A stretch of 64,000 nt of DNA from Gammaproteobacteria bacterium (GTDB lineage Bacteria > Pseudomonadota > Gammaproteobacteria > Ga0077536): positions 1-64,000 of the forward strand of contig JACQWY010000020.1 of the NCBI GenBank assembly GCA_016209015.1, in the 5' to 3' direction. The position numbers and the translations under genes were made by a program. Below are positions 1 to 64,000 of the stretch, in pieces (positions within the stretch are counted from its first letter, which is position 1; the number at the start of each line of letters is the position of its first letter). The notes beneath the pieces were generated by a model. The model was not told the DNA's origin, searched no databases, and saw only the letters and a list, made by a program, of their open reading frames with translations.

Positions 1-1233
1 GAGGACGCCGTCGACGACGTCGTCTACGTGCTCGACTTCTGGAAGCGCTTCCAGCTCTCCTGGCACCGGAACAACGGCAATCTCACGAACCGCATGGCGA
101 ACCACCGCGCGCAGATCCTGCCGGAGCAGCGCCTGCAGGTGTATCACGCCGACGCCTTCGAATGCCGCCTCGGCGATCCGCTGCACACCGCGGCGCAGAA
201 CTTCATGGCCACCGTCGCGCAGTACGGCTTCCTCGTCTCCTGCGAGAGCCGGCTCACGACGCACAATCACGGGCCGTACAAGATCGCCGACAATCGCGAG
301 ATGCTGGTGCGCGAGTTCCGCGAGCTCGCCGAGCACGACTATCCCTGGCTCGACGGCGTCGGCCGGAACATCCCGTACAACAACCTCACCGTCACCATGA
401 CGCTCGAGGGCTGCCACATCAATCTGCTCGACGACTGGGGCTCGTTCGAGTCCGAGCCCGAGATGAAGGCCGAGCACATGGTCGCCGTCGGTCTCTACAC
501 GGCGGACAATCTCAGCGAGGTGCCGGTGCCGGTCGGCATGGGCAGCCGCGAGGAGCTGACCGCGACGTTCGTCGATCTCACGGCGCGCATCAAGACGGCG
601 ACGACGAAGCTCTGGGAGGAGATGGCGGGCTGGACGCGCGACCAGCAGCTCGACGCGGGCGCGCTCGTCTACTTCGCGGTGTGCAAGGAGCTCGCGCACA
701 TCGCGGGCTGCTACGACGTGAACGACTGGATGATGATCGACGAGCGCGCGGAGCGCTTCCGGCCGCTCTTGAACGACGAGTACGGCAATCTGTTCCTCGG
801 CGAGCTCGTCGGCTACATCTCGTGTCCGAGTCAGCGCATGCATCCCTACACCATGATGCAGCACACGGATCAGCCGCGCCGCGCGCTGTCCTATTTCCCG
901 TACTCCCTGCTCACCGAGGTCGATCGGGATTTCGCGCGCACCGTCGGCCCGATGCGCCCCGGCGCGAGCAATCTGCCGGCGAAGGCGGATCGCTACCGCA
1001 CCTCGCAGGGCGTGCTGACGCAGGAGGAATACAACCGCCGGAGCCGCGCGTTCGTGCCGCAGGTCTGCGACGAGAAGCACCGCTTCCTGTGTGCGGACTG
1101 GGTGAAGTATCACTACGACACGCCGCTCGCCGACGAGCTTTTCGAGCTCGAGCAGCAGCATTCGCGGCTCTTGAAGGGCAAGGGCGCGGGGCTCACCCGC
1201 GAGGACATCGCGGCGCTGCGCCGTCAGGCCTGA
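1..1233 (+). CDS. Unassigned protein, 5' end outside the window
   Basis: The reading frame is open from base 1, so the start lies upstream; a GTG at 28 is internal or alternative. At least 410 residues are visible and I recognise no family. The protein looks soluble: no signal peptide or membrane helix is visible, and it is rich in Asp, Glu, Tyr and Trp. Segments such as HNHGPYKIADN and YISCPSQRMHPYTMMQH are rich in His, Cys and Met and could bind a metal or cofactor, which is only a guess. It ends 16 bases before the next gene, with which it is probably cotranscribed. Codon use matches the surrounding high-G+C genes, so it is real although unnamed. Confidence 0.75.
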   Translation, partial: EDAVDDVVYVLDFWKRFQLSWHRNNGNLTNRMANHRAQILPEQRLQVYHADAFECRLGDPLHTAAQNFMATVAQYGFLVSCESRLTTHNHGPYKIADNREMLVREFRELAEHDYPWLDGVGRNIPYNNLTVTMTLEGCHINLLDDWGSFESEPEMKAEHMVAVGLYTADNLSEVPVPVGMGSREELTATFVDLTARIKTATTKLWEEMAGWTRDQQLDAGALVYFAVCKELAHIAGCYDVNDWMMIDERAERFRPLLNDEYGNLFLGELVGYISCPSQRMHPYTMMQHTDQPRRALSYFPYSLLTEVDRDFARTVGPMRPGASNLPAKADRYRTSQGVLTQEEYNRRSRAFVPQVCDEKHRFLCADWVKYHYDTPLADELFELEQQHSRLLKGKGAGLTREDIAALRRQA

Positions 1234-1249
1234 TCGCAAGGAGAAGATC

Positions 1250-1855
1250 ATGACTCCCGAACTCCATCTCGTCATGCACGGCACGGCGATCAAGAAGCAC
1301 GGCGAGGCCGCGGCCATCGCCGAGCTCGCGGGCCTGCCGGCGGCGAAGACCGCGGCGGTACTCACGGCCGCGGTCGCGAGCGGCCGGGTCGCCGAAATCG
1401 GCGGCAAGTACATGCTGACGGCCGCCGGCCAGATGATCCTCGGCGGCGAGTACACGCGCTTCAACGATGCGCTCCGCGCGAACGCGGATTTCGACGCCGC
1501 CTGCCAGCGCTTCGAGATCGTGAACAAGGAATTGAAGCAGCTCATCACCGACTGGCAGACCATGGACGTCGGCGGCCGGCGCGTGCCGAACGATCATTCG
1601 AACGCGGAATACGACGAGCGCATCATCGGCAAGCTCGGCGATCTGCACGAGCGCTTCGAGCCGATCCTGGAGAAGCTCAGCGGCATCGAGCCGCGGCTGA
1701 AGATTTACGCGACGAAGCTCGGCGCCGCGCTCGACAAGGCGGACGACGGCGACATCGCCTGGGTGTCGGACGCGAAGATCGACAGCTATCACACCGTCTG
1801 GTTCGAGCTCCACGAGGATCTGCTGAGGATCCTGGGGCACGTCCGCGACGAATGA
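1250..1855 (+). CDS. Unassigned 201-aa protein, possible N-terminal winged helix
   Basis: The start follows a good ribosome site (AAGGAG, about 6 bases before ATG). Residues 1-65 resemble a small winged-helix fold: helices around 5-30, then a GGKYMLTAAG segment typical of the wing of MarR-like domains. The rest is helical and charged, ending in a conserved-looking block (DSYHTVWFELHEDLLRILG). From memory, similar proteins accompany PEP-utilising phosphotransferases, but no such enzyme is visible because the window starts just upstream. It could be a regulator or an accessory subunit. The function is not assigned. Confidence 0.75.
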   Translation: MTPELHLVMHGTAIKKHGEAAAIAELAGLPAAKTAAVLTAAVASGRVAEIGGKYMLTAAGQMILGGEYTRFNDALRANADFDAACQRFEIVNKELKQLITDWQTMDVGGRRVPNDHSNAEYDERIIGKLGDLHERFEPILEKLSGIEPRLKIYATKLGAALDKADDGDIAWVSDAKIDSYHTVWFELHEDLLRILGHVRDE

Positions 1856-1900
1856 GGAGATTCCTTCAGTCGGCTCATCGCGGTGCGCCCTCGTCCATTC

Positions 1901-2067
1901 GTCGCCCTCGCGCAGGCGAGGGCCCGGTCGTGCAGCCCCGGCGCTCCCGCCGAACCGCAGGGCCGGCGCAGGACGGTGACACGGCGTAGAATCGGGTGCG
2001 CGACGGACCGGGGTTCACTGCCTGTGCCGTGGGTCACCGACTGGGCCCTCGCCTGCGCGAGGGCGAC
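1901..2067. repeat. REPIN-like inverted pair in the 1856-2211 intergenic gap
   Basis: Bases 1901-1925 and 2043-2067 are exact reverse complements over 25 bases. Each arm is itself a hairpin (CCCTCGC, loop, GCGAGGG). Two REP-like palindromes facing each other across 117 bases is the arrangement called a REPIN. The 1856-2211 gap holds no convincing gene. The ribosome site of the downstream SDR gene lies at its right end. Confidence 0.7.
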
Positions 2068-2211
2068 AGGCTTCAGGGCACCTTCTGCGACATCGCGTAC
2101 TCCGCCACGCGGTCAGATGACAACACTGGAGAGACAGGGAAGCGCTGAACTTGCCCGGCAGGTCCCTGGGCACGACTACAAAGACATTGCGTAATGCTCA
2201 CGAGGTGAATC

Positions 2212-2994
2212 ATGGGACGTCTCGAAGGTAAGGTGGCATTCGTCACGGGCGCGGGCGCCGGCATCGGCCGGGCCTGCATGCAGATGTTCGCGAAGGAAGG
2301 CGCAACGGTGTTCGGCGTCTCCAGGACGCAGTCGACGCTCGACGAGACGCTGCGCCTCGTCACCGGCGCCGGCGGCAAGGGCAGCGTATTCAGCGCGGAT
2401 CTCTCCGTGCCGGAGCCGGTCGAAGCCGCGGTGAACGAGTGCGTGAAACGCTACGGCCGCATCGACGTGCTGCTGAATGCGGCGGGCGTCGGCTACAGTT
2501 GGAAGCTGACGAGCGAGGGCTCGATGGATCCCGTGCACACGACGCCCCTCGACAAGTGGCGCGAAGTCATGGCCATCAACCTCGACAGCGTGTTCTACGT
2601 CAGCCGGCTCGTGCTCCGGCAGATGATCAAACAGAAGAAGGGCTCGATCGTGAACGTCGCGAGTATCTTCGGCATGGGCGGCGCGCCGGACGCGCACACC
2701 TACACGGCGACGAAAGGCGCGATCATCAATCTCACGAAGTCGATGTCCGTCGCCTACGTCGACGACGGCATTCGCGCGAACGTCGTCGCGCCGGGCTTCG
2801 TCAGGACGCAGATGGTCGAGATCGTGCTCGATCAACTGTTCTCGCCCGAGAATCCGAAGCTGATCGCGCCGATGGGGCGGCCCGCGACGACGGAAGAAGT
2901 CGCTTACGCCTGCCTCTACTTCGCGTCCGACGAATCCTCGTACTGCACGGGCTCCGTGCTCTGCGTCGACGGCGGTTCGACGGCGCGCGCCTGA
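2212..2994 (+). CDS. Short-chain dehydrogenase/reductase (SDR)
   Basis: A 260-aa classical SDR using NAD(P)H. The nucleotide-binding motif TGAGAGIG is at residues 12-19, NAAG at 89-92, and the catalytic set is Ser151, Tyr164, Lys168. The C-terminal part (VDGGS) is also typical. Length and motif spacing match the FabG-like subfamily that oxidises secondary alcohols or reduces ketones. The substrate cannot be read from sequence. A GAGGTGAA ribosome site precedes the ATG. It stands after a repeat-filled gap and before an unrelated membrane protein, so context does not name a pathway. Confidence 0.92.
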   Translation: MGRLEGKVAFVTGAGAGIGRACMQMFAKEGATVFGVSRTQSTLDETLRLVTGAGGKGSVFSADLSVPEPVEAAVNECVKRYGRIDVLLNAAGVGYSWKLTSEGSMDPVHTTPLDKWREVMAINLDSVFYVSRLVLRQMIKQKKGSIVNVASIFGMGGAPDAHTYTATKGAIINLTKSMSVAYVDDGIRANVVAPGFVRTQMVEIVLDQLFSPENPKLIAPMGRPATTEEVAYACLYFASDESSYCTGSVLCVDGGSTARA

Positions 2995-3037
2995 GCCGGC
3001 CGGCCGTGCCGCGAACGCCACGGAGCCGGAGCGCGCC

Positions 3038-3910
3038 ATGAGCACCGGTTCGCTATCCGGGCTCCTCGCCGAGGTCTCGCTGTTCGCCCGGCTCGACGAA
3101 CAGGAGCGCGATTTCCTCGCCTCGCGCGTGCGCATCGTGCGCTTCGATGCCGGCAGTGTGATGTTCCGCTACGGCGATCCGGGCAACTCGATGTACGTGC
3201 TGAAGGCGGGGCGCGTCGAGCTGTCACTGAAGACGAAGACCGGCGAGCACATGGTGTTCGCGATCCTCGGCGAGCACGATTTCTTCGGCGAAATCTCGCT
3301 GCTCGACGGCGGCGCGCGCACGGCGAGCGCGCATGTGCTCGACGACGTCGAGGCGCTGGAAATCGATCGTTCCGACCTCGACGAGCTGTTCCGGCTCCAG
3401 CCTTCCGCGGCGCTGCATCTCCTCACGGCCACCGGCGGGCGGCTCCGCCAGACGACACAACTGCTCCGCAATGCGAGCACACGCAATCCGAACGAGGACA
3501 TCGAGGAGCGGCGCACGCTGCTCGTCCGGCTCACGGACTGGATCGCGCAATTCGCGGGCAGCCTCGTCTTCCTCGGCATCCACGTCGGCTATTTCGCGTT
3601 CTGGCTCGGCTGGAACGTGTTCGCGCCGGCGGACTACCACTTCGATCAATTCCCGTTCGGTTTCCTCACGCTCGTCGTCTCGCTCGAGACGATCATTCTT
3701 TCGGTGTTCGTCCTGTTGAGCCAGAACCGGCAGGCGGAGCGCGATCGCGTGCGCAACGACGTGGAGTACGACGTGAACCTCAAGGCCGAGATGCAGATCG
3801 CGCACATGCACGAGAAAATCGACGAGAACTACGCCGCGCAACAGAAACGGCTCGACGCGATCGAGCGCAAGCTCGAGACGATGGCGAGCAAGGCGGAGTA
3901 TTCGGCGTAG
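3038..3910 (+). CDS. Cyclic-nucleotide-binding domain fused to DUF1003 membrane domain
   Basis: Residues 10-135 form a cNMP-binding (CRP-like) domain with the phosphate-binding cassette FFGEISLLDGGARTAS at 82-97. No helix-turn-helix follows. From about 155 the protein matches DUF1003: two membrane helices at about 173-193 and 206-228, the signature SQNRQ at 228-232 and a charged C-terminal coiled segment (KAEMQI onward). It is probably an inner-membrane protein whose cytosolic domain senses a small ligand or acts as a structural module. The role of DUF1003 proteins is not established. The start is supported by GGAG upstream. Confidence 0.88.
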   Translation: MSTGSLSGLLAEVSLFARLDEQERDFLASRVRIVRFDAGSVMFRYGDPGNSMYVLKAGRVELSLKTKTGEHMVFAILGEHDFFGEISLLDGGARTASAHVLDDVEALEIDRSDLDELFRLQPSAALHLLTATGGRLRQTTQLLRNASTRNPNEDIEERRTLLVRLTDWIAQFAGSLVFLGIHVGYFAFWLGWNVFAPADYHFDQFPFGFLTLVVSLETIILSVFVLLSQNRQAERDRVRNDVEYDVNLKAEMQIAHMHEKIDENYAAQQKRLDAIERKLETMASKAEYSA

Positions 3911-3941
3911 GGGACAGGTTGCCGTGAAGGCGGTCGGGTCG

Positions 3942-5195
3942 TCACGCGCGACCCGCTTGCCACCACCGACGGGAAATGGGGTCGGGACGGGAAATGGGGT
4001 CAGGTTCGAATTCGCGTGTAAGCGCCCGGGCAGCGATAATCGCGTCGGCCGCGAAATCGAACCTGACCCCAATTCCCGCCCCGGGCAGCGATAATCGCGT
4101 CGGCCGCGAAATCGAACCTGACCCCCCGACACACTCCTTCCAGAGCCGCGCCACGAGCTCGCCCGCTTTCGGCGTGTCCCTGATGCGCTCGACGCCGATC
4201 CCGGCGTACATCGCCATGTCTTCGGGATGACCTGTCGTCGGCGCGAACGGCGGGAAGATGCTGTAACGCTTGAACGCGAGCTCGCCGAGCCGGCCGACGA
4301 CGTCGTTCTCGTTCGGGCGCAGCCCGCGCGCGAGCGCGCCGCCGGCTTCCCAGGCCTCGAGCGTGTCGTTGCGGAGCACGCGATGGAGGGCCGCGGGCCA
4401 TTCCAGATCGAAGCAGACGGTGAGCGCCGTGTCCCCGGCGCGAGACTTCACGAGCCGGGCCTTGTACGCGGGATGCGCGGGATATTCCTCGGTCGCGACG
4501 AAGCGTGTGCCGAACACGCCTCCGGCCGCGCCGAGCGCGAGCACGTCGCGCAGATCCGCACCGGTCGCGAGTCCGCCGGCGACGAGCACCGGCACGTCGC
4601 CGGCGACGGCGATCACCTCGGGGAGTCGATCGCGCCAGCTCCCTTGCGCCTGCACGTGGCCGCCCGCTTCCTGGCCCTGCACGTTGAGGTAATCCGCGCC
4701 CGCTGCGACGGCGAGCTGCGCGCCGCGCACGTTGCCGATCTGCACGCCGAACTTCGCGCCCGCCTTGCGGATCGCCGCGACCTGCGCCGCGTCCGGAATG
4801 CCGAACGAGAACTGGATGACCGGTGCGCCGGCGTCGAGTGCGGCCTGCAACGTCCCGGCGCCGAACTGCATGACGTAGCCGATCGCGAACGGTTTCTGCG
4901 TCAACGCTCGCGCGCGCTGCACGGCGGCGCGCACTTCCGCTTCCGAGGACCACGACATGCCCATGCCGCCGAGCGCGCCGGCCTCGGCGACTGCGGCCGC
5001 GAGCTCCGGCGTGCTGCCGCCGAATACGGCCTGGACGATTGGATGGCGGATGCCGAGGCGCGACGTGAGGCGGCGCTGCGCCTCGGTCTCGCGATAGGGT
5101 TTCGCGGTCTTCTGCGCCGCATGCGCCGCGGCGGTCAGCGCGCCGGTCGCCAGCAGCAGGGCGCCCGCCGTGAAGCGTCGTCTGGAAATGTCCAT
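3942..5195 (-). CDS. Nitronate monooxygenase-like flavoprotein with Tat signal and repeat-derived C-terminus
   Basis: The body (about residues 30-357) matches the nitronate monooxygenase/2-nitropropane dioxygenase TIM barrel: IRHPIVQAVFGG near the start, then QGQEAGGH and VLVAGGLATGADL, which build the FMN site. Unusually, the N-terminus is a twin-arginine signal (SRRRF, then a hydrophobic stretch ending AAAHAA), implying export. The last 60 or so residues, after LWKECV, are encoded by the 93-bp repeat and its partial copy at 3987-4125, so the native stop was lost or lay just beyond the insertion point. FMN-dependent oxidation is known for the family; the substrate here is unknown. Confidence 0.85.
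   Translation of the reverse strand: MDISRRRFTAGALLLATGALTAAAHAAQKTAKPYRETEAQRRLTSRLGIRHPIVQAVFGGSTPELAAAVAEAGALGGMGMSWSSEAEVRAAVQRARALTQKPFAIGYVMQFGAGTLQAALDAGAPVIQFSFGIPDAAQVAAIRKAGAKFGVQIGNVRGAQLAVAAGADYLNVQGQEAGGHVQAQGSWRDRLPEVIAVAGDVPVLVAGGLATGADLRDVLALGAAGGVFGTRFVATEEYPAHPAYKARLVKSRAGDTALTVCFDLEWPAALHRVLRNDTLEAWEAGGALARGLRPNENDVVGRLGELAFKRYSIFPPFAPTTGHPEDMAMYAGIGVERIRDTPKAGELVARLWKECVGGSGSISRPTRLSLPGAGIGVRFDFAADAIIAARALTREFEPDPISRPDPISRRWWQAGRA
3987..4079. repeat. 93-bp palindromic MITE, copy 1
   Basis: Terminal arms of about 30 bases are inverted repeats: GGGAAATGGGGTCAGGTTCG on the left and CGAACCTGACCCCAATTCCC on the right. The same 93-base unit recurs at 18151-18243 and 20758-20850. 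It has no coding capacity of its own but lies inside the 3' end of the nitronate-monooxygenase-like gene. A second copy of the left tip (GGGAAATGGGGTC) lies just outside at 3971-3983. Confidence 0.85.
4080..4125. repeat. Partial tandem copy of the 93-bp MITE
   Basis: Bases 4080-4125 repeat 4025-4070 exactly (46 bases, from CCCGGGCAGCG to AACCTGACCCC). The right half of copy 1 was therefore duplicated in tandem, perhaps by replication slippage or a nested insertion. Both lie in the same open reading frame. Confidence 0.9.
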
Positions 5196-5369
5196 GGTGT
5201 TCCCCGATTGATGCCGAGTGCGGCGCGGGCATCGTAGCGGGCGGGCTGGTGCGGCTCAACCGCGCAGCGAGCGCACGGCACGCCCTCCGCGGGCCGGGAG
5301 GCGGCGGGTGCGGGCGGACGAATCCGTCGCGGGGCAGGCGGCCCGGGCCGCGTCTACACCCGTCGACCT

Positions 5370-6338
5370 TCACTGCGGATCCGTATGCAGCACGAAATCG
5401 CTCGCGCCGACGTTGCGGCGCGTCGGGATCGCGTTGCGATCGAGCTCGCCCCTGATCGTGTGCGCGAGATCGTCGTACCACACGGCGTCCTCGAGATACC
5501 AGGAGTGCGAGATCATGCCGTCGATTTCGGTGAATTTCGTGATCGCCGCCTTGTCGTAGCGCGGCCCGCAGTCGACGTCGACCGCTTTCTCGGGCGACGG
5601 CGTGTCGACGGGCATGCCGACGCGGCCGACGCGGGCCTCGATGTCGATGTTCTTCACGTTCGAGACGGCGAGCGCCTGGTCGTAGCCGCTGAAGTAGTTC
5701 GTGAGCCGGCCGCAGTGCGCGAAGACGGGCAGCATGTCCGGGTGGTCGAGCGCGAAGCAGGACGAGGAGACGTCGGCGCCGAAGAACACCATCTGCCCGA
5801 CGCGCCAGTCGTTCGCGAGATCCGCGTCCCGCGCCTTGTCGATCATGCGGAACGCCTCGCGCACGACGAAGCCGCCCATCGAGTGCGCCATGACGTGCAC
5901 GTTCAGCGGGCAGTCGATGCGCGAGGACTTCGCGAACGGGATGAGGCCCGAGCTGACGAGATAGCCCGCGGCGGCCTGGGCCTGGAAGCGATCGTAGGTG
6001 TAGGCCGCGGCGCTGCCGCCCGTCGGCCAGTCGAAGCCGATGAGGAGACAGTGACAGCCGCGCTGCGCGAGCTCGCGCTCGACGCGGCGCTGGCGCCGCA
6101 GCGCTTCTCTCGGCGGCGTGTTGTAGCCGTGGACGAAGAAGACGAGATCGCGGCTCGTGCCGTCGTCGCGCTTCGCGGCGGCACGGATTTCGGCGAGCCA
6201 TTTCACGTAGGACGTGACGATGTCCGCCTGAGACGGCTCGACGACGTCGTCGGCGACCACGAGATAACTCGGCGCGGACGTGCGGCCGCCGAAGCCCTGG
6301 CCTGCCTTGTTCCGCGCACACAGGACGAAGCTGCTCAT
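5370..6338 (-). CDS. Alpha/beta hydrolase of the DUF900 type
   Basis: A 322-aa protein. The segment VFFVHGYNTPP (about residues 66-76) is the oxyanion-hole region, and AHSMGG (151-156) is the nucleophile elbow with Ser153. Both are hallmarks of alpha/beta hydrolases, here of the DUF900 subgroup. The acid and His of the triad lie later; the His near the SHSW segment is a candidate. No signal peptide is visible, so it is probably cytosolic, an esterase or lipase-like enzyme of unknown substrate. A strong GAGGAGG ribosome site precedes the start by 6 bases. Confidence 0.85.
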   Translation of the reverse strand: MSSFVLCARNKAGQGFGGRTSAPSYLVVADDVVEPSQADIVTSYVKWLAEIRAAAKRDDGTSRDLVFFVHGYNTPPREALRRQRRVERELAQRGCHCLLIGFDWPTGGSAAAYTYDRFQAQAAAGYLVSSGLIPFAKSSRIDCPLNVHVMAHSMGGFVVREAFRMIDKARDADLANDWRVGQMVFFGADVSSSCFALDHPDMLPVFAHCGRLTNYFSGYDQALAVSNVKNIDIEARVGRVGMPVDTPSPEKAVDVDCGPRYDKAAITKFTEIDGMISHSWYLEDAVWYDDLAHTIRGELDRNAIPTRRNVGASDFVLHTDPQ

Positions 6339-6449
6339 CGAAACCTCCTCGGCGGAACGCGGCGCGGCGCCGGCCGGTCCGGACCGCTGGCCGTAGTCTA
6401 GCGCGGGAGCGCGGCCCGAATCAGCCGCCGGGGGCGCGGCGGTGCGTGC

Positions 6450-8054
6450 TCAGACCGAGAAATGGCCGACCGCGCGGTTCAGCTCGCCCGCGAGCCGGCT
6501 CAGATCCGCGCAGGCCGCGGCGAGCTCGTTCGCGCCGCTCGCGGTCTCGTCGACGAGGCTCGCGATGTTCGCGACGTTGCGGTTGATGTCCTCGCCCGCC
6601 GCGCTCTGCTGCTCGGCCGCGGAGGCGATCTGGTGGTTCATGCCGCTGATCCGCGAGATGTCGTCCGCGATCATGCCGAAGGCCTCGCCGGCGTCGTGGG
6701 TCGTCCTGACGCTCTCGCGGGCCTTGTCGTTCGCGCGCTTCATGCTCGCCACGGCGTTCTGGGATTCGCTCTGCAGCTCGGCGATGATGCCGCCGATTTC
6801 GTGCGTGGACTTCTCGGTGCGGCTCGCGAGCGTGCGCACCTCGTCGGCGACGACCGCGAAGCCGCGGCCCTGTTCGCCGGCGCGCGCGGCCTCGATCGCG
6901 GCGTTGAGCGCGAGCAGATTCGTCTGGCCCGCGATGTCCGCGATCACCGTGAGCACCTTCGAGATCTGCATGCTGCTCGCCTCGAGCCGCTCGAGCAGCG
7001 TGACGCTGGTGTCGATGTCCCGCGCGAGATCGTTGATGGAGGAAATCGCGCGTCCGACTTCCTCGCTGCCCGTCGCGGCGCGCGTGTTCGCGCGCTCGCT
7101 GGCGTCCGAGGCGCCGATCGCATTGCTCGCGACCTCATGCACCGTCGACGCCATCTCGGTCATGGCGGCCGAGACCTGGAAGATCTCCGCCTTCTGCCGT
7201 TCCGCGCCGCTGCGCGCGGTCGCGCCGAGCGCAGCGAGCCCGCTCGCCGTGCCGTTCAGCACTTCGGCCTGCGCGATGATGTCGCTCACCACGCCGTGCA
7301 GCTTCGCCATGAAGTGATTGAGCCCGACGATGATGTCGCCCACTTCGTCGTCGCTCGCCTTCGGCAGGCGGTGCGTCAGATCGCCGTCGCCCTGCGCGAT
7401 ATCCTCGATGGCGTCGGTCAGGTGACGGAGCGGCGGCACGACGTGACGGTAGATCGTGAACTGGTAGGTCCAGATGAGGGCGACGAACGCCGCGATGACG
7501 CCGGTGACGAGCATGCGCACGCGCGCATGCAGCGCCTCGTTCTCGGCCGTCACTTCCTCGTGACGGCGCTGCAGATCGCCGAGGACGACGTCGAGCTCCG
7601 CGGAGAGCGCACTCGTCACGTCGTCGAAGCCCGTCCCCGCACGCTTCATGATGACGTTGCCCGCCTCGGTACCCTTCGCGACGTATTCCTTCGCCATCTC
7701 CACCCCCGTCGTATGCAGGGCCTCCACCCGCGTCGTGAGCGCGGCGAACTGCGGCGCCCGCTCGGGGAGCAGCCGGGCGAGCTCGGCGAGGCCGGTCGCG
7801 GCGTCGCGGCGATGCGCGTCGGCCTGTCCATAACCCCGGTCGTCGTGACTCGCGCCGACGTCGGTCAGGAACTGCTGGACCTGGATGACGTGCTTGTTCA
7901 CGTCCTTGACGACCAGCACCGCACGGGTCGCGTCGCGGGTCAGCACGTCGTATTCGCGGCTGGTGAGGAATTCGTGCCAGGTGAAACCGAGGACCGTCGC
8001 GCCCAGGAGTCCCAGGACGGCGGAGGAGGTGGACAGCAGGGTCCGGATTTTCAT
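6450..8054 (-). CDS. Methyl-accepting chemotaxis protein
   Basis: A membrane receptor of about 534 residues. One membrane helix lies close to the N-terminus and a second around residues 180-200, enclosing a periplasmic four-helix-type sensor. A HAMP domain follows ([19 protein letters not shown]), then a long methyl-accepting signalling coiled coil with the hairpin tip [17 protein letters not shown]. It should bind CheW/CheA to steer motility. No C-terminal CheR-tethering pentapeptide is seen. I chose the ATG at 8054 because GGAGG sits 7 bases before it; an in-frame ATG at 8108 would add 18 arginine-rich residues without a good site. No che genes are adjacent, so the ligand is unknown. Confidence 0.93.
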
Positions 8055-8180
8055 GACGAGCCTCCGTGGCGGCCTCCGCGAACGGGCGGATGGGAGAAAG
8101 CCGGCCAATCAAGTAGTCGTCCGGGACAGCGGGTCCTTTAGCGCGGATCGCTGCCGCCCCGGCGGGCCGGCGCAGGCGGC

Positions 8181-8486
8181 TCAGACCGCGGGCGAGGTAC
8201 GCTGCGTGAGAATGTCGACGGCGGTCGTGACGAGGGCTTCGACGGTCGGGTCGCGCAGGCCGAGCGTGAGCTGCTCGGGGGTGAAGGTCTCTTCGAAATT
8301 GCGGTACGGGCCGAGCGCGACACGCAGCGTGATGCATTCAGCCGGTACTTCGAGCGCCTGGCCGGAATTCCACTGGAAGGCCGCCGCGGCGAGGCACAGA
8401 CCCACGGCGCGCGCCCGCTCGGCGATCGCCCGCTGGATCTCCGACATCCCGGCGTAGAGCGGCGCGCATTCGATGTCGTCCCGCAT
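8181..8486 (-). CDS. Small unassigned protein (101 aa)
   Basis: The start at 8486 follows GGGGAGA at suitable spacing; the longer in-frame ORF upstream is arginine-rich shadow sequence. The protein begins MRDDIECAPLYAG, has a short Ala-rich helical stretch and a beta-rich C-terminal half (PYRNFEETFTPEQLTLGL). There is no signal peptide or known motif. It sits between the chemotaxis receptor and another orphan. Function not assigned. Confidence 0.6.
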   Translation of the reverse strand: MRDDIECAPLYAGMSEIQRAIAERARAVGLCLAAAAFQWNSGQALEVPAECITLRVALGPYRNFEETFTPEQLTLGLRDPTVEALVTTAVDILTQRTSPAV

Positions 8487-8584
8487 CCGGTCTCCCCTGT
8501 ACCGCAACTCGGCCTGCAGGGCGTGATGATGCCATCGTCGCGTTGCCGGAAAAACCCTACTCAAAAGTAGGTTTGCATCGACGC

Positions 8585-8947
8585 TCAGGTGATCCACTCC
8601 GCGAGCGCGTCGCCCGAGGAGTAACCGGTCACCGCATAGCGGCCCGCCGCAGCGACGAGACCCAGCGTGAAGAGCAGGGTTCCGGGATCGAACAGCAGCA
8701 CGTCCGGGCCGGCGCGCGCGACGACGAAGAGCGTGTACTCGCGATCCTCCCACGGACCGAGCAGCGCGGCCTCGTCGCCCGGATGGAAAGTCACCGCGTA
8801 CGGCACGACGCGCGCGGCGCGGAGCTCGGCGCGCTTCAGGTCGAGGAAGGCATCGCGATCGACGTGCGGCGGCGACCAGGCGCCCGAGTCGGCGTTCGGC
8901 CTCGCGAGGGCCTCGTCGAGGCGGGCGGCGATGTCGTCGGGCGTCAT
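8585..8947 (-). CDS. Small unassigned protein (120 aa)
   Basis: A soluble acidic protein with a mixed composition unlike shadow frames (for example ADSGAWSPPHVDRDAFLDLK and EDREYTLFVVARAG). I recognise no motif. The predicted strands in the middle and absence of membrane helices suggest a small alpha/beta domain. It ends about 100 bases upstream of the next orphan and begins 19 bases after the stop of the one behind it, so the three small genes may be cotranscribed. Confidence 0.6.
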   Translation of the reverse strand: MTPDDIAARLDEALARPNADSGAWSPPHVDRDAFLDLKRAELRAARVVPYAVTFHPGDEAALLGPWEDREYTLFVVARAGPDVLLFDPGTLLFTLGLVAAAGRYAVTGYSSGDALAEWIT

Positions 8948-8966
8948 GGCGCGAATCGTGCGGCGC

Positions 8967-9428
8967 TCAGCTCCGGGCGTGATGGAGCAGCAGCAACAGG
9001 CGCTTGTGGATGTTGATCAGCCGTCGCCGGTTCGCGGGGCCGTCCGGCTTGAACTCGTGCAGCGATTTCAGATCCTTGATCTTGTCGTAGATGTTCTCGA
9101 CGAGCTCGTTCGTGGTCTTGCCGGTCCAGGCCGCGAGATCGGTCTTCTCGAGGCCGGGCAGCGCCGCGATCTTCTGCGACTTCAGCGCGCCGAAGTCGAA
9201 GCCCGCCTTGTTCAGACGATCGAATTCGGCGCTCGCGAACTTCGGGATCACGAGCCGGTGATCGACGTCCTCGTTGACGACGCGGAAGCACAGCCGCGAG
9301 TTCTCCTTCAGCTCCGCGATCAGCGCGCGCACGTCGCCCTTGCGGCCCTTGCGGAAGGCATCGAACGAGGCCATGGCCTTCGCCGTGTTGAGCAGTCCCG
9401 CGAGCGCGGGCAGAATCGATTCGAGCAT
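8967..9428 (-). CDS. Small unassigned protein (153 aa)
   Basis: I placed the start at 9428 (MLESILPALAGLL) rather than 9587, because the upstream extension has shadow-like composition. Residues 1-20 form a hydrophobic helix and the rest is charged and helical, with a very leucine-rich end (HKRLLLLLHHARS). No domain was recognised. It lies back to back with the small membrane-protein gene at 9631, leaving a 202-base divergent control region. Confidence 0.6.
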   Translation of the reverse strand: MLESILPALAGLLNTAKAMASFDAFRKGRKGDVRALIAELKENSRLCFRVVNEDVDHRLVIPKFASAEFDRLNKAGFDFGALKSQKIAALPGLEKTDLAAWTGKTTNELVENIYDKIKDLKSLHEFKPDGPANRRRLINIHKRLLLLLHHARS

Positions 9429-9630
9429 CGCTGGAGTTCCGGAGTCGAGCGCGTCCCTGGCGTCCGGCGCACTCGCCGCGAGCTGGGTGATGTCCGCCGT
9501 TCTTCCGGCTAGCGTACAAGACGGCGCGCGCCCCTGCCATCGCCCGGACGGTCGCCGGTTGACCGCGAGGCGCGCCGCTCGCACCATGCGCTGGCGCGTC
9601 GTTCACGGCGCGGTGACGGAGGCGGGCGGC

Positions 9631-10050
9631 ATGATCGAATCGATCCTCGGTGTCCTGAGCGGGCTCGCGACGATAGCGTTCGCGCGGCTGATACGCGGCG
9701 AGCGCTGGTTCTATGCGCTCGTGCTCGTGAGCCTGCCGCTGATCTACGCGGCATTCGCGCTCGAGGCCGGTGCACGCACGGTCGTGCACACCGAGCTCGT
9801 CTACGGCCTGCCGTGGATCGTGGTCGGCGTGCTCGCGCTCGCCGCAGGCTTCCCGTTCTCCGCGAACCTCGTCGCACTGCTCTGGCTCGCGCACGCCGGC
9901 TACGATCTCCTCCACGCCGGCCTCGTCACGAATCCCGGCGTGCCCGGCTGGTATCCCCTCTGGTGCGCGGCGATCGACGTCGTCGTCGCCGTGTATCTCG
10001 TCTGGCTCGCGCGGCGTCTGCCGGCGGGCAATCTGCGGCGCGCGCGCTGA
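9631..10050 (+). CDS. Small four-helix membrane protein, DUF6010-like
   Basis: 139 residues with about four membrane helices (roughly 1-18, 28-45, 58-78, 110-130). The pattern GLPWIVVGVLALAAG, then LAHAGYDLLHAG, then GWYPLWCAAID resembles the DUF6010 family as I remember it; that match is uncertain. The ATG follows a GGAGG-like site. Conserved His, Tyr and Trp near the predicted membrane surface could bind a ligand. It converges on the radical SAM gene, 15 bases away, and no partner is evident. Confidence 0.7.
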   Translation: MIESILGVLSGLATIAFARLIRGERWFYALVLVSLPLIYAAFALEAGARTVVHTELVYGLPWIVVGVLALAAGFPFSANLVALLWLAHAGYDLLHAGLVTNPGVPGWYPLWCAAIDVVVAVYLVWLARRLPAGNLRRAR

Positions 10051-10065
10051 GCCGCGCAGCCCGCC

Positions 10066-11424
10066 TCAATAGTCGAGGTGGGCGAGACGGACCCTGCGGA
10101 TGAAGCGGTTGAACAAGCCGATCCGCTGCCAGATGCCGCGCACGCCGAAGCGCAGCAGCGCCGGAACGATCCGCCAGAACGGCACGGCGCGCATCCACAG
10201 CCGTGCGTACTCCGCATAGAACGCGCGCAGCGGGAGCCGCGTCGGCAGCAGCGCGTGCACCATGTCGTAGAGCTCGGGCTTGCGACTCAGCAGTTCCGCC
10301 TCGCGCGCGGCATGGAGCTCGGTCCCCGGCAGCGGGGTGAGGATCGTGAACGTCGCATACTCGTGCTTCATGCGCCGCACGTAAGCGGCGAGTCCGCGGA
10401 AGTCCTCGCGCGAATAGGCGGGATCTACCATGTAGGACGCGTACATCAGGATCCCGAGCTCGTCGAGGATGCGCACGGCCTCGGCCTGCTGACGCGAATC
10501 TATGCCCTTGTGCATGGCTGCGAGACGTGTATCCGAATAGTCCTCCATGCCGACGAAGACCTGCGCCAGACCGATCGCCGCCCATTTCGCGAAGAGCCCG
10601 GGATTTTCGACGATCGTGTCGACCCGCGCATAGAGAAAATATTTCTTGCGCAGGCCGGCCGCGGAAATCAAATCCGCGAGCCGGTCCATGCGCCTCACGT
10701 CGCACATCGACTCGTCGTCGCAGAAGAAGACGTTCGGCTCGGCGATGGTCGCGAGCTCCGCGACCACCTGCTCCGGAGACCGGCGCAGGTACTTGCCGCC
10801 GGTGATCGCCCACAGCGCGCAGAAGTTGCAGCGTGCCGTGCAGCCGAGCGAGGTGCGCACGGAGGCGAGCGGCTTGAACCATTCGCTGAAATAGTGCGCG
10901 CGGTGCGCGGCCGTGAGTGCGCGGTTGGGCAGCGGCAGATCGTCGAGCGCCGTGTAGCGGCGCGGCGCGGTGCAGCGCAGGCCCGCGGGGCCGGGCAGGG
11001 CGAGGCCCGCGATGTGCGTGAAATCGCCGTCCGCCGCTTTCGCCTGCAGCAGCTCGCGCAGCGTGAAGACGCCCTCGCCGACGACGATCGCGTCGATCTG
11101 CGGTGCGTCGAAATCCGCGGGACTGACCGTCGCGTGATGGCCGCCGACCACGACGAACGTCGCCGGCGCGGCGGCCTTGATGCGCGCGGCGAGGTCCTTC
11201 GCGATATTGACCTGGCTCGTGTAGGCCGTGATCCCCACCACCTCGGGCCCGAAGCGCCGGCAGGCGGCGTCCGGATCCGGGCTGAGGCGCAGATCGAGGA
11301 TTTCGACGTCATGGCCGTCGAGCGCGAGCCCGGCCCCGAGATATTCGAGCGCGAGCGGCTCGAACATGAAGATCTCGTCGGTCATGGGATCGCTGCTCGG
11401 CGGTTGGATCAGCAGGACTTTCAT
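10066..11424 (-). CDS. B12-binding radical SAM protein
   Basis: 452 residues. The N-terminal half (1-140) has the cobalamin-binding Rossmann fold (MKVLLIQPP; VVGITAYTS; VVGGHHATVSP; IDAIVVGEG). The radical SAM core follows, with the [4Fe-4S] ligands Cys195, Cys199 and Cys202 in CTARCNFC. The C-terminal 120 residues are basic and hydrophobic. This is the BchE/HpnR-type architecture, whose members methylate or rearrange unreactive carbons. Overall shape recalls hopanoid methylases, but I cannot assign it to that role. GGAG lies 5 bases before the ATG. No cobalamin genes are adjacent. Confidence 0.9.
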   Translation of the reverse strand: MKVLLIQPPSSDPMTDEIFMFEPLALEYLGAGLALDGHDVEILDLRLSPDPDAACRRFGPEVVGITAYTSQVNIAKDLAARIKAAAPATFVVVGGHHATVSPADFDAPQIDAIVVGEGVFTLRELLQAKAADGDFTHIAGLALPGPAGLRCTAPRRYTALDDLPLPNRALTAAHRAHYFSEWFKPLASVRTSLGCTARCNFCALWAITGGKYLRRSPEQVVAELATIAEPNVFFCDDESMCDVRRMDRLADLISAAGLRKKYFLYARVDTIVENPGLFAKWAAIGLAQVFVGMEDYSDTRLAAMHKGIDSRQQAEAVRILDELGILMYASYMVDPAYSREDFRGLAAYVRRMKHEYATFTILTPLPGTELHAAREAELLSRKPELYDMVHALLPTRLPLRAFYAEYARLWMRAVPFWRIVPALLRFGVRGIWQRIGLFNRFIRRVRLAHLDY

Positions 11425-11707
11425 GGCAGCTCCGGAGAGAAAACGGAATTCGGGCCGCAGCGCGGAGGCGAGGCGAAGTGCGGCGGGGGCGCGCGCTGCG
11501 GGCGAGGGTGGCCTCGGCGTGCGGATCGCCGGGACGGGAAGGGCACGATGCGCGCCGGAGCGGGCCGGCGCGCGGCCTGAGACGCGGTGACGTCGCGGCG
11601 GACTTCATGGTGCTCACTGCAGTCGCCTCCCGGGCGATCGTCCTGATCGCCCCGGCGTCATTATCCGCCGCGCGGACCTGCCGCGCCAGGAACCGCGGGC
11701 GAGCGCC

Positions 11708-12745
11708 TCAGCGGAAGTGCGGCATCACCTCGCGCGCGAAGAGCTCCATGGACTTGCGCGCTTTCGCGGCCGGCATGCCCGCCATCTGCATCCACATCAC
11801 GAGATGCGTGCAGCGCGTCTCGGCGGTGTAGCGCTCGATCTCGGCGATCGCGTCGTCCGGCGTGCCGACGATGAGCGGGGCCTGGAAGAACGAGATGCCC
11901 GCGGCCTTGCGCAGCTCGCCGATCGGCGGCACGACGGGCGCCGACATCACGGCCGAGCCCCATTCCATGTCGTCGGCCTCTTTGAAGCGATGGTCGTAGA
12001 GCGACATCATGTAGTGCAGGTACTGCTCGCAGTCGTCCCAGGCCTGCTCGCGCGTCTCGGCGACGTAGACGGCACGGAGCTGCGAGATCTTGTGATCCTC
12101 GATGTTCCTGCCGAGCTTCACGAGCTCGTCGTCGTAATAGCGCTGCAGATCGCCGCCGCCGCTGCCGGCGAGGTGATAGCCCATGCGCGCGACGCGACGC
12201 ACCGAGTTCTCCGCCATCGCGGCGATCCAGATCGGCGGGCCGGGCTGCTGGATCGGCCGCGGGCTGAGCTCGATGTCGCGGAGCTGCCAGTATTTGCCGG
12301 CGTAGGAGAAGCCCGGCTCGGTGAAGCACTTCTCGATGATCTCGACGCCTTCGACCACACGGGAGACGCGCTGCCTGCGCGAGATGCCGAAGCTCGCGAA
12401 CTCGCTCAGCCAATAGCCCTGGCCGACGCCGAGATCGAGGCGACCGCCGGAGATGATGTCGACCGTCGCCGCGTCCTCGGCGACGCGCACGGGATGGTGG
12501 AAGGGCAGCACGATGATGAACGTGCCGATGCGGATGGTGCGCGTGCGGGCGGCGATCGCGGAGAGGATCGGCAGCAGGCTCGGCGACCAGCCGTCCTCCG
12601 CGAAGTGGTGCTCGGTCGTCCAGATCGTGTCGTAACCGAGTGCCTCGGCGAGCTCCGCCTGCTCGATGTGCTCGCGATAGATGGCGTCGAACGGCCGGGC
12701 CCATTGTTTCGGGTTGCGGAATGCGAGCAAGAGTCCGAAGTCCAT
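11708..12745 (-). CDS. Luciferase-like (LLM) flavin-dependent monooxygenase
   Basis: A 345-aa TIM-barrel oxidoreductase of the bacterial luciferase superfamily, using FMNH2 from a partner reductase. Typical blocks are YDTIWTTEHHF near residue 40, RIGTFIIVLPFHHPVRVAED, and GGRLDLGVGQGY. I chose the second ATG (12745) because GGGGAGG would otherwise touch the start codon at 12751. The gene lies 38 bases downstream of a second LLM gene on the same strand, so the two are probably cotranscribed. Substrate unknown. The 11425-11707 gap beyond it shows nothing. Confidence 0.9.
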   Translation of the reverse strand: MDFGLLLAFRNPKQWARPFDAIYREHIEQAELAEALGYDTIWTTEHHFAEDGWSPSLLPILSAIAARTRTIRIGTFIIVLPFHHPVRVAEDAATVDIISGGRLDLGVGQGYWLSEFASFGISRRQRVSRVVEGVEIIEKCFTEPGFSYAGKYWQLRDIELSPRPIQQPGPPIWIAAMAENSVRRVARMGYHLAGSGGGDLQRYYDDELVKLGRNIEDHKISQLRAVYVAETREQAWDDCEQYLHYMMSLYDHRFKEADDMEWGSAVMSAPVVPPIGELRKAAGISFFQAPLIVGTPDDAIAEIERYTAETRCTHLVMWMQMAGMPAAKARKSMELFAREVMPHFR

Positions 12746-12783
12746 GGTCATCCTCCCCTGTGCTTGGAGTGTTGCGCGTTCGT

Positions 12784-14169
12784 TCAGTCCTCTCCGCGCC
12801 GCCGCAGCGGCGCGATCTGCGGAACGAGCTCGGGACCGGCGCCCGTGTCCCAGTCCGGGCCGCCGCCGCAGGCCCGCCGGAGCTCGGGCGCGCAGGCCTC
12901 GGCGAAGTACTGCATCATGTCCTCGATCTCGCGGCCTTCGAAGCCCGCCTTCTCGAACAGTGCGGCGAACATGAGATCCTCGTAACCGCAGGCGGTCTTG
13001 AGCTTCAGGATCTTCTCGACGATCTGCTCCGGCTCGCCGACGAGCGCGATGTCCGCCTCGATCAGCATCCCGGCCGTCACGCGTTCACCGACCGGCAGCA
13101 GCGAGCCCTCGAAGAACGGACCGATGTAGGAGAACTGATGCTCGAGGCCGCGCTTCACGCGCGCCGCTTCGCGTGCGCGGTTCGCACCGGGCAGGTAGAG
13201 ATGCATGAAGCGTGCGATCGCGACCCCGCGGCGATAGCGCGTATCCCAGCCGTAACGCAGCGCGCCGCGGCCGAGGCGATCCGGCCAGCCCGCGCGCTCC
13301 GCCGCGCGATAGTAGATTTCGATGTTGCGCGCGAGCGCCTCGTTCGTCTCGCCGACGAAGTAACCGTTCACGCCGTTCTCGGCCGCCCAGGTGATGGAAC
13401 GCGGGCTCGTCAGCGGCTGCCACAGTTGCGGATGGGGCTTCTGCAGCGGCGGCGGCACGACGCTGATCTCGCGCAGCGTCGTCGTGCTCGCGACGACGGG
13501 ATTGCCGCCGGACGAAGGATCCGGTCCGCCGAGCCTGAGGACGTCCGCGACCTCGCGCTCGACCTGCGGCTGCGCGAAGAAGGCTTTCGTCGCGGCGTGG
13601 TTCCAGCGCGTATAGCTCGGCGGGATGGAGAAGTTCTCGCCGTGATGTGCGAACGAGGGCTCGGTCCAGGCCTTCAGCAGGATTTCGTACGCTTCCTGGA
13701 ACGACGCGCGATTGCGTTCCTGATCCTGGATCGTCGAGCCATAGGGCCGGCCGAGCGTCTCGTTCTCGCGCGGCTGGTAGCCGCGCCCGATGCCGCACTC
13801 CACGCGCCCGCCGCTCGCGACGTCGAGCATCGCAATCTGCTCGGCGAGGCGGAGCGGATGGTGCCAGGTGATGATGTTCGCGGCCTGGCCGAGCCGGATA
13901 CGCTTCGTGTGCGCGGCGATCGCCATCTCGGAGAGCAGCGGATTCGGCGAGAACTCCGCGCCCTCGATCTGGAAGTGGTGCTCGGTCTGGAACCAGTAGT
14001 CGTAGCCGAGCCGCTCGGCGAGTATGCCCTGGCGGATCTGGTTGACGACCGTGCGCTGCGTGGATTCGCGCACCTGTGCGAGCGAGCCGTCCGTGATCGC
14101 GAGGCCGCCGGGCTCGTAGGTGACGGGCAGGTCCGTCGAGCCGTTGTGAAAGCATCCGAGCTCGATCAT
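12784..14169 (-). CDS. Luciferase-like (LLM) flavin-dependent monooxygenase, larger paralogue
   Basis: 461 residues as started here. It shares the LLM core with its neighbour: YDYWFQTEHHFQIEG, HHPLRLAEQIAMLDVASGG, ECGIGRGYQPREN. It has a longer insertion in the middle (residues about 180-290) that probably shapes the substrate pocket. The ATG at 14169 is 9 bases after GGGAG; the in-frame ATG at 14178 would abut it. It lies divergent from the Baeyer-Villiger monooxygenase, a pairing consistent with breakdown of a cyclic ketone or terpenoid, which is inference from context. Confidence 0.88.
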   Translation of the reverse strand: MIELGCFHNGSTDLPVTYEPGGLAITDGSLAQVRESTQRTVVNQIRQGILAERLGYDYWFQTEHHFQIEGAEFSPNPLLSEMAIAAHTKRIRLGQAANIITWHHPLRLAEQIAMLDVASGGRVECGIGRGYQPRENETLGRPYGSTIQDQERNRASFQEAYEILLKAWTEPSFAHHGENFSIPPSYTRWNHAATKAFFAQPQVEREVADVLRLGGPDPSSGGNPVVASTTTLREISVVPPPLQKPHPQLWQPLTSPRSITWAAENGVNGYFVGETNEALARNIEIYYRAAERAGWPDRLGRGALRYGWDTRYRRGVAIARFMHLYLPGANRAREAARVKRGLEHQFSYIGPFFEGSLLPVGERVTAGMLIEADIALVGEPEQIVEKILKLKTACGYEDLMFAALFEKAGFEGREIEDMMQYFAEACAPELRRACGGGPDWDTGAGPELVPQIAPLRRRGED

Positions 14170-14369
14170 GTCGTGCATCTCCCGTTTCAATCGTGATGGG
14201 CCACATCTCAACGGTGCGGTGGGCGAGCCACTGCCGGACGCCCGTAACATAACCGTCGCTGCACCGGAGTGTCCATGCGGGTCAGCCTGTACGTACCTTC
14301 GCTGCGCTGCGAAAGGCGCCGGCGTCGGGATTTCCCGATGCGTGTCGCGTCCGACCGCCGTCGCGCGCG

Positions 14370-14397
14370 TTGACATGTCCGTACAAGTAACTATGAT
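14370..14397 (+). promoter_or_regulatory. Near-consensus sigma-70 promoter of the BVMO gene
   Basis: TTGACA (14370-14375), 16-base spacer, TATGAT (14392-14397), 80 bases before the BVMO start. Such a strong match is rare in this G+C-rich sequence. The spacer holds TGTCCGTACA, close to the TGTNCGNACA palindromes bound by some TetR-type repressors, so repression is possible but unproven. The rest of the 14170-14477 gap shows no gene. Confidence 0.75.
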
Positions 14398-14477
14398 GCG
14401 CTTGCCGTCCCACCCTCCAGTCCGGCAGCGGCGGCGCAATCCCCATCTCCCCGCGGTACGAACAGAGGAATCGCGAC

Positions 14478-16091
14478 ATGGCTCAGACGGACATCCCCCA
14501 GTACGACGCGATCATCATCGGAGGGGGCGTCTCCGGCCTCTATTCCCTGTACAGACTGCGCGAGCGCGGCATGACGGCGCGCGTGTTCGAAGCGGGCGAC
14601 GCGATCGGCGGCACCTGGTACTGGAATCGCTATCCCGGCGCACGCCTCGATTCGGAGTCGTGGTCCTACCAGTATTCGTTCTCGAAGGAGCTCATCGACG
14701 GCTGGAACTGGACGGAGCACTTCGCGGGCCAGCCGGAGATCGAGCGCTATCTGAACTACGTCTGCGACGAGCTGAAGCTGCGTGACGGCATCGAGCTCGG
14801 GACGCGCGTGAAGTCCTGCATCTACGACGAGGCCTCGAAGCTGTGGACGATCACCACGGAGGCCGGCCGCCGGGCGCGCGGCCGCTACGTCATCGCGGCG
14901 ACGGGCTTCCTGTCCGCGCATCAGTTCCCGGAATATCCCGGGGTCGAGGACTTCGAGGGGCTCTCGCTGCATACCGCGCGCTGGCCGAAGGAAGGCGTGG
15001 ACCTGAAAGGCAAGCGCGTCGGCATCATCGGCACCGGGCCGACCGCCGTGCAGATCATCCAGACGATCGTCTACGAGGTGGAGCACCTGACCGTCTTCCA
15101 GCGCACGCCGAACTGGTGCACGGCGCTGCGCAACAAGCCGATGGACGAGGCGACGCGCGCCGGCTTCAAGCGCGACGCCCCGCAGATCTTCGAGCAGTGC
15201 AACGAGACGCTCGCCGCGTTCATCCACAAGGCCGATCCCCGTGACGGCGTCGACGTCCCGAAAGCCGAGCGCTGGAAGCTCTACGAGGAGCTGCACGCGC
15301 GCGGCGGCTTCGCGCTCTGGTTCGCGAACTACCACGACGTCTTCACGAGCCAGGAGATCGCGGACGACGTCGGCGAGTTCCTGGCGATGAAGATCCGCGA
15401 GCGCGTGAAGGATCCGGTGATGGCCGAGAAGCTCATCCCGAAGGATCACACCTTCGGCACGAAGCGTCCGCCGGGCGAGACGAACTACTACGAGGCCTAC
15501 AACAACGGCAACATCGATCTCGTCGAAGTGAAGAAGACGCCGATCGAGCGCATCACGCCGCGCGGCGTGCGCACGAGCGAGCGCGACTACGAGCTCGACA
15601 TCCTCATCTACGCGACGGGTTTCCGCAGCCTGACGGGCGAGCTGCTGCGCATCGACATCCGCGGCCGCGACGGTCTCTCGCTCGCCGGGAAATGGGCGGA
15701 CGGCCCGCGCACGAATCTCGGCGTGCAGTTCGCGGGCTTCCCGAATCTGTTCGCGATCCTCGGCCCGCACAATCCGGCGACGTTCTGCAACCTGCCGCGC
15801 TGCATCGAGAACAACGTCGACTGGGTCATGCACTGCATCGATTTCCTCAAGGCGAACGGCCAGACCTCGATCGAGACGACGGTCGATGCGGAGAACGCCT
15901 GGACGCAGGTCTGCAACGAATCCGCGAAGGGGCTCCTCATCGGCGAGATGAAGGACTCCTGGTTCTACGGCAACAACAACCAGGGCGGCGAGCGCGGCCA
16001 CTTCCTGCTCTACGCGGGCGGCGTGCCGGCCTATCGCAGAATTTTCCGCGAGGTCGAGACGCAGGGTTATCCGGGCTTCGTGCGGAGCTGA
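14478..16091 (+). CDS. Flavin-dependent Baeyer-Villiger-type monooxygenase
   Basis: 537 residues. Two Rossmann motifs bind FAD (GGGVSG, residues 15-20) and NADPH (GTGPTA, 185-190). The class B fingerprint FxGxxxHxxxWP is intact as FEGLSLHTARWP (159-170). The early segment GGTWYWNRYPGARLDSES is typical of cyclohexanone/steroid-type BVMOs. These enzymes insert oxygen next to a ketone to give an ester or lactone. It is expressed from its own promoter and faces the LLM genes. A GAGGAA ribosome site precedes the start. The exact substrate is unknown. Confidence 0.94.
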   Translation: MAQTDIPQYDAIIIGGGVSGLYSLYRLRERGMTARVFEAGDAIGGTWYWNRYPGARLDSESWSYQYSFSKELIDGWNWTEHFAGQPEIERYLNYVCDELKLRDGIELGTRVKSCIYDEASKLWTITTEAGRRARGRYVIAATGFLSAHQFPEYPGVEDFEGLSLHTARWPKEGVDLKGKRVGIIGTGPTAVQIIQTIVYEVEHLTVFQRTPNWCTALRNKPMDEATRAGFKRDAPQIFEQCNETLAAFIHKADPRDGVDVPKAERWKLYEELHARGGFALWFANYHDVFTSQEIADDVGEFLAMKIRERVKDPVMAEKLIPKDHTFGTKRPPGETNYYEAYNNGNIDLVEVKKTPIERITPRGVRTSERDYELDILIYATGFRSLTGELLRIDIRGRDGLSLAGKWADGPRTNLGVQFAGFPNLFAILGPHNPATFCNLPRCIENNVDWVMHCIDFLKANGQTSIETTVDAENAWTQVCNESAKGLLIGEMKDSWFYGNNNQGGERGHFLLYAGGVPAYRRIFREVETQGYPGFVRS

Positions 16092-16116
16092 GATGAAGCG
16101 GGCTGACCCTTTTGGC

Positions 16117-16159
16117 GCCGGGGTCTGACGCGTGTGGTGCCGGGGTCTGACGCGTGTGG
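16117..16159. repeat. Short tandem repeat and hairpin in the 16092-16453 gap
   Basis: The 21-base unit GCCGGGGTCTGACGCGTGTGG occurs at 16117-16137 and again at 16139-16159. A hairpin follows at once (AACTCGC, 3-base loop, GCGAGTT; 16162-16178). The 15-base string TGTCCATGCGGGTCA at 16178-16192 also occurs upstream of the BVMO at 14270-14284. The gap holds no gene I would call. Confidence 0.75.
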
Positions 16160-16453
16160 GTAACTCGCGCAGCGAGTTGTCCATGCGGGTCATACCCCGG
16201 CACCCGGAGCGCCGAGCGAAGGGATCTCCAGCGTCGGAATCGAAGACCCCGATCGATGCGCCTCCTTCGTCGGCACATCCTATGAATGCGTTCCGCGCGC
16301 ACGATAGAATCACCCGCTGAGCGCACCTTCGCACTTGACTCATATCACCCGCGCGCCACCCATCCGGGCGACACTTCCAAACACCGCGCCGGCTTCTCCA
16401 TCCTCCCGTCCGGCGATCGTGCCCCGAGGAGACCTGCACATGGCCGCGCTGCG

Positions 16454-18103
16454 ATGACGGAACCCGAAGCCGAGCTCTCCCCGGTCCGCCACTTCCGGCA
16501 GATCCTGATCTGGCCGATGCTCATGGTGCGCGGCGCGGGACTCGATCCGCACGAGCCGTTCTGGATGGCGCTCGAGCGCGAGCCGGGAACCGCGGGCTGG
16601 TTCCGCGTCGCCGACGAATTCAACACCGCACCGAACGCATTCCTGGAGAAGCATTACAAGGAATTCGTCGTCTTCCTGCCGCACGTCCAGCGCTTCCTCT
16701 ACGGCAAGGGCCGCGGCACGGCGGCGCACGCGGAGACCGAAACGCCCGGCGACTCCGCGCGGCGCGTCTATCGCCGCCGCGACGTCGCGGCGCTCCGGCT
16801 CGTGCTGCGCGCGGGGCAGGCGCCGATCGATCTCACCGTACACCGCGTCGATCTCTGCTTCTTCGACGACATCGACGTCGCGTTCCTGATCATCGAGGTC
16901 TACGCGGAAAATCTGCCGCTCGCCACCGCGCTCGATCTGCTCTATCGCTTCGGGCGCGTCTATCCGACGGGCTGGAACGACGAGGGCGAGGGCGTGCACA
17001 ACGCCCTGTCCTCGGAATGGCTCGACGCCGGGGGCCGGGTGCTCGCCGGCTCCGACGTCGGCGCGCGCGATCGTTATCTCGCGTTCACGCACGAGCACCG
17101 CGCGCCGCCGCTGTCCATGCACTGGGCTTTCCTCATGCGGCCGCTCGCGCTCGACGTCTCGGATGAGGAGGCGCCGATCCGCTACCGCCAGATCGAATAC
17201 CACCGCATGCCGCTCATGGCCTATCTCGCGGTCGACAATCCCCGCACGATCCCGCGCGACGTGTGGGTGCGGCTCGGCCTCGTCGCGACCGTGCATCCGG
17301 ACGAGGCGATCGTCAGCCACGATCCGGACGTCGCGGACTTCGAGGCGCGCTACTGCTTCGATCGCTACTGGGTCGGCACGGAGCGCGGGCCGAATTCGCG
17401 CTTCCTGTGCAGCGGGCGCGCCTTCATCCTCGTCGGCGAGGCGCGCGATCCCTACTTTAAGGACGATCAGCGCGGCATGCTCGCGCAGTTCCGCCATCAG
17501 TATCTGTTGATGTTCCTCATCAACCACCTGCACCGGGCGACGCTGCTGACGTTCTCCGATCGCCTCGCGGACGCGATCCACGGCCTCGACATGCGCGACT
17601 CGGAGTCCGTGCGCTGGTTCCGCAACCGCATCCGCGACACGTTCGAATCCTTCCTGCGCTTCACGCACCGTTACTGGTTCCACGAGCTTTCCGAACGTCC
17701 GCACATGCAGGCCCTGAACCGCATGTGCGCCGGACATCTCGCGAACGACGAGCTCTATGCAGAGGTGAAGGAGGAGATCGGCGACATGAACGCCTACCTC
17801 GACAGCGACGCCGCGCGGCGCACGAATTCGCTGTTCGTGCGGCTGAACGTGGTGACGGTGTTCTCGATCATCGGCACGGTCGCGACCGGCATTCTCGGCA
17901 TGAATCTCTTCGCGCTCGCCGAGCAGCCGGCCGTCATCCGCATCGCCTGGTTCGTCGCCGCGCTCGCGGGCGTGACGGCGATACTCTTCGGCGCGGTGAT
18001 GCTGTCCTCACGGCTTTCGGCGTGGATGGACGTGCTCTCGGACGATCGGCTGCCGTTCCCGAAGCGCGTGCTCGGGCTGTGCAAGGGGAAGCGGAGAGAG
18101 TAG
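16454..18103 (+). CDS. CorA-like divalent-cation transporter
   Basis: 549 residues. The long N-terminal cytosolic domain is followed by helices and two C-terminal membrane segments. The signature GMN (482-484, in ILGMNLFAL) sits at the end of the first pore helix, as in CorA/Mrs2 channels, although the protein is much longer than E. coli CorA (about 316 aa). It probably moves Mg2+ or a related cation, or an efflux variant of the family. I used the ATG at 16454; an upstream in-frame ATG at 16286 would add 56 repeat-like residues. Confidence 0.85.
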   Translation: MTEPEAELSPVRHFRQILIWPMLMVRGAGLDPHEPFWMALEREPGTAGWFRVADEFNTAPNAFLEKHYKEFVVFLPHVQRFLYGKGRGTAAHAETETPGDSARRVYRRRDVAALRLVLRAGQAPIDLTVHRVDLCFFDDIDVAFLIIEVYAENLPLATALDLLYRFGRVYPTGWNDEGEGVHNALSSEWLDAGGRVLAGSDVGARDRYLAFTHEHRAPPLSMHWAFLMRPLALDVSDEEAPIRYRQIEYHRMPLMAYLAVDNPRTIPRDVWVRLGLVATVHPDEAIVSHDPDVADFEARYCFDRYWVGTERGPNSRFLCSGRAFILVGEARDPYFKDDQRGMLAQFRHQYLLMFLINHLHRATLLTFSDRLADAIHGLDMRDSESVRWFRNRIRDTFESFLRFTHRYWFHELSERPHMQALNRMCAGHLANDELYAEVKEEIGDMNAYLDSDAARRTNSLFVRLNVVTVFSIIGTVATGILGMNLFALAEQPAVIRIAWFVAALAGVTAILFGAVMLSSRLSAWMDVLSDDRLPFPKRVLGLCKGKRRE

Positions 18104-18130
18104 GTCGGGCTGACGAAGGAAGCCCGACAT
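18100..18130. repeat. REP-like palindrome at the 3' end of the CorA-like gene
   Basis: TCGGGCTGACGAAGGAAGCCCGA forms a hairpin directly at the stop codon. An inverted near-identical copy is at 20994-21024. It may also serve as a weak terminator or 3' end protector. Confidence 0.7.
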
Positions 18131-18150
18131 GCAGAGCGACGGGCATAGCG

Positions 18151-18243
18151 GCGGGAATTGGGGTCAGGTTCGAATTCGCGGCCAACGTAATGGCCCGTAC
18201 CCGGGCGCCCGCCCGCGAATTCGAACCTGACCCCATTTCCCGC
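18151..18243. repeat. 93-bp palindromic MITE, copy 2
   Basis: The 30-base arms 18151-18180 and 18214-18243 are inverted repeats with one mismatch (GGGAATTGGGG against GGGAAATGGGG). The centre (GCCAACGTAATGGCCCGTAC) matches the inverted copy 3 closely. The element ends exactly at the glpK stop codon (18244). Confidence 0.88.
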
Positions 18244-19734
18244 TCACGCCCGGATCCACCCCCGGCTGCGGCTCACCGCCTCCTGCCAGCGCTGCCTGAG
18301 CGACTCCGCGTCCGCCGCCGGCATCCGCGGCTCGAAGCGACGCTCCGCGCGCCACAGGTGCGCGAGCTCGGCTTCGTCGCGCCACACGCCGGTCGCGAGA
18401 CCGGCGAGCCAGGCGGCGCCGAGTGCGGTCGTCTCGGTCACGACGGGCCGCACTACGGGACGCGCCAGCAGATCGGCCTGCAACTGCAGCAGCAGATCGT
18501 TCGCGGCCGCGCCGCCGTCGACGCGCAGCTCCGCGAGCGCGAAGCCTGCGCCGCTCTCGAGCGCAGTCACGAGGTCCGTCACCTGCAGCGCGATGGATTC
18601 CAGTGCGGCACGCGCGAGATGCGCCGCGGTCGTGCCGCGCGTCAGACCGAAGATCGCACCGCGGGCGTAAGGATCCCAGTGCGGCGCGCCGAGGCCCGTG
18701 AAGGCCGGCACGAACGCGACGCCGCCGGAATCCGGCACGCTCGCGGCGAGCGTCTCGACTTCGCCCGATTCGCGGACGAGGCCGAGACCATCCCGCAGCC
18801 ACTGCACGACCGCGCCGCCGACGAAGACTCCGCCCTCGAGCGCATACGTGAGGCGGCCCGCGCGCCGGCAGGCGATCGTCGAGAGCAGACCGCCGGGAGG
18901 AATGTGGGCTTCCGTGCCGGTGTGCATGAGGAGGAAGCAGCCCGTGCCGTACGTGTTCTTCGCGAGCCCCGGCGCGAAGCAGGCCTGTCCCGCGAGCGCA
19001 CCCTGTTGATCGCCGACGAGTGCGGCGATTGGAATGCCGGCGAGCCCGGGGACCGACGTCACCGTGCCGAGCACGCCGCTGCTGTCGACGATGCGCGGCA
19101 GGATCGCGCGCGGCACGTCGAACGCCGCGAGCAGCGCGTCGCTCCAGTCGCCGGTGTGGAGATCGCAGAGCAGCGTGCGCGAGGCATTGCTCGCATCCGT
19201 CACATGCAGCGCACCGCCCGTGAGCTTCCAGGCGAGCCAGGTGTCGACGGTGCCGAACGCGAGCTCTCCGGCCGCGGCGCGCGCGCGCAATCCGGCGTCG
19301 GCATCGAGCAGCCACCCGAGCTTCGTCGCCGAGAAATAGGGATCGAGCACGAGCCCGCTGCGTTTCCGGATCTCGCCCTCGCGGCCCGCCGCGCGGAGCG
19401 CCGCGCAGCGATCGGCGGTGCGGCGATCCTGCCAGACGATCGCGGGCGCGACCGCCGCGCCGGTGCGGCGATCCCACAGCAGCGTCGTCTCGCGCTGGTT
19501 CGCGATGCCGAGCGCCGCGACGTCCCGCGCCCTGATGCCGGCGCCCGCGAGCGCGTCGACCGCGACTTCGGACTGGCTCCGCCACAGCGTCTCGGGATCG
19601 TGCTCGACCCAGCCGGGCGCCGGATAGATCTGCGGGAACTCGCGCTGCGCGACTGCGATCGGCACGCCCGCACCGTCGAAGACGATGGCGCGCGAGCTCG
19701 TCGTGCCCTGGTCGAGTGCCAAGAGGTAGGCCAC
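18244..19734 (-). CDS. glpK: Glycerol kinase
   Basis: 496 residues from a GTG start at 19734 preceded by GGGGGA; that length is normal for GlpK (about 500). It phosphorylates glycerol to glycerol-3-phosphate with ATP in the cytosol. FGGY-kinase features include [16 protein letters not shown] at the N-terminus, [27 protein letters not shown] and [17 protein letters not shown]. No glpF or glpD is adjacent, so it stands alone here. The 3' end abuts a MITE, which may have supplied or replaced its terminator. Confidence 0.95.
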
Positions 19735-19809
19735 GGCAGATCCCCCGTCGATGATGCCGGGACGATAGGCACGATGGCGAGCAGTGTCCAGCACGGCGGC
19801 CGCAGGCGC

Positions 19810-19839
19810 TTGACCGCGTCTCGCCCCGCCGACTAGAGT
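19810..19839 (+). promoter_or_regulatory. Candidate promoter for the DUF1326 gene
   Basis: TTGACC (19810-19815), 18-base spacer, TAGAGT (19834-19839), about 36 bases before the start codon. It lies between the divergent glpK and DUF1326 genes. The spacing is one base longer than ideal. Confidence 0.5.
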
Positions 19840-19875
19840 CGAACGCACACGGTCCGTTCAGCGAGGAGAGGTGCG

Positions 19876-20502
19876 ATGTCCACAGCCTGGTCGGTCGAAG
19901 GGGAATACATGGAAGCCTGCAGTTGCGATTTCCTGTGTCCCTGCATCATCAAGAACATGGCCCTGCCCGCGACCCACGATTTCTGCAAGGTCGCGCTCAC
20001 GTTCGAAATCACGAAAGGCAAATTCGGCGACGTCCCGCTCGACGGCGTGCGCTTCGCGATGATCGCGGAATCGCAGGCCATGATGGCGGCGGGCGGCTGG
20101 AAGGCCGGGCTCGTGGTCGACTCCGCGGCGAGCGAGGCCCAGGCCGCCGCGGTCGGCGCGATCGCGAGCGAAGCGGGCCACGGACCGCTCGCGGGCTTCG
20201 CGCCGCTCATCTCCGAATTCCGCGGCGTCGAGCGCGCGCCGATCGCCTTCGAGCGCAACGGCAACACGCGCTCCGTCGACATCGGCGGCAAGCTCGAGCA
20301 GACCGTCGAAGGTATCCCGAGCCTGACCACGCCCGGTCAGTGCGTCGCGATCGACGAGGCCGCGCATCCGGTCAGCAAACGTCTGAATCTCGCGACCGCG
20401 CTGCGCAACGTCATCAGCGCGTTCGGCATCACCTGGCGCGAGAACACCGGCCGCACGAACGGCCATTTCGCGCCGTTCGCGTGGACGGGCGTGGCGGAGT
20501 GA
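19876..20502 (+). CDS. DUF1326 domain protein
   Basis: 208 residues with the family hallmark CSCDFLCPC at 15-23, four cysteines suited to binding a metal. The remainder is a beta-rich single domain ending NGHFAPFAWTG. DUF1326 proteins are widespread in proteobacteria, often near small membrane partners, and their role is not established. No DUF2182-type membrane partner is adjacent here. A GAGGAG ribosome site precedes the ATG. No signal peptide, so cytosolic. Confidence 0.9.
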   Translation: MSTAWSVEGEYMEACSCDFLCPCIIKNMALPATHDFCKVALTFEITKGKFGDVPLDGVRFAMIAESQAMMAAGGWKAGLVVDSAASEAQAAAVGAIASEAGHGPLAGFAPLISEFRGVERAPIAFERNGNTRSVDIGGKLEQTVEGIPSLTTPGQCVAIDEAAHPVSKRLNLATALRNVISAFGITWRENTGRTNGHFAPFAWTGVAE

Positions 20503-20559
20503 GGGCGGGCGCGTAGCCGGGAGCGGGTGCTGTTCGCCGCGTGAGGACTCCACGGAGCT

Positions 20560-20711
20560 GTCGTCCCGGCGAAGGCCGGGACCCAGTCAGCCACCTCCGG
20601 CAACAGGAGCGAACCTCGCGTATTCCAGAGCGTGTCCCCGCGCAGCGCAATCCCGGGTTCCGCCGTATCGCCGCGGCGACATGACTGGGTCGCGGCCTTC
20701 GCCGGGACGAC
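20560..20711. repeat. REPIN-like inverted pair
   Basis: 20560-20589 and 20682-20711 are inverted repeats over 30 bases with one mismatch. Each contains the hairpin CCCGGCGAAGGCCGGG. This CGTCCCGGCGAAGGCCGGGA motif is a common proteobacterial REP type. It lies in the gene-free stretch 20503-21036. Confidence 0.85.
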
Positions 20712-20757
20712 GAGTTCTTACGGGCTTATAGGTTGCCGTGAAAGAACGGCGGCGCCG

Positions 20758-20850
20758 GCGGGAAATGGGGTCAGGTTCGAATTCGCGGGGAAGCGCCCGG
20801 GTACGCGCCACCGCGTTGGCCGCGAAATCGAACCTGACCCCAATTCCCTC
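20758..20850. repeat. 93-bp palindromic MITE, copy 3
   Basis: Same length and arms as the copies at 3987 and 18151, but inserted in the opposite orientation relative to copy 2: its centre reads GTACGCGCCACCGCGTTGGC. A few mismatches separate its arms. Confidence 0.85.
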
Positions 20851-20894
20851 TACGCGCCTTACATGATTGCGGGTGCTGCACAAACTTCATGCCC

Positions 20895-21024
20895 GTTGGG
20901 CCGACGCAGGAAGCCCAAGAATCAAACACCCGATAGTTTCGAGCATAACTTCATTCACGCCGGGATCGCATTCGCACGCGTCCCGGCTATCGAATATCGG
21001 GCTTCCTGCGTCAGCCCGACCTAC
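20895..21024. repeat. Second REPIN-like pair
   Basis: 20895-20920 (TTGGGCCGACGCAGGAAGCCCAA) and 20994-21024 (inverse of TCGGGCTGACGCAGGAAGCCCGA) face each other. The stems differ by paired changes (TTGGGC with GCCCAA, TCGGGC with GCCCGA), so the fold is kept while sequence varies. The rest of 20503-21036 holds no gene. Confidence 0.7.
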
Positions 21025-21036
21025 GAGGCGTTTTCC

Positions 21037-21828
21037 TCACCCCACCATGCTGTAGCCGCCGCTCACGCTCAGCACCTGGCCGGTAACGTGGCCGGCCGCG
21101 GCGTTCGACGACAGGAAGACGACGGCTTTCGCGATGTCGCCCGGGCGGCCGATCTTCTTCAGCGGCAGGGACTTCGCGATGGCGTCGAGCTGTTCGGGCG
21201 TGAACATCGAATCCTTGTTCACCCACATGCTGTTCGCGCCGACTTCGTCGTCGGCGGGGATCGTCACACCCGGGCAGACGACGTTGCAGCGGATGCCGTT
21301 GCGGCCGTTCTCTTTCGCGACCGTCTTCATGAAGCTGTTGACCGCCGCCTTCATGCCGCCGTAGACGGCTTCGCGCGGCTCGCCCTGACGGCTCGCGTCC
21401 GAGCTGATGGAGACGATCGCGCCGCTCTTCTTCGCGGCCATGAGCGGCAGTACGGCGGATGTGCAGTTCAGCACGCCGACGAAATTGATCTGGATGATCT
21501 TCTGCCAGAACTCGGGTGTCGTCTGCGTGAAGAACATGAGCTGATCCCAGCCCACGTTGTTGACGAGGACGTCGACGCCCGCGCGATCGTTCGCGCTCTT
21601 CACGAGCGCCTGCACCTCGTCTAGCTTCGTCACGTCGCAGCGCACGGCCTCCGCCGAGGCGGCGCCCGCGTCGAGCGCGAGCTTCGCGACGGATTCGGCC
21701 TGCGCGAGATCGATGTCGGCGAGCGTGACGTGGGCGCCTTCGCGCGCGAACTCCAGCGTGATGGCGCGGCCGATGTTCGAGCCGGCACCGGTGACGATGA
21801 CGGATTTTCCTTTGAGCTCCAGATCCAT
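21037..21828 (-). CDS. SDR family 3-hydroxyacyl-CoA/alcohol dehydrogenase
   Basis: 263 residues. Motifs: TGAGSNIG (13-20), NNVG (90-93), catalytic Ser143, Tyr156, Lys160. The segment FFTQTTPEFWQKIIQINFVG and overall pattern resemble BadH-like dehydrogenases that oxidise hydroxyacyl-CoA esters in cyclic-acid degradation; that is a family-level hint only. It lies 36 bases downstream of an enoyl-CoA hydratase on the same strand, a natural next step in beta-oxidation-like chemistry. GGAGG precedes the ATG by 9 bases. Confidence 0.92.
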   Translation of the reverse strand: MDLELKGKSVIVTGAGSNIGRAITLEFAREGAHVTLADIDLAQAESVAKLALDAGAASAEAVRCDVTKLDEVQALVKSANDRAGVDVLVNNVGWDQLMFFTQTTPEFWQKIIQINFVGVLNCTSAVLPLMAAKKSGAIVSISSDASRQGEPREAVYGGMKAAVNSFMKTVAKENGRNGIRCNVVCPGVTIPADDEVGANSMWVNKDSMFTPEQLDAIAKSLPLKKIGRPGDIAKAVVFLSSNAAAGHVTGQVLSVSGGYSMVG

Positions 21829-21864
21829 GAACGTTGTCCTCCGGGGATTGACTGGGTTATCGAA

Positions 21865-22656
21865 TCATTCGTCGCGGTAGTGCGCAGGGCGGGATTCCAG
21901 GAACGCGTCGATGCCTTCCTTGAAGAAGCCCGCGCTCGCGCACAGGATCTGCCCGCGATCCTCGAGCGCGATCGCGGCTTCGAGGCTCGGCGAGTCGATC
22001 GACATGCGCAGGCCCTCTTTCGTCAGGCGGAGCCCCAGGGGCGAAGCCTTCAGCATGTCCTCGGCGAGCGCGCGGCCCGCGGCTTCGAGCTGGTCGCGCT
22101 CGACGAGCTCGGAGACGAGGCCGAGGCCGAGCGCGCGTTCCGGCGCGAGCATGCGGCCGCTCATCATGAGCTCGGCGGCGACGGACTGGCCGACGGAGCG
22201 CGGCAGGAAATAGCTGATGCCGACGTCGCAACCCGTGAGCCCGACCTTCACCATCGCGACGTTGAGCTTCACGTCCTTCGTCGCGATGCGGACGTCGCAG
22301 GCGAGCGCGAACGCGAGCCCGCCGCCCGTCGTCGCGCCGTGGCAGAGCGCGATGAGCGGCTGCGGACAGCGGCGCATGCGCATGAACACCTCGCTCACCT
22401 GACGCTGCACTTCCATGCCGATGATCGGGCCGTGACCCACCGGCCCGGCTTCCTTGATGTCGTAGCCGGCACAGAACGCGCGACCCGTACCGTGCAGGAT
22501 GACGACGCGCGTCTGGCGATGGCGCAGCAGGCCGTCGAAATAGTGCTGGAGCTCGTCGCACATCGTGGGATTGATGGCGTTCAGGCGCTCGGGACGATTC
22601 AGACACAGCCAGTCGATCGCACCCTCGTGCGTGATCTTGATCGTCGTGTAATCCAT
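21865..22656 (-). CDS. Enoyl-CoA hydratase/isomerase family protein
   Basis: 263 residues from the ATG at 22656; the longer upstream ORF is low-complexity shadow. Crotonase motifs: LNRPERLNAIN near residue 20, the oxyanion-hole strand RAFCAGYDIKE around 65, and CHGATTGGGLAFALACD around 105, which forms the second backbone hydrogen bond. The usual catalytic glutamates are not clearly both present, so it may act as an isomerase or hydrolase rather than hydratase. It probably works with the adjoining SDR on an acyl-CoA substrate. Confidence 0.9.
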   Translation of the reverse strand: MDYTTIKITHEGAIDWLCLNRPERLNAINPTMCDELQHYFDGLLRHRQTRVVILHGTGRAFCAGYDIKEAGPVGHGPIIGMEVQRQVSEVFMRMRRCPQPLIALCHGATTGGGLAFALACDVRIATKDVKLNVAMVKVGLTGCDVGISYFLPRSVGQSVAAELMMSGRMLAPERALGLGLVSELVERDQLEAAGRALAEDMLKASPLGLRLTKEGLRMSIDSPSLEAAIALEDRGQILCASAGFFKEGIDAFLESRPAHYRDE

Positions 22657-23011
22657 GGTTTCTCTCTGGGCGGGTGCGGCGGGCGCCGTCCCGCCTCGTC
22701 GTGCGCTGCCGGCCGTTGCGGCGGCAGCGGGGTTGGGGATGGCGCCGGATTGTAGCACGCGCGATCCGGACCGCCGGCCGGCCGGCCGGCGCAGCGCTGC
22801 AGGAAATGATCTGAGGCAGGAAAGGCCGGCACGGCCGGGGCGGCCGGCCGCGCCTGAAATGGCACTCGTCGGTGCGCCACCGCCGGCGCTGGAGGTCACG
22901 AGAGCTCATGCCGCGCCGGGCAAGGACGGCGCGGCGGGTCACGCGGGGTGTTCCGGGCCCATCGAGTAATGCCGGCCGGCGCGCGAAAGGTTCAGTCGCG
23001 CACGGCTGCGC
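22657..23011. other. Gene-free stretch with GC palindromes
   Basis: I see no gene here. Bases 22773-22790 are a run of GCCGGCC units and are self-complementary, followed by AGCGCTGCAG. This separates the divergent catabolic genes from the end of the nos operon and could act as a terminator-like or silent region. Confidence 0.5.
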
Positions 23012-23671
23012 TCAGAAGCGCGGGAACAGTACCTCGTTCTCGACCCGGATGTGCTCCCGCAGATCCGCCACGAGCTTCGCGAGCCCGGTGTACAGCGCCC
23101 GCCAGGTGCCGCAGGCGTCGGGCGGCGGCGTGAAATCGCCGGTGAGCGCGACGAGCTTCGCGATGTGCAGCGTGTGGTCGTCGTGCTCGAGCCGCATCAT
23201 GTTGATGGGGTTCACGATCATGGGGTGGCCGCCGGCCTGCATGATCGGGAACAGCACCTGCTCCTCGCGCTGCATGTGGGATTCGAGGTTCGCAGCGATC
23301 GTGCGCAGCAGCTTGCCGAGCCCGGCGGGCAGGCCGGGGTGCGCGCCGTGCGCCGCCTCGACGCGCTGCAGTGCCTGCTCGAGCTCCGCGAGATCGCTGC
23401 GATGCGTGGCATGGAAGCGTTGCAGGATCCACTCGATCAGCGCGTCGGTCTCGGCCGGCATCGCGGGCGGTGGCTCGGTGAGACGGGCGAGCTCGGCGAC
23501 GACGGCATCGACGTCGCAGCCGGCGCGTCCGGCGGCGGTGTCGAGCGGCAGACCGGCATCCGCGCAGCAGTCGAGCTGATGGCGCCGGAGCACGGCGCTC
23601 GCGCCGGGCAGCTCCGCGGCGAGCTTGCCGAGCGTCAGCGCGGCGAGGTTCGAATCGAGCGGCAAGGTCAT
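23012..23671 (-). CDS. ytfE: Iron-sulfur cluster repair di-iron protein (RIC/YtfE/ScdA)
   Basis: 219 residues. The N-terminal ScdA-type domain carries the double cysteine DCCADAG (34-40). The C-terminal hemerythrin-like four-helix bundle carries His and Glu ligands for a di-iron site: FHATH (86-90), SHMQREE (131-137), EHDDH (162-166), EHIRVENE (206-213). RIC proteins restore Fe-S clusters damaged by NO or oxidants. It starts 46 bases after the stop of the preceding gene apbE, so it is probably the last gene of the nos operon, which suits co-expression under nitrosative conditions. Confidence 0.93.
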   Translation of the reverse strand: MTLPLDSNLAALTLGKLAAELPGASAVLRRHQLDCCADAGLPLDTAAGRAGCDVDAVVAELARLTEPPPAMPAETDALIEWILQRFHATHRSDLAELEQALQRVEAAHGAHPGLPAGLGKLLRTIAANLESHMQREEQVLFPIMQAGGHPMIVNPINMMRLEHDDHTLHIAKLVALTGDFTPPPDACGTWRALYTGLAKLVADLREHIRVENEVLFPRF

Positions 23672-23717
23672 GGTGTCTTTCTCCCGGGGTGTCGTGGGCG
23701 CGCGGTGCGCGCCCGTG

Positions 23718-24749
23718 TCAGTGCACGAGCCCGGCCGCGTACGCGCGGAAGCCGGACGTGGATTCGGTGCGGAAGCCGGCCGGCGTGCGGATGACGAACA
23801 GCGCTGCGAGCTTCTGCTGCTCGGCGAGCGCGCGCGCCTCGTCCGGCCCCATCACCATGAGCGCGGTATCCCAGCCGTTCGCCGAGAGCGCGCTCGGTGC
23901 GACGACGGAGACCGAGGTCAGGGCGTGCGTGATCGGCCGGCCGGTGCGCGGATCGAGGATGTGCGAATAGCGCCGGCCGCCTGCGTCGAAGTACGCGCGA
24001 TAGTCGCCCGCCGTCGAGAGAGCCTGGCCTTCGACCTCGGCCGTCGCGACGAGCGCGCGCGGCGTCGCGAGCGGATTCTCGATGCCGATGCGCCAGGCGC
24101 TCCCGTCGGGCTTGCGGCCCTTGCTCAGCACCTCGCCGCCGAGCTCGACGAGATAGTCGCCATGACCCTCGCGTTCGAGGAATGCGGCGAGCTGGTCGAT
24201 CGCGAGCCCGGGACCGATGGCGTTGAGGTCGATGACCATCGCGGGATCGTCCTTGCGCAGCGCCGGCGGCTCGAGCCGCACGTGGAGCTTTCTGAAACCG
24301 ATGTCCTGCTTCGCCTGCGCGATCTCCGCCTCGCTCGGCACGGTCTGCGGCTTCTTCACGGGGCCGAAGCCCCAGGCGTTCACGAGCGGCCCGACCGTCA
24401 CGTCGAATGCCCCGTTCGTCAGCGCGCTGATGCGCTGTGCTTCCGCGACGACGACCGCGACGTCCGCGCTCACCGGCACCCACTCGCGCGTGCGCGCCGC
24501 GTTGAAGCGCGAGAGATCGGAGTCCGGCCGGTAGGTCGAGAGCCCGCGATCGAGCGTCGCGAGGATGACGGCGATGCCGGCTTCGAGCTGCGCGCGCGGG
24601 AACGGTGTCGCATCCCGCGCGGCCACTTCCAGGTGATAACTCGTGCCCATGGTCGGGCCGCGGAACTGTTCGACGTGGCGCGCCGGCTGGCAGCCGGCGA
24701 GCAGCGCGAGCGCGGCGCAGGCGACGACGGCGCGCAGATCCGGGCTCAC
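23718..24749 (-). CDS. apbE: ApbE-type FAD:protein FMN transferase (NosX-like)
   Basis: 343 residues from a GTG that overlaps the nosL stop, which suggests translational coupling. The N-terminus is a lipoprotein signal with lipobox LLAGC, so it is anchored outside the inner membrane. The ApbE core shows GPTMGTSYHLEV, DLNAIGPGLAID, LVELGGEVLSKG, HILDPRTGRPI and NGWDTALMVMG. ApbE proteins transfer FMN to a threonine of partner proteins. In nos loci this activity (NosX) flavinylates NosR, whose SGATVT acceptor motif is encoded four genes upstream. Confidence 0.92.
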   Translation of the reverse strand: MSPDLRAVVACAALALLAGCQPARHVEQFRGPTMGTSYHLEVAARDATPFPRAQLEAGIAVILATLDRGLSTYRPDSDLSRFNAARTREWVPVSADVAVVVAEAQRISALTNGAFDVTVGPLVNAWGFGPVKKPQTVPSEAEIAQAKQDIGFRKLHVRLEPPALRKDDPAMVIDLNAIGPGLAIDQLAAFLEREGHGDYLVELGGEVLSKGRKPDGSAWRIGIENPLATPRALVATAEVEGQALSTAGDYRAYFDAGGRRYSHILDPRTGRPITHALTSVSVVAPSALSANGWDTALMVMGPDEARALAEQQKLAALFVIRTPAGFRTESTSGFRAYAAGLVH

Positions 24750-25258
24750 ATGTGCTCGTCCGTACCCGCGCCGCCGCGCAGATCCGCCATCTCCGGCGTG
24801 ACCTCGCTGAACGCATGGATCCTGCCGCCGTGCTCTTTCACGAACGCTTCCGCGGCGGGGCGCGCGGCGAACGCGGCGAACGTCGGGCCCATCGAGCCCA
24901 TGAGCCTGCTGCCGGCGACGTAGACCGCGCCGCGCGCATCGATCCACGCACCCTGCGGATGCCGCCAGTCGGTCTGCGCCATGTCCTGCGTATACGCCAC
25001 CTTCACGCGCCGGCGCGTCTCGGGCTTCAGCAGCATCGAGAACATCTCCGTCGTGTCGCAGAAGAAATCGCGCCTGCCGTCCTCGTAGACGATCTGCGCC
25101 TTCGGGCCCGGATAATCGCGCAGCGTCATGCCGTCGAGCGCGCAGGCGGTGTCGGCGTTCGGCTCGACGGCGGAAACCGGCGCAGTGGATTGCGAGCAGG
25201 CCGCGAGCACGAGCGCGGCGAGCGCGAGCAGCGGACGGCGGGGGGTGGCGGTAATCAT
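24746..25258 (-). CDS. nosL: NosL copper chaperone lipoprotein
   Basis: 170 residues. A lipoprotein signal ends in a Leu/Ala-rich stretch followed by AACSQ. The mature protein has CALDGMTLRDYPGPKAQIVY, the Cu(I)-binding region (Cys and Met), and VAGSRLMGSMGPTFAAF, typical of NosL. NosL delivers copper to NosZ in the periplasm. The ATG overlaps the nosY stop (ATGA) and its own stop overlaps the apbE start, so the three are tightly coupled. Confidence 0.93.
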   Translation of the reverse strand: MITATPRRPLLALAALVLAACSQSTAPVSAVEPNADTACALDGMTLRDYPGPKAQIVYEDGRRDFFCDTTEMFSMLLKPETRRRVKVAYTQDMAQTDWRHPQGAWIDARGAVYVAGSRLMGSMGPTFAAFAARPAAEAFVKEHGGRIHAFSEVTPEMADLRGGAGTDEHM

Positions 25259-26082
25259 TTGACCTCCAGGAGACGATAAGCGGCGAAGAGCGGCGTGACG
25301 ATCCACAGCACGAGCACGGAGCCCAGCAGCGGGATCCGGCCGAGCGCGTCCGGCACGACGGTCGCGAGACCGTAGAGCGAGCGCATGTCGGGCAGCGCCG
25401 CGATGTTCGTGAGCCGGTAGACGTCGGTCGGATTCAGCATGAGCGCGAACGGCAGCACGGCGCCGGAGTAGCGCCCGTCGTCCGCGACGAGCGAGCCGAG
25501 CAGCAGCAGGTCGTAGACGAGCACGTAGAAGAACCAGAGCGCAACCGCGAGGCCGATCGCGGTGACGCGGCTCTTCGCGGCGACGGAGAGCGCGACCGCG
25601 AGGCTCAGGAAGACGCAGCCGAGCGCGAGCGTGCTCAGCATGAATACGAGGTAGGGCGCCATCGCACCGACCCCGAGCGACCAGGCGAAGATCGCGCCGA
25701 CGAGGCCGAAACCGACGAACGTCGCGACCGCGAGTGCCGCGGCGAGCCCGCAGAACTTGCCGAGCAGGAACTCGGCGCGCGTGATCGGCATCGAGAGCAG
25801 GAGATCGAGCGAGCCGCGCTCGCTCTCGCCGACGACCGCGTCGTAACCGAGGATGAGCGCGATCAGCGGCACGAGATAGATGACGAGCGAGACGAGGCTC
25901 GCGATCGTCGCGTCGAGACCCTGCAGACCGACAGCGCCCTCGCTCGCCGTCCCGAAGAACGCGATGACGAGCGCGAAGACCGTGAACACCGTCGCCGCGA
26001 CGAGCACCCAGCGGCTGCGCAGACGATCCCGGAATTCCTTGCCCGCGACGATCGCGAGCTGGCGTGGTTCGAAGTTCAACAT
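25255..26082 (-). CDS. nosY: NosY ABC transporter permease
   Basis: 275 residues with six predicted membrane helices. The cytosolic stretch GYDAVVGESERGSLDLLLSM is a conserved feature of NosY-type permeases, and the chain ends AAYRLLEVK. NosDFY forms a membrane machine needed to mature the CuZ centre of NosZ. The start overlaps the end of nosF by 7 bases, consistent with a single transcript. Confidence 0.93.
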   Translation of the reverse strand: MLNFEPRQLAIVAGKEFRDRLRSRWVLVAATVFTVFALVIAFFGTASEGAVGLQGLDATIASLVSLVIYLVPLIALILGYDAVVGESERGSLDLLLSMPITRAEFLLGKFCGLAAALAVATFVGFGLVGAIFAWSLGVGAMAPYLVFMLSTLALGCVFLSLAVALSVAAKSRVTAIGLAVALWFFYVLVYDLLLLGSLVADDGRYSGAVLPFALMLNPTDVYRLTNIAALPDMRSLYGLATVVPDALGRIPLLGSVLVLWIVTPLFAAYRLLEVK

Positions 26083-27011
26083 GGCGAGCCTCCCGCGAAC
26101 GCGGCCGTATGCTCGAGGTAGACGTCCTCGAGCGAGGGGCGCTTGAGATCGATATCGAGCACTTCGGCACCGCGCGTCGCGAGCGCCGCGAGCACGCTCA
26201 TCTTGCGCGCCGGCGTGCAGGTGAAGCCGTAGCCCTCGCCCCGCGGCGCGAGCTTCAAGCCCGTCTCGCGCGCGAGCCAGGCACCGAACGACTGTTCCAC
26301 GCCGGGCTTCAGCTTCAGCGCGATCTGCACCGGGAGATCCAGCTCACGGCTCAGCGTGTCGAGATTGCCGGTCGCGCGCACGCGGCCCTGGCTCATCAGC
26401 GCGAGGCGATCGAGGTGGCCCTCGATCTCGGCGAGATTGTGCGAGGACAGGATGATCGTCATGCCGCGCGCCCGGCAGTCCTCGAGGATGCCGTAGAACT
26501 CGCGGATGCCGGCCGGATCGAGGCCCGTCGTCGGCTCGTCGAGCACGAGGAGCCGCGGCGTGCCGAGCAGCGCCTGGGCGAGGCCGAGACGCTGGCGCAT
26601 GCCCTTCGAGTAGCCGCGCAACGGGCGCTGCGCCGCGTGCGCGAGGCCCACCTTGTCGAGCAGCGGACGGGCCGCGGAGAGTGTGAGGCCCTTCAGCTTC
26701 GCGTAGAAGTGCAGCGTCTCGAGCCCCGTGAGGTTCTCGTAGAACGCGACGTTCTCGGGCAGATAGGCGAGCTGGCGGCGCACGTCGCGGAACGCCGGGC
26801 CGAGCACCGGCACGCCCATGCAGCGGATTTCGCCGGCCTGCGGCGCGACGAGGCCGAGCACGAGCCTGATGAGCGTGCTCTTGCCCGCGCCGTTGTGGCC
26901 GATGAGGCCGAAGATCTCGCCCGGCGCGACGTCGAGATCGACGCCGTCGACGGCGCGCACTTCGCCGTAGGTGCGCGTGACGCCGCGCGCTTCAATGACC
27001 GGCACGTTCAT
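26076..27011 (-). CDS. nosF: NosF ABC transporter ATPase
   Basis: 311 residues. Walker A GHNGAGKST (38-46), ABC signature YSKGMRQRLGLAQALLG, Walker B LLVLDEPTTGLD, and a switch His in SSHNLAEIE. It supplies ATP power to NosY/NosD. I used ATG 27011, with GGAGA 8 bases upstream, rather than the in-frame ATG at 27032. The gene overlaps the 3' end of nosD by 20 bases. Confidence 0.94.
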   Translation of the reverse strand: MNVPVIEARGVTRTYGEVRAVDGVDLDVAPGEIFGLIGHNGAGKSTLIRLVLGLVAPQAGEIRCMGVPVLGPAFRDVRRQLAYLPENVAFYENLTGLETLHFYAKLKGLTLSAARPLLDKVGLAHAAQRPLRGYSKGMRQRLGLAQALLGTPRLLVLDEPTTGLDPAGIREFYGILEDCRARGMTIILSSHNLAEIEGHLDRLALMSQGRVRATGNLDTLSRELDLPVQIALKLKPGVEQSFGAWLARETGLKLAPRGEGYGFTCTPARKMSVLAALATRGAEVLDIDLKRPSLEDVYLEHTAAFAGGSPC

Positions 27012-28308
27012 ACCAGGTTCTCCAGTCGGCATGCGCGGGACGCATGCGGGGATGTTCGTCGACGACGCTCGTCGCGCGCAGCAGCGGGAACTGGCGGGCC
27101 ACGAAGCGCAGCGTTTCGAGCGCGGGGCTGTTCAGCATGATCTTCACGTAGGCGAAGCGCCAGACGAGGCGGTCGACGATGTCGTTCGCGACGTAAGCGA
27201 CGTCGCCGCGGCCGTCGCCGTTGCGGTCCCAGCCCGTGTAATTGCTCCAGTAATTGCCATTTTTACGGCCCCAGGGCTCGTCGCGCGAGGCGACGTAGCG
27301 GATCTGCTCCTGGTTCTGGATGAAATCGTTGCCGTCGACGTCGTTGCGGAACGAGCCCGCCCAGAGGTGCACGCCCGTGTAGTTGCCGACGACGAGATTG
27401 TCCTTGATCGCGTTGTACTCCGCGTCGTAGACGAAGAAGCCCTTGCCGTTGCCGGCGACGATGTTGCCCTCGATGAGCGAGTCCTGGATCGTGCGCAGCA
27501 TGATGCCGTGATCGCTGTTGCCCCAGGCGACGTTGTGGCGGACGACCTGGTTCTTCACTTCCATGAGCGCCAGCCCGCCGCGATTGAGATACACCTCGTT
27601 GTCCTCCCAGACGTTGTAGTGGGAGTTCATGTAGTGCGTGCCGTAGCGGAGATGATGCATCACGTTGCGGCGGAATTCCGCGTGGTGCGAGACGTCGACG
27701 TAGATGCCGTCGCGCGCGAAGCTGATGTGGTTGTCGTGGATGCGTGCGTTCGCGGTGTTGTAGAGCTGGATGCCGTTGCCGCGCTGCGCGGACTGCAGAT
27801 CGCGCATCCCGGTGATGAGGTTGCCGGCGATTTCGACGCCGTCGCACTTCTCGATCCAGAGCCCGAACAGCGTGTAGGCGAAATCGTTGTTGCGCACGAT
27901 CGCGCGATCCGCGCCGGGCTCGAGATAGACGCCTGCGTTCTGCGCCGTCAGATCCGCGCCGCTGTCGCGGACGATGAGACCTTCGATCACGACGTCCGGT
28001 GCTTTCACGCGGATCACGTCGCCCGTGCCGCCGCCGCTCAGCGTCGGGCGGCCGAGGCCGCGCAGCGTGAGCGGCTTGTCGATGACGAGGTGTTCCTGGT
28101 AGTCGCCACGCGGGACTTCGACGACGTCGCCCGGTGCGGCGCGCGCGAGGGTCCGGGCGATCGTCGCGCCGCGTTCGACGGTCAGCGTCGCGGCCTCGAC
28201 GTGCAGGCCGGCCGCGACGAGGCAGGCGGCGCACAGACGCGAGAACAGGCGGCGGCCGCGGCGCGTCGCCGGAGCTGACGGCGCGGCAGGTGCGCGCAGC
28301 GCGATCAC
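26992..28308 (-). CDS. nosD: NosD periplasmic beta-helix maturation factor
   Basis: 438 residues from a GTG that overlaps the nosR stop (GTGA). A basic stretch and hydrophobic core ending HVEAAT form the signal peptide. The mature protein is a right-handed parallel beta helix (CASH domain) with repeated N-rich turns such as GNLITGMRD, HNVAWGNSDHGIM and DNLVVGNYTGVHL. It ends with DRNGDGRGDVAY and a C-terminal tail. It works with NosF and NosY in CuZ assembly, probably as the chaperone surface for NosZ. Confidence 0.94.
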   Translation of the reverse strand: MIALRAPAAPSAPATRRGRRLFSRLCAACLVAAGLHVEAATLTVERGATIARTLARAAPGDVVEVPRGDYQEHLVIDKPLTLRGLGRPTLSGGGTGDVIRVKAPDVVIEGLIVRDSGADLTAQNAGVYLEPGADRAIVRNNDFAYTLFGLWIEKCDGVEIAGNLITGMRDLQSAQRGNGIQLYNTANARIHDNHISFARDGIYVDVSHHAEFRRNVMHHLRYGTHYMNSHYNVWEDNEVYLNRGGLALMEVKNQVVRHNVAWGNSDHGIMLRTIQDSLIEGNIVAGNGKGFFVYDAEYNAIKDNLVVGNYTGVHLWAGSFRNDVDGNDFIQNQEQIRYVASRDEPWGRKNGNYWSNYTGWDRNGDGRGDVAYVANDIVDRLVWRFAYVKIMLNSPALETLRFVARQFPLLRATSVVDEHPRMRPAHADWRTWYERAGH

Positions 28309-30500
28309 GTGGGCGTCACCGCGCGGGGCCGCGGCTTCATGCGGGCGGCGGCGAGCGCCTGTTTCATGCCGTCGAGAGGCAGCAGGTAGCCGTCGTCGCC
28401 GATGGCGGTCAGCGGCAGGCCGGCCTTCTCGCGTGCCTTGCGTTCCTTGACGAGCGGCGGGCAGGCGCTCTGGTCGAAGTAGAGCACCGTGCAGTCCAGG
28501 CACAGCAGGCATTCGCGCTGATCGATGCGGCCCGTCGTGTCGATCGCGAGCGAGCCGCAGCCCTTCGCGCAGGCCGCACAGCTCGTGCACTCGGCTTTGC
28601 GCTTCAGTCCGAACAGCCGGAACGTCGAGGGGATCGCGAGACCCGCGCCGAGCGGACAGAGGTATTTGCAGAACGGGCGCTCGGTGAACGCGCTCGCGAA
28701 CGCGAGCACCGCCCAGAACGTCGCGAACGGCCAGCTCCGGTGGAACACGCCGACGAGGAATGTCGTCTTGAACGGCTCGACCTCGGCCAGACGCTCGGCG
28801 AGCGGCATGGAATAGAACGACACGCCGAGCAGGCCGGCGAACACCGCGTACTTCACCCACTTCAGGCGATCGTGCACGCGGCCCGGCAGCAGGAACTGGA
28901 AGCGCTGCAGCCCGAGGCGGCCGGCGCTGCGGTAGATGAGCTCGGTCAGCGCGCCGTAGGGGCAGAGCCAGCCGCAGAAGAGGCCGCGTCCCCACCACAG
29001 GAGGGTGAGGAACATGAACCACCACAGGATGAAGATGAAGGGGTCCGACAGGAACAGCTCCCAGCGCCATTCGTAGACGAGGGCGTGGAACCACGTCAGC
29101 ACCTGCGTCACGCTCGGCTGCGCCATGGCGTGGAAGCCGATGTAGAAGACGCTCACCGTCCAGAAGAAATACTTCGGCCACATCACCCAGCGCTTGTCCT
29201 TGTGCGTGGCGCGGCGCGCGAGCCGCTCGCGTTGGCCATAGGTCGCGGCGAGGACGCCGAGGAAGAGCAGCAGGCCCGCGATCTCGAGACGCTTCGCCTT
29301 CCAGACGCGCATCCAGGTCGGATCCGGCGCGTGGTAGGCCGGGCGGCCGCCGTCGAAATAACGGTCGGCGAGCCAGTACCGCTGCTGGAAGTTCACGAAG
29401 GCCCGCGCGCCCGTCGCCTCGTCGACCTTGTTCGCGAGGAGCTGGAGCTGCCAGGGGAAGGCGGCCGTGAAGCCGGCGCTGCGCAGGATGAAGATGCCGG
29501 CCTCGTGGAATTCCGGCGCACCCTCGGCGGCGACGCTGTAGAGGTTCTGGTAGTCCGTGTCGCGGAACGTGAAGGAATCGACTTCCTGTGCGACCTGGAT
29601 GCGGTCGTAGATGCCGCCGCGCACGAAGCCCGAGCCCTTGAACGAGCCGGTGCCGTTCGCGACGATGAAGATCGCGTGCTCGCCGGGTTTCAGATCCGCC
29701 AGCAGGCGATCGTAGTTGTCCTGACCGAGGACCGAGACGCCGACGCCCGGCGCGTTCAGATAACCGAAGTAGAGATCGATGTAGGGCTCGCCGTTCTCCT
29801 CCGCGCCGACCTGCGTCTGCGTGACGGCGATGTGCTGCACGGAGCCTTCCTCGAGCAGCGCCTCCCAGGACAGCGGCGCGGCCGCGGCCACGAACTTCGC
29901 GGCGGGGCGCGGGCGCACGGCGACGATGCCGACCTGCTTCGCGACTTCGTAGCCCGAGCGCAGGATGAGCTGGTTCTCGGCGATGACGGTCACGGTCGCG
30001 CCGCTGATCGCATCGACGCCGAGCGTGTCCTCGTCGGATGAAGCCTTGCCGACCTCGATGCGCGAGCCGACGAACCTGCCGATGTACTGCGCGCAGAATT
30101 TCGTGAGCTCGGACTCGGGAATGCCGACGAGCAGGATGGGCTCGCTGTGCTTCAGGATCTTCACGCCGGTGATGAGGCCCTTCGCATCCATGCCGATGAG
30201 CGTGACGACGGGCTTGCCGGAGTAGCCGGGGATGTCGACGATGTCGGTCGACAGGAAAACGTAGCCGACGGCTTCGCGGCCGTCGGCCGCGTAGCCCTCG
30301 ACGTAACTCGGCCGGCCCATGCGCGGTGAGAACGTCGCCGCACCGGGCAGCACGTCCTTGCAGGGCGCATGGGCGCAGAGATCGGGAGAATTCGTGAGCT
30401 CCGGCGGGAGCTCCGCTTCGTAGGACCCGCCGCCGGCCCGGCACGCACCGGCCAGGAGGAGGAGCAGGAAACCAATCAGCGTTCTGGAGATGGACGACAT
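28305..30500 (-). CDS. nosR: NosR, membrane flavo-iron-sulfur electron donor for NosZ
   Basis: 731 residues. After a signal-like N-terminus, a periplasmic FMN-binding domain carries the flavinylation motif DAISGATVT (acceptor Thr about 169). The middle has a cluster of membrane helices with CPYGALTE and CKYLCPLGAG motifs. The cytosolic C-terminus has two 4Fe-4S ligand sets (CTSCAACAKGC and CLLCLDC). NosR moves electrons from the quinone pool to NosZ and is needed for N2O reduction in vivo. It lies between nosZ and nosD, which differs from the usual nosRZ order. Confidence 0.94.
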   Translation of the reverse strand: MSSISRTLIGFLLLLLAGACRAGGGSYEAELPPELTNSPDLCAHAPCKDVLPGAATFSPRMGRPSYVEGYAADGREAVGYVFLSTDIVDIPGYSGKPVVTLIGMDAKGLITGVKILKHSEPILLVGIPESELTKFCAQYIGRFVGSRIEVGKASSDEDTLGVDAISGATVTVIAENQLILRSGYEVAKQVGIVAVRPRPAAKFVAAAAPLSWEALLEEGSVQHIAVTQTQVGAEENGEPYIDLYFGYLNAPGVGVSVLGQDNYDRLLADLKPGEHAIFIVANGTGSFKGSGFVRGGIYDRIQVAQEVDSFTFRDTDYQNLYSVAAEGAPEFHEAGIFILRSAGFTAAFPWQLQLLANKVDEATGARAFVNFQQRYWLADRYFDGGRPAYHAPDPTWMRVWKAKRLEIAGLLLFLGVLAATYGQRERLARRATHKDKRWVMWPKYFFWTVSVFYIGFHAMAQPSVTQVLTWFHALVYEWRWELFLSDPFIFILWWFMFLTLLWWGRGLFCGWLCPYGALTELIYRSAGRLGLQRFQFLLPGRVHDRLKWVKYAVFAGLLGVSFYSMPLAERLAEVEPFKTTFLVGVFHRSWPFATFWAVLAFASAFTERPFCKYLCPLGAGLAIPSTFRLFGLKRKAECTSCAACAKGCGSLAIDTTGRIDQRECLLCLDCTVLYFDQSACPPLVKERKAREKAGLPLTAIGDDGYLLPLDGMKQALAAARMKPRPRAVTPT

Positions 30501-30572
30501 GGGCTCGGTTCCGGTTCAGGGCCGGCCGGCGGAGTGCACGCTCCACCGGCCGGACGCAGGGCGATGGTCAGC

Positions 30573-32501
30573 TCAGGCTTTTTCCACCATCAGGCGCGAA
30601 CGCATCTCGAGGTGCAGAGCATGGCAGAAGTGCGTGCAGTAGCACCAGTACACGCCGGGCTTGTCGGCGACGAAGGTGACGGAGCGCGTCTCCTGCGGAT
30701 TCACGATGAAGTTGATGTCGTACTTCGGAATCGCGAAGCCGTGGGTGAGGTCTTCCACCTTGTCGAGGTTCGTCAGGATGAGCGTGACGACGTCGCCCTG
30801 CTTGACCTTGATTTCCGACATCGAGTAAGCCGGCGCGGCGGACGCGAGATGCACCGTGACCTTGTTGCCGTCGCGTACGATCTTCGAGCTCGCGAGGTCC
30901 TTCGTGGCGTTCGGATAGTCCGCCATGTTCGAGACCTGCTTCGTCTTGATCAGATCGCGCTTGACGATGATGAAGTCGTGCGGCTCCGAGTAGACCGGCG
31001 ATTCGTGCACGAGCTTCATCTTCTCGCCCGAGATGTCGATCAGCACTTCGTTCTCCGGATGCAGCGGACCGACCGGCAGGTAGCGGTCCTTGGAGAACTT
31101 GCAGCCGACCGCGAGCCACTTGCCGTCCGCGGCCTTCGTCTCGCTCATCGAGGCGTTCAAGTGACCGGGCTGGTAGGCGACGTCGACGCGATCGACGACC
31201 GGCTTCGCGCTCTTGTCGCCGGCGAAGGCCTTGATCGCGGCCTCGATGTTCCACTTCACGATCTGGCTGTCGAGGAAGAGCGTGGTGTAGGCATTGCCGC
31301 GGCCGTCGAAGGCGGTGTGCAGCGGCCCGAGGCCGAGCTCCGGCTCGGCGACGACGGTGTCGCGCTCCGCTTTGACTTTGCCTTCGAACCAGTCGAGGAC
31401 GCGCGCGAGCTCGACGACCGTCGCGGTCGGCGAGAGCTTGCCCGCGCAGATGAAGTACTTGCCGTCGGGCGAGGCGTTCACGCCGTGCGGGTTCTTCGGC
31501 ACGGGCACGTAGCAGGTGAGCGCGGTCTTCGGATCGGTGTTGACCTCCTTGCGGCCGTCGACGATCGGCACGTCCGAGCCGTCGAGCCTGAACGTCTTGC
31601 CGGCGGCGATCGCCGCCTCGATGCGCGCGATGTTGAAGAACACGCAGGAGTCGCGTTCCGCGGACATCATCTCGACGTAGAGCGCGCCGCCTTCGGTGTT
31701 GTACTGGTTCGAGGCCGCGAGCTTGCCGTCGAAGGACGTCGCGACGAGGTCCATGTTGCCGTCCACGCGGCACTGCCATTTGACCTTCATCGTCTCGGCG
31801 TCGACGCAGGTGAACAGGCAGTAGTACTTGCTGCGATCGTCCATGTTCGTGCCGTCGTTCGGATGCGGCACGTGGAACTCGCTGCCGCAGAACACGCGCG
31901 TCGTGTAGTTGATCTTCGGATCGACCGGGTCGGCCTTGTCCGGGAAGATGCCGTGGAAGCCCTGGATGTTCGGCAGCTCCGTGATCTTGTCGCACTCGAA
32001 GACGTCGCCGCGGATGCGCGCGAGGCGGCCGTGAATCTTGTCGTTCGTCCAGAAATACCTGCCGTCGTAGATGCCGTTCTTGTACGAGCCGTGCACGTGG
32101 TGCGTGTCGCCCGTCGTGTACTTCAGCGTGCCGTCCGCCTTCGTGCCGAGGATCGCCTTCGATTCGTTTGTCAGCCCCCAGCCGGTGAGCGCATCGGGGT
32201 TGAAGACCGGAATGCGCTTGATCTCGCGACCGGACGGGACGCCGATGACGCGGACCTCGGCCGAGTGGCCGCCGCTCCAGACGCCGTAGTAGGCATCGAG
32301 CTCGCCCGGCTTCACTTCATGGCTGAGCCCGCCGGCGGGCGCGGCCGCTTCGACGAGGCCGGTACGGCCGGCGAGGCCGATCGCCGCTCCGACGCCGGTG
32401 GCACCGAGCAGCGCCGCGGAACCGAGGAATTTACGTCGCGAGTAACCGTGTTCTCGTTCGTCGAGCTCGACCGGTGCCCCGGTGGATTGATGGTCTGCCA
32501 T
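30573..32501 (-). CDS. nosZ: Nitrous-oxide reductase NosZ, Tat-type (clade I)
   Basis: 642 residues from ATG 32501 (GGGAG 8 bases before). The N-terminus holds a twin-arginine signal (YSRRKFLGSAALLG), which defines clade I export. The seven-bladed propeller carries the CuZ histidines in DTHHVHGSYK, EFHVPHPND, PLHTAFDGRG, GHLNASMSE and EPHDFIIV. The C-terminal cupredoxin carries the CuA site in CTHFCHALHLEM. The residue between the two Cys, usually Trp, is His here. The enzyme reduces N2O to N2 in the periplasm. It is the first gene of the nos set. Confidence 0.96.
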   Translation of the reverse strand: MADHQSTGAPVELDEREHGYSRRKFLGSAALLGATGVGAAIGLAGRTGLVEAAAPAGGLSHEVKPGELDAYYGVWSGGHSAEVRVIGVPSGREIKRIPVFNPDALTGWGLTNESKAILGTKADGTLKYTTGDTHHVHGSYKNGIYDGRYFWTNDKIHGRLARIRGDVFECDKITELPNIQGFHGIFPDKADPVDPKINYTTRVFCGSEFHVPHPNDGTNMDDRSKYYCLFTCVDAETMKVKWQCRVDGNMDLVATSFDGKLAASNQYNTEGGALYVEMMSAERDSCVFFNIARIEAAIAAGKTFRLDGSDVPIVDGRKEVNTDPKTALTCYVPVPKNPHGVNASPDGKYFICAGKLSPTATVVELARVLDWFEGKVKAERDTVVAEPELGLGPLHTAFDGRGNAYTTLFLDSQIVKWNIEAAIKAFAGDKSAKPVVDRVDVAYQPGHLNASMSETKAADGKWLAVGCKFSKDRYLPVGPLHPENEVLIDISGEKMKLVHESPVYSEPHDFIIVKRDLIKTKQVSNMADYPNATKDLASSKIVRDGNKVTVHLASAAPAYSMSEIKVKQGDVVTLILTNLDKVEDLTHGFAIPKYDINFIVNPQETRSVTFVADKPGVYWCYCTHFCHALHLEMRSRLMVEKA

Positions 32502-32650
32502 TGTTGCCGCTCCCATTGCGTGTTTAAGGGCTGGACACGCCGGCTTCGGGCCCCGTATCGCGAAGCGCCGTGCGGCTGCTCCGTGATCCGGTTCGAACTC
32601 GAGACCGGCTCCTTGTGCGGCAATATGTCGCAGCGCTGCCCGCTCTGTAA

Positions 32651-32664
32651 TTGACATTCATCAA
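32651..32664 (-). promoter_or_regulatory. Candidate FNR/DNR box upstream of nosZ
   Basis: Read on the minus strand the site is TTGATGAATGTCAA, one base from the FNR/DNR consensus TTGATNNNNATCAA. Its centre is about 156 bases before the nosZ start. It suggests activation under low oxygen or by NO. The rest of the 32502-32884 gap shows no gene. Confidence 0.6.
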
Positions 32665-32884
32665 GCGTCGATCCGCACCCGGCCGACGCCAAGTCACGGT
32701 CGCGTAAAGGTTTTTACTCGGTGAGCGGGAGTGTCCACGGGGTCGATCGTGGATATCCGAGGGGGGACCAGGTGGTGGCCGCCGGGGGCTTGCGCGGTGC
32801 TTCGGAGCGGCGGGCCGCGCGGCGCAGGGGCTTGCGAATGACCGACCCGCAGCCGCCGTCGCCGGCTGCCGCGGGTCTCGTGCA

Positions 32885-33913
32885 TCACTCGAGCAGCGTG
32901 CCCGGTGTGGCGGGCAGCCGCGGCATCGTCTGCTCGGGGAAGTTGCCGGAGAGCGCTTCGAGGAATGCCACGACTGCTTTGACGTCGGGCTCGGTGAGCT
33001 TCTTGTCGAGCTGGGTCGAGGCCATGACGCGCACGGCTTCGTCGAGTGTCTTCACCGCGCCGTTGTGGAAGTAAGGCGCGGTGTAGACGAGGTTGCGCAG
33101 CGTCGGCACGCGCCAGAGCTGGGCGTCGGCGTCCTGCTTCGTGACTTCGTAACGCCCGCGATCCTTGGTCAGCGCGTATTTTGCGACATACTCGGATTTC
33201 GCGTTCACCGGGAACTTCATCAGCAGACCGGGGCCCGTCGCGAGTGTCGCGCCATTGAACGCGGGGCCGGCGTGGCAGCTCGTACAGCCGATCGCCGCGA
33301 CCGTCTCCATGCCCTTGATCTGCTCCGCGCTCAGCGCCTGCCGGTCGCCCTTGACGTAGCGATCGTAAGGCGTGTCCGGCGTGATCAGCGTGCGTTCGTA
33401 AGCGGCGATGGCTTTCGCGGCATTGTCCATCGTGACCGTGTCCTCGCCCTGGAAAGCCGCTGCGAAGAGAGGTCGGTAACCCGGAATGTCGCGGATGCGC
33501 TTGAGGGTCGCATCGAGGTTCGGCATGCCCATTTCGATGGGATTGACCGGCGGCCCCTTGGACTGCTCCTCGAGGCTCGGTGCCCGCGCGTCCCAGAACT
33601 GCGCGACATGGAACGCCGCATTCCACACCGTCGGCGCATTGCGTCCGCCGACCTGACCGTGCACGCCGATGGAAGTCGGCCGGTGATCGTCGCCGCCCTC
33701 CATCACGTTGTGGCACGAGAAGCAGGAGACCGTGCCGGTCGATGAGAAGCGCGGATCGAAGAACAGCGCCTTGCCGAGCGCGATTTTGTCCGGCGTCGTG
33801 GGATTGTCGGTGGGCGCGGGCGCGGTTTCAGGAAGGGCTTGCCACTCGTATGCGGTGACGGTGAGCGGCAGGGTACAGATCAAAGCGAGAGCGAAAGAGC
33901 GGGTTGTCGTCAT
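32885..33913 (-). CDS. Di-haem cytochrome c peroxidase family protein, copy 1
   Basis: 342 residues with a signal peptide (MTTTRSFALALICTLPLTVTA). Two haem c sites are visible, CFSCH near residue 64 and CTSCH around 209, as in MauG/CcpA-type peroxidases. Other blocks are LGKALFFDPRFS, NAPTVWNAAFH, RVPTLRNLVYTAPYFHNG. These enzymes reduce H2O2 in the periplasm with electrons from small cytochromes. The start at 33913 follows GGAG. It is a close paralogue of the next gene upstream and lies 383 bases before nosZ, on the same strand. Confidence 0.93.
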   Translation of the reverse strand: MTTTRSFALALICTLPLTVTAYEWQALPETAPAPTDNPTTPDKIALGKALFFDPRFSSTGTVSCFSCHNVMEGGDDHRPTSIGVHGQVGGRNAPTVWNAAFHVAQFWDARAPSLEEQSKGPPVNPIEMGMPNLDATLKRIRDIPGYRPLFAAAFQGEDTVTMDNAAKAIAAYERTLITPDTPYDRYVKGDRQALSAEQIKGMETVAAIGCTSCHAGPAFNGATLATGPGLLMKFPVNAKSEYVAKYALTKDRGRYEVTKQDADAQLWRVPTLRNLVYTAPYFHNGAVKTLDEAVRVMASTQLDKKLTEPDVKAVVAFLEALSGNFPEQTMPRLPATPGTLLE

Positions 33914-34017
33914 GACGGCGTACTCCAGCGGGGAACTCGGAGCACTCTGGGCGCTGAAGCTTAAGAGACGTTTAAGGCGCGCCGTGAAGACCCGGGCAGC
34001 GGCTCGACTCCGCCGCA

Positions 34018-35043
34018 TCATCGCGGCAGCATGCCGGTGCCCGGCGGCAGCCGCGGCAGCGTCTGCTCGGGGAATCCGCCGGACAGTGCGCCGAGGAACG
34101 CGACGATGGCGTTCACGTCGGAATCGACGAGATTCTGGTCGAGCTCGGTCTTCGCCATCACGCGGACGGCCTCTTCGAGCGTCGGCACGGCCCCGTTGTG
34201 GAAGTAAGGCGCGGTGTAGAGGAGGTTGCGCAGCGTCGGCACCCGCCAGAGATGATCGTCGCCGGGATGCTTCGTGAGCTCGAAGCGCCCGCGATCTTTC
34301 AGGAGCCGATATTTCGCCACGACTTTCGCTCTGGCGTACGTCGGCGACTTCATCAGGAGACCGCGGCCGTTCGACAGCGTCGCGCCGTCGAACGTCGGGC
34401 CGGCATGACACTTCACGCAGCCGATTGCGGCGAACGTTTCCATGCCGCGGATCTGCTCGTCGCTGAGCGCCCTCTTCTCGCCCTTCACGTAGCGATCGTA
34501 GGGCGCGTCCGGCGTGACGAGCGTGCGCTCGTAGGCGGCGAGCGCTTTCACCGCGTTGTCGATGGTGACGGGCGCTTTGCCCGCGAACGCGGCGGCGAAG
34601 AGCGCACGATAGCCCGGGATCGCGCGCAGCCGCTGCAGCATGACCGTCGTGCCGGGCAGGGCCATCTCCGCGCGATCGGTCAGCGCGATCCGCGTCTGTT
34701 CTTCCAGGCTCGTCGCGCGGCCGTCCCAGCGCTGCAGGGTGTGAAAGGCCGCGTTCCACACCGTCGGCGCATTGCGGGCGGGAGCCTGTTGCGGCGGCAG
34801 CGGGCGATCGTCGGCGCCGCCGTTCATCAGATCGTGACAGGTGTTGCAGGACGTCGCGCCGCCCGGCGAGAAGCGCGGATCGAAGAACAGAGCCTTGCCG
34901 AGCGCGACCTTGCCGGGCGTCGTCGGATTGTCGGCGGGCTCGGGTGGGGCGGCCGGCAGCGGCAGCCATTCGCGATCGTGCGCGGCGGCGAGCGCCGTCC
35001 AGCACAGCACACCGAAAACGAGACGGGTGATCGACTTCAGCAC
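34018..35043 (-). CDS. Di-haem cytochrome c peroxidase family protein, copy 2
   Basis: 341 residues from a GTG at 35043, with GGAG 6 bases before it; a longer ATG start at 35100 would add 19 charged residues ahead of the signal peptide. Haem motifs CNTCH and CVKCH, and the shared blocks LGKALFFDPRFS, NAPTVWNAAFH and RVPTLRNLLYTAPYFHNG, show a tandem duplicate of the gene downstream. The two have the same length and the same domain order, with most differences in the linker loops. It probably has the same periplasmic peroxidase function. Confidence 0.92.
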   Translation of the reverse strand: MLKSITRLVFGVLCWTALAAAHDREWLPLPAAPPEPADNPTTPGKVALGKALFFDPRFSPGGATSCNTCHDLMNGGADDRPLPPQQAPARNAPTVWNAAFHTLQRWDGRATSLEEQTRIALTDRAEMALPGTTVMLQRLRAIPGYRALFAAAFAGKAPVTIDNAVKALAAYERTLVTPDAPYDRYVKGEKRALSDEQIRGMETFAAIGCVKCHAGPTFDGATLSNGRGLLMKSPTYARAKVVAKYRLLKDRGRFELTKHPGDDHLWRVPTLRNLLYTAPYFHNGAVPTLEEAVRVMAKTELDQNLVDSDVNAIVAFLGALSGGFPEQTLPRLPPGTGMLPR

Positions 35044-35178
35044 CAGGCGCTCCACGGGATCTCGGGCGAGGACCCGTGGCACCTTACGGGACGTCGCCAC
35101 GCCTGTCTTGCGTCAGGTCATCCGCCCGGCGGGCCGGCCGCCGCGGTGCCGGTGCACGGTACCGCGGCGGCGAGCCGA

Positions 35179-36465
35179 TCAAGCGGCGGGCGCGAGCTCG
35201 GCAAGCGTCGCGGCGAGGATGCCGAGGCCTTCGTCGAGCAGCGCGTCGCTGATGGTCAGCGGCACGAGGATGCGCACGACGTTGCCGTACGTTCCGCAGG
35301 ACAGCAGGATGAGCCCCTTCTCGGCGGCCTTCGCGAGGATCGCCTTCACGATGTCCGCATCGGGTTCGAGCTTCGCACGATCCTTCATGAATTCCATCGC
35401 GACCATCGCGCCTAGGCCGCGCACTTCGGCGATGCAGGGATGGCGCGTCGCGAGCTCGCGCAGACGCGCGACGAGCCGCTCGCCGATCGCCTGACTGCGC
35501 GCGACGAGCTTGTCGGCTTCGATCGCCTCGATCACGCCGAGCGCCGCGGCGCAGGCGAGCGGATTGCCGGCGTACGTGCCGCCGAGACCGCCGGGCGCGG
35601 GTGCATCCATGATCTCCGCCTTGCCGACGACAGCCGACAGCGGCAGACCGCCGCCGAGGCCTTTCGCGAGCGGCAGGAGATCCGCTTCGACGCCCGCGTA
35701 CTCCGAGGCGAAGAAGCGGCCCGTGCGCGCGAAGCCGGTCTGCACCTCGTCGACGATGAAGACGATGCCGTGCTTGTCGCACAGCGCGCGCAGGCCCTGC
35801 AGGAACTCCGGCGGCGCGATGTAGAAGCCGCCTTCGCCCTGCACCGGCTCGACGATGATCGCCGCGACGCGCGAGGGCTCGACGTCGTACTTGAAGAGCT
35901 TCTCGACCGAGGCCAGCGCCTGCTCGACGGAGATGCCGTGCAGCGCGTTCGGGAAGAGCGCGTGGAAGACCTCCGGCACGAACGGACCGAAGCCCGTCTT
36001 GTAGGGATCGACCTTGCCCGTGAGCGACATCGTGAGCAGCGTGCGGCCGTGGAAGCCGCCGCCGAAGGCGATGATGGAGCTGCGCCTGGTATGCGCCCGG
36101 GCGATCTTCACCGCGTTCTCGATCGCTTCGGCGCCGGTCGTGACCAGCATCGTCTTCTTCGGCGTCGGTCCGGGGGCGAGACGGTTCAGCTTCTCGGCGA
36201 GCTCGACGTAGGGCTCGTAGGCCATCACGTTGAAGCAGGTGTGCGTATAGCGCTGGAGCTGGTCCGCGACGCGCGCCACGACCGTCGGATTGCGATGCCC
36301 GGTGTTCACGACCGCGATGCCCGCGGCGAAATCGATGTAGCGCCGGCCTTCGACGTCCCACAGCTCCGCGTTCTCGGCTTTCGCGAGGAAGCGGGTGTGG
36401 AGGTTGCCGATGCCGCGCGGGATCGCCTGCTGGCGCCGCTGCATGAGTTCAGCGTTCGTGCTCAT
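35179..36465 (-). CDS. gabT: 4-Aminobutyrate aminotransferase
   Basis: 428 residues. The PLP lysine is Lys268 in LPLAKGLGGG, Asp239 pairs with the pyridine nitrogen in VDEVQTGF, and the family stretch GFHGRTLLTMSLTG is present. Length and residue numbering match E. coli GabT closely. It converts GABA and 2-oxoglutarate to succinic semialdehyde and glutamate in the cytosol. GGAG lies 7 bases before the start. No gabD is adjacent, so related omega-amino acids as substrates cannot be excluded. Confidence 0.92.
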   Translation of the reverse strand: MSTNAELMQRRQQAIPRGIGNLHTRFLAKAENAELWDVEGRRYIDFAAGIAVVNTGHRNPTVVARVADQLQRYTHTCFNVMAYEPYVELAEKLNRLAPGPTPKKTMLVTTGAEAIENAVKIARAHTRRSSIIAFGGGFHGRTLLTMSLTGKVDPYKTGFGPFVPEVFHALFPNALHGISVEQALASVEKLFKYDVEPSRVAAIIVEPVQGEGGFYIAPPEFLQGLRALCDKHGIVFIVDEVQTGFARTGRFFASEYAGVEADLLPLAKGLGGGLPLSAVVGKAEIMDAPAPGGLGGTYAGNPLACAAALGVIEAIEADKLVARSQAIGERLVARLRELATRHPCIAEVRGLGAMVAMEFMKDRAKLEPDADIVKAILAKAAEKGLILLSCGTYGNVVRILVPLTISDALLDEGLGILAATLAELAPAA

Positions 36466-36732
36466 TGCTCTGCTCCGATCGATGAGGGTATCCAGGGATG
36501 CGCCGCATCTGCGGCGCGCTGCGGATCATAGGCCCGTTCAGCAGCAGGAGGGAGCGCAAGGGCGTGTTGCCGGCCGCGATCGGCCCTGCGCGAAGTCCTT
36601 GGCACGCAATTAAATTGAACGGGTCCGAGACGGCGTCATGCGCCAAGCAATTAATCCGGGGATTGACGGCTGCGGGCGGCGGATTTTCGCCTTTTCGGTG
36701 TCCATCGCGCGTCCGCCGCGCGGGCGGTGCCG

Positions 36733-37712
36733 TTACGGCGGGCCGCCGCGACGCCGCGCGAAGCCGAGACCGCCCGGCGCGCCGGCGGCGCGCCACAGGG
36801 CAGCGGGCAGCGGTACGGCGGATACGGCCCTGGGGTCGACGCGATAATCGTGTCCGCTCGCACTCGCCACCGTCATGCCGGCAGGCAGCATACCGAGCCA
36901 GATCCCCGCGGTGTTGCGCCCGTCGACGTAGCCGCCCCAGTCGAGCTTGCGATCGGCGTCGGTAATGTTCGCTTGTCCGATGATGCCGATGGCGGCGCCG
37001 ATCGTGAGCACGTCGCCAACATGCGCTGCGATCTCCAGATTGCTCGACGAGACCGAGTACCGGTTGAGGCCGAGACCGAGATCCGTCCGCGTCCAGGGGA
37101 AGCAACCGGATTCGGTGGAGAAGTTCTGCGGGAAACTCCCGTGATGTCGAAGCTCGCATACGCGCTGACGGAATGGAGCGAGTACGGCGGATAACCCAGC
37201 GGATAGTCTGAAGTGAACTCCGCGAGGAAGTTGAACGGGACCAGCACCGGAGTGCCGACGGCGAGTCCCGCGACGTTGACCGTGAGGTAGTCGGTGAATG
37301 ATGCGCCGACCGCTATTTAGACCGTGTTCGAGTTCGGCGCAAATGGCACGTTCGGTGCGAGGACTGCGGGTTGTGCAATCGCATGATCCGAGCCGTAGAC
37401 GCGCAATACGCCGGGATCGGCGGACGCGAATCCTGCCGCCGAGGCGCTGGTGAAGATCGCGTCCTGCAGCCCGGGGCCGATTCGCGTCGCGATGAACGAA
37501 CCCCCTTCGTCCTGCGCTTCGGCGTGTCCTGGCCCGTCGTGTCGCGTGACGGCGATCGGCACCCAGTCCGCCTGGGGAATCGCGCCCACACCGATTGCGG
37601 TGTAGGCGTTGACCGAAGCGTCGACGGTCGGGGTCGGCGCGGCTGCGGCAAATTTGACGGGCGCGACGATCAGCTCTGCGGCAAACAGCGCAGCGAGCAT
37701 GGGCTTGGCCAC
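36733..37712 (-). pseudogene. Broken secreted protein gene with a PEP-CTERM (VPLPA) tail
   Basis: Reading from a GTG at 37712 (GAAGGAAG site), the frame has a signal peptide (AKPMLAALFAAELIV) and a secreted-type domain. It is cut by an in-frame TAA at 37317-37319. The same frame continues, IAVGASFTDYLTVNVAGLAV, to a one-base shift near 37141, after which SFPQNFSTESGCFPWTRTDL follows in another frame. The end shows SAVPLPAALW and GFARRR, the sorting tail of PEP-CTERM proteins. The middle of that tail is no longer hydrophobic. I infer a decayed gene. Confidence 0.8.
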
Positions 37713-37857
37713 TTTGGCTTCCTTCTGGTTCGCGCGAAACGGGTGGAAAGGCCTCGCCTCGCCGTCATCACGGATCGAGCGAATCGTGGTCGTGCCACAG
37801 CGGGGAGCGGGCGACGCCGAGTGGCTCCATGAGCTCGAAACAGCCACGTCCGGTTAG

Positions 37858-38009
37858 GGAAGCTCTGAATAAGTCCATCCTGGACTTTTCAGAGCGCGGC
37901 CGGCAAGAAGCGTGGTTCTTGCCGGCCTCCCGTGAACAATTGCTTACGCCACTGTTCACGGCGGCACATCCCTGTGCCGCAGGAAGCTCTGAACTAATTC
38001 AGAGCTTCC
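37858..38009. mobile_element. 152-bp MITE with IS5-group ends and TTAG target duplications
   Basis: Perfect 13-base terminal inverted repeats GGAAGCTCTGAAT (37858-37870) and ATTCAGAGCTTCC (37997-38009) are flanked by TTAG on each side (37854-37857, 38010-38013). TTAG fits the YTAR target of the IS5 group, whose ends look similar. The interior is five back-to-back hairpins: 37862-37895, 37898-37927, 37931-37960, 37961-37980, 37981-38010. There is no coding capacity. Confidence 0.88.
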
Positions 38010-38013
38010 TTAG

Positions 38014-38320
38014 GCGCGGCTCCCACGGGAATAGCAAGGCGCGTGCCCGAGAATGCCGCGCGCATGCTGCGAACCGATTCGGACCGCGTGCGCGGTGGCT
38101 CGTTCGACGTAAGCTCACCGGGACATGGCGGCCGAGTGTGCAAATTACCGCACGTTGCTACGTTCCATATGCGCCGCCCCTCGCGCGACGAAGCGTGCTG
38201 CTCCGGCCGTCGAGGCGACGGCGACGCCAACGAAGGCCCCGCGCTGCTATCGTCCCGAGGGCGGCCGGACAGGGTGAGCGAAGATTGCGGGCTTTGCCCG
38301 AATGACGCGATGACGTGAAA
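38014..38320. other. Gene-free stretch
   Basis: Between the MITE and the pirin stop I see no convincing gene, promoter or repeat. The short frames here have shadow-like composition. The 37713-37853 segment on the other side of the MITE also holds nothing beyond the upstream region of the broken PEP-CTERM gene. Confidence 0.5.
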
Positions 38321-39181
38321 TCAGCCGAAGTGCCCCGCCTGATAGTCGAAGATCGCCTGCCGGATCTCCTGTTCGGAGTTCATGACGAACGGCCCGTACT
38401 GGGCGATCGACTCCTGCAGCGGACGGCCGGCGACGAGCAGGCATTTCGCCTCGCGCGTGGCTTCGATCGCGACCCCGTCGCGGTCCGCGTCGTTCGCGAG
38501 GATCGCCATGCGCTGCGCCGGCACGTCGGTGTCGCCGCTCCGCACCGCGCCGCGATAGGTGTAGAGGAAGGCGTTGTGTCCGGCGGGCAGCGGCTGCTCG
38601 AAACGCGCGCCGGCCGGCAGATGGATGTCGAGATACAGCGGCTGCGTCGCTTCGCGCACGACCGCACCCGCGACGCCGTGACTCTCGCCCGCGATGACGA
38701 CGACTTCGACGCCGGCCTCCGTCGTGTAACGCGGCAGCTCTGCCGCCGCGAAATCGCGATACCAGGGCGCGCACAGCTTGTCGCGGCCGGGCAGGTTCAA
38801 CCACAACTGGAAGCCTTCCATCGCGCCTTCCTCCTGCTGCGGGATTTCCGAGTGGACGACCCCGCGGCCGGCGGTCATCCATTGCACGCCGCCGTTCTCG
38901 AGCAGGCCCTCGTGGCCCGCGCTGTCGCGATGACGCATGCGCCCGGCGATCATGTAGGTGACCGTTTCGAAGCCGCGGTGCGGATGATCCGGAAAGCCCG
39001 CGATGTAATCCTCGGGATTCTCGGTGCCGAAGGCGTCGAGCATGAGGAAGGGGTCGAGGCGGCGCTGCAGGTCCTGGGTCAGGACGCGCGTGAGCTTCAC
39101 GCCCGCGCCGTCGGACGTGGCCATGCCCGTGACGAGGCGCTCGACGCGGCGGGGCTTGGAGATCGTGGCTGCTGGGCTCAT
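38321..39181 (-). CDS. Pirin family cupin protein
   Basis: 286 residues, two cupin domains. Metal ligands are His66 and His68 in HPHRGFET, His110 and Glu112 in VVHSE. Bacterial pirins have quercetin dioxygenase activity or regulatory roles; which applies here cannot be told. The neighbouring gene is a glutathione S-transferase on the same strand, 86 bases away, a combination often seen in redox-stress neighbourhoods. No signal peptide. The gene appears intact. Confidence 0.94.
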   Translation of the reverse strand: MSPAATISKPRRVERLVTGMATSDGAGVKLTRVLTQDLQRRLDPFLMLDAFGTENPEDYIAGFPDHPHRGFETVTYMIAGRMRHRDSAGHEGLLENGGVQWMTAGRGVVHSEIPQQEEGAMEGFQLWLNLPGRDKLCAPWYRDFAAAELPRYTTEAGVEVVVIAGESHGVAGAVVREATQPLYLDIHLPAGARFEQPLPAGHNAFLYTYRGAVRSGDTDVPAQRMAILANDADRDGVAIEATREAKCLLVAGRPLQESIAQYGPFVMNSEQEIRQAIFDYQAGHFG

Positions 39182-39267
39182 GGCGGATCCTCGGGTGGGG
39201 CTCGGACTACTGTAGTGGGCCCGCGCCGCTGCGCATAGCGGCGCCGGTCCGATTCACGCGGGGGTGT

Positions 39268-39966
39268 TCACCACGGATAGCACACGGCGTCGGCGAGGAC
39301 GTCGCTGCGCGTCGCCGCGACGCGATCCCGCCACGCGGCGATGGGATCGTCCGTCTCGAGCAGCTTGATCGGGCTCACGCCGCGCGCCCACAGGAATGCG
39401 CCGAGCACGATGTAGTCGCCGTAGCGCGGCGTGTCGCCGCCGAGGAAGGGCTGGACCTCGAGCGTCGCCCGCAGGGGCGCGAGTGTCGCCTGGAAAGTCG
39501 CGATCGCCTGCTCGCGATCGTGGCCGATCTCCTCGAGCTTGCGGCCGAAGCGCTCCTCGCGCGTGGCTCTGAAGTAATCGCGATCCTGCTCGTGCACGTG
39601 GCCGAACAGATCGCCCATGAGGATCGGCAGCAGGGCGAGATGCAGCACGCCGTCCGTCCATTGATTGAGGAAGCGCGTCGCGTCGCGCGCGGCAGTGCCG
39701 CCGAACAGCGAGGGGCGATCGGCATGAGCCTCCTCGAGATGGCAGGCGATCCGCCAGGAGTCGTGGACGACGCGCTCGCCGTCGACGAGCACGGGCACGC
39801 GGCCCTGGCCCGACATCGCGATCGCATCTTTCTCGGTGAAGCGCCAGGGGACGGTATCGAAGGGCAGGCCCTTGTGGCCGAGCGCGAGCTTCGCGCGCCA
39901 GCAGTAGGGGCTGAAACGCCGCGCGGCATCCGCGCCGGCGAGATCGTAGAGCGTGCGTGCGGTCAT
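39268..39966 (-). CDS. Glutathione S-transferase family protein
   Basis: 232 residues. The N-terminal thioredoxin-fold domain (1-80) has SPYCWRAKLAL, GQGRVPVLVDGERVVHDS (with the cis-Pro glutathione-site loop), and the rest is the all-helical domain. Ser/Cys near residue 19-22 is the likely catalytic region. The ATG at 39966 is preceded by GGAG; upstream in-frame sequence is intergenic. Typical role: conjugation or reduction of electrophiles with glutathione. Divergent from the P-type ATPase. Confidence 0.9.
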   Translation of the reverse strand: MTARTLYDLAGADAARRFSPYCWRAKLALGHKGLPFDTVPWRFTEKDAIAMSGQGRVPVLVDGERVVHDSWRIACHLEEAHADRPSLFGGTAARDATRFLNQWTDGVLHLALLPILMGDLFGHVHEQDRDYFRATREERFGRKLEEIGHDREQAIATFQATLAPLRATLEVQPFLGGDTPRYGDYIVLGAFLWARGVSPIKLLETDDPIAAWRDRVAATRSDVLADAVCYPW

Positions 39967-40003
39967 GGGGTCTCCTTCGGATGAGGTGCGGATCGTGAGG
40001 CGG

Positions 40004-40032
40004 ATTATCGCGCGACGGCCGGTACCGGTCAC
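40004..40032 (-). promoter_or_regulatory. Candidate promoter of the GST gene
   Basis: On the minus strand: GTGACC (40032-40027), 17-base spacer, GATAAT (40009-40004), about 38 bases before the GST start. A TATACT (40041-40046, plus strand) close by could be the -10 of the divergent ATPase gene, though its -35 is poor. Confidence 0.45.
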
Positions 40033-40091
40033 GACCCCCTTATACTGACTGCACACCGCGCCGAGGACACGCTCACCATGTCGAGCTCCCC

Positions 40092-42674
40092 ATGATCGTC
40101 GCGACGGACATCCCTGCCGCCGGTGCGCTGCCGACGTTCGAGGGACTCGACGCCGCGACGGCGCAGAAGCGCCTGCAGGACGAAGGCTGGAACGAGGTGC
40201 CGGCGGCGCGGCCGCGCGGACCCTGGGCCGTCGCCGGCGGCATCGCCCGTGAGCCGATGTTCGTGCTCCTGGTCGTCTGCGGGGTGGTCTATCTGCTGCT
40301 CGGCGACGTGCACGAAGCGCTCATGCTGCTCGCGTTCGTGTTCATCGTCATGGGCATCACCGCCGCACAGGAGCTCAGGACCGAGCGCGCGCTCGACGCG
40401 CTGCGCGATCTCTCGAGTCCGCGCGCGCTCGTCGTCCGCGATGGCCTCGAGCGGCGCATTGCCGGCCGCGAAGTCGTGCGCGGCGATCTGATCGTGATCG
40501 CGGAGGGCGACCGCGTGCCCGCCGATGCGGTCGTGCTCGCCGGCCTCAACCTCGCGGTCGACGAGTCGCTGCTCACCGGTGAAGCCGTGCCCGTGCGCAA
40601 GCACGCGCGCTCGCCGGTGCCCGCGCGCCTGCTCGCGCCGGGCGGCGACGACACGCCCTGTCTCTACTCCGGCACGCTCGTCGTGCAGGGCCGGGGCTAT
40701 GCACGCGTGCTCGAGACCGGCGCGCAGACCGCGCTCGGACGCATCGGTCAGGCGCTCGCCGGCGTCGAGGTCGGCACGACCGCCGTGCAGCGCGAGATCC
40801 GCCGCGTCGTCACGCGCGTCGCCTGGGGCGCGTTCGGCCTGAGCGTGCTCGTCGCCCTCGTCTACGCGGCGACGCGCGGCGCCCGGCTCGAAGGGTTGCT
40901 CGTCGGTCTCACCACGGCGATGTCGATCCTGCCCGAGGAGTTGCCGGTCATCCTCACGATCTTCCTCGGCCTCGGCGCCTGGCGGATCGCGCAGCAGCGC
41001 GTGCTGACGCGCCGCGTGCCGGCGCTCGAGACGCTCGGCGCGGCGACGGTGCTGTGCACGGACAAGACCGGCACGCTCACCCGCAACCGGCTCGAGCTCG
41101 TCCGGCTCGCCGCAGATGGCGCGACGATCGACCCCGCGCAGTTGCCGGACGGCGAGCTGCCGGAGCGCTTCCACGCCCTGCTCGAGTTCGGCGTGCTCGC
41201 GAGCCAGACCGATCCCTTCGATCCGCTCGAGCAGGCGATCCGCCGGCGGGCCCTCGAGACGCTCGCGCGCACCGAGCATCTGCACGTGGACTGGCAGCTC
41301 GTCTCGGAATATCCGCTCTCGCCCGCGCTGCTCGCGATGTCCCGCGTCTGGCAGTCGGCGGCCGGCTCGCGCTACGTGATCGCGGCGAAGGGCGCTCCCG
41401 AGGCGATCGCCGATCTCTGCCATCTCGATGCGGCACGCAATGCCGTGCTGCGCGAGGAAGTCGAGCGGCTCGCGGGCGAAGGTCTGCGTGTCATCGGCGT
41501 CGCGCGCGCCGTGCTCGGTGACGGCGCGCTGCCGCCGATCCAGCACGATTTCGATTTCGAGTTCCTGGGTCTGCTCGCACTCGCGGATCCGCTGCGGGAG
41601 TCGGTGCCTGCCGCGATCCGCGAGGCGCGGCAGGCGGGGATCCGGGTCGTGATGGTCACCGGCGACCACGCCGCGACCGCGTTGCACATTGCGACGCGGC
41701 TCGATCTCGACACGGCTGCGGGCTACCTCACGGGGCGCGATCTCGAGACGCTGTCGGACGCCGGGCTCGCCGCCCGCGTGCGCGAGGTGAACGTCTTCTG
41801 CCGCGTCGCGCCCGAGCAGAAGCTCAGGCTCGTGACCGCGCTCCAGGCCCGTGGCGAGGTCGTCGCGATGACGGGCGACGGCGTGAACGATGCCCCGGCC
41901 CTCAAGGCCGCGCACATCGGCATCGCGATGGGCGGCCGCGGCACGGACGTCGCGCGCGAAGCGGCAGCGCTCGTGCTCCTCGACGACGACTTCGCCTCGA
42001 TCGTCGCCGCGATCCGCGTCGGCCGGCGGATCTTCGCGAATCTGCGCAAGGCGATCGTCTTCGTGCTCGCGGCGCACATCCCGATCGTCGGACTCTCGCT
42101 CCTGCCCGTGCTGCTGGGGTGGTCGCTCGTGCTGATGCCCGTGCACGTGCTGTTCCTGCAGCTCATCATCGACCCGGCGTGCTCGATCGCCTTCGAAGCG
42201 GAGCCCGAGGAGGCCGACGTGATGCGCCGGCCGCCGCGGGCGCGCGACGCGCGCCTCTTCGACGGCGCGACGCTCGCGCTCGCATTCGCGCAGGGCTTCA
42301 TCGCGCTCGCCGTCGTGGTGTTCATCCACGCGGGCGCACTCCGTCAGGGGCTTTCCGCCGAGGAGGCGCGCGCCATGACGTTCGTCACGCTCGTGCTCGC
42401 CGGGCTCGGCCTCATCGTCGCGAACCGCTCGCGCTCCGGAGGCCTGTACGCGTTGCTCGCGGGACGGAACGCGGCGCTGTGGTGGATCGCGGGCGGGACC
42501 CTGCTCTTCCTCGGGCTCGTGCTCGTCGTCCCGGTCCTGCGCGAGGCGTTCGCGTTCGGCATCCTGCACGGCGTCGACCTCGCGCGCTGTCTCGCCGGCG
42601 CAGCGATTGCCTGGACCGGTTTCGTGCTCGCGGCGAGGCTGCTGCCGGACGGCGAGCGTGCCGTGACGGCCTGA
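40092..42674 (+). CDS. P-type cation-transporting ATPase
   Basis: 860 residues. Phosphorylation motif CTDKTGTLT with Asp324, actuator loop TGEA, P-domain MTGDGVNDAPALK, and a PEELP motif in the fourth membrane helix, as in P2-type (Ca2+-like) pumps. About ten membrane helices. No N-terminal heavy-metal domain is present. The ion is not certain: PEELP favours Ca2+ or Mn2+. It starts an apparent three-gene run with the His-tailed transporter and a nitroreductase, spaced 18 and 12 bases. Confidence 0.94.
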   Translation: MIVATDIPAAGALPTFEGLDAATAQKRLQDEGWNEVPAARPRGPWAVAGGIAREPMFVLLVVCGVVYLLLGDVHEALMLLAFVFIVMGITAAQELRTERALDALRDLSSPRALVVRDGLERRIAGREVVRGDLIVIAEGDRVPADAVVLAGLNLAVDESLLTGEAVPVRKHARSPVPARLLAPGGDDTPCLYSGTLVVQGRGYARVLETGAQTALGRIGQALAGVEVGTTAVQREIRRVVTRVAWGAFGLSVLVALVYAATRGARLEGLLVGLTTAMSILPEELPVILTIFLGLGAWRIAQQRVLTRRVPALETLGAATVLCTDKTGTLTRNRLELVRLAADGATIDPAQLPDGELPERFHALLEFGVLASQTDPFDPLEQAIRRRALETLARTEHLHVDWQLVSEYPLSPALLAMSRVWQSAAGSRYVIAAKGAPEAIADLCHLDAARNAVLREEVERLAGEGLRVIGVARAVLGDGALPPIQHDFDFEFLGLLALADPLRESVPAAIREARQAGIRVVMVTGDHAATALHIATRLDLDTAAGYLTGRDLETLSDAGLAARVREVNVFCRVAPEQKLRLVTALQARGEVVAMTGDGVNDAPALKAAHIGIAMGGRGTDVAREAAALVLLDDDFASIVAAIRVGRRIFANLRKAIVFVLAAHIPIVGLSLLPVLLGWSLVLMPVHVLFLQLIIDPACSIAFEAEPEEADVMRRPPRARDARLFDGATLALAFAQGFIALAVVVFIHAGALRQGLSAEEARAMTFVTLVLAGLGLIVANRSRSGGLYALLAGRNAALWWIAGGTLLFLGLVLVVPVLREAFAFGILHGVDLARCLAGAAIAWTGFVLAARLLPDGERAVTA

Positions 42675-42692
42675 GGGCGGCCGCTGCGCCGG

Positions 42693-43778
42693 ATGACCAG
42701 TCTGATCCATAATCCGCGCATGCGCGCCGTTCCCGCCGTCTGGTATGCCCTCGTGTCCGCCGCGTTGTTCGGGGCGAGTGTCCCGCTGTCGAAGGTATTG
42801 CTCGAAGCGCTCGCGCCGAACCTGCTGGCGGGGCTCCTGTATCTCGGCAGCGGCCTCGGTCTCACGCTGTTGCGCCTGCTCGGGCCCGGCGGACGCACGC
42901 GAGGCCGGCTCGCTGCCGGTGACTGGCCGTGGCTCGGCGCCGCGATCGTCTGCGGCGGTGTGCTAGGGCCTCTTCTGCTGCTCTACGGCCTGCTCGCGAC
43001 GAGCGGCGTCGCGGCGGCGCTGCTCCTCAATCTCGAAACCGTGTTCACGGCGCTGCTCGCCTGGCTCGCGTTCCGCGAGAACGCCGGGGCCCGGGTCGTG
43101 ATCGGCATGGTCGTCATCGTCGCGGGCAGCGTCGTGCTGAGCGGGGCGGCGCTGCCCGCCGGCGGCGGCAGCGTGGCGGGCATGCTCGCCATCGCGGGGG
43201 CCTGTCTGTGCTGGGCGCTCGACAACAATTTCACGCGCAGGGTCGCCGCGGCCGACCCGCTCGTCGTCGCGGCGAGCAAAGGGCTCGTCGCGGGCGTCGT
43301 CAACACCGCGCTCGCGGCCGCGCTCGGTGCGGGAGTGCCGCCGGTCGCCGCCACGGGCGCCGCACTCCTGCTCGGTTTCGGCGCCTATGGCGTGAGCCTC
43401 GTGCTGTTCGTGCTCGCGCTGCGCGATCTGGGCGTGGCGCGCACGAGCGCCTATTTCTCGACGGCGCCATTCCTGGGTGCGGTCGTGGCGGTCGTCGTGC
43501 TCGGCGAGCCCGTGTCCCCCGCGCTCGGTCTCGCCGGTGCGCTGATGGGACTCGGGGTGTGGCTGCACCTCACCGAGCGCCATTCCCACGAACACCGGCA
43601 CCCGGCGCTCGACCACAGCCACGAGCACGTGCACGACGCCCATCACTCGCATCGCCATGATTTCGAGTGGCACGGCGAGGAGCCGCATACCCACCCGCAC
43701 CATCACGAGCCGATGGTGCACGAGCATCCGCACTATCCGGATATCCACCATCATCACGCGCATCGCCGAGGCGCGTAG
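42693..43778 (+). CDS. EamA/DMT family transporter with histidine-rich tail
   Basis: 361 residues, ten membrane helices in two EamA repeats up to about residue 290. The last 70 residues contain some 27 histidines, in patterns such as HSHEHRH, HVHDAHHSHRH and HPHHHEP. Such tails bind Ni2+, Co2+ or Zn2+, so the protein probably moves or senses a transition metal, whereas most EamA proteins carry metabolites. The start could be 42693 or 42720. It lies 18 bases after the P-type ATPase and may share its transcript. Confidence 0.9.
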   Translation: MTSLIHNPRMRAVPAVWYALVSAALFGASVPLSKVLLEALAPNLLAGLLYLGSGLGLTLLRLLGPGGRTRGRLAAGDWPWLGAAIVCGGVLGPLLLLYGLLATSGVAAALLLNLETVFTALLAWLAFRENAGARVVIGMVVIVAGSVVLSGAALPAGGGSVAGMLAIAGACLCWALDNNFTRRVAAADPLVVAASKGLVAGVVNTALAAALGAGVPPVAATGAALLLGFGAYGVSLVLFVLALRDLGVARTSAYFSTAPFLGAVVAVVVLGEPVSPALGLAGALMGLGVWLHLTERHSHEHRHPALDHSHEHVHDAHHSHRHDFEWHGEEPHTHPHHHEPMVHEHPHYPDIHHHHAHRRGA

Positions 43779-43790
43779 AGGAGCCATGCC

Positions 43791-44486
43791 ATGACCATGC
43801 CGCCCGTCGAATTCGATCTCGCCAGCGTCGACCACGTGCTCCAGACGACGCGCAGCGTACGGCTGCGGCTCGATCTCGAGCGCCCCGTGCCGCGCGAGCT
43901 CGTGGAGGAGGCGATCCGGGTCGCGCTGCAGGCGCCGACGGGCGCGAATACGCAGACCTGGCGCTTCCTCGTCGTCGAGGATCCCGCGACCCGCGCCGCC
44001 ATTGCCGATTTCTATCGCAAGGGCGCCGAGCGCTACGTCGCCGGCCAGACCGCGCTCACCCGCACCGGGGTCAGCATGATGCGCGAGTACGAGGCGGAGG
44101 ACTTGCGGCAACGGCAGCGCGAGGCGCTGTTCAAGTCGGGCGGCTTCCTGATGGAGCGCCTGCAGGACGTGCCGCTCTTCGTCATTCCCTGCATCGGATC
44201 GCGTTTCGAGCACGAGGACGTATTCACGCAGGCCTCGATGTGGGGCTCGATCCTGCCCGCGACCTGGTCGCTCATGCTCGCACTGCGCGCCCGGCGCGTC
44301 GCCTCGGCCTGGACGACGCTGCATCTCATGTACGAACGCGAGGTCGCGGAGCTTGTCGGCATCCCGGCGGACTACACCCAGGCGGCTCTGCTGCCCGTGG
44401 CCTGGCTGAAAGGCGGCGGGCTCAAACCGGCGAAGCGGCTGCCGGTCGGCGAGGTGGTCTACTGGGGGCGATGGGGCGAGCGTTGA
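43791..44486 (+). CDS. Nitroreductase family FMN oxidoreductase
   Basis: 231 residues. TTRSVRLRLDLERPV near the N-terminus and the APTGANTQTWRFLVV segment match the FMN-binding part of nitroreductases; WGSILPATWSLMLALRARR is the typical mid-protein helix. The family reduces nitro groups, quinones or flavins. The start follows GAGGAG at 7 bases; the earlier ATG at 43786 is out of frame. Last gene of the ATPase run. Confidence 0.88.
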   Translation: MTMPPVEFDLASVDHVLQTTRSVRLRLDLERPVPRELVEEAIRVALQAPTGANTQTWRFLVVEDPATRAAIADFYRKGAERYVAGQTALTRTGVSMMREYEAEDLRQRQREALFKSGGFLMERLQDVPLFVIPCIGSRFEHEDVFTQASMWGSILPATWSLMLALRARRVASAWTTLHLMYEREVAELVGIPADYTQAALLPVAWLKGGGLKPAKRLPVGEVVYWGRWGER

Positions 44487-44746
44487 GTCGCGTGCCGCAG
44501 GGCGGTCCGGGGAGCACGCGATCGCGGGCTGCCTTCTCCAGGCCGCCCGGCGTCGCTTGCCGGTGCTCGCCGCGGGCGGATGCGATGACCGAAGGACGAT
44601 CTCCAGGCCGCCCGAGCCGGCCGCGACATCGGCTCCGGCGCTCACCGGCGGCGGGAACGGTCGATTGGAATATCGAGCGGGCGAGGGAGGCGGGACCAGG
44701 GTGCCGGGCTCGACGCCAGCCCTGCTCCGGCAGATCCGTCCGTGCC

Positions 44747-45019
44747 TCAGACGAATTCGTCGATACGCCCGCCGCTCACTGAGCCGATGGGCCCGGGGCC
44801 GGAACGCGGCCGCGCCTGATCCACCGCCGCAATCGTCTTCTCGATTTCCGCGACCTTGCCGGTGAGCTTGCTGATGATCTTCTTGCCCTCGCTCGTTTGG
44901 CCGGACGGACAGGCGCACCAGTCCGCGAGCTGTCGCTGGTAGTTCGCGAGTTGCATTTCGAGTAGCCCGGAACCGCGTCCCGAGCCGGCTATCGCCGCCG
45001 CGCCGACCGTCACCGCCAT
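44747..45019 (-). CDS. Small unassigned protein (90 aa)
   Basis: Residues 20-70 form a coiled-coil-like helix pair (MQLANYQRQLADW, then KIISKLTGKVAEIEKTIA) linked by CACPSGQTSEG with two cysteines. Composition is unlike shadow frames. There is no signal peptide or membrane helix. It stands alone, convergent with the nitroreductase gene, and function is unknown. Confidence 0.55.
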   Translation of the reverse strand: MAVTVGAAAIAGSGRGSGLLEMQLANYQRQLADWCACPSGQTSEGKKIISKLTGKVAEIEKTIAAVDQARPRSGPGPIGSVSGGRIDEFV

Positions 45020-45085
45020 TGCGCACCCCGTGTCCCGAGCCGGCTTCGCGCCGGTGTGCTCCTACGTTATGTCAACTCGCGCCAT

Positions 45086-45171
45086 GCCCCGCGCCGGCGC
45101 GCATGGCCTTCGGGCACCGCCGCAATCAAAGCGAAAACCGATTCGCCCCGCGCCGGCGCGCATGGCCTTCG
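45086..45171. repeat. Direct repeat pair, 27 bases
   Basis: GCCCCGCGCCGGCGCGCATG and the following 7 bases occur at 45086-45112 and again at 45145-45171. Each copy contains the palindrome GCGCCGGCGC. It lies in the gene-poor stretch 45020-45711. Confidence 0.75.
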
Positions 45172-45334
45172 CCCGGCGTCGCCGGGCTGATGCTTAGCGG
45201 CCCGCAATCCCGCCGTGTTGAGCCCGGTCGTTTTCACGCCCCCGTCCGCGACGTGCTCTTTCGTGACTCGGAGGTCGACGAGCATTCGGGAACGGACCCG
45301 GTCGAAGGCCGAAGCCTTGCAAACCCTGATGCGA

Positions 45335-45490
45335 AGTTGCGGTATATAAGAGGCTAATACGGGAAAAAAAAAGACATACTAGCCAATATTTATTAGAAAT
45401 GGCGTTTAGGTCCCTCGCGTATGATTTTCAGCTTATATTCCCGGGCAGGTATAATTATCTTCTAACGATCGAACATATTTGGAAAAACGA
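45335..45490. other. A+T-rich island
   Basis: Composition drops sharply from the G+C-rich surroundings, with runs such as GGGAAAAAAAAAGAC, CCAATATTTATTAG and GTATAATTATC. The TATAAT at 45450-45455 could be a -10 box. A short frame beginning at 45399 encodes 41 residues with no ribosome site. No gene is supported here. It may be a remnant of imported DNA or a control region whose gene is gone. Confidence 0.6.
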
Positions 45491-45711
45491 TTTCCGGAAC
45501 AGCGGAGCCTCTGCCCCGCGGTGAACGTGACTCTCGATCCCGAGCTCTCATGCGCCTTTCGGTGCCAAGAGGACCACGTTGCCACGGGGACAGAAGGCAA
45601 GCCGCTCCGAAGTCGTCATGGCGAACGCGGCACGACCGCGAGTCGTGGCACATCCCTGGAGCCTGACGACGAGAATGCAAGATGCGGGCTGCGGCGCCCC
45701 GGGGTGCCCGC

Positions 45712-46350
45712 ATGGATTGGCGGGGTTCCCACCACGACGTCGGCTCACCGGCAGGCGACGTCATCGCCGATGAGCCGGCGATCCGCGCGTTCGGAACACC
45801 CGTGGTCTTCGTCAGCACGGGGTACGCGGAGGACTCCCCGAACCTCGCGCCCACGTCCTCGGGCCGCGTTGCCGGGCGGGCACCGCGTGTTCGCGTTGGA
45901 CGCTAGCGGGAGCCTGGAACGGGGCCCGCGCCGGGGCAGCGCGTGCTGAATGTCCCTTCCGTGCCCCAAGTCAGACGCGATCCACGGATTGCGCGGGCAC
46001 TCGGTACGAACCCGTTACCGCCGGGCAAGCTGTCCCGGAACTACACGCACGGGGCGCAAGCGTAAGAACGCGGCTGCGGCCCGATACCCGCACAGAGGCT
46101 GCGGCCGCCGCGCATCGCCGCAAGTCCCTTGCCGTTCGAGGCGGTGCTCGTGGCGAAGCACGCGCTGCTGGAGGACGACGCGCAGTGCCCGGACGGTCTC
46201 GCCCAATGAGCCATGGGGATCCCGCATGTCGACGCCGGACCCGTCGATCGCGGGCGCGCCCGATCGCATCACCCGGACGGGTCGCGGCCGCTCATGGTGA
46301 GCATCCAGAAGTGCTGCGGACTCGCCGCCGATCGGCTCCGCCCTCCCGAA
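45712..46350 (+). pseudogene. Degenerate flavin-reductase-like gene
   Basis: Pieces of a flavin reductase-like (FMN-binding split barrel) protein can be read in order. First is SPAGDVIADEPAIRAFGTPV to SPNLAPTSS (45712 to about 45865). Then HRVFALDASGSLERG lies in another frame. LNVPSVPQV and ALGTNPLPPGK follow in the first frame, then LPFEAVLVAKHALLEDDA. Last is RPLMVSIQKCCGLAADRL. Stops at 45904, about 46063 and 46207 interrupt it, and frameshifts occur. I infer a decayed gene; no intact start or end is left. Confidence 0.75.
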
Positions 46351-46625
46351 GCCCGCTGCGAGCGACGACGCAACGTGCCGCTCGCCGGGCGCGGATCGGC
46401 GCGGCCGGACCCTCCCGGTTTCCCTGGCGCCCGCTGCGGCAAGTCTCGATAATCGGCGTAGGCCGTGGTGTATCACCGACAGTGGGCATCACCGCCGCAC
46501 CCCGGGCCGCACACGCAGCGAAGCGGCCGGGTGATGCTCGCGCAGCGGTGTTCCGGAGTCGTCGCGGGGCGCGCACCGGGATCGCCGCTTTCCTCGTCGT
46601 TGGTCACGCGATACGGAGGGGCGGC

Positions 46626-47315
46626 ATGAAAGCGTTCATCAAGCGGATTCCCATCCTCGGCGAAGCAGCCCGGCGCCTGTACTGGAAATGGCTCGCGAAC
46701 CACCGGCCGGCCGCGCCGTTTCCCGGGACCGTCGCGTACTGGGAACAGCGCTACGCCGCCGGCGGTGATTCGGGCGTCGGGTCATACGACTTCTTTGCCG
46801 AGTTCAAGGCGGAAGTGCTGAACGCGTTCGTGCGTGAGCACGGCGTACAGAGCGTCGTCGAATTCGGCTGCGGGGACGGCAATCAGCTCGGGCTCGCCCG
46901 TTACCCCCGCTATCTCGGCTTCGACGTGAGCGCGGCCGCGCTCGCCCGCTGTCGCGAGCGTTTCCGGGGCGACGAAACGAAGTCGTTCCGCAACGTCGCG
47001 GACTACGCGGGAGAGATGGCGGAGCTCGCGCTCTCGCTCGACGTCGTCTACCACCTCGTCGAGGACGAGGTCTTCGAGCGCTACATGCGGCAGCTCTTTC
47101 GCGCCGCCGAGCATCACGTGATCGTCTACGCGAGCGACACGGCCGACAATCGCGGCTTCGAGGGCACGCACGTCAGGCACCGCAAGTTCACGCGCTGGAT
47201 CGAAGTCAACGAGCCGAGGTGGCAGCTCGTGCGGCAGGTGCCGAACCGCTATCCCTACCGCGGCGACTATCGGACGGGCTCGTTCGCGGATTTCTTCGTC
47301 TACGGCCGGCGCTGA
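46626..47315 (+). CDS. Class I SAM-dependent methyltransferase
   Basis: 229 residues from the ATG at 46626, which follows a CGGAGGGG site. The SAM-binding motif I is EFGCGDG (79-85); DVVYHLVED supplies a later active-site strand. The N-terminal 30 residues (KAFIKRIPILGEAARRLYWK) are basic and hydrophobic, as in sugar- or lipid-modifying methyltransferases near membranes. No glycan genes are adjacent, so the substrate is unknown. Confidence 0.85.
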   Translation: MKAFIKRIPILGEAARRLYWKWLANHRPAAPFPGTVAYWEQRYAAGGDSGVGSYDFFAEFKAEVLNAFVREHGVQSVVEFGCGDGNQLGLARYPRYLGFDVSAAALARCRERFRGDETKSFRNVADYAGEMAELALSLDVVYHLVEDEVFERYMRQLFRAAEHHVIVYASDTADNRGFEGTHVRHRKFTRWIEVNEPRWQLVRQVPNRYPYRGDYRTGSFADFFVYGRR

Positions 47316-47324
47316 GCGCCGGCG

Positions 47325-48260
<936 letters not shown>

Positions 48261-48274
48261 GGTCGTACTCCTCG

Positions 48275-49069
48275 TCACTTGCCCGTGAATTTCGGTTTGC
48301 GCTTCTCGACGAAGGCACGCACGCCTTCCTTGCGGTCCTCGCTGCCGACGAGGCTGCGGTAGGCCTCGAGCTCGAACGCATAGCCGCTCGCGCGATCGAC
48401 CTGCGTCGAGATCGTCATGGATTTCTTCGCCTGGCGGATCGACAGCGGCGCATTGCCGGCGATGCGCGTCGCCGTCGCGATCGCTTCGTCGAGCAAGGTC
48501 TCGGGCTCGCAGATGCGGTTCACGAGTCCCCACGCGAGCGCGTCTTCGGCGGAGAAGGGCGCGCCGGTGTAGATGATTTCCCGGGCGCGCCGCTCGCCGA
48601 CGGCCTGCGGCAGGTTCACGGTGCCGCACGCGCCGGGAATGATGCCGAGCGTCGTCTCCGTCAGGGCGAAGCGCGCGCCCCGCGCGCAGTACAGGAAATC
48701 ACAGCACAGCGCGAATTCGCAGCCGCCGGCGTAGGCCGCGCCGTTCACCGCCGCGATGACCGGAATCGGGCAGTCGCGGAGTTGGCGGATCATCTGCTCG
48801 AAGATCGCGTGCTGGTGCTGCCACTGCACTTCCGTCATGCCGTCGCGGTCCTTGAGATCACCGCCTGCGGAGAAGACCCTTCCGCCGCGCCCGGTGACGA
48901 CGAGGCAGCGCAGCTCGCCCGGGTCGACGTAGAGATCCATGAAGACCTCGCGGAGCTCGAGCCCCATCCGGGTGTTCATGGCGTTCGCCCGTTCCGGCCG
49001 GTCGAAACAGAGCACCGCGACGTGCTCGCCGGCGGGCTCGATGGCTATGGTCTCGAAATCCGTACGCAT
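48275..49069 (-). CDS. Enoyl-CoA hydratase/isomerase family protein
   Basis: 264 residues with crotonase blocks: FDRPERANAMN, VFSAGGDLKD, AAVNGAAYAGGCEFALCCD, LTETTLGIIPGACGTVNLPQ. The last resembles the methylglutaconyl-CoA hydratase (AUH) group, which would pair with HMG-CoA lyase in leucine breakdown. That is an inference from the neighbour. The gene is intact and close-packed with the lyase gene downstream. Confidence 0.92.
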   Translation of the reverse strand: MRTDFETIAIEPAGEHVAVLCFDRPERANAMNTRMGLELREVFMDLYVDPGELRCLVVTGRGGRVFSAGGDLKDRDGMTEVQWQHQHAIFEQMIRQLRDCPIPVIAAVNGAAYAGGCEFALCCDFLYCARGARFALTETTLGIIPGACGTVNLPQAVGERRAREIIYTGAPFSAEDALAWGLVNRICEPETLLDEAIATATRIAGNAPLSIRQAKKSMTISTQVDRASGYAFELEAYRSLVGSEDRKEGVRAFVEKRKPKFTGK

Positions 49070-49255
49070 CGACGCTACTCCTGCCGTGGTCAGGCCCGGA
49101 GCCGCGCGTGGGCATCGGGCTCAGGTATGGTAAAGGAAGCCCACAGGCTGCGGAACGGCGCCGCGCCGTGCGAAGATTGGAAACGCGGGCGCCGCGGCCG
49201 ATAGCAACGGGCGCCGACATTCCACGACCGCCTCGCGGCGGCAGGCAGGTGCAAC

Positions 49256-50041
49256 ATGAGCGACGCCAAGGAACATCTCAAGCGCATCCGCGATCAGTTC
49301 ACGCGCCAGGCCGAAGCCTATGCCCGTATGCGGCAGGCGACGGACGAATCCGCGTTCGAGCGGCTCGTCACTTTCGCGCGGGCGAGGTCGGAGGATCGCG
49401 TGCTCGACGTGGCCTGCGGCCCGGCTTTCCTGACGATGGTGTTCGCCGCGCATTGCGCAGAGGCCGTCGGCTTCGATGCCACCGACAAGTTCCTGCTCCT
49501 CGCCCAGGAAGAAGCGCGCCGGCGCGATCTCGGCAACGTCACGTTCCGTCACGGCGACGCCGAGAAGCTGCCGTTCGGCGACGAGGAATTCGACCTCGTG
49601 ATCTGTCGCGCGGTCTTCCATCATCTGCTCCATCCCGCCTACGTGCTCTCCGAGATGAAGCGCGTCGCGAAGCCGGGCGGACGCATCCTCGTCGTCGACA
49701 TGCTGACGAGCGAGGAGCCCGCGCAGGCTGCATACCACAATCGCATCGAGCGCCTCTGCGATCCCAGCCACACGCGGGCGCTGCCGAAGTCCGAGCTCAT
49801 GCTGCTGTTCAGCGATCTCGATATCGAAATCGTCGACGTCGCGGAATCCGTCATCGACTACCGGAGCGTCGAGGAATGGATGGACCACGGCGGCCCGCCG
49901 CACGATGCCGCCCAGGAGATCCTGAAGCTGATGGACGAGTCGATCGTCGTCGATCGCTGCGGGCTGAACGTGCGACGCGAGGCGGGCAAGCTGCGCTTCA
50001 CGCATCGGCTGGGGGCGTTTCTCGGCAGAGTCCCTTCCTGA
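49256..50041 (+). CDS. UbiE-type SAM-dependent methyltransferase
   Basis: 261 residues. Motif I VLDVACGPAFLTM near residue 50, post-motif region HGDAEKLPFGDEEFD, and the signature KRVAKPGGRILVVDM are typical of the class I UbiE/COQ5-like group. It methylates a small molecule; no Ubi genes lie next to it, so ubiquinone synthesis is not implied. The gene is convergent with the small membrane protein downstream and separated by a GGGGTCAG-tipped repeat. Confidence 0.9.
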   Translation: MSDAKEHLKRIRDQFTRQAEAYARMRQATDESAFERLVTFARARSEDRVLDVACGPAFLTMVFAAHCAEAVGFDATDKFLLLAQEEARRRDLGNVTFRHGDAEKLPFGDEEFDLVICRAVFHHLLHPAYVLSEMKRVAKPGGRILVVDMLTSEEPAQAAYHNRIERLCDPSHTRALPKSELMLLFSDLDIEIVDVAESVIDYRSVEEWMDHGGPPHDAAQEILKLMDESIVVDRCGLNVRREAGKLRFTHRLGAFLGRVPS

Positions 50042-50164
50042 GACTCCGCTAGCCGGCTGCATGCAGTCGGTGGCGCGCCGTGACGGGATCGCTTCTCACC
50101 CGCCCTCTCCCTCCACGGGGCGAAGTCCCTGGCGATCGGCGCCGGGATCATGGCTCAGTGAATC

Positions 50165-50221
50165 GGGGTCAGAGTCCAATCTTTTTGGACTCTGACCCCA
50201 AATGAATTGGACTCTGACCCC
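50165..50221. repeat. GGGGTCAG-tipped repeat, possible bidirectional terminator
   Basis: GGGGTCAGAGTCCAA (50165-50179) is followed by its exact inverse twice (50185-50199 and 50207-50221). The first pair folds into a 15-base stem with a TCTTT loop. It sits between convergent genes, a usual place for a shared terminator. The tip matches the 93-bp MITEs although the interior differs. Confidence 0.8.
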
Positions 50222-50311
50222 ATTACGACAGCGGGCGCCTCGATCGGGCGCCTGAGTGACGACTTCGACACCGCTGGCGAAGCGCCGGGGGGACGGCGCC
50301 GGGATACTCGC

Positions 50312-50587
50312 TCACGGCGGCCCGTGTCTCAGCACGCCGGACAAACCGTCCCAAATCCTGCCGAGGAAATCCGCCGCCCGCCGCGGCGAGGCGAATGCGA
50401 GCACGGCAAGCCCGCCCGCGAACCACGCGACCGCCGCCCAGGACAACATCGCTTCCGCCATCACGTAGTCCGCGAGCCAGACCACGAACGCCCCGGTCGG
50501 CACCGCGAACACGAGCGCCCCGAGCGCCGCGCCGCAGCGCCGGGACAGCGGAACGGCGCCGGGCCTGCTGGATGAGCTCCGTCTCAC
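50312..50587 (-). CDS. Small two-helix membrane protein (91 aa)
   Basis: Two hydrophobic helices around residues 18-40 and 48-66, short Arg-rich N-terminus (RRSSSSR) and a C-terminal amphipathic stretch (FLGRIWDGLSG). The GTG start lies 12 bases beyond the CaiB-like stop, so it could be cotranscribed. Composition supports a real gene. No family recognised. Confidence 0.55.
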   Translation of the reverse strand: MRRSSSSRPGAVPLSRRCGAALGALVFAVPTGAFVVWLADYVMAEAMLSWAAVAWFAGGLAVLAFASPRRAADFLGRIWDGLSGVLRHGPP

Positions 50588-50599
50588 GCCCCGCAGCCC

Positions 50600-51811
50600 T
50601 CAGATGATGCCGGCTTCCCTCAGCTTCGCCCGCTCCGCGTCGTCGAGGCCGAGCAGCTCGGCGTAGACGTCGTCGGTGTGCGCGCCGAGCTTCGCGCCCG
50701 GCCAGTCCGTGCGGCCGGGCGTGTCGGCGAGCACCGGGCAGAGCGCAGGGATCGCGAGCTCCTCGCCGTTCACTTCGACGGTCTCGAACATGCCGCGCGC
50801 CTGGTACTGCGGATCGACCATCATGTCGGCGACGCTGTATATGGGGCCTGCCGCGACGCCCGCGGCGTCGAGCTTCGCGAGGCATTCCTGCTGTGGTAGC
50901 GAGCCGGTCCAGCGGCCGATCGCCGCATCGAGCTCGGCCTGGTTCGCGACGCGCGTGTTGTTGTCCTTGTAGCGCGGATCGGCCGCCATCTCCGGCATTC
51001 CCATGAGCTCGGAGAGGCGCTGGAACATCGGGTTCGTGTTCGCACCGATGACGATCGTCTTGCCGTCGGCGGTGGGGTAGATGTTCGAGGGCACGATGCC
51101 GGTCAGGGTCGAGCCCGACATCTCGCGGACCACCCCCGCGCCGCTGTATTCCGGCACGACGCCTTCGAGCAGGTTGTACACCGCCTCGTAGATCGCGACG
51201 TCGACGACCTGCCCCCGGTGCGCGGCGTCGCGGCCGCGGTTGATGTAGGCGAGCAGGATGCCGAGCGCGGCGTGGATGCCGGCGAGCGTGTCGCCGATGC
51301 TCAGGTTCGGGCGCACCGAGGGCTGGCCCGGAAAGCCGTTCACGTACCGGAAGCCGCCGAAGGCTTCGCACACCGAGGCGAAGCCGGCGCGCGGCGCATA
51401 GGGGCCGGTCTGGCCATAGCCCGAGATGCGGGTATAGATGAGGCCCGGGTGGAACTGCTTCACGTCCCCGGGGCCGAGTCCCCATTTCTCCATGGTGCCG
51501 GGCCGGAAATTCTCGATGAGCACGTCGGACTTCGCGAGCAGCTCGCGCATCATCTTCTGCCCTTCGGCCTCGCGCAGGTTCAGGGTCACGCATTTCTTGT
51601 TGCGGGCGAGGCTCGACCACCACAGGCCCTGGCCGTTCTTGCATTCGCGCCAGGTGCGGATCGGATCACCGTCGTTCGGCGGCTCGACCTTGATGACCTC
51701 GGCGCCGTAGTAACCGAGGATCGTGCCGGCGAACGGGCCGGCCAGCAGTTGTCCGACTTCGATGACGCGCACGCCGTCGAGCGGGCGCGCCTGGGGCGTG
51801 GCGGCAGTCAT
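50600..51811 (-). CDS. CaiB/BaiF CoA-transferase family III
   Basis: 403 residues from ATG 51811; the longer upstream ORF is intergenic. Blocks: DGVRVIEVGQLLAGPFAG, LGYYGAEVIKVEPP, the catalytic Asp174 in SIGDTLAG, and YTRISGYGQTGPY. Family III enzymes move CoA between carboxylic acids, for example to activate a catabolic substrate. Together with the nearby enoyl-CoA hydratase and lyase it hints at an acyl-CoA pathway. The substrate is not known. Confidence 0.92.
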   Translation of the reverse strand: MTAATPQARPLDGVRVIEVGQLLAGPFAGTILGYYGAEVIKVEPPNDGDPIRTWRECKNGQGLWWSSLARNKKCVTLNLREAEGQKMMRELLAKSDVLIENFRPGTMEKWGLGPGDVKQFHPGLIYTRISGYGQTGPYAPRAGFASVCEAFGGFRYVNGFPGQPSVRPNLSIGDTLAGIHAALGILLAYINRGRDAAHRGQVVDVAIYEAVYNLLEGVVPEYSGAGVVREMSGSTLTGIVPSNIYPTADGKTIVIGANTNPMFQRLSELMGMPEMAADPRYKDNNTRVANQAELDAAIGRWTGSLPQQECLAKLDAAGVAAGPIYSVADMMVDPQYQARGMFETVEVNGEELAIPALCPVLADTPGRTDWPGAKLGAHTDDVYAELLGLDDAERAKLREAGII

Positions 51812-51925
51812 GGGGATCGCGGCTCCAATGGCGGGGGAAAGGGCGCTATTCTGCGGCGGCCGCAGCGGCGATTCCAGTCGCGCGGCGAGCCTGGAATTTC
51901 CGCCGGCCCGGCCGCTATCCCGGGC

Positions 51926-53011
51926 ATGACGATGCGCCTCGCCCGATTCCGCCTGCCCACGCTGGTGCTGCTCGCCTGCCTCGCGCCCGCGGCGTACGCG
52001 GCCGGCGATTTCGCGGCGGGGGTCGCGGCCTACAAGCGCGGCGACTTCGCGACCGCCATCAATACCTTCACCGCGCTCGCGAACCAGGACGATCCGAAGG
52101 CACAGTTCGCGCTCGGCCTGATGTACGACAACGGCGAAGGCGTGGTGCGCAACTACGCACTCGCCCGGACCTGGTACGAGAAATCCGCCGCGCTCGGCTA
52201 CCGCAAGGCGCAATACAACCTCGGGCTCATGTACAAGCTCGGCCACGACGTCCCGAAGGACGAACAGATCGCCGCCCAATGGTTCGCGAAGTCGGCCGCG
52301 GGCGGGGGCGTCGACAAGCTCGCGTCGATCAAAGAGGCGGCCGCCGCCGGCGACGCGAAAGCGGAGTACGAGCTCGGCCGCGCCTATCTCGCGGGCCGCG
52401 GTATCGCGCGCGACGACGCCCAGGGCGCGCAGTGGATCCGGAAAGCCGCGGACGCGGCTTACGCGCCGGCGGCTTTCGGCCTCGGCACGCTCCACGAAGA
52501 AGGGCGCGGCGTCGCGAATTCACCCGAGGACGCGGCGAAGCGCTACCAGCAGGCGGTGACGCTCGGCCATGCCGCCGCGGCCTACAACCTCGCGCGTCTC
52601 TATCGCCTCGGCCGCGGCGTCGCGCGCGATGCCGCCCAGGCCGAGACGCTCTATCGTCAGGCGGCCGGCGCCGGTTACGTCCGCGCCGCGCTCACGCTCG
52701 GCATGCTGTTCGAAGCCGGCGCGGACTGGCCGCAGGAGCCCGCGAAGGCGGTCGAGTGGTATCAGAAAGCCGCGCTCGCCGGCAGCGCGGACGCGAAAGT
52801 GAATCTCGCGTTCCTGTATTCCGAAGGCAGGCTCGTGCCGAAGAACCTCGTCGAGGCCTACGCCTGGACGTTCTCCGCGAGCCACCAGGGTCATCCCTTC
52901 GCGGCCTCGAACCTCACCGTCCTCGAGAGCCAGATGAGTGCGCCCGACGTCGCGCAGGCGAAGCTGCGCGGCGGCGAGCTCGAACGGCTCGCGCCGCAGC
53001 CCGCGAGCTGA
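51926..53011 (+). CDS. Secreted Sel1-repeat protein
   Basis: 361 residues with a signal peptide (RLPTLVLLACLAPAAYAA). Six to eight Sel1-like (TPR-related) repeats of about 36 residues follow, with the pattern A-x-x-x-L-G-x-x-Y-x-x-G-x-G (for example AQFALGLMYDNGEGV and AEYELGRAYLAGRGI). Such solenoids scaffold protein-protein contacts in the periplasm. It converges on ubiA with 4 bases between the stops. The partner is unknown. Confidence 0.92.
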   Translation: MTMRLARFRLPTLVLLACLAPAAYAAGDFAAGVAAYKRGDFATAINTFTALANQDDPKAQFALGLMYDNGEGVVRNYALARTWYEKSAALGYRKAQYNLGLMYKLGHDVPKDEQIAAQWFAKSAAGGGVDKLASIKEAAAAGDAKAEYELGRAYLAGRGIARDDAQGAQWIRKAADAAYAPAAFGLGTLHEEGRGVANSPEDAAKRYQQAVTLGHAAAAYNLARLYRLGRGVARDAAQAETLYRQAAGAGYVRAALTLGMLFEAGADWPQEPAKAVEWYQKAALAGSADAKVNLAFLYSEGRLVPKNLVEAYAWTFSASHQGHPFAASNLTVLESQMSAPDVAQAKLRGGELERLAPQPAS

Positions 53012-53015
53012 GCGC

Positions 53016-54044
53016 TCACGCGTACAGCAGATAGTCCGCCGCGATCGCGACGAACAGCGTCGCGCCCAGCCCGTTGTTCGCGAGGAAAGCCTGGAAGCAG
53101 GCCGCGGGCTCGCGCTCGCGGATGAGATATTGCTGGTGGAGACAGAGCAGCCCCGCGCCGGCCACCCCCGCGTAGTACGGCCAGTGCAGATTCGCCTCGC
53201 GGCCGACGAGCACGAAATCCACGAGCAGCAGCACCTGCAGCAGGCCGATGATGATCCGGTCGGCGTCGGCGAAGAGGATCGCCGTCGACTTCACGCCGAT
53301 CTCGAGATCGTCCTCGCGATCGACCATCGCGTATTCCGTGTCGTAGACCAGCACCCACAGCACGACGCCCGCGAGCAGCAGCCACACGACCGGCGGGAGC
53401 GCGTTCGTCTGCGCCGCGAAGCTCATCGGCACGCCCCAGCCGAACGCCGCGCCGAGATAGACCTGCGGCAGATAGGTGTAGCGCTTCATGAACGGATAGA
53501 CGATCGCGAGCGGCACGGCGACGAACGCGAGATAGATCGTCAGGCGGTTCATGGTGAGCACGAGGAAGCCCGCGATCGCGACGAGTACGGCGAAGAATCG
53601 CAAGGCCTCCTCGGGCGCGATCTCGCGCCGCGCGAGCGGCCGGTCCCGCGTGCGGCTCACGTAGGGATCGAAATTGCGATCGGCGTAGTCGTTGATGACG
53701 CAGCCCGCGGCGCGCATCAGCACCGTGCCGAGCACGAACACCACGACGACGCCCACGCGCGGCGCGCCGTGGCCGGCGATCCACAGCGACCACAGCACGG
53801 GCCAGAGCAGGAGGAAGATACCGATCGGCCGGTGCATGCGCGTCAGGCGCCAGTAGGTGAGGAGCTTCCGCCGCAGCGGCGAGTGCGCGGGCTCGGGCGC
53901 GGGCGCCGCGGTCTCCGTCTGCGGCTTGTTGAACGCGAGCGCCTCGGGCGAGACCTGGGGCGCCTCGGGCGTATCCTGCGCGGCGTCCCTGCTTCCGTCC
54001 TTGCGCTGGCCGCGCGGCCGGTGTGAGTGTTCAGACTTTCGCAT
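53016..54044 (-). CDS. ubiA: 4-Hydroxybenzoate polyprenyltransferase
   Basis: 342 residues, eight to nine membrane helices. The two Mg2+-diphosphate motifs are NDYADRNFD and DREDD. It prenylates 4-hydroxybenzoate in ubiquinone synthesis at the inner membrane. The N-terminus carries about 55 extra Pro/Ala-rich residues before the usual start (LLTYWRLTRMHRPIG); AGGGA lies 7 bases before this far start. The gene overlaps the end of recG by 14 bases. Confidence 0.94.
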   Translation of the reverse strand: MRKSEHSHRPRGQRKDGSRDAAQDTPEAPQVSPEALAFNKPQTETAAPAPEPAHSPLRRKLLTYWRLTRMHRPIGIFLLLWPVLWSLWIAGHGAPRVGVVVVFVLGTVLMRAAGCVINDYADRNFDPYVSRTRDRPLARREIAPEEALRFFAVLVAIAGFLVLTMNRLTIYLAFVAVPLAIVYPFMKRYTYLPQVYLGAAFGWGVPMSFAAQTNALPPVVWLLLAGVVLWVLVYDTEYAMVDREDDLEIGVKSTAILFADADRIIIGLLQVLLLVDFVLVGREANLHWPYYAGVAGAGLLCLHQQYLIREREPAACFQAFLANNGLGATLFVAIAADYLLYA

Positions 54045-56160
54045 AATCGAGTCCCTGCCCGAGCCAGCGGCAGATGATGCGATCGACGAGCGCCGGGTCG
54101 CCGGCGAGGAGCTCGTCGGCGACGCGCTGCACGGCCGGGATCAACGCGCGGTCGCGCAGCGGGTCGGCGATCCTGAAGCCGGCGAGGCCGGTCTGCCGCG
54201 TGCCGAGCAGCTCGCCCGGCCCGCGCAATTGCAAATCGCGCTCGGCAATCACGAAGCCGTCGTTCGTCTCGCGCATCACCTGCAGGCGATGGCGCGCGGT
54301 CTCGGAGAGCGGCGCCTTGTAGAGCAGCACGCAATCCGATTGCTCCGCGCCGCGACCGACGCGACCGCGGAGCTGATGGAGTTGGGACAGGCCGAGCCGC
54401 TCCGCGTTCTCGATGACCATGAGGCTCGCGTTCGGCACGTCGACGCCGACTTCGATCACCGTCGTCGCGACGAGCAGATCGATCTCGTGCCCGACGAATC
54501 CGCGCATCACGCCATCCTTCTCCTTGTCCGGCATGCGGCCGTGGACGAGGCCGACGCGGAGCTGCGGCAGCGCCGCCGCGAGCTGGTCGAACGTCTCGCT
54601 CGCCGCCTGCGCTTCCAGAACCTCGGATTCCTCGATCAGCGGACACACCCAGTACGTCTGGCGACCGGCCGCACAGGCCGCGGCGATGCGTTCGACGATT
54701 TCACCGCGCCGATCCTCGGGCACGACGACCGTGCGCACGGGCTGGCGGTTCGGCGGCAGCTCGTCGAGCACGGAGACGTCGAGATCGGCATACGCGGTCA
54801 TGGCGAGCGTGCGCGGGATCGGGGTCGCGGTCATGATCAACTGGTGCGGCCGCGCGTCGCCGGTCGCGCCCTTCTCGAGGAGCGCGAGACGCTGATCGAC
54901 ACCGAAGCGATGCTGCTCGTCGACGACGACGATGCCGAGGCGGGTGTACGCGACATCCGCCTGGAAGAGCGCATGCGTGCCGACCACGAGAATGGGCTCG
55001 TCCTGCACGAGCCGCTCGAGCACCTGACGCCGCGCCGCGCGCCCGAGCTTGCCGGCGAGCAGCCGGCTCTCGACACCGTGCGGCGCGAACCAGCGCTCGA
55101 GATTGCGCGCGTGCTGCTCGGCGAGGAGCTCCGTCGGCGCGAGCAGCGCGACTTTGTAACCCGCCTCGAGCGCGCCCGCGGCGACGAGCGCGGCGACCGC
55201 GGTCTTGCCCGCGCCGACGTCGCCCTGCAGCAACCGGAGCATCGGCACGCCCGCCGCGAGATCGCGATCGATCTCGGCGACGACGCGCTGCTGCGCGCGG
55301 GTCAGCGCGAAGCCGAAGCCCTGGGCTATCTTGGCACGCAGCGCGGTCTGCGCCTTCAGGCGCGGCGCACCGTGCCGCCGCGTCGCGAGCCTGAGGCGGC
55401 GCAGGCTCAGTTGATGCGCGACGAGCTCCTCGCAGGCGAGGCGCTGCTGCGCGGGATGACGGCTCGACAGGAGATCGTCGATCGGTGCGCCGTGGGGCGG
55501 CCGGTGGACGTAGTGCAGGGCCTCGTGCAGCGGCGGAATGCGGCCGTGGAGCACGCGGGCGATGTGCTCGTCGATCTGCGCCGCGCCGTCGTTCGCGGGC
55601 CCGAGGCTCGCGAGTGCCTGATCCGTGAGCCGGCGCAGCGTGAGCTGGTGCAGGCCGTCCGTCGTGCCGTAGACGGGCGTGAGCGAGACGGCGGGCGGTG
55701 GCGCGAGATCGCCTTCGATGAACTGGCACTCGGGATGGACGATCTCGAGGGCGCTCGGCCCGAAGCGCACTTCGCCGAAGCAGCGCAGCTTCCGGCCGAC
55801 GGCGAGCCGGACCTGCTGTTCGCGCGTGAAATGGAAGAAACGCAACGTAATCGCGCCGGTCCCGTCGCCGAGCCTGCACAACAGCGAGCGGCGTTTGCCG
55901 TACTGGAGTTGCGATGCCTCGATCGTGCCTTCGATCACGACTTCCATTTTCGGGCGCAGGCGGCCGATCGGCACGATGCGCGTACGGTCCTGGTAGCGGA
56001 GCGGCAGATGGAAGACGAGATCGCGGACCGTGACGATGCGCAGCTTCGCGAGCTTCTCGGCGACCCGCGGGCCGACACCGCGCAACCGCGCGACGGGATC
56101 GTCGAGCGTGACCGTCGCGGGCCGCGTGGCGGGCAGGCGCACTCCGGGAACGCCCGGCAT
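54031..56160 (-). CDS. recG: ATP-dependent DNA helicase RecG
   Basis: 709 residues. Wedge/OB domain at the N-terminus (LDDPVARLRGVGPRVAEKL), helicase domain with Walker A GDVGAGKT, DEQH box VVDEQHRFG, and motif VI region QLRGRVGRG. RecG remodels stalled replication forks and Holliday junctions. The order recG-ridA-spoT on one strand is a gammaproteobacterial feature. Intact. Confidence 0.97.
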   Translation of the reverse strand: MPGVPGVRLPATRPATVTLDDPVARLRGVGPRVAEKLAKLRIVTVRDLVFHLPLRYQDRTRIVPIGRLRPKMEVVIEGTIEASQLQYGKRRSLLCRLGDGTGAITLRFFHFTREQQVRLAVGRKLRCFGEVRFGPSALEIVHPECQFIEGDLAPPPAVSLTPVYGTTDGLHQLTLRRLTDQALASLGPANDGAAQIDEHIARVLHGRIPPLHEALHYVHRPPHGAPIDDLLSSRHPAQQRLACEELVAHQLSLRRLRLATRRHGAPRLKAQTALRAKIAQGFGFALTRAQQRVVAEIDRDLAAGVPMLRLLQGDVGAGKTAVAALVAAGALEAGYKVALLAPTELLAEQHARNLERWFAPHGVESRLLAGKLGRAARRQVLERLVQDEPILVVGTHALFQADVAYTRLGIVVVDEQHRFGVDQRLALLEKGATGDARPHQLIMTATPIPRTLAMTAYADLDVSVLDELPPNRQPVRTVVVPEDRRGEIVERIAAACAAGRQTYWVCPLIEESEVLEAQAASETFDQLAAALPQLRVGLVHGRMPDKEKDGVMRGFVGHEIDLLVATTVIEVGVDVPNASLMVIENAERLGLSQLHQLRGRVGRGAEQSDCVLLYKAPLSETARHRLQVMRETNDGFVIAERDLQLRGPGELLGTRQTGLAGFRIADPLRDRALIPAVQRVADELLAGDPALVDRIICRWLGQGLDYAKV

Positions 56161-56174
56161 GGCGGTCGCCGCGA

Positions 56175-56561
56175 TCAGGCCCCGGGCACGAGCACGGCGT
56201 CGACTTCCACCGCGGCACCCTTCGGCAGACCTTTCACCTCGACGGTCGCGCGCGCCGGATAGGGCTCCTTGAAATACTTCGACATCACCTCGTTCACGGT
56301 CGGGAAGTTGCCGAGATCGGTGAGGTAGATCGTGAGCTTCACGGCATCGTCGAGCGTCGCGCCCGCCGCCGCGGCCACGGCTCTAAGATTCTCGAAGACC
56401 TGGGTGATCTGTGCCGCGATGTCGCCCACGACGAGCTCGCCGGTCTGCGCCACGAGCGGGATCTGACCCGAGAGATACACGGCCCCAGCGGCGCGGATGG
56501 CCTGGGAATACGTGCCGATGGCGCGCGGGGCGTCCGCGCTCGAAATCACTTGCTTGGTCAT
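56175..56561 (-). CDS. ridA: RidA enamine/imine deaminase
   Basis: 128 residues, the standard length. Signature region YPARATVEVKGLPKGA with the catalytic Arg104, and the N-terminal APRAIGTYSQAI. It hydrolyses reactive enamines formed by PLP enzymes and so protects cell metabolism. GGAGG lies directly before the ATG at suitable spacing. It lies 14 bases before recG and may be cotranscribed. Confidence 0.96.
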   Translation of the reverse strand: MTKQVISSADAPRAIGTYSQAIRAAGAVYLSGQIPLVAQTGELVVGDIAAQITQVFENLRAVAAAAGATLDDAVKLTIYLTDLGNFPTVNEVMSKYFKEPYPARATVEVKGLPKGAAVEVDAVLVPGA

Positions 56562-56788
56562 GGATCCTCCGTCGGAAGGCGGCTGCGCTGCGCGGTATTG
56601 TCCGCGATTGCGGAGGGCGGCGACAGGCCCGCGGCGCATCCCGGGTGTGCTGACCTTGAACGAAGCGATTGCGATCGGGCGTGAACTATCCACCCGGGTT
56701 CATACGATGTACCGGCGAAGGAGGCGCATCGTTCGCGTCGCAGCGGGGCGTGTCGCGATGCAGGGCGTCGGCGACAGACTTATCCACC

Positions 56789-56801
56789 GGGGTCAGACCC
56801 C
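56789..56801. repeat. Perfect GGGGTCAGACCCC palindrome near the spoT stop
   Basis: A 13-base palindrome just 5 bases past the spoT stop codon. It carries the same GGGGTCA tip as the MITEs and could be a truncated copy or a 3' end signal. Confidence 0.45.
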
Positions 56802-56806
56802 GCGCG

Positions 56807-58966
56807 CTAGGCCTTCTTCCGCTGCACGCGCACGACAGTCTTCAGCCCGCGCACCTTGCGGATGAGGTCCGCGAGCTTCTTGCGGTCGCGCACCGTGACG
56901 ACGAGGCGGATGTTCGAGTTCGCTTCCGAGCGTTCGCTGATCTCGACTTCTTCGATGTTCGCGCCTTCGTCGGCGACCGTCGCGGCGATCGTGGCGAGCA
57001 CGCCGCGCTTGTTGATGACGTCGAGCGAAAGCTCGCTCGAGAACTCCCGCTCCACCGTCGCCGCCCATTCGACGTCGACCCAGCGGTCCGGCGAATTCTT
57101 GTAGTCGGCGACGTTCGTGCAGGTTTCGCGGTGGATCACGATGCCGCGCCCGGCGGTGAGGAAGCCGATGATCGGATCGCCCGGCAGCGGATAGCAGCAC
57201 TTCGGGAAGCTCACGACCATGCCTTCGGTGCCGCGGATGACGAGCGGCACCGGCGCATCCCCACCCTCGGCCTGGGCGCGGCGCCTGCGCTTCATCGTCG
57301 GCTCTTCCGCCTGCTCGAGCACGAGCGCGCGCGCGACGAGCGGCGCGGGGCGGAGCCCGAGACCGATTTCCGTGAACAGCCGGTCCATGTGCTCGAGTCG
57401 GAAGTTCGCGAGTGCGGCCTCGACGCGCGCCGGATCGAGCTTGTCGATCGCGGTCGCGTAGTGCTCGAGCTCGCGCTCGAGCATGCGTTTGCCGAGCAGC
57501 ATCGCCTCGCCCTGCTGCAGGTTCTTCAAGTAGCTGCGGATCGTCGCGCGCGCTTTGCCGGTGACGACGAACGTCAGCCAGGCGGGATTCGGACGCGCCC
57601 CGGGCGCGGTCACGATCTCGACGGTCTGCCCCGTCTCGAGCGGCGTGCGCAGCGGCGCGAGGCGCCGGTTGATGCGGCAGGCGACGCAACTGTTGCCGAG
57701 ATCGCTGTGAATGGAATACGCGAAATCGACGGCGGTGCTGCCGCGCGGCAGGCGCATGATCTCGCCCTTCGGCGTGAAGATGTAGACCTCGTCCGGGAAG
57801 AGATCGACCTTCACGTTCTCGAGGAACTCCTGCGAGTCGCCGGCCTGCTGCTGGATTTCGAGGAGCCCGCGCAGCCATTCGCGGGCGCGCTTGTGGGCGC
57901 TCCTCGCCGCGTTGTCGCCGCTCTTGTAGAGCCAGTGTGCGGCGATGCCGGCCTCGGCGACCTGGTCCATCTCGTTGCTGCGGATCTGCACTTCGATCGG
58001 CACGCCGAACGGCCCGAACAACACCGTGTGCAGCGACTGGTAGCCGTTCGTCTTCGGGATCGCGATGTAGTCCTTGAAGCGGCCGGGCACGGGCTTGTAG
58101 AGCGCGTGCATGACGCCGAGCGTGCGGTAACAGGTGTCGACGGAGTCGACGATGACGCGGAAGGCGTAGACGTCGTGGACGTCCTGGAAGCCGAGCGCCT
58201 TCTCCTTCATCTTCTGGTAGATGCTGTAGAGATGCTTCTCGCGCCCGACGACGTGCGCGACGAGATGCTCCTGGCGCAGATGCCGCTTGATGCGGTCCTT
58301 GATCTTGTCGACGACCTCGCGGCGGTTGCCGCGGACGCGCTGCACCTCGCGCTTGATGACGCGGTAACGAATCGGGTAGAGCGCGGCGAAGCCGAGCTCC
58401 TCGAGCTCGAGGCGGATGCTGTTGATGCCGAGGCGCTGGGCGATCGGCGCGTAGATGTCGAGGGTCTCGCGCGCGATGCGGCGGCGCTTCGCAGGCTTCA
58501 GCGCGCCGAGCGTGCGCATGTTGTGCAGGCGGTCGGCGAGCTTGACGAGGATGACGCGGATGTCGTCCGCCATCGCCATCAGCATGCGCTGGAAGTTGCG
58601 CGCCTGGGCGTCGGCGTGGGATTCGAATTCGAGTTGCGTCAGCTTCGAGAGGCCGTCGACGATCGCCGCGACCTCGGAGCCGAACTCCTGGATGATCCGG
58701 TCCTTGCCGATCGGCGTGTCCTCGATCACGTCGTGCAGCATGGCCGCGATCAGGGTCTCGTGGTCCATGTGCATGTCGGCGAGGATGTTCGAGACCTCCA
58801 GCGGATGCTGGATGTAGGGCTCGCCGCTGACCCGCACCTGGCCCTCGTGGGCCTTCGCGCCGAACTCGTAGGCGCGGCGGACGAGCTCTACGCGCTCGGC
58901 CGGCAGGTAGGACTTGATGCGATCACAGAGATCGTCGATGGCCAGGATCTGGGCTTCGGCGTGCAT
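56807..58966 (-). CDS. spoT: Bifunctional (p)ppGpp synthase/hydrolase
   Basis: 719 residues. N-terminal HD hydrolase domain with HDVIED (78-83), then a synthetase domain (YRVIKREVQRVRG, DVHDVYAFRVIVD), TGS (IFTPKGEIMRLPRGST) and a C-terminal ACT domain. It sets the level of the stringent-response alarmone. It is preceded by rpoZ on the same strand, as in enterobacteria. The C-terminal end ...VVRVQRKKA is normal. Confidence 0.97.
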   Translation of the reverse strand: MHAEAQILAIDDLCDRIKSYLPAERVELVRRAYEFGAKAHEGQVRVSGEPYIQHPLEVSNILADMHMDHETLIAAMLHDVIEDTPIGKDRIIQEFGSEVAAIVDGLSKLTQLEFESHADAQARNFQRMLMAMADDIRVILVKLADRLHNMRTLGALKPAKRRRIARETLDIYAPIAQRLGINSIRLELEELGFAALYPIRYRVIKREVQRVRGNRREVVDKIKDRIKRHLRQEHLVAHVVGREKHLYSIYQKMKEKALGFQDVHDVYAFRVIVDSVDTCYRTLGVMHALYKPVPGRFKDYIAIPKTNGYQSLHTVLFGPFGVPIEVQIRSNEMDQVAEAGIAAHWLYKSGDNAARSAHKRAREWLRGLLEIQQQAGDSQEFLENVKVDLFPDEVYIFTPKGEIMRLPRGSTAVDFAYSIHSDLGNSCVACRINRRLAPLRTPLETGQTVEIVTAPGARPNPAWLTFVVTGKARATIRSYLKNLQQGEAMLLGKRMLERELEHYATAIDKLDPARVEAALANFRLEHMDRLFTEIGLGLRPAPLVARALVLEQAEEPTMKRRRRAQAEGGDAPVPLVIRGTEGMVVSFPKCCYPLPGDPIIGFLTAGRGIVIHRETCTNVADYKNSPDRWVDVEWAATVEREFSSELSLDVINKRGVLATIAATVADEGANIEEVEISERSEANSNIRLVVTVRDRKKLADLIRKVRGLKTVVRVQRKKA

Positions 58967-59025
58967 GGCACTCGCCGCTCAACCGGGCGGGCGGAGGGGG
59001 TCGCGTCGGATCGCGACCTCCCGGA

Positions 59026-59301
59026 TCAAGGGTAGTCGAGACGCTGCGGATCGAGGAAGTCGGGTGAGAGATCGAACTCCTCGGCGGCGCGCTTCTTCGC
59101 CTCGATTTCTTCGACGATCTGCAGGTTCATCAGACCGGCGGCGATTTCGCGCAGCGCAATCACGGTCGGCTTGTCGCCGTCCTCCGGCACGAGCGGCTGG
59201 GCGCCGAGCGCGAGCTGGCGCGCGCGTTTCGAGGCCGCGACCACGAGGTCGAAGCGGTTGTCGATGAACGGCAGGCAGTCTTCTACGGTCAGGCGGGCCA
59301 T
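59026..59301 (-). CDS. rpoZ: RNA polymerase omega subunit
   Basis: 91 residues beginning [19 protein letters not shown] with [14 protein letters not shown] in the middle, diagnostic of RpoZ. Omega helps fold the beta' subunit and mediates ppGpp binding in gammaproteobacteria. It sits between gmk and spoT, linking nucleotide supply and alarmone control. Confidence 0.97.
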
Positions 59302-59357
59302 GGCTTACTCTCTGGACGTGGCACTTGCACGGGGGCGGTAGGATAGCAAAGGCCCGC

Positions 59358-59981
59358 TCAGGGCGCCACGAGCCGGGCCAGCTCGGCCCCGCGGCGCAGC
59401 CGCTGGGCGGCCGTCCGCAGCCGCCGGGCCCGGACGATGGCCTGCAGGTCCTGGAGCGCGAGCTCGAAGAGATCGTTCACGACCAGGTAGTCGTATTCCC
59501 CGTAATGGGACATCTCGAGCGCCGCTTCCCGCATCCGGAGCTCGATCGTCGCCGGGTCGTCACGGCCGCGCGCCACGAGCCGCTGGCGCAGCTCCTCGAC
59601 CGACGGCGGTACGATGAACACCGACACGCAGTCGGGAAACAGCTCACGGATCCGCCGCGCACCCTGCCAGTCGATTTCCAGCAGCACGTCCGTCCCGGCC
59701 GCGAGCGGGGTCTCGAGCGCCCGGATCGACGTGCCGTAGTAGTTGCCGAAGACGCGGGCGTGCTCGAGGAACTCGCCGCGGTCGATCATCTGCTCGAATC
59801 CGGAGACGTCCACGAAGTGATAGTCGCCGCCCTCGACCTCGCCGTCGCGCCGCGGGCGGGTGGTGTGGGACGTCGAGACCGTGAGCCGGTCGAGGGTCTC
59901 GACGAGCGCCCGCACGAGGCTCGTCTTGCCGGCGCCCGACGGCGCCGAGACCACGTAGCAGTCGCCGCGCGCCGCGCTCAT
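59358..59981 (-). CDS. gmk: Guanylate kinase
   Basis: 207 residues. P-loop SAPSGAGKTS (12-21), GMP-binding STSHTTRPRRDGE and Y/E residues in GGDYHFV. It phosphorylates GMP to GDP. The start overlaps the yicC stop as ATGA (59978-59981), which suggests translational coupling. The longer ORF upstream is shadow sequence. Confidence 0.97.
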   Translation of the reverse strand: MSAARGDCYVVSAPSGAGKTSLVRALVETLDRLTVSTSHTTRPRRDGEVEGGDYHFVDVSGFEQMIDRGEFLEHARVFGNYYGTSIRALETPLAAGTDVLLEIDWQGARRIRELFPDCVSVFIVPPSVEELRQRLVARGRDDPATIELRMREAALEMSHYGEYDYLVVNDLFELALQDLQAIVRARRLRTAAQRLRRGAELARLVAP

Positions 59982-60844
59982 TCGATGTTCTGGATCTGCT
60001 CGCGGATCTGCTCGATGAGGACCTTGAGCTCGACCGACGCGCTCGCGGTGTCGATGTGCGCGGACTTCGAGCCGAGCGTGTTCGCCTCGCGATTCAGCTC
60101 CTGCATCAGGAAGTCGAGCCGCCGTCCCATGGCCTCGCCCTTGTTCAGCACGCGGCGCACTTCGGTGAGGTGGGCCTCGAGGCGGTCGATCTCCTCCGCG
60201 ACGTCGAGACGTTGGGCGAGGATCGCGCACTCCTGCTCGAGGCGCGCTTCGTCGAGGCCGGGTGCGATCTCCTTGACGCGCTGCTCGTGACGGGCGCGAA
60301 TGGAGGCGATGATCTCCGGTACGCGACGGCGCAGCTCGGCCGTATGCGCCTGCATGGCGTCGCAGCGCGAGAGCACGAGCGCCTTCAGTTTCTCGCCTTC
60401 GCGGCCGCGCGTGTCGACGAGCTCGTCGAGCGTCGCCTCGAGCTGATCGAGCAGCGCCTTCGAGACCGCATCGAGATCGATGTCCGGCGTCTCCAGCACG
60501 TTCGGCCAGCGCAGGATCTCGATCGGGCTCGGCGGCGTCGCGTGTTGCATCAGATCCGCGATCTCGCGCGAGGCGGCGGCGATCTGGCCGGCGAGGCCGA
60601 GGTTCACGCGCAGTTTGTAGTCCTCGCCCGCGGAGGCGTCGAAGCGCAACGCGCAATCGACCTTGCCGCGGCTCACCTTGCCCGCGATGCGCGCGCGCAC
60701 TTCGGACTCGAGATGGCGGAATTCCTCGGGCAGGCGCAGGCCGACTTCGACGTAGCGGTGATTGACGGAGCGCAGCTCCCACACCGCGCGGCCCCAGGGC
60801 CCGGTCGCTTCGAGGCGGGCGAAAGCAGTCATGCTGCGAACCAT
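59978..60844 (-). CDS. yicC: YicC family endoribonuclease
   Basis: 288 residues with the conserved start MVRSMTAFARLEA, the block LRSVNHRYVEVGLRLPEEFRHLE and the C-terminal EINRE-type motif (LNREANTLGSKS). YicC/YloC proteins are RNA-cleaving enzymes linked to RNA decay. It is first in the yicC-gmk-rpoZ-spoT series and is read from the TTGACG/TAAGAT promoter upstream. GGAG is 6 bases before the ATG. Confidence 0.95.
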   Translation of the reverse strand: MVRSMTAFARLEATGPWGRAVWELRSVNHRYVEVGLRLPEEFRHLESEVRARIAGKVSRGKVDCALRFDASAGEDYKLRVNLGLAGQIAAASREIADLMQHATPPSPIEILRWPNVLETPDIDLDAVSKALLDQLEATLDELVDTRGREGEKLKALVLSRCDAMQAHTAELRRRVPEIIASIRARHEQRVKEIAPGLDEARLEQECAILAQRLDVAEEIDRLEAHLTEVRRVLNKGEAMGRRLDFLMQELNREANTLGSKSAHIDTASASVELKVLIEQIREQIQNIE

Positions 60845-60874
60845 GGTTTACTCCGGACCGGTGGGTGAGCGCGG

Positions 60875-60902
60875 ATCTTAGCGGTTCGGTGTCCTGCGTC
60901 AA
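60875..60902 (-). promoter_or_regulatory. Promoter of yicC
   Basis: On the minus strand: TTGACG (60902-60897), 16-base spacer, TAAGAT (60880-60875), about 30 bases before the yicC start. Confidence 0.7.
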
Positions 60903-60944
60903 AGACAGGGCGCATTCCGGCGGCGACCGCGCGCACCGGGCCTG

Positions 60945-60950
60945 TATAAT
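60945..60950 (+). promoter_or_regulatory. TATAAT -10 box of rph
   Basis: A perfect TATAAT in otherwise G+C-rich sequence, 32 bases before the rph start. No good -35 is seen 17 bases upstream. It shares the 138-base divergent region with the yicC promoter. Confidence 0.65.
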
Positions 60951-60982
60951 CGCCGCTCCTTCCAGCTAGGGACGCCTCCACG

Positions 60983-61708
60983 ATGTCGATCAGACCGAGC
61001 GGTCGTGCGCCGGACGAAATGCGCACCGTCAAATTCACCCGCCACTACACCATGCACGCCGAAGGCTCGGTCCTCGTCGAATTCGGCAACACCCGCGTGC
61101 TGTGCAACGCGACGGTCGAGGATCGCGCGCCGGGTTTCCTGAAAGGCACGGGCCTCGGCTGGGTGACCGCCGAATACGGCATGCTGCCGCGGGCCACGAA
61201 CTCGCGCACGCGGCGCGAGGCCGCGCAGGGCCGGCAGGGCGGACGGACGCTCGAAATCCAGCGGCTGATCGGCCGCTCGCTGCGCGCGGTGATCGACCGC
61301 GCGGCGCTCGGCGAACGCAGCATCCTCGTCGACTGCGACGTATTGCAGGCCGACGGCGGCACGCGCACCGCCTCGATCACCGGCGGCTACATCGCGCTGT
61401 GCGACGCCGTCACGAAGCTCATGCGCGACAAGGTCATCTCGAAGAATCCGATCCACGGCTACATCGCGTCGGTCTCCGTCGGCATCTATCAGGGCCTTCC
61501 CGTGCTCGATCTCGATTACGCCGAGGACTCGAACGCCGAGACCGACATGAACGTCGTCATGAACAGCGCCGGCCACTTCATCGAAGTCCAGGGCACGGCC
61601 GAGGGGCATGCCATGCGCCGCGACGAGCTCGACGCGATGCTCGATCTCGCGGCGGGCGGCATCGCCCACCTCATCAAGTCGCAGGAGCTCGCGCTCGCGA
61701 TGACCTGA
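60983..61708 (+). CDS. rph: Ribonuclease PH
   Basis: 241 residues with the family features [53 protein letters not shown] and ETDMNVVMN. It trims tRNA 3' ends by phosphorolysis. It opens a plus-strand series rph-rdgB-hemW. Full length. Confidence 0.97.
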
Positions 61709-61733
61709 CGACGATGCGACCCCGGTTCCGCCC

Positions 61734-62342
61734 ATGACCCGCGAAGTCGTCCTCGCGACCGGCAATGCCGGCAAGCTCCGCGAGCTGCAGCAGATCCTCG
61801 CGCCGCTCGGCATCGTCCTCGTCGCGCAGACCGCGCTCGGCGTCGAGGCGGTGGCGGAGACCGGGCTGTCGTTCATCGAGAACGCGATCCTCAAAGCCCG
61901 CCACGCCGCACGCGCGACGGGCCGGCCGGCGATCGCCGACGATTCCGGCATCGCCGTCGATGCGCTCGGCGGCGCGCCCGGCATCTGCTCGGCGCGTTTC
62001 GCCGGCGCGGACGCGAGCGACGCGGCGAACGTCGCGAAGCTGCTCGCCGCGATGGCGGACGTCGACGGCGCGGCGCGGCGCTGCCGCTTCATCTGCTGCA
62101 TGGCCTATGTCGCGCACGGCGCGGATCCCGTGCCGATCGTCTGCGAGGGCGTGTGGGAAGGCATGCTCGCCCGCGCACCGCGCGGCAGCGGCGGCTTCGG
62201 CTACGACCCCGTCTTCCTCGTCGAAGGCGGCGAGCGCACTTCGGCCGAGCTCGATCCGGACACGAAGAACCTGCTCAGCCATCGCGGCCAGGCGGCCCGC
62301 GCGCTCGCGGCCCGCCTCGCGGTGCTGCCGCGTCATGCCTGA
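61734..62342 (+). CDS. rdgB: XTP/dITP pyrophosphatase (RdgB/HAM1)
   Basis: 202 residues. Nucleotide-binding start LATGNAGKLREL, ADDSGIAVDALGGAPG, and GSGGFGYDPVF. It removes non-canonical purine triphosphates from the nucleotide pool. It overlaps hemW by 8 bases, consistent with translational coupling. Confidence 0.97.
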   Translation: MTREVVLATGNAGKLRELQQILAPLGIVLVAQTALGVEAVAETGLSFIENAILKARHAARATGRPAIADDSGIAVDALGGAPGICSARFAGADASDAANVAKLLAAMADVDGAARRCRFICCMAYVAHGADPVPIVCEGVWEGMLARAPRGSGGFGYDPVFLVEGGERTSAELDPDTKNLLSHRGQAARALAARLAVLPRHA

Positions 62343-63504
62343 CGCCAGCGCGATTCCGCTCGGCCTCTACGTCCATCTGCCGTGGTGCGTGCGCAAGTGC
62401 CCGTACTGCGATTTCAATTCCCACGCCGCGCCGGAGCGTCTGCCCGAACGCGATTACGTCGCCGCGCTGCTCGCCGATCTCGCCGCCGATGCGCCGCGCG
62501 TCGCGGACCGGGTGGTCGGGACGATCTTCCTCGGCGGCGGCACGCCGAGCCTCTTCTCGGGGGCGGCGATCGCGACCCTGCTCGACGGCGTGCGGGCGCG
62601 CCTCGCTCTCGATCCCGCCGCCGAGATCACGCTCGAGGCGAATCCCGGCGCGATCGATGCCGCCCATTTCGCGCGTTATCGCGAAGCCGGGGTGAACCGG
62701 CTGTCTATCGGCGTGCAGAGCCTGCGCGCGCCGCAGCTCGCGGCGCTCGGCCGCATTCACTCGCCCGAGGAAGCGGCACGCGCCGTCGAGACCGCGCGCA
62801 CCGCGGGCTTCGAGAACATCAATCTCGACCTCATGCACGGGCTGCCGGGCGACGCGCCCGGTGACACGCTGCGCGAGCTCGAAGCCGCGCTCGCGTTCGG
62901 CACACCGCATCTGTCGTGGTATCAGCTCACGCTCGAAGCCGGCACGACGTTCGCCGCTCAGCCGCCGGCGCTGCCGCCCGCGGATCGCGTCGCGGAGGAA
63001 TTCGAAGCCGGCGTCGCGCTGCTCGCGGCGCAGGGCTACGCGCGTTACGAGATCTCGGCGTTCGCGCGCGCGGGCCGCGGCTGCCGGCACAATTTCAACT
63101 ACTGGCAGTTCGGCGACTATCTCGGGATCGGTGCCGGCGCGCATGCGAAGCTCACCACGGCCGACGGACGCATCCTGCGCAGCGCGCGCCGCCGCAGCCC
63201 CGTGACCTATCTCAAGACCGCCGGCACGCCGGCCGCGCTCGAGGACAGTCACGACGTGCCGCCGGGCGAACGGACGATCGAATTCATGCTCAATGCGCTG
63301 CGCCTCCTCGAGGGCTTTCCGCGTGCGCATTTCTCCGCACGGACCGGTCTGCCGGCCGCGGCGCTCGACGCGCCGGTGTCGCGCGCCGTGGCGCGCGGGC
63401 TGCTCACGACGACCGAGGAGCGGATCGCCCCGACACCGCTCGGCACGCGCTTCCTGAACGATTTGCTGCTGCTGTTCACGCCGGACCCGGAGCTCGCCGC
63501 ATGA
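62335..63504 (+). CDS. hemW: HemW-like radical SAM haem chaperone
   Basis: 389 residues from the ATG at 62335. Radical SAM cysteines are Cys18, Cys22 and Cys25 in CVRKCPYC, followed by FLGGGTPSL and RLSIGVQSL. HemW proteins resemble HemN but bind haem and help deliver it. Some annotators call these coproporphyrinogen III oxidase-like; the C-x3-C-x2-C pattern without the extra HemN cysteine favours HemW. Confidence 0.93.
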   Translation: MPDASAIPLGLYVHLPWCVRKCPYCDFNSHAAPERLPERDYVAALLADLAADAPRVADRVVGTIFLGGGTPSLFSGAAIATLLDGVRARLALDPAAEITLEANPGAIDAAHFARYREAGVNRLSIGVQSLRAPQLAALGRIHSPEEAARAVETARTAGFENINLDLMHGLPGDAPGDTLRELEAALAFGTPHLSWYQLTLEAGTTFAAQPPALPPADRVAEEFEAGVALLAAQGYARYEISAFARAGRGCRHNFNYWQFGDYLGIGAGAHAKLTTADGRILRSARRRSPVTYLKTAGTPAALEDSHDVPPGERTIEFMLNALRLLEGFPRAHFSARTGLPAAALDAPVSRAVARGLLTTTEERIAPTPLGTRFLNDLLLLFTPDPELAA

Positions 63505-64000
63505 GCGCGCTGCCGGCGACGTTCCGGGCGATGCGCCTGGAAGCCGCTCACCAGCCGCTCGTCGCGCGCGATCTGCCGTTGCCCGCGTGCGGGCCGGGCG
63601 AAGTGCTCGTCGAAGTCCTGGCCTGCGGCGTCTGCCGCACGGATCTGCATCTCGCCGATGGCGAGCTCGCGGCCGGCACGCTGCCGGTCACGCCCGGCCA
63701 CGAGATCGTCGGCCGCATCGTCGCGTGCGGCGCACGCGTGGAAGGATTCACGACGGGTCAGCGCGTCGGCATCCCGTGGCTCGGCTGGACGTGCGGACAG
63801 TGCCGCTATTGCACGAGCGGCCGCGAGAACCTCTGCGACCGCGCGCGCTTCACCGGCTGTCACCTCGATGGCGGCTACGCGCGCTTCGCCCTCGCCGACG
63901 CCCGCTACTGCTTTGCGATCCCCGGCGCTTACAGCGACGCGGAGGCGGCACCGCTGCTCTGTGCCGGCTTGATCGGATACCGTTCGTTGAAGCAGGCAGG
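63501..64000 (+). CDS. Zinc-dependent alcohol dehydrogenase, 3' end outside the window
   Basis: The ATG overlaps the hemW stop (ATGA). 166 residues are visible of a medium-chain dehydrogenase: catalytic zinc ligands Cys45 in GVCRTD and His67-Glu68 in PGHE, and structural zinc Cys98, Cys101, Cys104 and Cys112. The NAD(P)-binding domain lies beyond base 64000. It probably oxidises primary alcohols. It may be cotranscribed with hemW, although a functional link is not obvious. Confidence 0.9.
   Translation, partial: MSALPATFRAMRLEAAHQPLVARDLPLPACGPGEVLVEVLACGVCRTDLHLADGELAAGTLPVTPGHEIVGRIVACGARVEGFTTGQRVGIPWLGWTCGQCRYCTSGRENLCDRARFTGCHLDGGYARFALADARYCFAIPGAYSDAEAAPLLCAGLIGYRSLKQA

Follow-up and report, generated by a model that had tools for sequence, protein, structure and literature searches.

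Miniature inverted-repeat elements (MITEs) are usually regarded as relics of insertion sequences, and the 152-bp unit at 37858-38009 of the window (the whole 64,000-nucleotide stretch analysed here) raises the question of whether it is only that, or whether its row of hairpins is kept as an RNA. The unit lies between a pirin gene (38321-39181, minus strand) and an ORF without a Pfam family (37317-37847, minus strand). It contains no coding gene, the listed ORFs merely running through it mechanically, and its left end GGAAGCTCTGAAT and right end ATTCAGAGCTTCC form 13-bp perfect inverted repeats that TTAG adjoins on both sides. A sequence-only reading of the window had described it as a MITE with these repeats and duplications, five back-to-back hairpins and ends of the IS5 group, and its coordinates were confirmed exactly (Table 1).

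Table 1. Positions of the element and its parts in the window
Feature	Position	Strand	Basis or remark
Whole MITE	37858..38009	minus (strand whose RNA fold looks selected)	ends, fold, copies, G-U pairs
Left target-site duplication TTAG	37854..37857	none	sequence
Right target-site duplication TTAG	38010..38013	none	sequence
Hairpin 1, with left IS5-type end	37862..37895	minus	loop CAGGATG at 37876-37882
Hairpin 2	37898..37927	minus	fold
Hairpin 3	37931..37960	minus	apical loop GTAA (GNRA type)
Hairpin 4	37961..37980	minus	loop CAGGGATG (CANGGANG) at 37967-37974
Hairpin 5, near-perfect palindrome with right IS5-type end	37982..38009	minus	sequence, fold

Copies of the element and an IS5-group partner

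The draft genome from which the window comes (5.7 Mb, 65 contigs) contains 42 near-complete copies with 91-100% identity (blastn; at least 135 query bases), plus fragments. Its end motif GGAAGCTCTGAATWA, allowing up to two mismatches, occurs 113 + 92 times compared with 1 + 3 times for a control pattern, and a count of 205 against 4 cannot be due to chance. Among the 74 places longer than 60 bp in those loci of this genome that were examined, 33 are full copies, 20 are cut near 134-143, nine are cut near 13-19 and 12 are of other kinds. Identical 4-bp flanks border 27 of the 31 distinct full copies, 26 of these flanks being YTAR and one TAAA, and the same is true of 55 of the 100 elements in a further sample from other genomes (the flank analysis covered 84 sequences, from which one chance match, L119:3227, was left out). 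The identification as a MITE, which the sequence-only reading had tied to the existence of further copies and would have given up if the ends had turned up in unrelated contexts without TTAG duplications, is thus borne out by many short, gene-free copies, 26 of 31 of them in YTAR duplications when distinct full ones are counted. On sequence grounds, 37858-38009 is shown to be a non-autonomous transposon that IS5-group transposases move in trans.

We also note several peculiarities of the copies. Many in the same genome stop at the tip of a terminal hairpin (135-138 or 15-18) and continue into unique flank, with the second duplication absent; they are broken on the right (e.g., L010, L026, L030, L032, L033, L046, L051, L156, L157, L158 and L163) or on the left (e.g., L009, L167, L169, L174, L176 and L180). 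Similar broken copies occur in a relative, G008 (L143, L145 and L149), and contigs C12, C29, C50, C52 and C54 of the window's own assembly also end at such points. Hairpins may have disturbed sequencing or assembly at these points, or the copies may really have broken at the hairpin tips. At L003, L009, L023, L033, L174 and L181 the MITE adjoins GTAATCGGACG-like sequence, and some copies have GTCCGATTAG-like sequence on their other side, as though the MITE had inserted into the YTAR of a second repeat family that is palindromic. L155, L154 and L025 (G000:C59:6520-6795, C54:1-261 and C55:63188-63401) are head-to-tail dimers or partial repeats fused through a shared end, GGAAGCTCTGAA. At L030 (G000:C57:197318) the gene to the left of the copy apparently takes its stop codon from the CTAG of the copy, and directly after the copy comes a gene whose protein start seems to resemble PilU.

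An IS5-family element with matching ends, which the sequence-only reading had assumed from the fit of TTAG to YTAR and from remembered ends, is present in related genomes. Across G008, itself a carrier of this kind of MITE, and a Thiotrichaceae MAG there are three elements (1151-1191 bp) that share such ends and are bordered by identical TTAG or CTAA flanks. Intact transposases at L184 and L186, with TTAG flanks, match the IS5-family model NF033581 at 334 and 337 bits (cut-off 140). L212 (G008:C48), an IS5-type element, is 1191 bp long, is bordered by CTAA at either end and has a transposase split over two reading frames. Of 12 further transposase loci, at which candidate end pairs were ranked by flank agreement, 11 have an end-like pair with identical 4-bp flanks and one has no pair. 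In the single-contig genome G303 the IS ends (GGAAACGCTGATTTATTC) and the local MITE ends (GGAAGCGCTGATTTATTC, a variant in which CGCTG replaces CTCTG) agree in 17 of 18 bases, and three IS copies there are flanked by CTAG, CTAA and TTAG.

Among 18 MITE carriers searched, 11 have an NF033581-like match, six of them above the cut-off; transposase matches are present in carriers such as G008, G167 and G303. The profiles PF01609, PF13586 and NF033581 found no cognate transposase in the window's own draft genome at E <= 0.001. This could mean that the copies there are stranded, or that the draft lacks the IS. A blastn search of 72,556 plasmid records gave no match. The possibility that the interior is an internally deleted IS was considered and is not supported, as IS and MITE are alike only across their terminal repeats (first/last 50 + 26 bases compared).

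The five-hairpin fold, its spread and its strand

Folding of the 152 nt as RNA gives five consecutive hairpins, as the sequence-only reading had described, at -92.1 kcal/mol, compared with -46.6 +/- 4.3 for shuffled sequences (z = -10.7; none of 200 shuffles as good). Same-length homologues with 71-75% identity occur in G008 and G039 and weaker ones in G003 and G024, in a sample of 40 genomes of relatives. A pattern scan, whose pattern fixes TCC (GGA) in hairpin 1, found at least 74 stretches from at least 19 metagenome-type assemblies, most of them labelled Gammaproteobacteria or its groups. When a covariance model trained on 46 copies was run on 369 genomes of the class, 71 of them, representing 52 of 272 genera, had the full element; so did 46 of 398 genomes of a sample of the phylum (inferred from the named carriers to be Pseudomonadota); 43 of these 46 lie outside the class, 36 of them in one family, f207.

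Of the elements folded, 82 of 83 in a first set and all 29 in a class sample are predicted to form five hairpins, as are all nine taken from beyond the class and 98 of a further 100. The first set comprises 83 distinct elements from G000, G008, G039 and 16 of the 19 assemblies of the pattern scan, and it overlaps with the class sample of 29 genomes, which also includes G008 and G039. The sequence of L223 equals that of L072, L220 and L290 are the same place, and 94 of the 100 further elements are distinct.

In an alignment of 54 distinct sequences (of 58 sources, stray matches excluded), fitted to a hand-written structure, 96.5% of cells pair, and slid controls fall to 34-48%. Fifty of the 58 pairs are changed on both sides, with 576 such cells compared with 165 +/- 11 in shuffles. 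RNAalifold, applied to a MAFFT alignment of 53 copies, recovered 34 pairs, 22 of them changed on both sides; it missed hairpin 3 because of a one-base alignment shift. The fold is thus conserved far beyond sequence, across genera and outside the class.

We compared the two strands by folding each and counting, away from helix ends, the G-U pairs that only one of them could form. (An earlier count with a crude hairpin parser retained only 28 of the 83 elements; its result, 18 v 9 with p = 0.12, was superseded by this one.) The minus strand has more such pairs than the plus strand in the first sample (45 v 15 distinct, p = 1e-4), in a second (27 v 13, p = 0.04; by context 25 v 13, p = 0.07) and in a third (122 v 46, p = 4e-9). 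Pooled over 215 elements and counted by context the values are 151 v 70 (p = 5e-8), or 93 v 45 for the inner hairpins (p = 5e-5); for the elements from outside the class, the asymmetry of the inner hairpins taken by themselves is not significant (30 v 20). Related copies are not independent, so these p values are guides only. Hairpin 3 has a GNRA cap in 58 of 120 elements when the minus strand is folded and never when the plus strand is; in a further sample the counts are 23 of 92 and 0. Because the G-U pairs favour it, the minus-strand RNA looks like the selected fold, and this is strongly supported. Of the roles that the sequence-only reading had guessed for the fold, action as an RNA is strengthened by the covariation, the wobble asymmetry and the loops described below; for binding of the internal fold by a transposase, evidence was not found.

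GGA loops, genomic context and possible readers

Read on the minus strand, the apical loops of hairpins 4 and 1 are of the CANGGANG / CNGGANG kind, which is a CsrA/RsmA-type site. GGA stands at the apex of hairpin 4 in all 120 five-hairpin elements and in 89 of 98 further ones (missing in nine); hairpin 1 has it at its apex in 115 elements of the 120 and in 91 of the further 98 (missing in seven). Outside the class it is kept in hairpin 4 in 9 of 9 elements and in hairpin 1 in 8 of 9. At the apex of hairpin 3 it occurs in only 5 of the 120, and in hairpins 2 and 5 in none. These counts exclude the elements that do not fold into five hairpins (1 of 83 and 2 of 100) and are biased towards the motif, the first set being partly selected by a pattern with TCC in hairpin 1 and the model having been trained on such copies. 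All four letters occur at the base preceding GGA in hairpin 4, and the stems and GGA-adjacent bases vary. Hairpin 1 is itself of the CANGGANG type in several lineages, as CANGGATG, TTCANGGATGAA or ACATGGACGT. CAGGAUG is a motif of CsrB; a literature search for CsrB with CAGGAUG found nothing.

According to PMC4894983, CANGGANG in an apical hexaloop is a high-affinity target of CsrA/RsmE, and PMC6849547 reports it as an Rsm-binding motif. PMC4894983 also gives 18 nt as the optimal spacing of GGA loops for a dimer; the MITE has only two GGA loops, about 90 nt apart, which counts against binding by CsrA. At the gathering score no Rfam family matched in the window. With a relaxed threshold, RsmV aligns with hairpin 4 on the right strand and in register at 14.4 bits, far from its cut-off of 100, and ivy-DE (25 bits) and SprD (21.6 bits) match the same strand, both below cut-off. 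RsmV is a Csr/Rsm-type sRNA. All 28 carriers tested, including the window's own genome, have a CsrA gene, and this is only weak support since CsrA is expected in such taxa. One of the 28, G514, has nine CsrA-family matches, compared with one to three in each of the other 27.

Both neighbours of the window copy lie on the minus strand, so read-through would transcribe its GGA strand; a scan of 37650-38350, by consensus only, found no promoter-like and no terminator-like sequence. Over 304 loci the orientation relative to flanking genes shows no reliable preference. In tandem contexts the GGA strand is sense v antisense in 58 v 92 cases with lenient gene calls (p = 0.007) and in 58 v 74 with strict ones (pooled, p = 0.19). 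The first two samples gave 30 v 49 and 3 v 17, and an avoidance of GGA-sense insertion was considered and then dropped, as the third and largest new sample gave 25 v 27 and strict calls removed the lean.

If CsrA is the reader, the minus strand would be transcribed, presumably by read-through as no promoter was found, and its RNA should bind host CsrA/RsmA through hairpins 4 and 1. The RNA could then act as a dispersed CsrA decoy or, alternatively, as a CsrA-responsive module within the mRNA that contains the MITE, like one mobile RsmZ/CsrB-type fragment. Binding is inferred from the loops, and action as decoy or cis module is likewise an inference that no binding or expression data support. 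With that reservation, we put slightly better than even chances on the MITE being a mobile CsrA-binding RNA module of one or the other sort that works through hairpins 4 and 1.

Several other explanations must be weighed against this. The element could be an ordinary IS5-derived MITE with no RNA role, the hairpins of which matter only as DNA. Template switching within quasi-palindromes keeps arms complementary and would explain the covariation of the arms without selection; small duplications at hairpin tips (L018, L019, L021, L045, L162 and L181) show slippage, and the absence of an orientation preference and of a promoter-like site fits as well. We nevertheless think it unlikely, though by no means negligible, because it does not explain why GGA stays constant between variable neighbours in two of the five loops, why G-U pairs are in excess on one strand (151 v 70 contexts) and why GNRA loops are confined to the minus strand (58 v 0 of 120). 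Strand asymmetry and covariation, for their part, need only a folded single strand, which might be a structured RNA or ssDNA read by another protein, or a transcript stabilizer, with the GGA resemblance due to some other cause. G-T pairs are tolerated in DNA hairpins too, and the weak ivy-DE and SprD matches (25 and 21.6 bits, below cut-off, same strand) can be counted on that side. To this we give little credence, as the stems of hairpins 1 and 4 differ between lineages and yet lead to the same CANGGANG hexaloop, the specific Csr/Rsm pattern.

It also seems very improbable that function resides in the plus-strand transcript, whose loops carry TCC and which might, for instance, serve as a 3' stabilizer of upstream mRNAs. 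In tandem contexts, lenient gene calls made the plus strand the more frequent sense strand in the first sample (50 v 29) and in the second (15 v 4), but the third, largest independent sample gave 27 v 25, strict calls gave 74 v 58 pooled (p = 0.19), and both the wobble pairs and the GNRA loops speak for the minus strand.

Relation to known elements and RNAs

The element resembles IS5-derived MITEs in being short, multicopy and without a gene, and in its IS5-type ends, 4-bp YTAR duplications and matching IS5 transposases in relatives; it differs in an interior with no obvious IS likeness beyond the ends and in a five-hairpin fold kept with compensatory changes across genera and outside the class. 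The row of hairpins with apical GGA is like that of CsrB/RsmZ-type sRNAs that sequester CsrA (the Rfam clan of RsmV), and RsmV falls weakly in register with hairpin 4. Unlike those RNAs, the MITE is mobile, dispersed and present in many copies, usually has a pair of GGA loops in each unit, with three or four in some longer forms, has no promoter found near the window copy and belongs to no Rfam family at cut-off in the window.

Other repeats are more distant. Transcripts of Coxiella QMITEs and other prokaryotic MITEs form stable stem-loops, some linked to small RNAs, according to a review (PMC10969869) in which the word CsrA does not occur; these are alike in having structured transcripts, only predicted in our case, and differ from the present element, whose covariation and loop motifs point towards a single regulator. 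REP/BIME palindromes are also short multicopy hairpins, and by ORF calls the present copies are mostly intergenic; terminal repeats, YTAR duplications and IS5 transposases set the MITE apart from REPs, which go with REP-associated tyrosine transposases (PMC2817692). Searches by title or abstract opening, with incomplete coverage, found no literature linking MITEs with CsrA, RsmA or RsmZ, and the end sequence of the element did not occur in the open literature searched.

In this MITE family the fold is retained even as the sequence diverges between genera and outside the class; the bases that stay constant in two of its loops are those that a CsrA-type global post-transcriptional regulator reads. 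The conserved five-hairpin shape with CsrA-like loops suggests a mobile regulatory RNA rather than junk. If CsrA does bind, transposition would scatter CsrA sites through genomes, a direct route for rewiring the Csr/Rsm network, and the family would offer a testable case of a mobile element titrating a global regulator. A broader proposal, which we make tentatively and judge more apt to fail than to hold, is that this is a transposon lineage whose conserved cargo is Csr/Rsm RNA mimicry. It would be a mobile CsrA decoy, dispersed both within the window's class and beyond it, that gains and loses GGA hairpins and shifts the host's CsrA balance by copy number and insertion site. Among 11 longer or variant loci chosen by eye, one has no recognizable end and ten were folded; on the minus strand eight of the ten have three or four GGA loops and the other two have one and two, and three of the ten have TCC at an apex of the same strand.
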